Assembly: GCA_030834765.1 (NCBI GenBank)
Contig: JAUQXG010000226.1
Span: 1-22,673, forward strand
Reading direction: 5' to 3'
DNA: 22,673 nucleotides
Source of the DNA: Lutispora sp.
Lineage (GTDB): Bacteria > Bacillota > Clostridia > Lutisporales > Lutisporaceae
The position numbers and the translations under genes are program-made. The notes under the pieces were generated by a model. The model was given only the letters and a program-made list of their open reading frames with translations. It was not told the DNA's origin and did not search any database. Below are positions 1 through 22,673 of the stretch, in pieces. How positions within the stretch are numbered: position 1 is the stretch's first letter; the number at the start of each line of letters is the position of its first letter.

Positions 1-139
1 AGGATGTAGCTGCAAAACCTAGAGCAAATATCCCCAGTATGCAGATAAAGCTAGTATCTCGTCTCATAACAATAAAGGTTATTACGAGAAGGATGAAGAT
101 CAGGTAAACCCAGTGCAGTGCATTTAACGTGACACCCAT
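1..139 (-). CDS. N-terminus of uncharacterised membrane protein (partial)
   Basis: Only the first 46 codons are inside the window; the gene continues past position 1. The ATG at 139-137 follows a very strong AAGGAGG ribosome site ending 8 bases upstream. The translation starts MGVTLNALHWVYLIF and is almost entirely hydrophobic, with one likely membrane segment at residues 9-25, a short charged MRRDT loop, then a second hydrophobic segment from about residue 31. This is the pattern of a polytopic inner-membrane protein, possibly a transporter. I cannot name the family from so few residues. It lies downstream of the aminotransferase on the same strand, separated by a likely terminator and 114 bases, so it is probably transcribed separately. 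Confidence 0.7.
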   Translation of the reverse strand, partial: MGVTLNALHWVYLIFILLVITFIVMRRDTSFICILGIFALGFAATS

Positions 140-231
140 ATGGAGTCCTCCTTCAAAATTGAGATAAATATTAATACATATTATGCATTTGAAAAGAAGG
201 AGGAACTCTTGAGTTTTATTTAATTAGAAGC

Positions 232-262
232 AAAAAAACCGTCCCCAATGCCTTTAGGCATT
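232..262 (-). terminator. Terminator-like hairpin after the aminotransferase
   Basis: A 6-bp perfect inverted repeat (AATGCC / GGCATT, loop of 4) spans 247-262 and overlaps the aminotransferase stop codon. On the minus strand it is followed by GGGGACGG and then seven T (238-232). The T run starts 8 bases after the stem, so this is not a textbook intrinsic terminator, but position and strand fit transcript ending. Confidence 0.45.
238..248 (-). repeat. GGGGACGGTT post-gene element, copy 1
   Basis: The 11-base word TGGGGACGGTT (minus strand) lies just after the aminotransferase stop. The identical 11 bases recur at 18991-19002, just after the stop of the XRE regulator on the same strand. From memory, GGGGACGGTT-type words are scattered just outside genes in many clostridial and deltaproteobacterial genomes; I cannot check that here. 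Confidence 0.4.
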
Positions 263-1432
263 CAGAGATTTTACTGCCTTATCAATCCTTTCTAAAGCAA
301 TTTTAATATTTTCAAGGGAATTGGCATAAGAAAGCCTCAAATAGCCTTCACCATAGCTTCCGAATGATGATCCGGAAAGGGTGGCTACACCTGCTTCATT
401 CAATAGATAGTCTGCCATTCTTTTACTGCTCATCCCAGTACCAGTTATATTGGGGAAAGCATAAAAAGCGCCATCTGACTTTTTGCAGCTGATCCCTTTT
501 ATACTATTCAAACCGTCAACGATTACATCTCTTCTCTTCTTGAATTCTGCAACCATAGCTTCTACTGCATCCTGTGGGCCTGTCAGTGCTTCTATTCCAG
601 CAATTTGAGTAAAGGTTGCCACACATGAATTTGAATTGATCATAAGGTCAGTCATCTTTGCAGCTAAGTCCTTATTCATAATTCCATAGCCAAGACGCCA
701 TCCAGTCATTGCATAAGTCTTGGAGAATCCATCCAATATGATAGTCCAATCCTTCATTCCCGGGATAGAAGCAATAGATTTCACTGAACCGCTATATATC
801 ATTCTTTCATATATTTCATCTGAAAGTACGTATATTCCCCTACCTCTGATAGCATCTGCAATTCCATCTATGTCTTCGTCTTTAAACATTCCGCCAGTAG
901 GATTTGCCGGTGAATTTATGATGATTAATTTTGTTTTGCTAGTTATTTTTGATTTTAATTCATTCACATCAAGTCTAAAGTTGTTCTCTTCTTTTATAGG
1001 CATTGGCACTGGTACCGCCCCTACAAAATTTATTAATGATTCATATATAGGGAAACCTGGATTGGGATATATTACTTCGTCACCTTTGTTTACAAGCGCC
1101 ATAATCGTATAGAACATGATCGGTTTGCCCCCTGGAACTACTACGACTTCTTCTGCATTGCAGTTGACATTCTTATATTTTTTTGCATAATCAGCGATCG
1201 CTTCTCTAAAAGGAAGATAACCCTGTGCAGCAGTGTAGTGTGTAAAGCCGCTATCCAATGCCTTTTTCCCAGCATGAATAATATTCTGTGGTGTATTGAA
1301 ATCAGGCTCTCCTATTTCAAAGTGAACAATACTTTTTCCTTGGGCCTCTAATGCTTTTGCCCTGGAGAGAACCTGAAATGCAGATTCGCTTCCTAATCGA
1401 TTCACTCTGTCTGCAAATCTATTTTCGATCAT
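254..1432 (-). CDS. Class I/II pyridoxal-phosphate aminotransferase
   Basis: A 392-residue fold-type I aminotransferase of the AspC/AlaT/PatA group, which moves an amino group between an amino acid and a 2-oxo acid in the cytoplasm. Visible motifs are NPTG (residues 177-180), SDEIY (204-208) and the PLP-binding lysine K238 in GFSKTYAMTGWRLGY. R366 in YLRLSYAN is the expected substrate-carboxylate arginine. The length is normal for the family. The ATG start has a GGATGG-type ribosome site 10 bases upstream. It lies 101 bases downstream of the Cys/Met-metabolism enzyme on the same strand, with an inverted repeat between them. The two may be co-transcribed and act together on amino-acid catabolism. 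The exact substrate cannot be read from the sequence. Confidence 0.9.
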   Translation of the reverse strand: MIENRFADRVNRLGSESAFQVLSRAKALEAQGKSIVHFEIGEPDFNTPQNIIHAGKKALDSGFTHYTAAQGYLPFREAIADYAKKYKNVNCNAEEVVVVPGGKPIMFYTIMALVNKGDEVIYPNPGFPIYESLINFVGAVPVPMPIKEENNFRLDVNELKSKITSKTKLIIINSPANPTGGMFKDEDIDGIADAIRGRGIYVLSDEIYERMIYSGSVKSIASIPGMKDWTIILDGFSKTYAMTGWRLGYGIMNKDLAAKMTDLMINSNSCVATFTQIAGIEALTGPQDAVEAMVAEFKKRRDVIVDGLNSIKGISCKKSDGAFYAFPNITGTGMSSKRMADYLLNEAGVATLSGSSFGSYGEGYLRLSYANSLENIKIALERIDKAVKSLNA

Positions 1433-1482
1433 TTAAAACACCATCCTTTTCATTTATATAAATCCATAATTTATAATATATG

Positions 1483-1520
1483 GAGAAACAGCAAGACACT
1501 TTAAATATCTGCTGCTTCTC
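1483..1520. repeat. 11-bp inverted repeat between two PLP-enzyme genes
   Basis: Arms 1483-1493 and 1510-1520 pair over 11 bp with one G-T wobble, around a 16-base loop. It lies in the 101-base gap between the Cys/Met enzyme and the aminotransferase. Neither side has a clear T run, so it may be a weak terminator, an attenuator or an mRNA-stability stem. Confidence 0.5.
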
Positions 1521-1533
1521 TATCATTATTAAT

Positions 1534-2739
1534 CTATTTTATATTTTTAGCAAGATGTTGAAAAGCCTGTTCTAAATCTGCAATAAGGTCTTCTACATCT
1601 TCAATCCCAACGGATATCCTTACTAAACCTTCTGGAATCCCCATCGCTTTACGTTCTTCTACAGTACACTCTACATGGCTGGTTGTTCTAGCTGGTCCAT
1701 AGGTTGTTTCTACAGCACCAAGATTTGCTGCACGATTTGCATATTCTAATTTTGGCAGTAAGACCTTTACCGAATCCATTCCGCCTTTTAGTGCAAAGCT
1801 AAGCATTCCACCAAATCCTCGCATTTGCTTTTTAGCTATATCATGATGAACATGGCTTTCTAAGCCTGGATAATAAACTGCCTCAACAAGCTCTTGCTTT
1901 TCTAGATACTTTGCTATTTCCATGGCACTCTTTGCTTGTTGTAGTACACGAAGCTTCAAAGTTTTCATTCCTCTTAATAAGAGATACGCATCCCAAGGCG
2001 CCAATGTAGCTCCATTAATTTCTCTGTAATGATATACTTGCTCAATCAATTCTTTACTACCGCATGCAACACCACCTAATGCATCAGCATGTCCGCCTAA
2101 AAACTTTGTTGCACTGTGAAGTACTATATCAGCACCTAAAGCAAGAGGATTTTGATTAATAGGAGTAGCAAATGTATTATCCACAACTACTATAGCTCCG
2201 ACAGCCTTGCCTGCTTTAACCATACGTTCGATATCTGTGATTTTAACAGTTGGATTGGTAGGTGTTTCTAGATATAGAATTTTGCAGCCTTTTTTTACTT
2301 CAGCTTCAATTGCTTCGTGATCTCCAGTATTGCAAAGTGTTACGACAACGTTCATATTAGGCAAGAATTCTGTAAATATTTTATTGGTTCCGCCGTAAGT
2401 ATCTTTTATAGATACAACCTTATCTCCAGGTCTCAAGAAGGTATATAACACATTGCTTATAGCAGCCATACCTGTCGAAAAGCTAGTTGCTGCTTCCGCT
2501 CCTTCTAATATTCGCACCTTATTTTCAAATGCAGCAACAGTAGGATTTGTATTACGTCCATATATGTGTCCGAATTTTTTACCAATTGCAACATCATACC
2601 ATTCATCCATATCGTCGTATCCGTACGCTACGCTTACTACTACCGGAACCTGTGTAGCGCCGTGAACGCGCTGTTCTTTTTCTCCTGCCCATACTGCTTT
2701 CGTACTGACCCCTGCATTTAAATATTCATTCTTTTCCAT
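1534..2739 (-). CDS. Cys/Met-metabolism PLP enzyme (cystathionine synthase/lyase family)
   Basis: A 401-residue member of the trans-sulfuration PLP family (MetB, MetC, methionine gamma-lyase, O-acetylhomoserine sulfhydrylase). Visible motifs are YGRNTNPT (residues 60-67, phosphate-binding Tyr60 and Arg62), the STGMAA loop (88-93), VVDNTFATP (185-193, PLP-ring Asp187) and the Schiff-base lysine K212 in SATKFLGGHAD. The usual C-terminal SHVE...GLVRISVGIED motif is intact. At the site where methionine gamma-lyases carry a cysteine (YGC), this protein has YGG (115-117). That argues against a classical methionine gamma-lyase and leaves a cystathionine or homoserine-ester enzyme more likely. An AAAGGAGAG ribosome site precedes the ATG. 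Its upstream gap contains the terminator of the TRAP operon, so it needs its own promoter, which I could not place. Confidence 0.88.
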   Translation of the reverse strand: MEKNEYLNAGVSTKAVWAGEKEQRVHGATQVPVVVSVAYGYDDMDEWYDVAIGKKFGHIYGRNTNPTVAAFENKVRILEGAEAATSFSTGMAAISNVLYTFLRPGDKVVSIKDTYGGTNKIFTEFLPNMNVVVTLCNTGDHEAIEAEVKKGCKILYLETPTNPTVKITDIERMVKAGKAVGAIVVVDNTFATPINQNPLALGADIVLHSATKFLGGHADALGGVACGSKELIEQVYHYREINGATLAPWDAYLLLRGMKTLKLRVLQQAKSAMEIAKYLEKQELVEAVYYPGLESHVHHDIAKKQMRGFGGMLSFALKGGMDSVKVLLPKLEYANRAANLGAVETTYGPARTTSHVECTVEERKAMGIPEGLVRISVGIEDVEDLIADLEQAFQHLAKNIK

Positions 2740-2930
2740 CTTATTCTCTCCTTTAATAATTTATTCAATTAACTTAGTTCTTCTTTATGAATCGTTCTAC
2801 TTATATGTTAATACTATCTTGCTAAAATATCATTCACCATAGTGTATGAAGTTTTATTTAAAGTTGTAGTCAATCAAGATATCTATATTGTCTATCTCCA
2901 CTCATTACATATCAATATCACTTAAAATAT

Positions 2931-2981
2931 AAATACAGAAGAATCGTGTAAAACCGATCACCTTTCACGATTCTTCTGTAT
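2931..2981 (-). terminator. Strong hairpin terminator of the TRAP/hydrolase operon
   Basis: Arms 2933-2948 and 2966-2981 are a perfect 16-bp inverted repeat with a 17-base loop, 48 bases after the stop of the TRAP receptor gene. On the minus strand the stem runs directly into TTTATATTTT. It is the only strong terminator between the M24 hydrolase and the next gene, so it marks the operon end. Confidence 0.8.
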
Positions 2982-3028
2982 CCGTTCACAGAATATTTGA
3001 AATTATTATGTCAAATCTACACATATAC

Positions 3029-4084
3029 CTACTTATTATATTTCTCTGCATCCTTTTGGAAAAGATCAAGAAGCTCTTGTGATTTTCCGCCTGATGCTTC
3101 AACATATTGTTTTCTTACAGAAACAGACAGTTCTCTAAATGCAGCTTTTTCTTCATCTGTAAGCTGAATAAGTGTCATTCCTTTTGAAGTAATTTCATCT
3201 AATATGGTCTGACGTGTCTCTAGCATATTTTTATTGTATTCTGTATTGGCTTCCTTAGCAGAGTCCAATATAGTATTTTGCAACTCGACAGGAATAGATT
3301 CCCAGAAAGGCTTACTGGCACATATGGCATACATAAAGCTATCAGAACCTGCATCCATAAGGTACTTCTGAACTTCATAGTATTTCATGTCTCGAATAGC
3401 TGGAATTGGATTTGTCTGTCCATCAATCATTTTAAGCTGTAGTCCGCTATATACTTCCGCATAAGGAACTGGTGTGGCATTTGCACCATAAGCATTATAG
3501 CTTGCTGCAATCAGAGGAGCAGCCATAGTTCTCATTTTAAAGCCTTTAAAATCTGCTGGTGTTCTTAATGGTTTATTTGCAGTCCAATAAAAGAATCCTT
3601 CGTGTGCCCAGTCTAAAACTTTCATGTTCTTTGCATAAAATAAATCATTCATCATCTTCATTCCATCAGAATTGTGTAAGAAATCCTGTAACCCTACTGG
3701 ATCTGTTGGCAATAAATAATGTAATGAAAAAATATTGCTTTCAGGAACCAAGACTCCTGCAGGGCCAGTACTAACTGTTCCAAGCTCTATTGCTCCATTC
3801 TGTAGTAATTCTACCTGATTTGCTCCATCGCCCAATTGACCTAGCGTATATATATTAACAGTAACCTGGCCATTGGTTTTTGCTTCAACAATTTTTTTAA
3901 ACATTTTGCTATAAATATCCTGGTCCGCTCCTGGTGATTCCTCATGAGCAAGTTTTAATGTGTAAGTTTTCTCAGTTGTTGTATTGCTTGCGGCACCTTT
4001 ATCTTTACTTGCACATCCTAGTAGGGTTGTCATTGCAAAGACAAGTACCAAGCTTAGGCATAATAATCTCATTTTTAATTTCAT
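3029..4084 (-). CDS. TRAP transporter substrate-binding lipoprotein (DctP family)
   Basis: A 351-residue extracytoplasmic solute receptor of a TRAP transporter. It captures a small, usually carboxylate-bearing solute and hands it to the membrane permease. The N-terminus is a lipoprotein signal with a basic start, a hydrophobic core at residues 7-20 and lipobox LLGC (21-24), so Cys24 is the likely lipid anchor, as expected in a Gram-positive cell. The mature protein shows the DctP pattern LKLAHEESPG near the start, GGQ-like LGQLGDG (81-87) and FKMRTM with Arg185, the family's carboxylate-clamping arginine. GLQLKMIDGQTNP (214-226) is the other typical motif. It is the last gene of the operon, 51 bases after the large permease, with an AGGAGG site. 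Putting the receptor last may reflect the hairpin behind it stabilising its mRNA. Confidence 0.92.
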   Translation of the reverse strand: MKLKMRLLCLSLVLVFAMTTLLGCASKDKGAASNTTTEKTYTLKLAHEESPGADQDIYSKMFKKIVEAKTNGQVTVNIYTLGQLGDGANQVELLQNGAIELGTVSTGPAGVLVPESNIFSLHYLLPTDPVGLQDFLHNSDGMKMMNDLFYAKNMKVLDWAHEGFFYWTANKPLRTPADFKGFKMRTMAAPLIAASYNAYGANATPVPYAEVYSGLQLKMIDGQTNPIPAIRDMKYYEVQKYLMDAGSDSFMYAICASKPFWESIPVELQNTILDSAKEANTEYNKNMLETRQTILDEITSKGMTLIQLTDEEKAAFRELSVSVRKQYVEASGGKSQELLDLFQKDAEKYNK

Positions 4085-4135
4085 CTTTTTTCCTCCTAAT
4101 ATTTTAAAATTATATACTTAATTTCTGTGAACACA

Positions 4136-5428
4136 TTACATCGTAGGTGGAAATGCAAGGTCCTTTAAAAACAATGCCAATTGAGGGAAATATATCAGCA
4201 CAATAGTGGTAAATATGAACATTGCTATATATGGAGTTAATCCTTTTACTACTGTGAAAAAAGGTTTGTCAAATATGGCTGATGCTGTGAATATATTGCA
4301 TCCGAAAGGTGGTGTTATTGCACCTATTGCAGCTTGCAATGTAACAAGAATGCCTAGATGTACTGGATCAATTCCGACTTGTATCGCAATAGGATAAAAT
4401 ATTGGTGTCAATATAAGTATGACTGGTATGGAGTCTACAAACATGCATGCAACGAATAAACTAATACTTATTATTGCAAATACAGCATATTTTGATGTCT
4501 CAGGACCGATCAGTCCAGATGCCATCATTTGTGGTATTCCTGCAAAGCTGACGATCCACGAAAAAGCTTGCCCTGCTGCTACAAGAATGAACACTGTAGC
4601 GGTTACTGTACCTGTGGAAAGTGCTATCTTAGGCATATCTTTTAATTTAAGTGATTTAAAAATAAAAACTTCTAAAATCAGAGCATATAACACTGAAACT
4701 GCTGATGCTTCTGTAGGACTAAACATACCTGTATAAATTCCGCCAAGAACAATGATAGGAAATCCTAATGGAAGGATGGCAGACTTTACAGCTTTAACTT
4801 TTTCTTCCCATGTTGCTTTTTTCTGAAGAATAATCCCTTTGTGCTTAGCGATAAGAAATTCATAAATGGAAAAAAGCACGAATACGAAAAGTCCGGGACC
4901 TAGGCCTGCAATAAAGAGTTCTGCAACAGATGTTCCTGTAATAACAGCGTACATAATCATGCAGATGCTTGGTGGTATCAATAGGGCAATGTTCGCTGAA
5001 CACATTAATAAAGCGATTGCATGCTCCGTTTTATAACCAGCCTTCTCCAGTTCTTTTTCCATAGGCTTTCCAATTGCTACCAAAGTAGCTTGAGTCGATC
5101 CAGAAATAGCTCCAAAAATAGTACAAGCACCTGTACAGGTTATCGCTAAACCTCCGCGGATATGGCCCACAAAGGCTCTCAACAATCCTAATAGCCTATT
5201 GGCAGCTTCTCCTGCGCACATGATTTCTGCAGCTAAAATAAACATTGGTATTGCTAGCAAAACGTAGGTAGAAATACCTACCATCAATTGTTGCATCAAT
5301 AGCTCTGGGCTCATATTCTGAAAATAAACTAGAGTTACCACTATGGCAGCAGTAAGCATCCCTATAAACATTGGGAACCCTAGAAATAGACATCCAAACA
5401 TTATTGACAATAATACTACTATAATCAT
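4136..5428 (-). CDS. TRAP transporter large permease (DctM family)
   Basis: A 430-residue, highly hydrophobic protein with about twelve predicted membrane segments: the sodium-coupled transport subunit of a TRAP system. Family signatures are visible in both halves: IFGAISGSTQATLVAIGKPM (about residues 103-122), GGIYTGMFSPTEASAV (about 228-243) and AIGAITPPFGCNIFTASAI near the C-terminus. The length is standard for DctM. The ATG start has a GGGAGAG ribosome site 5 bases upstream. It lies between the small permease gene (61 bases upstream) and the receptor gene (51 bases downstream), the normal companions of this subunit. Confidence 0.93.
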   Translation of the reverse strand: MIIVVLLSIMFGCLFLGFPMFIGMLTAAIVVTLVYFQNMSPELLMQQLMVGISTYVLLAIPMFILAAEIMCAGEAANRLLGLLRAFVGHIRGGLAITCTGACTIFGAISGSTQATLVAIGKPMEKELEKAGYKTEHAIALLMCSANIALLIPPSICMIMYAVITGTSVAELFIAGLGPGLFVFVLFSIYEFLIAKHKGIILQKKATWEEKVKAVKSAILPLGFPIIVLGGIYTGMFSPTEASAVSVLYALILEVFIFKSLKLKDMPKIALSTGTVTATVFILVAAGQAFSWIVSFAGIPQMMASGLIGPETSKYAVFAIISISLFVACMFVDSIPVILILTPIFYPIAIQVGIDPVHLGILVTLQAAIGAITPPFGCNIFTASAIFDKPFFTVVKGLTPYIAMFIFTTIVLIYFPQLALFLKDLAFPPTM

Positions 5429-5489
5429 AACTTCTCTCCCAACTTAAATTTATATTGTTGTTAGAAAACGGATACTCTTGAAAGCCAAT

Positions 5490-6041
5490 TTACATTGCTT
5501 CATCGGCTAAATCTTCTACTTCAACTTCTCCTAGCTTTCTTTCCGTACCGATATATGTTTCATTTTTATCAGATAAATTAAGCAAAACAAGTATAAGATA
5601 TTGTACGCCAGTTAAAAACAATCCAAGTGGTATTGGTATAATGGCAATCCACATGGGGATCTCTAAAGCAGGTGTAATTCTTCCTAAAGCATGTACGTTC
5701 ATAAGGTAAAGAGTGCTTAAGTATGAGAAATAAAACAAGCATGCAGAAGTAAATACACCTCCTAAAATTGTTAAAAACTTCTGGCCTTTTATTGAAAGCA
5801 TATCAACAAAAAGGCTCATTCTTATATGTCTGCTTCTTCTAACTGCAGTAATAATGCCAATATAAGTTGTAAATACGATTAGAAAACTGCCTAACTCTTC
5901 TGCGAAAGTCCAGCTTTGTCCAAGAAACGTTCTACTTAAAACATTTCCTATAAGCAGTACAGCCATTATCAATACTGCTGTAGAAATTGCTACTTCTTCA
6001 ATTTTCTTTAAAATACTGTTAAATTTAATTATAGTATTGAT
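5490..6041 (-). CDS. TRAP transporter small permease (DctQ family), probable AUC start
   Basis: Small membrane subunit of the TRAP transporter, with four predicted membrane segments. The WTFAEELGSFLIVFTTYIG segment is typical of DctQ. The first conventional start is a TTG at 5972, which would give 160 residues, has no ribosome site and would cut the first membrane helix. The frame is open upstream and encodes a typical DctQ N-terminus (ILKKIEEVAISTAV) directly joined to it. A strong AGGGGAGG site (6049-6056) lies 7 bases before an ATC codon at 6041-6039 in this frame, with no ATG, GTG or TTG before the next stop. I therefore place the start at ATC, giving 183 residues. A sequencing error or mutation of ATG is the alternative. 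It is 19 bases downstream of the M20 gene. Confidence 0.8.
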   Translation of the reverse strand: MNTIIKFNSILKKIEEVAISTAVLIMAVLLIGNVLSRTFLGQSWTFAEELGSFLIVFTTYIGIITAVRRSRHIRMSLFVDMLSIKGQKFLTILGGVFTSACLFYFSYLSTLYLMNVHALGRITPALEIPMWIAIIPIPLGLFLTGVQYLILVLLNLSDKNETYIGTERKLGEVEVEDLADEAM

Positions 6042-6060
6042 ATTAAATCCTCCCCTATTT

Positions 6061-7254
6061 TTAAGATGTAGTTGTATTCCTATTTGATCTTTCTATCCAT
6101 TCTGTTGCAATTCTCACATGCATCTCAACCATTAATTTTAAAGCATCCTCATCAATATTGAATTTAGGGTGATGCAAAGAATAGCAGGTATCTTTTTCTT
6201 CATTCCCAACACCTATATGGCAGAATACTCCTGGAATCCTCTCGCAAAATTCCGAAAAGTCCTCTCCAGCTGTAGATCTAATTTCTGAAATATCTTCTGA
6301 ATTCCCAGCTGTTGCAATTGCAGCAGCCTTTGCTATTTCAACTAACTTTGAATCGTTAAACACTGCCGGACTTCCTTCTTCCCAATCAATATGTCCAGAC
6401 ATGCCATATGCTGTACAAATCCCATTTACATATCTTTCCATTCTTACTTTCAAATCTTCATTATCCGTCATCCTATAAAGATATCTTGCCGTACCGTATA
6501 AATCGACTTTCTCTGGAATGATATTGGCTGCAGTTCCACTTTCCATCTTTCCAACCATGATTACGGTTGGCTTCTGAATATCTATCTCTCTGGTTTGAAT
6601 GGACTGCAAGCTTTGAATGATATTGGTTGCACAAATGATTGGATCTTTTGCCAAATGAGGATTCCCAGTATGACCACCTATTCCCCTTACCTCGATATGA
6701 AAATGATCCATTCCAGCCATCACTGCGCCTTCTGTTATTCCGAATTGCCCTGTTTTTAAATAAGGCCATACGTGGATTGCAGCACAGGCCTGCGCTGGGT
6801 ATTTTTCTAACAAACCTTCATTGATCATATTCAAAGCTCCTGCACCCTCTTCGTTTGGCTGGAAAACAAATAAGACTTTGCCATGAATCTCACTAGCGTG
6901 CGCTGATAATATTTTAGCAGCTATCAATAAGGTTGCCATATGAGCATCATGGCCGCATGCATGCATTTTTCCTTCATGCTTTGACTTAAATGGCAAATCA
7001 TTCTGTTCTTTTACATCCAATGCATCTATATCTGATCTGATCATAAACATTGGACCGTCACTTTCTTTGTTTAGAAGAGCCACAACTCCTGTCTTGGTGA
7101 TTACTTCAGTTTCCATTCCTAAATTCTCAAGGTATGCTTTTATCTTGCTTGATGTTTGATATTCTTCATACCCGGTCTCTGGAATCATGTGAAATTCACG
7201 TCTTAGCTCTATCAATTCCTCAGCATTTTCCAAAATAGACTTTTTTATATCCAT
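6061..7254 (-). CDS. M20 family amidohydrolase/deacylase
   Basis: A 397-residue zinc (or other divalent metal) hydrolase of the M20D group (hippurate hydrolase, indoleacetyl-amino-acid hydrolase, N-acetyl-diaminopimelate deacetylase), which cuts N-acyl groups from amino acids. Metal and catalytic residues are visible: Cys100 and His102 in HACGHDAHMA, the Glu pair in QPNEEGAG (135-136), His161 in AIHVWP, and the late His of SLHHPKFNIDE. GIGGHTGNPH (191-200) is the dimerisation-domain motif. I chose ATG at 7254 because an AGAGGTG site sits 6 bases upstream; the longer GTG start at 7284 has none. It lies between the M24 hydrolase and the TRAP genes. A deacetylase acting on the M24 product would fit the operon, but the substrate is inferred. 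Confidence 0.88.
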   Translation of the reverse strand: MDIKKSILENAEELIELRREFHMIPETGYEEYQTSSKIKAYLENLGMETEVITKTGVVALLNKESDGPMFMIRSDIDALDVKEQNDLPFKSKHEGKMHACGHDAHMATLLIAAKILSAHASEIHGKVLFVFQPNEEGAGALNMINEGLLEKYPAQACAAIHVWPYLKTGQFGITEGAVMAGMDHFHIEVRGIGGHTGNPHLAKDPIICATNIIQSLQSIQTREIDIQKPTVIMVGKMESGTAANIIPEKVDLYGTARYLYRMTDNEDLKVRMERYVNGICTAYGMSGHIDWEEGSPAVFNDSKLVEIAKAAAIATAGNSEDISEIRSTAGEDFSEFCERIPGVFCHIGVGNEEKDTCYSLHHPKFNIDEDALKLMVEMHVRIATEWIERSNRNTTTS

Positions 7255-7321
7255 CTGTACACCTCTTCTTACTATGATGTTCACAAATCAATCCCAGTTT
7301 TATTCAATATGATAAATTTAG

Positions 7322-7361
7322 TATTGGTATGATAACACCTCATTTGATTACCATACCAATA
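7322..7361. repeat. Intergenic 14-bp hairpin within the hydrolase operon
   Basis: Arms 7322-7335 and 7348-7361 pair over 14 bp with a single A-C mismatch and a 12-base loop. It lies between the M24 stop and the M20 start. No T run follows on the minus strand, so it looks like an mRNA-processing, stability or partial-attenuation stem rather than a terminator. Confidence 0.6.
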
Positions 7362-7366
7362 AAATA

Positions 7367-8536
7367 CTACTTCAATATAAGGTTTCTGGGATAGTGTGCA
7401 AAAGTCTCATATCCATTCTCAGTTACTCGGAAGGACTCACTAATAGAAACACCGAAGTCCTGAAAATACATTCCCGGTATACAGTGGAATGTCATGTTCG
7501 GTTGAAGCACTGTTTTATCTCCAGCCCTTATACTGGCTGTATGCTCACCCCAATCAGGAGGGTAGTTCAGTCCCATGGAATACCCTATTCTTGACTCTTT
7601 TTCAAGACCATTCTTTTTAAGGACATTCCTAAAGGCCAATTCCATCTCTTCAAGGTATATTCCTGGCTTTACAGTACTCAAAGCTGCTTCTAACCCTTCA
7701 ACAGCAATCTTTGCAACATCTGCTACCTTTGGATTAGGCTTTCCAATACATACAGTTCGTGCTAAGGGAGAATGATACCTTCTATAACAGCCTGCTATTT
7801 CTATAGCAACAACAACATTCTCCGGATATTTATCATCAGACCAAGTAAGATGCGGTGCTCCAGCCATTTCTCCCGCTGGCAGCATAGGGACGATACTAGG
7901 ATAATCCCCTCCGAACTCTTCTGTTCCTCTGATTTGTGCAGAATATATCGCCGCTACAACATCACAGTGCCTAACCCCGGCTCCCATTGTATCTGATGCA
8001 GCCTGAATTGCAAGGCCTGCAAGAACCCCTGCTTTATGCTGATATTCTATTTCTTTCTCTGATTTGATTATCCGAACCCAATTTACTAATAGATTTGCAT
8101 TAGCAAATTTTGCATTAGGAAGGTTCTCTTTTAAAACCTCATAACCTTGGGCTGAAAACCAATAATTGTCCATCTCAACGCCTATTGTTTTATTATCTAA
8201 ACCAAGCTCTGTAATTACCTCCGCAAATCTTTCCATTGGATGTTTATTAGGATTATGAATGCAAGTATCACTGTAAGCTCTAACATGCTTTTCATCAAGC
8301 CAAGTTGTTTTCACCACACCACTGAAAGCATCCATATATCTGCCCACAAAGATTGGCATATTGTCATTTAATGTTACGATTAATCCTTGTGGTACATAAA
8401 ATGACCAAGCATCATGCCCTGAAAGATAGCAGATATTGGCCGGATCAGACACGATTAAAGCATCTATTCCTTTTTCAGCCATTGATAATTGGGTTTTCTT
8501 CATTCTGCTCAGGTACTCTGTCTTTTCAAAATGCAT
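7367..8536 (-). CDS. doeA: M24 creatinase-fold hydrolase, ectoine hydrolase (DoeA/EutD)-like
   Basis: A 389-residue protein of the M24 'pita-bread' family: creatinase N-domain (about residues 10-155) followed by the catalytic domain (about 165-389). The usual metal ligands are gone. The first Asp aligns with Glu246, the second (SDITRT-type) is Pro257 in YHSPLARTV, the His site is Tyr319 in GYSMGLNYPPDWGEHT, and the two Glu sites are Ile353 and Ser366. It is therefore a metal-free hydrolase, as in creatinase and ectoine hydrolase. QIRGTEEFGGDYPSIVPMLP, PHLTWSD and NYPPDWGEHT match DoeA/EutD sequences as I remember them, much better than creatinase. DoeA opens the ectoine ring to N-acetyl-diaminobutyrate in the cytoplasm. 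First gene of the operon; AGGGGGG ribosome site. A related amidine or amide substrate remains possible. Confidence 0.75.
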   Translation of the reverse strand: MHFEKTEYLSRMKKTQLSMAEKGIDALIVSDPANICYLSGHDAWSFYVPQGLIVTLNDNMPIFVGRYMDAFSGVVKTTWLDEKHVRAYSDTCIHNPNKHPMERFAEVITELGLDNKTIGVEMDNYWFSAQGYEVLKENLPNAKFANANLLVNWVRIIKSEKEIEYQHKAGVLAGLAIQAASDTMGAGVRHCDVVAAIYSAQIRGTEEFGGDYPSIVPMLPAGEMAGAPHLTWSDDKYPENVVVAIEIAGCYRRYHSPLARTVCIGKPNPKVADVAKIAVEGLEAALSTVKPGIYLEEMELAFRNVLKKNGLEKESRIGYSMGLNYPPDWGEHTASIRAGDKTVLQPNMTFHCIPGMYFQDFGVSISESFRVTENGYETFAHYPRNLILK

Positions 8537-8581
8537 TTTTTGCCCCCCTATTTCTTAATTTACTAAATATTTAAACTATTT

Positions 8582-8600
8582 GTTTATCACAGTTTATCAC
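8582..8600. promoter_or_regulatory. Tandem GTTTATCAC repeat upstream of the hydrolase operon
   Basis: GTTTATCAC occurs twice, at 8582-8590 and 8592-8600, a 10-base period or one helical turn. It lies 46-64 bases upstream of the M24 start. On the operon's strand the repeats read GTGATAAAC twice, followed by an AT-rich stretch with weak promoter boxes. That is the arrangement of an activator site next to a promoter that needs help. One of the two divergent regulators is the obvious candidate binder. Confidence 0.45.
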
Positions 8601-8615
8601 CGCTACTAAAAAACG

Positions 8616-8640
8616 AAAATTACCCTCTTGCGGTATTTTT
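8616..8640. promoter_or_regulatory. Imperfect palindrome in the divergent promoter region
   Basis: AAAATTACC and GGTATTTTT form a 9-bp inverted repeat with one mismatch around a 7-base centre. It is 80-104 bases upstream of the M24 start, between the two divergent transcription units. It may be an operator; the sequence alone does not show which protein binds. Confidence 0.3.
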
Positions 8641-8702
8641 ATCCCCCAAAAGTATTATGTGAATATTTAGTCAATTCTGAATGTTATATCTGATGTATAC
8701 TA

Positions 8703-8731
8703 TTGTAATCCACCATGCATAGTAGTATAAT
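8703..8731 (+). promoter_or_regulatory. Sigma-A promoter for the regulator pair
   Basis: TTGTAA (8703-8708), a 17-base spacer and TATAAT (8726-8731) make a near-consensus housekeeping promoter. It faces the LuxR-type regulator, whose ATG is about 88 bases past the expected start of transcription. Confidence 0.65.
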
Positions 8732-8825
8732 TTTCCCTAACTTATTATGATTTTACTTTATTGAATCTTTTCTTAAATAGCACATTCTAAAGTATAAAAA
8801 CTTTATTGGTTTGAGGTGATTATAA

Positions 8826-9911
8826 ATGGAATCAACACAATCAATTAAGAACTTGCAAAGACTTTTGCAGTTTACACTGGCTCTTAGTGCTGCTCCCTCT
8901 TTCGAAGATTATATAATGGATCTATTAACAAATGTCATTGAATTTGATAGCGGTTTTTTTATTTCTTTGAATCAAATGGCAGTTCCTGACATAGTAATTG
9001 GCTATAATATAGATCATTCTATGATAAAGAGCTATAAAGACACTTACTACAAATATGATCCCCTTTTGGACTACTCCTATAGAATGAATTTCTCCTCACA
9101 GACAGAGCATATAATGGCTGTATCAATAGATACGCATTATAATCAACTCTCAGGATTTATAAAATATATGTCAAATGATAATCTATCCTATGGCATTTTA
9201 ATGACAATAAATAGTAGGGGAGATGGTATTCGCCTCTTCCGTAAGGCATCCTCAAATATGTTTTCTGATGAGGATATGGAAGTATGCAAATATTTATGTA
9301 GAATACTAGGCTCACTATATGAGACTCATCTCAGAAATAAAAAATACTATTTGGAATCAAATCTATTTAAGATTGCAAAAGGCAATATGCTATTTGGCTA
9401 TATTATTTTTGATCAAAATTTCTCTATCGTCTTTTCTAATAAGTTGGCTAATGAGCGCATCTATAAAATTACACAGAAGGCTTTTTTCCATGATATGATT
9501 TCTGACTTCATTCTTATTATAAAGAACTCTATCGCTGCTAATATTGATAGAAAATCCGATATAACCTTTTACGAGATCACCCAAGCATATATTTTAGAAA
9601 TTATTATTAATCAGAATATAGATGAACTAGGTAATATAAGAAATTATTATATTACCTATATATATGATAAGAATTGGTTTGGCAGCATGGCTAGGCTCAC
9701 CGCCGAGAAAGTCATTGAGCAGTATAATCTGACAGAAAGAGAGAAACAGCTTGTAAAGCTAATCTACAAAGGTCTTAGTAATAATCAAATCGCAGATTAT
9801 CTTTATATTAGCACTCATACTGTCAAAGACCATCTCAAAAACATTTTCCGCAAATTAGATTTATCAAGTCGAGGAGAATTAATGGCAAAGATATTTGACG
9901 AATGCAAATAA
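8826..9911 (+). CDS. LuxR-type transcriptional regulator with GAF/PAS-like sensor region
   Basis: A 361-residue regulator. The C-terminus (about residues 300-361) is a clear LuxR/GerE helix-turn-helix: LTEREKQLVKLIYKGLSNNQ, then IADYLYISTHTVKDHLKNI, then FRKLDLSSRGEL. The first 170 residues look like a GAF-type small-molecule sensor, and about 180-275 resembles a PAS fold (YIIFDQNFSIVFSNKLANER). These two assignments rest on pattern only. There is no phosphoacceptor receiver domain and no membrane segment, so it probably senses a ligand in the cytoplasm. It starts at an ATG with a GAGGTG site, is divergent from the hydrolase/TRAP operon and is followed 44 bases later by a PucR-type regulator. 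The layout suggests control of the divergent operon. Confidence 0.85.
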   Translation: MESTQSIKNLQRLLQFTLALSAAPSFEDYIMDLLTNVIEFDSGFFISLNQMAVPDIVIGYNIDHSMIKSYKDTYYKYDPLLDYSYRMNFSSQTEHIMAVSIDTHYNQLSGFIKYMSNDNLSYGILMTINSRGDGIRLFRKASSNMFSDEDMEVCKYLCRILGSLYETHLRNKKYYLESNLFKIAKGNMLFGYIIFDQNFSIVFSNKLANERIYKITQKAFFHDMISDFILIIKNSIAANIDRKSDITFYEITQAYILEIIINQNIDELGNIRNYYITYIYDKNWFGSMARLTAEKVIEQYNLTEREKQLVKLIYKGLSNNQIADYLYISTHTVKDHLKNIFRKLDLSSRGELMAKIFDECK

Positions 9912-9955
9912 ACTAAATAATTGGCAATTCTATTTGGATAGATAAGGAGGATAAT

Positions 9956-11608
9956 ATGCCGCTCACCTTGAAAGAACTTTTGAATATTCCAATTATGAGT
10001 AAAGCTAAGATCCGAACAGCTGCAGACACACTGCCAACTCGCCCTGTTGAATCTGTATCTGTAATAGAGATTCCTGTAGAGAACTTTGTACGTAAAAATG
10101 AGTTAGTCATAAGTACAGCTATGGGGTGTAATAATGATGCAGTAATATTTAAGGAATTCCTAAGAGATATCTTCGAATCTGAGGCAGCCGCTTTGGTAAT
10201 AGCAACAGGAGGACATATAAAAAATATCCCCGAGGAAGTTCTTCAAGCTGCGGAAGAACTTCATTTCCCAATTATCGAAATACCTTGGGAGGTTCGCTTC
10301 GGCGATATCATTGAAGTTGTATTGACCGAGCTTCACAGCCGACACTTGACCAATCTACGACGATATGAAGATTTGCACAATAAGCTTCTTAACTTATTTC
10401 TTAATAGTTCCCACCTATCAGATGCTGCGGAATATATACATAAAGAGCTGGGAAGTTTGGTAGTTATTATTGATAATGAAGGAGTAATAAAAGGAAAAAG
10501 TAAGCAGTCTGGGGTCTTCGTAGAAATCTTAACTCCATACCTTCAACAGGCTTTTTCCTTTATTGACATATATGAAGCTCCCGAACCATTTAATATACCA
10601 GAGGACACAATTCTAACATATAAGATTCAGTCAATGAGCAAACTTTATGGATATGTGCTTCTAAAACTAATGCCTGAACCAACCATCGAAACCTGTTCTG
10701 CAAATGAAAAGGAGAATATAATCAGATCTATCACATCAAGTATTATGCTTTGGTTTCAAAGGGAACAAGCTATTAAGGAAACCGAAATGCGACTCAGTGA
10801 TGATTTCGTATGGAGCCTTGCAAAAGGTGAAATAGATTCCTGGGACAATATGGATTTTCGATCTAAATCAATGGGCTATAACCTTTCTATTCCTTATCTT
10901 TGTATTGCTGCCTTTGTAGATCATATGGAGAAATCATCTAAATATAATAAACCCATAAAGGCTGATCACGAGCAGTGGTTATATAACAATATCAACAGTA
11001 TTAAGGAACAAATAGCGTGGGCAGGAAAATATTTAAAGCTAATGACTATGGTGTCCTATAGACAAGACCGCTTGGTTATTTTTTTAGAAGTCCAGAACAA
11101 TCAGCCACAGCAAAACTTCAACAGATTTCTTGATATAATTGAAAATAGATTAAAAAGGTTTCTTCCAGATGTAGTTATGTCATGGGGCATAGGGGAAAAT
11201 CACATAGGAATAAAAACCTTTCATAAAAGCTTTTTAGATGCCAGTACTGCCCTAGATATTTGTTATGGCCAAAGTGGTCCAGGGCATCGAAGCACTTATT
11301 CAAAAACCGGTATTTATAGAGTATTGCAAATGATAGCTAATAACATAGAGTTACAAGAAATTACGCAATCAACCATTAGTGAGTTAAGTGACTATGATAA
11401 ACAACGTGGCTTAAATCTGACAAATACATTGAAAGTCTACATTAAAAATCAAGGAAATGTTAGTCAAACTGCTAGAGAGTTAAATTTACATCGACAATCA
11501 CTCTTATATCGGCTGAAGAAAATTGAAGTCCTCACGAACCGTTCTCTTGTGGATACCGATGACTTATTTCTTCTGGATCTAAGCATCAGATTATGGAGTA
11601 TTCTATAA
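9956..11608 (+). CDS. PucR/CdaR-family transcriptional regulator
   Basis: A 550-residue regulator of the PucR family, which controls purine, allantoin, sugar-acid and amino-acid catabolism genes in other bacteria. The N-terminal PucR domain spans about residues 5-125 (MPLTLKELL start, VIATGGHIKNIPEEVL). A middle region (about 290-420) resembles the CdaR GGDEF-like domain, and the C-terminal HTH_30 motif is at about 480-548 (GNVSQTARELNLHRQSLLYR, then LKKI). An AAGGAGG site lies 6 bases before the ATG. It follows the LuxR-type gene by 44 bases with no terminator between them, so the two are probably co-transcribed. PucR-type regulators normally respond to the substrate of the linked pathway, here presumably the solute taken up by the TRAP system. 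Confidence 0.88.
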   Translation: MPLTLKELLNIPIMSKAKIRTAADTLPTRPVESVSVIEIPVENFVRKNELVISTAMGCNNDAVIFKEFLRDIFESEAAALVIATGGHIKNIPEEVLQAAEELHFPIIEIPWEVRFGDIIEVVLTELHSRHLTNLRRYEDLHNKLLNLFLNSSHLSDAAEYIHKELGSLVVIIDNEGVIKGKSKQSGVFVEILTPYLQQAFSFIDIYEAPEPFNIPEDTILTYKIQSMSKLYGYVLLKLMPEPTIETCSANEKENIIRSITSSIMLWFQREQAIKETEMRLSDDFVWSLAKGEIDSWDNMDFRSKSMGYNLSIPYLCIAAFVDHMEKSSKYNKPIKADHEQWLYNNINSIKEQIAWAGKYLKLMTMVSYRQDRLVIFLEVQNNQPQQNFNRFLDIIENRLKRFLPDVVMSWGIGENHIGIKTFHKSFLDASTALDICYGQSGPGHRSTYSKTGIYRVLQMIANNIELQEITQSTISELSDYDKQRGLNLTNTLKVYIKNQGNVSQTARELNLHRQSLLYRLKKIEVLTNRSLVDTDDLFLLDLSIRLWSIL

Positions 11609-11670
11609 AATAATCTTAATTGGAAATAATTTTTGCTTAAGGAAGTATCGTATTTGGAAGCTTGGCGAAA

Positions 11671-11715
11671 AAAAATAAAGACTTCTCATTTTTCCAATGG
11701 GAAATCTTTATTTTT
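11671..11715. terminator. Bidirectional terminator between PucR regulator and MATE exporter
   Basis: Arms 11677-11690 and 11696-11709 form a 14-bp stem with one mismatch and a 5-base loop. The plus side continues ATTTTT. The minus side continues into a long T run broken by one A, so the stem can end both convergent transcripts. Confidence 0.85.
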
Positions 11716-11717
11716 CA

Positions 11718-13097
11718 TTAATTAATCAAATTATTTTCGTAAATATCTTTCTTCTTATATAATACTAAATTTAATAAAAATCTGAAAGTCATATCGATGC
11801 TGATAATAATCCAAATTGCTATGATTGGGAGTTTAAAATAATATACAACTAATAATGTAAACGGTACTCTGATTCCCCAAAGACCCGTTCCTGCAACGAT
11901 CATAGGAATATTTGTATATCCCGCACCTCTCATGGCTCCCATCAAAACACCAGCTGCATTTTGGGGTAGCTGTACCAGTCCCATAAGCATCAAATATATA
12001 GCGCCTAGTCGTATCACCTCAGGATTATCAGTTAAAAGCATCATTAAGTATTTCGGGAAAAATAATAGGATAACTGTACTAATCAAGGTCATCCATACCA
12101 CGCCTTTAAAGATTTGCTTTATATATACTTTTGCAAGCTTTTTATCATTGGCTCCTAATGCTTGTCCTATAAATGCAGTGGCTGCTATCCCAAAGCCTGC
12201 TGCTGGCATATAGGATACAGACTCCGCCTGTAGCCCCAGCTGATGGGCTGCAAATGCAGTTTCTCCATAAGTAAGTATGGCTCTTGTAAGAATGATTGCT
12301 GCAAGCTGCCAAAATATTGATTCCATAGAAGTAGGCAATCCCACTTTGTACACATCTCGTATTTGCTTAAAATCTACTTTAAAAAAGCTTCTGTTCAAAT
12401 AAGCATGAAGAATTCCATTTTTACTTAAAAGAACATAAAGTCCAAGGATTGCAGCGACAAATTGGGATATTGCAGTTGCGATGGCTGCGCCCGTTATTCC
12501 CATAGGTTCAAATCCAAGCTTTCCAAATATCAGCACATATCCAATGGCAATATTCACTATGTTCATGATGATTGTGATCATCATATGTGTTCTTGCCCTT
12601 CCCATTCCTTGCAGGACACCGCCTACTACAAGCATAATTGCTAGAAATGGAAGCCCAAAGGATACTGTCTTTATATATATAACAGCCATTTGCAAGAGCT
12701 CTTGACTTGGGTTAAATATAGCAAGCAAGTTTTCCGCCTGGGTATATACAATAGCTTGAAGAACCACAACAACTACAATCGTTGAGATCATAGTCTGCTG
12801 TATTACATGAATCATCTTTTTACGTTCATTAGCTCCAAAGTATTGAGCCACAAACACGGTTGCTCCCATAGTGATTCCTTTGAAAAAAGCCCAAATTATT
12901 TGCGTTATTCTTAGACTAACGCCAAGAGCACTTACTGCTAATACATCAATTCTTCCAATCATGCCCATCATCACAATCCCTGCTGCCATTTGAAGTGTTC
13001 CTTCAATGGTAATAGGCAGTATCATAGAAAATATCTTTTTATTTATCTCTTTTATATTCAATTCCTTGTTATCATCATTTATTTCCTTGTTCGACAA
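11718..13097 (-). CDS. MATE-family multidrug/solute exporter
   Basis: A 459-residue polytopic protein with about twelve hydrophobic segments in two similar halves, characteristic of MATE (NorM/DinF-type) cation-coupled exporters. Family features include the N-terminal half segment LPITIEGTLQMAAGIVMMGM, the first-half IVNIAIGYVLIFG region, and the second-half PTSMESIFWQ and AAHQLG motifs. It probably exports organic cations, drugs or a metabolite; the substrate is not readable. The start is a TTG at 13097, eight bases after AGGAG. It lies 57 bases downstream of the unknown 334-residue gene and may be the distal gene of that transcript. A bidirectional hairpin follows the stop. Confidence 0.92.
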   Translation of the reverse strand: MSNKEINDDNKELNIKEINKKIFSMILPITIEGTLQMAAGIVMMGMIGRIDVLAVSALGVSLRITQIIWAFFKGITMGATVFVAQYFGANERKKMIHVIQQTMISTIVVVVVLQAIVYTQAENLLAIFNPSQELLQMAVIYIKTVSFGLPFLAIMLVVGGVLQGMGRARTHMMITIIMNIVNIAIGYVLIFGKLGFEPMGITGAAIATAISQFVAAILGLYVLLSKNGILHAYLNRSFFKVDFKQIRDVYKVGLPTSMESIFWQLAAIILTRAILTYGETAFAAHQLGLQAESVSYMPAAGFGIAATAFIGQALGANDKKLAKVYIKQIFKGVVWMTLISTVILLFFPKYLMMLLTDNPEVIRLGAIYLMLMGLVQLPQNAAGVLMGAMRGAGYTNIPMIVAGTGLWGIRVPFTLLVVYYFKLPIIAIWIIISIDMTFRFLLNLVLYKKKDIYENNLIN

Positions 13098-13154
13098 TTT
13101 TGTTTCTCCTATACGATGTGTTTATTATTTAAGAAATCATTTAATGCTTTTCTA

Positions 13155-14159
13155 TTAATATCTTGTTTTTAATATTTGACCTTCTAACTCCAATATTTTT
13201 TTGGTTTCTGATTCACTTAATTTTGAAAATATTTCATTTCTATATTTCTTAGAGATGCTCTCTCTATTTCTCATCTTATGATCATTTGCTTCCGTCCAAT
13301 ATATCTTCTTTCTGTTGAAATATACATCATAATCTACTATTCTAGTACCATCATCAAGATGCTCCATTCCTAAAAGTATCTTTTTAATATATTTAGGTTC
13401 ATAGAAGGTAAAGAATCGCACTCTATATACATCTACGGACATTAATACCATAGGATAATCCTTGCCCCACGATTCGCCCAGTATCAATCCAAGCTGCAAA
13501 TAGTCTAATATATCAGCCAGTCTTGCATAATGCAGCTTATACTCGCTGAATAAGTCAAATACCCTTATTTCTATTTCATACCAATCTTTATTTCCAATGC
13601 CTGCATTTAAATATTTTAGTCCATTCATTCTCATATTTCTAAAAAGAGAATAAAAATCTTTTTCTATATATATAGATTTTTCATAAATATCCTTCAAGTT
13701 GACATTTTTATGAAGAGGTTTGTCCGTTAGATTAATGATTGTCCCCTTTTCATTATGAGAGCTAAAAATATCCATAAACTTTCCTGTAATGCAAGTATAG
13801 TCCTTGTTTATTTCCGCTACTACCTTTTCCATATCCCCAATGGCATGGAGAAAAATGATCCTGGGAGCCGTCCGAGCTTTCCTTATAAGTCTCATTTTAT
13901 CACTGCTTATCATATGGCACATGATTACATCAGGCTCTTTTTTCAAAACTAAAACAGCTTGTATATCTTCTCTACCCACAATATTTTTTATTTCTTCAGT
14001 CAAAAATAGGATGGTATGCTCTTCTCCCGCTTCTTTAAGTCCCGTATCTAAGTCATACTCAGTTCCGTTCAATTCTGTTGTCAAATACTCCTTTAGCTCG
14101 TTTATATAGGAGCTCTCAAAAATCAATGTTTTAGGGCCGCTCCTGATCAACGAAACCAT
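13155..14159 (-). CDS. Unrecognised 334-residue protein
   Basis: I do not recognise this family. It is a soluble, charged protein with no signal peptide or membrane segment. The first half looks alpha/beta, with strand-like stretches (HTILFLTEE, IQAVLVLKKEPDVIMCHM, PRIIFLHAIGD) resembling a Rossmann or receiver-like fold. The second half is rich in aromatic and basic residues (DVYRVRFFTFYEPKYIKKI). The ATG follows GGAGGGG. It starts 21 bases after the stop of the metallophosphoesterase gene, so the two are almost certainly one operon and may work together, for example on a nucleotide or phosphoester. No catalytic motif is evident. Codon use and base composition look like the neighbours. Confidence 0.75.
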   Translation of the reverse strand: MVSLIRSGPKTLIFESSYINELKEYLTTELNGTEYDLDTGLKEAGEEHTILFLTEEIKNIVGREDIQAVLVLKKEPDVIMCHMISSDKMRLIRKARTAPRIIFLHAIGDMEKVVAEINKDYTCITGKFMDIFSSHNEKGTIINLTDKPLHKNVNLKDIYEKSIYIEKDFYSLFRNMRMNGLKYLNAGIGNKDWYEIEIRVFDLFSEYKLHYARLADILDYLQLGLILGESWGKDYPMVLMSVDVYRVRFFTFYEPKYIKKILLGMEHLDDGTRIVDYDVYFNRKKIYWTEANDHKMRNRESISKKYRNEIFSKLSESETKKILELEGQILKTRY

Positions 14160-14180
14160 ATTTACCCCTCCAATCAGATA

Positions 14181-14795
14181 TCACAGTCCTATTTTGGTTT
14201 TTCCTAGTCTTGCATCATCCGTCCCATGAGGATAATATAGAAAATGATATTCTAGCGAATCAAGCTCAATAATATTTATGCTTATAATGCCATTAAAGAA
14301 TAGCTTTCTATCTTTCTGATTATTTTTTAAACTTAAATCATGTCCGAAAAGATTCACACTCCTAGGTGATTTTAATATCTCACTAGGGTAGTGACTTACT
14401 CTAAATTCCACATCATGAATAAGAACATCTTCACATAGACCAATAATATGACATCTTCCATTGTTTTTTTCTATCATCTCTTTACTGTCATGATTTCCCA
14501 AGGCCAAATATATTTCTTCAGCTTGAGAGTTCTCCATGATTTGAAGAAGAGACTTCAGATCCTTTTCATATCTATATATGGAAGAAGGATACATTTGAAG
14601 TTTAATATTATCCACTAAGTCCCCTGTATGCACAATATAATCAGGTTTTACTTTTTTTATAACTCTATCTAACTCATTGAAAAAAACCATAGGAGTGTCC
14701 GATATATGAAGTAGCTTCTTTCCCTTAATTTGAAAAACTTCATCTGGTATATAGACATATCCTCCTAAAAAACAAAGAATTTGCTTTAAGTCCAT
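14181..14795 (-). CDS. Metallophosphoesterase with atypical metal-binding motifs
   Basis: A 204-residue protein of the calcineurin-like phosphoesterase superfamily, which hydrolyses phosphomono- or diesters with two metals. Motif order is preserved: HISDTP (30-35, Asp33), HTGDLVD (56-62, Asp59), LGNHDS (99-104, Asn101 and His102), SHYPS (134-138, His135) and FGHDLS (150-155, His152). Two usual metal ligands are changed: the motif-I histidine (SDxH) is Pro35, and the final GHxH histidine is Leu154. It may have altered metal use, narrow activity or a mainly binding role. The ATG has an AGAGG site. It follows the S-adenosylmethionine decarboxylase gene after a terminator and precedes the unknown 334-residue gene by 21 bases. 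Confidence 0.82.
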   Translation of the reverse strand: MDLKQILCFLGGYVYIPDEVFQIKGKKLLHISDTPMVFFNELDRVIKKVKPDYIVHTGDLVDNIKLQMYPSSIYRYEKDLKSLLQIMENSQAEEIYLALGNHDSKEMIEKNNGRCHIIGLCEDVLIHDVEFRVSHYPSEILKSPRSVNLFGHDLSLKNNQKDRKLFFNGIISINIIELDSLEYHFLYYPHGTDDARLGKTKIGL

Positions 14796-14830
14796 AGGGC
14801 TACCTCTACAAATTAAAAATTAAATTTGAA

Positions 14831-14856
14831 AAAAGCTGCCTTGCAGCAGCTCAATT
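14831..14856 (-). terminator. Intrinsic terminator of the AdoMet decarboxylase gene
   Basis: AGCTGC and GCAGCT (14834-14839 and 14846-14851) form a 6-bp stem. On the minus strand it is followed at once by a run of T, just after the speD stop codon. This suggests speD is mostly its own transcript. Confidence 0.8.
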
Positions 14857-14859
14857 TTA

Positions 14860-15672
14860 TCATTTTGGAACATTCATGCCATAAAATATTTCAGTCATTT
14901 CCTTATCCAGCTTTTGGATTATACTTTCAATCTCTGTATCAGATAAATCCTCTTCTGTTTTTTCAAATATATAATTATCGATATCGATATCCTGTATTTT
15001 CATTTTTGTATGAAATATATTGGATTGATATATATTCATATCCATTAAGTTATACTTTTCTTTTTTATCTTTGGCTATAAAATTTTGTATAGAGCTTATG
15101 TCATGATCAATAAAATGTTTTCTCCCCTTCATATCCCTTGTAAAACCTCTGACTCTATAGTCTATCGTAATGATATCCGAATCAAAGCTTTCAATAAGCA
15201 GGTTCAATGCTTTAAGAGGAGATATTGTGCCACAGGTAGAGACATCTATATCCACTCTAAAGGTGCTTATTTCATTCTGGGGATGGCTTTCAGGATAAGT
15301 ATGAACTGTAACATGACTTTTATCTAGATGGCCTACTATATTTTCTCGCAAAGGAGTCAATATACCTCGATTGCAGGAAGGATCCAGCACATAAACAGGT
15401 ACCTCTTCTTCAGATATCAGAAGGGTAACACTGGCACCCTGAGGATCATAATCCTGTTTCGCTATATTTAAAATGCTTGCACCTATAATATTTGTTACAT
15501 TTTTAAGTATATTGGTCAATCTATCTGAATTATATTGCTCATCAATATATTCAATATACTTTTTCCTTGCTTCTTCCGTCTCCGTATAACAAATATCATA
15601 AATATTAAAGCTTAATGATTTTGTTAAGTTATTGAACCCATATAATTTTAACTTTTCATCCTTCAATCTCAA
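14860..15672 (-). CDS. speD: S-adenosylmethionine decarboxylase proenzyme, E. coli SpeD type
   Basis: A 270-residue pyruvoyl enzyme that decarboxylates S-adenosylmethionine to supply the aminopropyl group for spermidine. It follows E. coli SpeD along its whole length: [20 protein letters not shown] near the start, [11 protein letters not shown] (73-83), [17 protein letters not shown] (115-131), [14 protein letters not shown] (144-157) and [12 protein letters not shown]. The proenzyme cleavage point is Lys118-Ser119, Ser119 becoming the pyruvoyl group; Cys147 is the expected proton donor. The start is a TTG at 15672, eight bases after AAGGAG, which gives the right N-terminal length. No spermidine synthase gene (speE) is next to it. 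It is divergent from the iron-sulfur protein and ends at an intrinsic terminator. Confidence 0.95.
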
Positions 15673-15819
15673 TTATACACTCCTTATTCTTCTATCTTAT
15701 TTAAAATAATTATATAGCTTCATGCTCAATAATGCAAAGAATTTGAAAAACTTATATACATTATGCTAAACTTAATACTATATTTTAAAGACCTATTCAC
15801 AATTGAAAGGTGTGTTTTT

Positions 15820-17097
15820 ATGTCTCATCATTCATTAAAGTCAGGATACAGTCAGTTAGTTGATAGAATGAATCGATTTTCTCAAGGAGCACCTCCTTCT
15901 GAAAGCCTATATAAAATACTAAATATTTTGTTTAATGAAAAAGAAGCCCAATTAGTCTCACAACTTCCAATAAGGCCTTTCACTGTTGAAAGAGCAAGCA
16001 GGATATGGAAAGTTGATCCGTCAGAAGCCCAAAAGGTATTAAATCAACTTGCAAGCCGAGCAATTTTATTGGATATGGAGCAGGATGGCGTACAAAAATA
16101 TGTGCTGCCCCCTCCAATGGCTGGTTTCTTCGAATTTTCTTTAATGCGTACCAGAGGTGATATAGATCAGAAATTGCTGAGTCAGCTTTTTCATCAATAT
16201 CTAAATGTAGAAGAAGACTTTATAAAAGACCTTTTCACCAGTGGCGAAACACAACAAGGAAGAATATTCATAAACGAGTCTGTCCTGAGCAATGAAAATG
16301 CCCTGCATGTACTGGACTATGAAAGAGCTAGTGAGATTACGAAGGATGCCTCTCATATAGCTGTTGGAATGTGTTATTGCCGGCACAAAATGGAACACTT
16401 AGGAAAAGCTTGTGATGCTCCTTTGGACATTTGCATGAGCTTCAATGGAACTGCTTCTTCTTTGATAAAGCACGGATATGCAAGACAAGTAGATGCTTCC
16501 GAATGCGTTGACCTTTTACATCAAGCATATGATAGCAATCTTGTGCAATTTGGAGAAAACTCCAAAAAGGATGTCAGCTTCATATGCAACTGCTGTGGCT
16601 GTTGCTGTGAAGCGATGATCGCAGCTAGAAAATTTGGTTTGTTAAATCCAATACACACTACAAACTTTATGCCTAAGGTGGATACAGCGCAATGCAATGG
16701 CTGTGGAAAATGTGTAAATATCTGTCCTGTAGAAGCTATGACATTGGTTTCCGCCAATGACCCTAATCATAAAAACAGTAAAAAGGCTAAACTAGACGAA
16801 GATATTTGTCTAGGCTGTGGATTATGTGTAAAAGCTTGCTATCAAAAGCATATCTCTCTTGAATCAAGGGTAAAAAGGATAATAACCCCTGTGAATTCAA
16901 CTCATAAACATATTTTAATGGCCATTGAGCGAGGCAAGCTTCAAAATCTGATTTTTGATAACAACGCGCTACTAAGCCATAGAGCTATGGCAGCCATACT
17001 AGGTGTCATACTAAAATTACCTCCGCTAAAACAAGCTATGGCAAGCAATCAAATGAAATCAGTCTATCTTGATAATTTGCTAAGTAAGATGAAATAA
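15820..17097 (+). CDS. Multi-cluster 4Fe-4S protein with helical N-terminal domain
   Basis: A 425-residue protein. I chose ATG 15820 because GAAAGGTG lies 7 bases before it; a start 57 bases earlier has no such site. Residues about 25-110 look like a winged-helix or small helical domain (FTVERASRIWKVDPSEAQKV). Then come a Cys group GMCYCRH...ACDAPLDIC (about 183-205) and a dense FICNCCGCCCEAM segment (about 255-265). Two bacterial-ferredoxin motifs follow: CNGCGKCVNICP (292-303) and CLGCGLCVKAC (330-340). It could hold two ferredoxin clusters and at least one other metal site. It has no membrane segment and no obvious redox-enzyme domain, so electron transfer or a redox-sensing role are both possible. 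Divergent from speD; convergent with the SIMPL gene. Confidence 0.85.
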   Translation: MSHHSLKSGYSQLVDRMNRFSQGAPPSESLYKILNILFNEKEAQLVSQLPIRPFTVERASRIWKVDPSEAQKVLNQLASRAILLDMEQDGVQKYVLPPPMAGFFEFSLMRTRGDIDQKLLSQLFHQYLNVEEDFIKDLFTSGETQQGRIFINESVLSNENALHVLDYERASEITKDASHIAVGMCYCRHKMEHLGKACDAPLDICMSFNGTASSLIKHGYARQVDASECVDLLHQAYDSNLVQFGENSKKDVSFICNCCGCCCEAMIAARKFGLLNPIHTTNFMPKVDTAQCNGCGKCVNICPVEAMTLVSANDPNHKNSKKAKLDEDICLGCGLCVKACYQKHISLESRVKRIITPVNSTHKHILMAIERGKLQNLIFDNNALLSHRAMAAILGVILKLPPLKQAMASNQMKSVYLDNLLSKMK

Positions 17098-17143
17098 ATA
17101 AAAACCAATGGAAAGCCTTATGCTATTCCTTTGGTTTTTATCT
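17097..17143. terminator. Bidirectional terminator after the iron-sulfur gene
   Basis: Arms 17101-17113 and 17126-17138 pair over 13 bp with one mismatch. The plus side ends in a T-rich run, and the minus side also gives TTTTTATTTATT. It serves both the iron-sulfur gene and the convergent SIMPL gene. Confidence 0.85.
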
Positions 17144-17144
17144 T

Positions 17145-17786
17145 TTAATTATATGCAAATATAGCTTTTACACTTGCCCCAATCTCTAGTTCACCAGGTT
17201 GTATTGGCGTTGTGCCTTCAGATCTCATCATTGCGAAATCCATTTTAGGAGTAAAGGAAGCGGTTTCTTCTGTAATACTTATTGGCGTTTTATTTATAGT
17301 AAAGCCAAATGCCTTCTCTATATCGGAAGCTTTACCTATGGCATCTTTAATGGCTAGATTCAATGCTTGATTATAGTACACCGATGAATCAGAAACAGTA
17401 AACTCTATGCTGCCTATCTCATTGGCACCGCTTCGCACTGCACCATCTATTATAGCGCCGGCTCTATTTATATCTCTTATAGTTACCCTAAGTGCATTGA
17501 CTACTCTATAATTTCTAAATAACTGACGGCCTTCCACAAAGTCATATTGTGGATTTACAGAATATGTGATTGTTTGAATATCAGAATCTTTCATTCCTCC
17601 AGCCTTAAGTGAATTGATGACTACAGAAATAGCAGATGCATTTTGCTGCTGTGCTCTCTCCAATTCTTTATCTTCTGTTATGACACCGATATTCACAATT
17701 GCAATATCTGGATTTGCCCTCACACTTCCTTTTCCATTCAGAGTAAGTTGATGTATATATGGGCAACAGATGAAGTGATTTTCCAT
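17145..17786 (-). CDS. SIMPL-domain (DUF541) protein
   Basis: A 213-residue protein consisting of essentially one SIMPL domain, named from a eukaryotic signalling protein; bacterial members are often periplasmic or surface proteins of poorly known function, some linked to stress. The typical opening LTLNGKGSVRANPDIAIVNI (15-34) and the following VITEDKELERAQQQNA segment are clear. No signal peptide is visible, although the N-terminus has a CC pair (residues 7-8). The ATG follows GGGGGATAAG. It lies 48 bases downstream of the EcsC-family gene. A second copy of its 5' end and leader survives at 18773-18943, which shows a past duplication. Confidence 0.85.
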   Translation of the reverse strand: MENHFICCPYIHQLTLNGKGSVRANPDIAIVNIGVITEDKELERAQQQNASAISVVINSLKAGGMKDSDIQTITYSVNPQYDFVEGRQLFRNYRVVNALRVTIRDINRAGAIIDGAVRSGANEIGSIEFTVSDSSVYYNQALNLAIKDAIGKASDIEKAFGFTINKTPISITEETASFTPKMDFAMMRSEGTTPIQPGELEIGASVKAIFAYN

Positions 17787-17834
17787 ATCTTATCCCCCTT
17801 CATTCTAGTAATCTATATATACATATGCTTTATT

Positions 17835-18569
17835 TTACTTTTCATCCATATGTATTTCCATGATTCTAAGCCTATAAGCATTCATTGCGGTATCACCTAA
17901 GCTATTCATCAGCTTATAATTTGCATAGGCCCCAACAAAGGCACCTATTCCTGGAAAAAGCTGAAGCATCTTTGCCAAGTCAATAAAATCTCTATATTCC
18001 TGTTGAAAGGACCTCCAATCAAAGGCTTCTACATCAGTGGGAAGGATTTGTACCGTCGTATCCCAATTTTGTATCTTTTCATATATCATATTTCTAGATT
18101 CTTGGCTGGAAAAAGCCAACTGAAAAATATATAGTATATATAATCTCTCTTTATAATCTCGCACATCAAAACCATATACAGTAGCAGCATCAAATAAAAA
18201 CTTTAATTTTAGGCTAAGTAAAATTGGAAAATCTGCAAGACCTAAAAATATTCCTCCGGCTCCAGTTCCAGCTCCACTTAATGCAGCAGTCCTCTTATAA
18301 TACTTTACCTTTTCTTCTACTAATCTTTCCCGCTCCTGTAAAGATCCTTGAAGCAAAGGGACATCAGTAATAAACTTCGAGCCAAAGAGTACGGCCTTAA
18401 CCATATTCTTTATTGCTTCCGTGATTACCACATGAGCTTTCTCTGGTATAAAACTGCTCATTTTTCTTTGCATACTTTTTGACATTTTATCAGTAAAAGA
18501 AGGCCTTTTTGCCATGCTTTTCTGCCAAACCCTTAATTCATACAATGCCTTTTCTTCATAACTTTTCAT
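17835..18569 (-). CDS. EcsC family protein
   Basis: A 244-residue protein of the EcsC family, named after the third gene of the Bacillus ecs ABC-transporter operon; its molecular role is not established. Features are the basic N-terminal half and the glycine/alanine-rich hydrophobic segment GAGTGAGGIFLGLADFP (about 100-116). ILLSLKLKFLFDAATVYGF follows, and a second small-residue segment FPGIGAFVGAYANYKLM lies near the C-terminus. These may be membrane-associated hairpins. No ecsA/B transporter genes are nearby. The ATG has a GGAAGGG site. It sits between an intact SIMPL gene and the remnant of another, so it may be a partner of SIMPL or only a bystander of the duplication. Confidence 0.85.
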   Translation of the reverse strand: MKSYEEKALYELRVWQKSMAKRPSFTDKMSKSMQRKMSSFIPEKAHVVITEAIKNMVKAVLFGSKFITDVPLLQGSLQERERLVEEKVKYYKRTAALSGAGTGAGGIFLGLADFPILLSLKLKFLFDAATVYGFDVRDYKERLYILYIFQLAFSSQESRNMIYEKIQNWDTTVQILPTDVEAFDWRSFQQEYRDFIDLAKMLQLFPGIGAFVGAYANYKLMNSLGDTAMNAYRLRIMEIHMDEK

Positions 18570-18637
18570 CTAATCCCTTCCTGCATCTACTGCATACACT
18601 AAATTGATAAAAGTGCCGGGCTTTCAAGATATCCCTC

Positions 18638-18772
18638 ATTCAACGATTACTCCATAAGCCCTCGCTACTTCTATTGCTTGAATCACATCAAGCCGTACAT
18701 CTTTTAAAACAAAGCTCGTAAAGTCTACACCCTTCACTATAGCTTCCCGCAAATCTGCATTTTTTAGATTTG
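18638..18772 (-). repeat. 135-bp perfect duplicate of the 3' end of the pentapeptide-repeat gene
   Basis: All 135 bases are identical to 21410-21544, in the same orientation, 2772 bases away. The source is the last 44 codons of the pentapeptide-repeat gene, up to the first base of its stop codon. In this copy that codon frame ends in TGA instead of TAA. The flanks on both sides are unrelated to the source. Perfect identity means a recent copy, or gene conversion. Confidence 0.95.
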
Positions 18773-18900
18773 TCCAACTCTTTATCTTCTGTTATGACAC
18801 TAATATTCACAATTGCTATATCCGAGTTTGTGCTCATTTTCCCTTTTCCATTCAGAGTAAGTTGATGTATATATGGACAGCCTATGAAGTTGTTATGCAT
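18688..18900 (-). pseudogene. Chimeric remnant: SIMPL N-terminus joined to pentapeptide-gene tail
   Basis: From ATG 18900, preceded by AAGGGGATAAAT, the first about 43 codons match the start of the intact SIMPL protein (FIGCPYIHQLTLNGKG, then SDIAIVNISVITEDKELDK). At 18773/18772 the sequence switches abruptly to the 135-bp copy of the pentapeptide-gene 3' end. It is read there in a different frame, so the reading frame ends after about 28 unrelated residues (RFAGSYSEGCRLYELCFKRC). The result could still be made as a short chimeric peptide of 70 residues, but it lacks most of the SIMPL domain. The SIMPL part has diverged from the intact copy while the pentapeptide part has not, so the fusion is the younger event. 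Confidence 0.8.
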
Positions 18901-18943
18901 ATTTATCCCCTTCATTTTTATAATCTATATATACATATGCTTT
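18773..18943 (-). repeat. Diverged duplicate of SIMPL gene 5' end and leader
   Basis: This stretch aligns with 17659-17831, covering the start of the SIMPL gene, its ribosome site and the upstream gap. A 23-base block is identical in both (18921-18943 and 17809-17831). Similarity fades just beyond, at the last codons of the EcsC gene in the intact copy, suggesting that the duplicated unit once included EcsC sequence. Confidence 0.8.
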
Positions 18944-18990
18944 CTACTTTTCTTTCAAGATAAAAGATAAATACTGAAGCAAAAGAAATC

Positions 18991-19002
18991 GAACCGTCCC
19001 CA
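18991..19002 (-). repeat. GGGGACGGTT post-gene element, copy 2
   Basis: TGGGGACGGTT on the minus strand, 8-18 bases after the XRE regulator stop, is identical to the element at 238-248. A looser relative (GGGGGCTGGTTTTTTT, minus strand) follows the pentapeptide gene at about 21387-21402. Confidence 0.4.
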
Positions 19003-19009
19003 CTACTTC

Positions 19010-19423
19010 TTAGTTTTTACCATACTTCTCCCTTAATTCATTTTTAGCAAGCAGCATCCCTTCCTCCAATGCATTAAACAGATTTTCTACAAGCACTTCG
19101 TTCTGGGATTTACAATTGAGAGCTAAATCAAAAGCGTTCAATATAAGTCCCTTAATATTCTCAGCCCTGGATTTTATTATTTCAGCATCTTCCAATCTAA
19201 TATTATTTTTTATGGATATGGTGCTTTCTGCTTCTCTACCAAGAAGGTAATCAGCAGAAACTTTAAAAGTATTGGAAAGATTTAAAATCGTATCGGCATC
19301 TATGCTGCTTACATCTCTTTCATAAGCACTATAAGTCTGCCTTTTTACATTCAAAGTCTTTGCAACTTGTTCTTGTGTCATTCCCTTAGATCTCCTAATA
19401 TAGGCTAGCCTTTTCCCAAGCAT
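19010..19423 (-). CDS. XRE-family helix-turn-helix repressor
   Basis: A 137-residue DNA-binding protein. Residues 5-62 are a Cro/CI-type helix-turn-helix: LAYIRRSKGMTQEQVAKTLN, then VKRQTYSAYERDVSSIDADT, then ILNLSNTFKVSADYLLGRE. The C-terminal 70 residues are helical and probably dimerise the protein or bind an effector. The ATG follows GAGGTG by 7 bases. It is divergent from the chemotaxis receptor gene. The shared 219-bp gap contains four GCAA-N7-TTGC dyads that overlap both promoters, so autorepression and control of the receptor are likely. This is an inference from site position. Confidence 0.9.
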   Translation of the reverse strand: MLGKRLAYIRRSKGMTQEQVAKTLNVKRQTYSAYERDVSSIDADTILNLSNTFKVSADYLLGREAESTISIKNNIRLEDAEIIKSRAENIKGLILNAFDLALNCKSQNEVLVENLFNALEEGMLLAKNELREKYGKN

Positions 19424-19450
19424 ATCATTTCACCTCATAAAATATATGAT

Positions 19451-19566
19451 AGCAATCATTTCTTGCTTCTTTCTATACACGCAATTATATATTGCATTTT
19501 TAATTGACATAGCAATTATTAGTTGCTAATATTTATAATAAGACGGATTATGCAATTAATATTTGC
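19451..19566. promoter_or_regulatory. Four-site GCAA-N7-TTGC operator array
   Basis: Four dyads of identical design lie at 19452-19466, 19481-19495, 19512-19526 and 19552-19566: each is GCAA, seven AT-rich bases, TTGC. Site 1 extends to AGCAA/TTGCT and site 3 to TAGCAA/TTGCTA. Centres are 29, 31 and 40 bases apart, near three, three and four helical turns. A degenerate fifth half-site starts at 19607. Site 3 fills the -35/-10 spacer of the receptor promoter; site 2 covers a TATAAT on the minus strand that can serve the XRE gene. The XRE protein is the likely ligand. Confidence 0.75.
19504..19532 (+). promoter_or_regulatory. Sigma-A promoter for the chemotaxis receptor
   Basis: TTGACA (19504-19509), a 17-base spacer and TAATAT (19527-19532) face the receptor gene, about 105 bases upstream of its ATG. 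The spacer contains operator site 3. Confidence 0.7.
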
Positions 19567-19642
19567 TATTCATGTCCTAATAATAAGCTTTAATCTTGAA
19601 AAATATGCAATTCTATTTCAAATTTAATTTAGGGGGAGTATT

Positions 19643-21358
19643 ATGCTTAATAACTTTAAAGTTAGGACAAAAATATTTATTTTATCTCTTATCATGATCA
19701 TTTTCATGGTCATAACCGCAGGAGTTGGTTATATAAACCTTACAAATGCCAATAAAAGTATGGATTCACTTTATAATGATAATTTAGTTGCCATAGAAGT
19801 AGGGGCAGATTTACGCACTCAAACCAGAGCAAACAGTGCCAATTTATATGCTCTGATACTTAGTGAAGACGAAAACGAAAGGCAGACCATATATGCAGAT
19901 ATTGAAAAGAGAAAAGAGACAGCAAATGGCGATATGGCTAAATTAGAAAGCCTGTCAATCGATGATAACCCAAAAATACTTTTTCAGAAAATTAAAGATG
20001 ATCTTGAGGAATGGAGAGATGTTCTTTCTACAACTGTAACTCTTTCAAAAGCAGGCAATAAAGAACAGACATATGATTACTTCATAAAAAATAAAGGAAT
20101 TTTAGAAAATTATCAAACAAGTGTTAGAAACCTTGGCGAATATAATTCGGAGCTTGCAAAGGAAATAAATGTACAAAATGATATGCAATATGCGGCCTCT
20201 ATTCGAATCTTTGTTATATTGCTCATTGGGATTTTAGCAATAGCAATAGCAGCCACTCTATATATATCAAATAGCATTGCAACACCCCTTGCTTTAGCAG
20301 CAGATCATTTGAAGCTTTTCTCTACAGGTGATTTTACTATGAAAGTGCCTGAGAAGTTTTTAAAAAGAAAGGATGAAATAGGTGATCTTAGTACATCCGT
20401 TGATATATTGCAAGGTTCTATAACCGTGCTGATACATGATGTGCAAAATGAAGCAGATTCTATTTCAAGTATCGTTACAAATGTTAATCATAACGTAAGC
20501 GAATTAAACAGCGAAATAGAAGGTGTATCCGTAGCAACAGAAGAGCTTTCGGCTGGCATGGAAGAGACTGCAGCTTCAGCAGAGGAAATGTCCGCTACTT
20601 CACAGGAGATGGAAAGAGCGGTGCAAGCCATTGCTGAGAAGTCCGAAGAAGGGGCAACGAAAGCAAATGATATAAGTAAAAGAGCATTAAAGACAAAAGA
20701 AGATGTAAAAGCTTCTCAAGAAAAAGCATTTACCATATTTTCAAATACAAAAGATAAGTTAGAGAAAGCTATGGAAGAATCTAAGGTTGTTGAACAAATA
20801 AATGTACTTTCTGAATCCATAATGGAGATAACTTCCCAAACCAATCTTCTTGCTTTAAATGCTGCAATAGAAGCAGCAAGGGCAGGAGAGGCAGGAAAAG
20901 GATTTTCAGTAGTGGCCGATGAAATCAGAAAGCTGGCAGAGCAATCAAAGAATACCGTTGCAGAAATACAAAAAATTACAGGTAAAGTAACAGGCTCTGT
21001 TCAAAACTTAGTGGAAAATTCAAATGAGCTTTTGAATTTTATGTCTACGGATGTGAATAAGGATTATAAAACACTATTAGAAGTTGCAGAGCAATATAAT
21101 ATAGATGCTATTTTTGTAGATGGCCTTGTAACAGATTTTAGCTCCACATCAGAAGAGCTTTTGGCATCAATAAATGAAATTCTGAAAACCATCGATGGTG
21201 TGGCGGCAGCTTCAAGCCAAGGTGCAGAAGGCACTACAGATATCGCCAATAGGACAGAGGGCATTACAGCGAAATCTAATAAGGTGGTAGAATTAGTAGA
21301 AAACGCAAATAAAAGTGCCGAAAAACTAAAGAATGAGGTTTCAAAGTTTAAAGTATAA
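19643..21358 (+). CDS. Methyl-accepting chemotaxis protein (4-helix-bundle sensor)
   Basis: A 571-residue transmembrane chemoreceptor. TM1 is at about residues 10-30. A helical extracellular sensor of the 4HB type spans about 31-186, TM2 is at 187-208, HAMP follows to about 262, and the cytoplasmic signalling coiled coil runs to the end. The kinase-contact hairpin is well conserved at 395-433 ([20 protein letters not shown], then [20 protein letters not shown]). E/Q/A/S-rich adaptation segments ([20 protein letters not shown], 298-317) precede it. No C-terminal CheR-binding pentapeptide is present. The gene starts at an ATG with GGGGGAG 4 bases upstream and has its own promoter. No other chemotaxis gene is in the window, so this is a stand-alone receptor, apparently under XRE control. 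Confidence 0.93.
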
Positions 21359-21375
21359 GAATACCTGGAAGTGAT

Positions 21376-21401
21376 GGGGCGGAAATAAAAAAACCAGCCC
21401 C
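21376..21401. terminator. Weak hairpin between receptor and pentapeptide genes
   Basis: GGGGC (21376-21380) and GCCCC (21397-21401) pair around a loop that contains seven A. The stem is short and the plus side lacks a clean T run. It lies in the 49-base gap between two convergent genes, where a terminator is expected. Confidence 0.35.
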
Positions 21402-21407
21402 CTCGCT

Positions 21408-22013
21408 TTATTCAACGATTACTCCATAAGCCCTCGCTACTTCTATTGCTTGAATCACATCAAGCCGTACATCTTTTAAAACAAAGCTCGTAAAGTCTAC
21501 ACCCTTCACTATAGCTTCCCGCAAATCTGCATTTTTTAGATTTGCCTTTATCAAAATCGCATTACTAAGATCTGCTCCTCTTAAATCTGCTTTCTGAAAA
21601 TCACAATTATATAAATCAGCTCTCTCAAACTTCACATTTCTTAAATCCATGCCTTTCAGATCGCATAATCTTAAATTAGTATATGACCAATCTCCTTTTT
21701 TTATTGATACCCCTATCATATTGGCATCCACAAAGCTTGAACCAGTCATTTTGCATTCTATAAAATCTCCACTAAACAGATTGGCACTTTCAAAATGGCA
21801 ATTGGTAAAAGCAGATCCTTCATGTAGCGATGCGTTGAGCCGTGATGATTTAAAATTACAATTAGAAAACATACATCTTCTTGTAATAACACCATCCATA
21901 TTTGCATTTTTAAAGCTGCAATTTGTAAATTTACAACCTATATATTCTTTGCCTGACAAATCATCTTCTTCAAACTTTTCATCTGTATATATTTCATTAT
22001 TTATAACATTCAT
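21408..22013 (-). CDS. Pentapeptide-repeat protein, Qnr/McbG-like
   Basis: A 201-residue protein made almost wholly of A(D/N)LXX-type pentapeptides: for example YIGCKFTNCSFKNANMDG near the start and FERADLYNCDFQKADLRGAD, then LSNAILIKANLKNADLR, near the end. Such proteins form a right-handed square beta-helix that can mimic DNA. The last 20 residues, DVRLDVIQAIEVARAYGVIV and a final E, resemble the C-terminal cap of Qnr and McbG proteins, which protect DNA gyrase and topoisomerase IV from quinolones or microcin B17. Length is slightly below Qnr (about 215). Gyrase protection is inference; many pentapeptide proteins have other or unknown roles. The ATG follows GGGG by 7 bases. Its 3' end is duplicated at 18638-18772. 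Confidence 0.88.
   Translation of the reverse strand: MNVINNEIYTDEKFEEDDLSGKEYIGCKFTNCSFKNANMDGVITRRCMFSNCNFKSSRLNASLHEGSAFTNCHFESANLFSGDFIECKMTGSSFVDANMIGVSIKKGDWSYTNLRLCDLKGMDLRNVKFERADLYNCDFQKADLRGADLSNAILIKANLKNADLREAIVKGVDFTSFVLKDVRLDVIQAIEVARAYGVIVE
21410..21544 (-). repeat. Source copy of the 135-bp perfect repeat
   Basis: Last 135 coding bases of the pentapeptide-repeat gene, identical to 18638-18772. It is the intact, in-frame copy, and so the likely donor. Confidence 0.95.
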
Positions 22014-22038
22014 TTGTATTCCCCTTTTGATAGATTAT

Positions 22039-22673
22039 CTATTGTAACTTATTCTCTATGATTTCAATATATCCTTCCACAGTATCATCATCAAATGATA
22101 AACCTTCATACCAAGACTTGCCTTGCTTATATTCATCAGAAAAATATCTGGCCTTTATGATGATTTCAGGCCTATATTCATAATGCAATATATCAAAGTG
22201 ACTCCATTTTCCCCCCCATACAAAATTATGTTTTTCAAATATCTCTACGATCTCATTAGGGTACTCCTCTATTCTCTTTTGCCCAAGCTCCTTGGATGCC
22301 CATCTCCAATAGTCCTTTTTATCTCTTGCTAAGTCTATTGTAATACCAAAGGAATGAGGGCTAAGTAAATTCGTTCCTGCTATCACACGATAGTTAAAAG
22401 TTCCGCTGGTAGGAAATACAAATCTGCTTAATCCTTTTTTTACTTTTAAAAGTGATAGAACTTCTTCCATCGCTGATTTTAAAGACTCAGAGGCTTTATT
22501 ATTTTTATTAAATTGAAAGCTCCCCCCTGCCGATACTATTTTCAGATTTTTCTCTACCTCACTTTGTGATGCACCATAGACTTCTTTTAATAAGGAATAG
22601 CTCCGAACCCTACCAGGATCAACGTCTTTTTCCATCAACTTATCTATTTTTCTTAAAGGATAGCTTTGCTCCA
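22039..22673 (-). CDS. M15-family D-Ala-D-Ala carboxypeptidase/endopeptidase (partial, start outside window)
   Basis: The frame is open to the window edge, so the gene continues upstream. Residues EQSYPLRKIDKLMEKDVDPG precede the first internal start (TTG 22638), which is therefore not the real start. The visible part is the catalytic domain of a VanY-like zinc peptidase that trims peptidoglycan stem peptides. SGTFNYRVIAGTNLLSPHSF followed by GITIDL carries the His...Asp zinc ligands in the SxHxxGxAxD-type motif. WGGKWSHFDILHYEY near the C-terminus carries the final His and the catalytic acid region. Such enzymes are normally secreted; the signal peptide would lie outside the window. It is 25 bases upstream of the pentapeptide gene on the same strand, so the two may be co-transcribed. 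Confidence 0.88.
   Translation of the reverse strand, partial: EQSYPLRKIDKLMEKDVDPGRVRSYSLLKEVYGASQSEVEKNLKIVSAGGSFQFNKNNKASESLKSAMEEVLSLLKVKKGLSRFVFPTSGTFNYRVIAGTNLLSPHSFGITIDLARDKKDYWRWASKELGQKRIEEYPNEIVEIFEKHNFVWGGKWSHFDILHYEYRPEIIIKARYFSDEYKQGKSWYEGLSFDDDTVEGYIEIIENKLQ

Follow-up and report, generated by a model that had tools for sequence, protein, structure and literature searches.

Ectoine is a widespread compatible solute and salt-stress protectant. In proteobacteria its breakdown is encoded by eut/doe clusters, which comprise EutD/DoeA, EutE/DoeB, Atf/DoeD and Ssd/DoeC, with UehABC or EhuABCD for uptake and the regulator EnuR. Enzymes of the methionine gamma-lyase / cystathionine gamma-synthase family, also of interest here, carry out PLP chemistry at the gamma carbon. 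For Bacillota, PMC13188858 (2026) has proposed putative ectoine clusters that contain PucR and an amidohydrolase but lack eutE, with the orders pucR-eutBCD-atf and abgB-thrA-adh.

Here we describe a locus in a 22,673-nucleotide stretch of Lutispora sp. DNA (the window), whose host is a probably anaerobic Firmicute. Our reading, to which we give a probability of about 0.62, is that the locus serves ectoine uptake and catabolism through DctPQM, an M24 and an M20 enzyme and then PRK08249, with sensing by PucR/LuxR.

Layout and signals of the locus

The five closely packed minus-strand genes recognised by the sequence-only reading (3029..8536) are present, and Pfam assigns a family to each of them. 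The M24 translation contains the three DoeA/EutD motifs that had been quoted for it, i.e. RGTEEFGGDY, PHLTWSD and NYPPDWGEHT. However, the span was drawn too narrowly: it omits the PRK08249 and aminotransferase genes downstream and the divergent LuxR and PucR genes upstream (Table 1), and neither PRK08249 nor the two regulators had been mentioned. The true start of DctQ is probably further upstream than the called frame. No NCBIfam equivalog cut-off was reached by the aminotransferase among the matches listed, and its membership of the pathway is uncertain.

Table 1. Features of the locus with their positions in the window
Feature	Position	Strand	Basis
DoeA-like M24 hydrolase, putative ectoine ring-opening enzyme	7367..8536	-	TIGR02993, DoeA 6twk, residues, tree, model
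M24-M20 gap, hairpin without T run	7285..7366	-	-16.7 kcal/mol
M20 amidohydrolase, proposed N-acetyl-diaminobutyrate deacetylase replacing EutE	6061..7284	-	TIGR01891, NF038260, EutE/M20 swap
TRAP small permease DctQ	5490..5972	-	PF04290
TRAP large permease DctM	4136..5428	-	PF06808; TIGR00786 371 bits, above cut-off
TRAP receptor DctP, proposed ectoine receptor	3029..4084	-	PF03480; nearest PDB chains
Hairpin 3' of DctP, probable terminator	2930..2982	-	folding
PRK08249 PLP enzyme, cystathionine gamma-synthase / methionine gamma-lyase family	1534..2739	-	NF006097, co-occurrence
Class I/II aminotransferase	254..1432	-	PF00155
M24-LuxR divergent promoter region	8537..8825	.	gene layout; same pair in L001
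LuxR-type regulator	8826..9911	+	PF00196
PucR-type regulator	9956..11608	+	PF07905, PF13556

As to terminators, the strong site claimed at the end corresponds to a long hairpin behind DctP (about 2935-2979) with a T-rich tail, the folded stretch reaching -28.9 kcal/mol, but the operon is not free of internal structure, as a smaller hairpin lies in the M24-M20 gap. A simple terminator scan of 2000-10000 gave 4 terminator-like sites against 4.7 in shuffles, i.e. no excess, and the hairpin behind DctP was not in its output. Rfam and tRNA searches of the window returned no matches. The nine proteins encoded in 254-11608 that were scanned include no Atf or Ssd and none of the GntR/MocR type, which agrees with the earlier remark that an EnuR is not nearby.

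The hydrolases and the receptor

The M24 protein scores 439.8 bits with the DoeA/EutD model TIGR02993, under the curated cut-off of 613; it is therefore not a member of the curated family, and we regard it as a divergent DoeA relative. Against DoeA (6twk) it scores 365 bits, and its predicted structure matches DoeA best (TM 0.92-0.94). In the M24 tree the 50 DoeA-like rows, window protein included, are separated with support 100/99 from 18 peptidase-like rows, the latter being weak TIGR02993 matches classed by sequence and not by assayed enzymes. EutD and DoeA form a clade of their own within the 50. One set of related loci is the best 80 of 516 matches; the tree rows come from 7 of 68 alphaproteobacterial loci plus DoeA, 42 Bacillota and the 18 peptidase-like sequences, restricted to frames of 340-430 aa without identical copies (omitting e.g. 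L138, the L144/L154 pieces and the chosen alphaproteobacterial row L079). L082 and several peptidase-like rows stand on long branches.

In the alignment the window protein keeps the PPDWGE insert and a Glu at DoeA position 255, and the peptidase-type residues are absent. Because of these residues and the tree position we reject a peptidase function. The profile comparison suggested earlier was favourable in that the protein groups apart from M24 peptidases, but not in its score. By clade, DoeA-type residues and nearest model the protein falls inside the DoeA/EutD group with Glu255 kept, and as far as sequence can tell the ectoine reading of the locus holds.

The M20 enzyme scores 338 bits with TIGR01891 (cut-off 153.75), 282.2 bits with the DoeB2 model NF038260 (cut-off 550) and, marginally highest, 339 bits with carboxypeptidase CpsA (cut-off 500). 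It is thus not a curated DoeB2 member, and EutE/DoeB (TIGR02994) has no match in the 87%-complete genome of the organism itself. The survey of related loci covered 45 from Bacillota, 44 of them with M24 (none in L164), and 68 from alphaproteobacteria, 67 of them above threshold; genes were named by best phmmer match to a self-built, mostly profile-named reference set (EutE by L059, chosen by similarity to the profile-named L033 gene; EtfB and EamA by eye; U1 and U3 without family). In the alphaproteobacterial loci EutD has EutE as a neighbour in 67/67 cases and M20 in 0/67; beside M24 in the Bacillota loci EutE was found in 0/44 and M20 in 36/44, several loci being from one genome or one genus. 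In Bacillota M20 therefore occupies the place of EutE beside M24, as the sequence-only reading had supposed, but the swap is partly known already from the NCBIfam M20 model DoeB2 and from the accessible part of PMC13188858. No literature on DoeB2/DoeA2 was found. The M20 tree has two groups, and the window protein has no firm place in it; a second M20 of the same genome (51%), encoded with DctP and DctM and without M24 on a 3.9-kb contig, groups among the M24-linked rows. On these grounds we discarded the idea of an M20 lineage specific to these operons.

The nearest solved relatives of DctP are 4pfi and then the ectoine receptors TeaA (3gyy/2vpn) and UehA (3fxb). Among the presumed ligand contacts of TeaA, for which a literature search gave no paper, Glu9, Arg144, Asn184 and Phe209 align with the same residues in DctP, and Trp167 and Trp188 are not retained. 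The two closest M24 relatives (L001 and L002, 79% identical) do not share the five-gene order: in L001 the M20 gene is further downstream and the TRAP set is a different one, and L002 has neither within its 11.6 kb. Both are likewise absent from L009 and L149 (16-21 kb). L001 has the same divergent LuxR-M24 pair, with a LuxR relative (401 bits) beside M24, and a PucR gene lies near M24 in 15 of the 44 Bacillota loci, window counted.

Proposed pathway and alternatives

We infer that ectoine would be bound by DctP and imported by DctQM. The DoeA-like M24 would open the ring in a metal-free reaction to N-acetyl-2,4-diaminobutyrate, its catalytic Glu (DoeA E255) lying at the site of the first metal-binding Asp of M24 peptidases, and M20 would take off acetate in place of EutE/DoeB. 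PRK08249 is the proposed 2,4-diaminobutyrate-consuming enzyme; it would attack the gamma-amino carbon, and in this organism gamma-elimination, giving 2-oxobutyrate and ammonia, is the most likely outcome. Where Bacilli-type clusters also encode homoserine dehydrogenase and aldehyde dehydrogenase, a replacement reaction that forms homoserine, which is then turned into aspartate, is more likely. The substrate may be sensed by PucR, LuxR or both. The second enzyme, and probably the third, would be unlike those of the textbook pathway. The earlier idea of an ectoine-type operon with an alternative deacylase thus survives in its M24, the place of its M20 and its putative receptor, but it is not new in itself and lacked PRK08249 and both regulators.

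PRK08249 scores 755.3 bits with NF006097 (cut-off 600) and 396 bits with the methionine gamma-lyase model (cut-off 550). In a 398-genome sample of the phylum its three genomes all fall among the 18 with M24; in the class of G215 it occurs in 15/16 genomes with a DoeA-like M24 versus 7/138 others (Fisher 1e-14), and in those seven, where no M24 was detected, it has other gene surroundings. Acetobacter L033 has PRK08249 (655 bits) with EutD (781) and EutE (588), all above cut-off. A search of the organism's own genome, run without a control, found no homoserine dehydrogenase like that of L010, and the homoserine route was set aside there.

It is also conceivable, if somewhat unlikely, that the locus leads only from ectoine to diaminobutyrate, PRK08249 and the aminotransferase being unrelated neighbours, and that an aminotransferase, or a set of dehydrogenase, ferredoxin oxidoreductase and aminoacyl-CoA ammonia lyase elsewhere in the genome, finishes the breakdown. 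PRK08249 is separated from DctP by the hairpin and may therefore not be co-transcribed. Some related anaerobes have such a set instead of PRK08249, which suggests ectoine fermentation via beta-alanyl-CoA: homologues of the beta-alanyl-CoA / 3-aminobutyryl-CoA ammonia lyase type adjoin M20-M24-TRAP in L003, L005 and L006, an acryloyl-CoA-reductase-like gene is found in L005 and L006, and the three gene sets can be read as pathways that degrade diaminobutyrate. Moorella stamsii DSM 26217 and Clostridium sp. MD294 are examples of relatives with a cluster of this dehydrogenase type. The organism itself has a hotdog ammonia-lyase gene (202 bits, above the 3-aminobutyryl-CoA ammonia-lyase cut-off of 160) and a VorB-like oxidoreductase that shares 54% identity with the L005 protein. 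Its sole PF09043 match is the ornithine aminomutase OraE (1153 bits), so a lysine 5,6-aminomutase does not explain the lyase. However, both genes are on other contigs, away from M24 (that of the lyase ends soon after it), and the joint presence of PRK08249 and DoeA-like M24 across other genomes speaks against a chance neighbour.

A different substrate, i.e. another cyclic amidine or an N-acyl diamino acid hydrolysed by a DoeA-like amidohydrolase of altered specificity, we judge unlikely. It would fit the retention of only 135/207 EutD-invariant and 83/138 EutD-specific positions, the M20 and TRAP genes paired elsewhere without M24, and the Bacillota loci in which both are missing; it is countered by the E255 residue, the insert and the clade, and by genes beside relatives, where EutB and EutC exceed their cut-offs in other Bacillota, with EutB-like genes in 23/44 and EutC-like genes in 17/44 loci, and the ectoine transporter protein EhuB does so in L010. 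5-Hydroxyectoine as main substrate is very unlikely: EutB-like and EutA-like genes are near M24 in 23/44 and 5/44 Bacillota loci, but the 10 kb around M24 in the window contain no EutA, EutB or EutC, and the best EutB match in its 87%-complete genome reaches 240 bits where the cut-off is 413. An ordinary uptake operon for peptides or peptidoglycan fragments, in which M24 would be of the prolidase type and M20 of the carboxypeptidase type, can hardly be right, since generic M24 Pfam domains and the marginal CpsA score face an M24 without peptidase-type residues and outside the 18-row peptidase-like group.

Against the ectoine pathway with PRK08249 we count the M24 and M20 scores under the DoeA and DoeB2 cut-offs, the order not kept in L001/L002, the lack of M20 and TRAP in L002, L009 and L149, the M24-less M20-DctP-DctM set, the two TeaA tryptophans not kept, the hairpin before PRK08249, the seven PRK08249 genomes without detected M24 and the L010-type homoserine dehydrogenase that was not found.

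We consider it possible, if less likely than not, that anaerobic Firmicutes ferment ectoine by routes not found in print; among the matches listed (titles and abstract starts) nothing but PMC13188858 concerned anaerobic ectoine fermentation or PRK08249 with ectoine. Once M24 and M20 have set diaminobutyrate free, one branch would form 2-oxobutyrate through a gamma-lyase-type PLP enzyme, either PRK08249 or, in L007, L008, L134 and L141, a relative resembling methionine gamma-lyase. The other would start with a GluDH-like enzyme and a ferredoxin-dependent 2-oxoacid oxidoreductase and end with a beta-alanyl-CoA-ammonia-lyase-like and an acryloyl-CoA-reductase-like enzyme with EtfAB, giving propionyl-CoA. 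In some organisms hydroxyectoine might be cleaved by enzymes resembling SHMT or threonine aldolase, together with an aldehyde:ferredoxin oxidoreductase. If the ectoine pathway is correct, the locus and its relatives would supply candidate enzymes for the missing steps, M20 for deacetylation and PRK08249 for the breakdown of diaminobutyrate, as well as an anaerobic path that returns ectoine carbon and nitrogen to the food web, and PRK08249, now named only a cystathionine gamma-synthase family protein in NCBIfam, would gain a function.

Comparison with known systems

The locus resembles the proteobacterial eut/doe clusters in its DoeA-like M24 and in a TRAP transporter near TeaA/UehA. It differs in having M20 for EutE, which is absent from its genome, LuxR and PucR for EnuR, the nine scanned proteins including none of the GntR/MocR type, PRK08249 nearby and an M24 under the DoeA cut-off. 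With the Bacillota clusters, as far as the accessible part of PMC13188858 describes them, it shares the DoeA-like M24, PucR, an amidohydrolase and the lack of eutE; unlike them it has the TRAP set directly behind M24-M20, LuxR beside M24, no eutB, eutC, thrA or adh near M24, and an M20 of the other group, albeit without a firm place in the tree. In L010-L012, from species other than those of the paper, a PRK08249 gene takes the place of atf in the published order. DoeB2, an M20 N-acetyl-diaminobutyrate deacetylase, is of the same family as the window M20 and catalyses the reaction proposed for it, although the score is 282 against 550. Homologues of beta-alanine/lysine-type fermentation enzymes adjoin M20-M24-TRAP in L003, L005 and L006 and not the window M24. 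Finally, PRK08249 matches the methionine gamma-lyase / cystathionine gamma-synthase family, but it is a separate NCBIfam equivalog that here tracks ectoine-type genes.

Gene layout and enzyme families

The five genes on which the sequence-only reading was built are present as described, and Pfam identifies them as an M24 enzyme, an M20 enzyme and a complete DctQ-DctM-DctP TRAP set; judged from sequence, ectoine is the likely substrate of the locus. The claim about terminators stands in part: a long hairpin at about 2935-2979 closes the unit, but a weaker one without a T run lies inside it, in the M24-M20 gap. The closing hairpin is missing from the output of a simple terminator scan, and Rfam and tRNA scans of the whole window gave no matches. 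At the DctQ start (5972-6061, minus strand) a GGGGAGG motif has no ATG after it, and a TTG deeper in the gene is the first start listed; either a rare start codon (for example ATC, ATA or ATT) may be used, or the sequence may contain an error.

Coordinates of the window genes and of related features in other loci
Feature	Location	Remark
M24 enzyme	7367-8536	window, minus strand
M20 enzyme	6061-7284	window, minus strand
DctQ, DctM, DctP	5490-5972, 4136-5428, 3029-4084	window, minus strand
PRK08249 PLP enzyme	1534-2739	outside 3029-8536; 755 bits, cut-off 600
Class I/II aminotransferase	254-1432	outside 3029-8536
LuxR-type and PucR-type genes	upstream, divergent from M24	outside 3029-8536
PRK08249 without detected DoeA-like M24	L165-L171	no reference genes nearby
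Candidate ectoine fermentation cluster	L005:3362-19471; L006; L003:7470-18642	
Aldehyde:ferredoxin oxidoreductase near M24	L130-L133; L136	with SHMT-like gene in L130-L133, threonine-aldolase-like gene in L136
Family of ~310 aa	L004:8093-9025; L129, L135, L137, L139, L142, L143, L144	adjoins GluDH-like and mostly PanB-like genes, M24 loci

All the DoeA/EutD motifs quoted earlier were found in the M24 translation. By sequence its nearest structures are those of Halomonas elongata DoeA (365 bits), with prolidases at 102 and creatinase at 35 bits. In the M24 phylogeny 50 DoeA-like rows stand apart from 18 peptidase-like rows, i.e. weak TIGR02993 matches (support 100/99); EutD and DoeA come together in a clade of their own (100/100), and the window protein clusters with those of Anaerovorax L001 and UBA1426 L002 (100/100). 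It scores 440 bits on TIGR02993 (NCBIfam), below the cut-off of 613; the same model gives 780-821 bits for the four proteins tested from Alphaproteobacteria, 423-531 for the tested relatives from Bacillota and 216 for a distant protein (L082).

When 8 EutD/DoeA, 42 Bacillota and 18 peptidase-like rows were compared, the window enzyme retained 135/207 EutD-invariant and 83/138 EutD-specific positions. In DoeA numbering Glu255, Pro266 and Tyr329 are kept, where the peptidase-like rows have Asp (17/18), Asp (17/18) and His (18/18), and Ile and Ser occupy positions 363 and 376, where those rows have Glu (18/18 and 17/18). These positions are the M24 metal ligands, and E255 is reported to act as a covalent nucleophile in DoeA (Mais et al. 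2020). The PPDWGE stretch, mostly an insert, is kept as well and is missing from 18/18 peptidase-like rows. The predicted fold (AlphaFold2, pLDDT 87, pTM 0.86) is closest to the five DoeA chains among solved structures (TM 0.92-0.94), then to PepE (0.81), with creatinases lower at ~0.80. Since the weakest part of the model, residues 320-327, extends into the PPDWGE stretch, the model is read at the level of the fold.

The proposal that an M20 enzyme takes the place of DoeB fits the genome context but misses the family cut-off: the protein passes TIGR01891 (338 bits, cut-off 153.75) and falls below DoeB2 (282 vs 550) and CpsA (339 vs 500). EutE lies at most 10 kb from M24 in 67/67 alphaproteobacterial loci vs 0/44 Bacillota loci, and M20 does so in 0/67 vs 36/44 (32/35 for Bacillota loci of at least 15 kb). 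The context is the stronger argument for the role of M20. The M20 tree has two distinct groups, one mostly from TRAP-type and the other from Bacilli-type clusters, and therefore M20 was probably recruited more than once. Two findings count on the other side. The own genome holds a second M20 (51% identical) on a short contig that also carries a DctP and a DctM but no M24, which argues against specificity; and the five-gene order is not kept in L001 and L002, whose M24 proteins are nearest to that of the window (79% identical), which argues against operon conservation.

Among solved receptors DctP is nearest to 4pfi (201 bits), followed by TeaA (183/182), UehA (160), 4nn3 (146) and others below. 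Aligned to TeaA, it has the same residues at Glu9, Arg144, Asn184 and Phe209 and differs at Trp167 and Trp188 (numbering of the chain as printed); these are TeaA contact residues. All three TRAP genes lie near M24 in 18/44 Bacillota loci, an EhuB-type gene in 4/44.

Some arrangements were seen in passing. The short contig of the second M20, C37 of the own genome (L176, 3.9 kb), free of M24, carries DctP-M20-DctM and a gene that is GntR-like by eye. Directly behind the DoeA-like M24 gene of L002 are genes (1781-4117) that by eye resemble aspartate-semialdehyde dehydrogenase and aspartokinase. In L144 (genome G174) M24 is in two pieces, with an internal stop codon, and M20, EutB, GluDH-like and TRAP genes are still there.

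PRK08249 and its proposed substrate diaminobutyrate

The genome context points to diaminobutyrate as the substrate of PRK08249. DoeA-like M24 (E <= 1e-40) occurs in 18 genomes of a 398-genome phylum sample, and the 3 genomes where PRK08249 exceeds its cut-off all belong to these 18; with the own genome removed, 2/2 PRK08249 genomes have M24 (p = 0.0017). In the class of G215, 16 of 154 genomes have M24 (E <= 1e-80), 22 have PRK08249 and 15 have both (p ~1e-14, ignoring kinship), the pair being spread over 7 genera. PRK08249, M20, homoserine-dehydrogenase-like and aldehyde-dehydrogenase-like genes lie near M24 in 16/44 Bacillota loci, usually in the order EutC-PRK08249-M20-HSD-ALDH. In Acetobacter (L033) PRK08249 (655 bits) accompanies EutD (781) and EutE (588), each over its cut-off, and no aldehyde dehydrogenase of the reference kind was found in the 21 kb of that locus. 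Against the diaminobutyrate role counts that 7 of the 22 class genomes with PRK08249 have no detected M24.

The window PRK08249 is 83% identical to the Ureibacillus and Lysinibacillus copies, whereas the M24 proteins are just 54-56% identical to that of the window, which suggests that this gene has been transferred. In L007, L008, L134 and L141 the PLP enzymes share just 41-42% identity with the window PRK08249 and lie nearer to methionine gamma-lyase (L007: 479 bits, cut-off 666).

Related anaerobes and proposed ectoine clusters

In two Peptococcaceae loci (L005, L006) and in Clostridium sp. MD294 (L003) M20-M24-DctQMP has beside it a GluDH-like gene, which in L005 scores 423 bits against archaeal GdhA (cut-off 750), a hotdog lyase, and genes for three subunits of 2-oxoacid:ferredoxin oxidoreductase (481 bits for the VorB subfamily, above its cut-off). 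The L005 lyase is over the 3-aminobutyryl-CoA ammonia lyase cut-off (NCBIfam, 171 bits vs 160), its nearest solved relative being beta-alanyl-CoA:ammonia lyase (139 bits); that of L003 (115 bits) is below. Because this model belongs to lysine fermentation, the lyase possibly acts on another amino substrate. L005 and L006 add Etf subunits, an acyl-CoA dehydrogenase nearest to acryloyl-CoA reductase (L005: 347 bits, cut-off 640) and an EutA-like gene, whose L005 copy stays below the cut-offs of both EutA (140 bits vs 318) and arylmalonate decarboxylase (149 vs 225). Such clusters would lead from diaminobutyrate via 4-amino-2-oxobutyrate, beta-alanyl-CoA and acryloyl-CoA to propionyl-CoA.

The window's host is assigned to Bacillota, because genomes found in the phylum search coincide in position with named Bacillota loci such as L005. 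It is presumably anaerobic, given its kin and an ornithine aminomutase, OraE, the sole PF09043 match of its genome. Contig C54 of that genome has a hotdog gene (L128:2644-3036) over the 3-aminobutyryl-CoA ammonia-lyase cut-off.

Near M24, 6/44 Bacillota loci have aldehyde:ferredoxin oxidoreductase, 4/44 an SHMT-like and 2/44 a threonine-aldolase-like gene; SHMT-like or threonine-aldolase-like enzymes with the oxidoreductase may serve retro-aldol cleavage of hydroxy-diaminobutyrate, a hydroxyectoine-derived amino acid. PanB-like genes also occur in EutB-bearing dehydrogenase-type clusters, as does the ~310-aa protein family, which has no name and gave no Pfam match for two members and no NCBIfam match for one.

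Among the papers listed by the searches, with subscription papers mostly outside the coverage, none connected ectoine degradation with PRK08249 or with an enzyme of the cystathionine-gamma-synthase type, and none described ectoine fermentation by way of beta-alanyl-CoA. The classical ectoine route is covered in a review (PMC5924519). Ectoine clusters have been proposed for Bacilli, Clostridia, Actinomycetes and Halobacteria (PMC13188858, April 2026), and that source points out that Bacillaceae lack eutE and names PucR, abgB, thrA and adh in the clusters. The window locus is a real, divergent member of this recently proposed kind, probably with a new step downstream.
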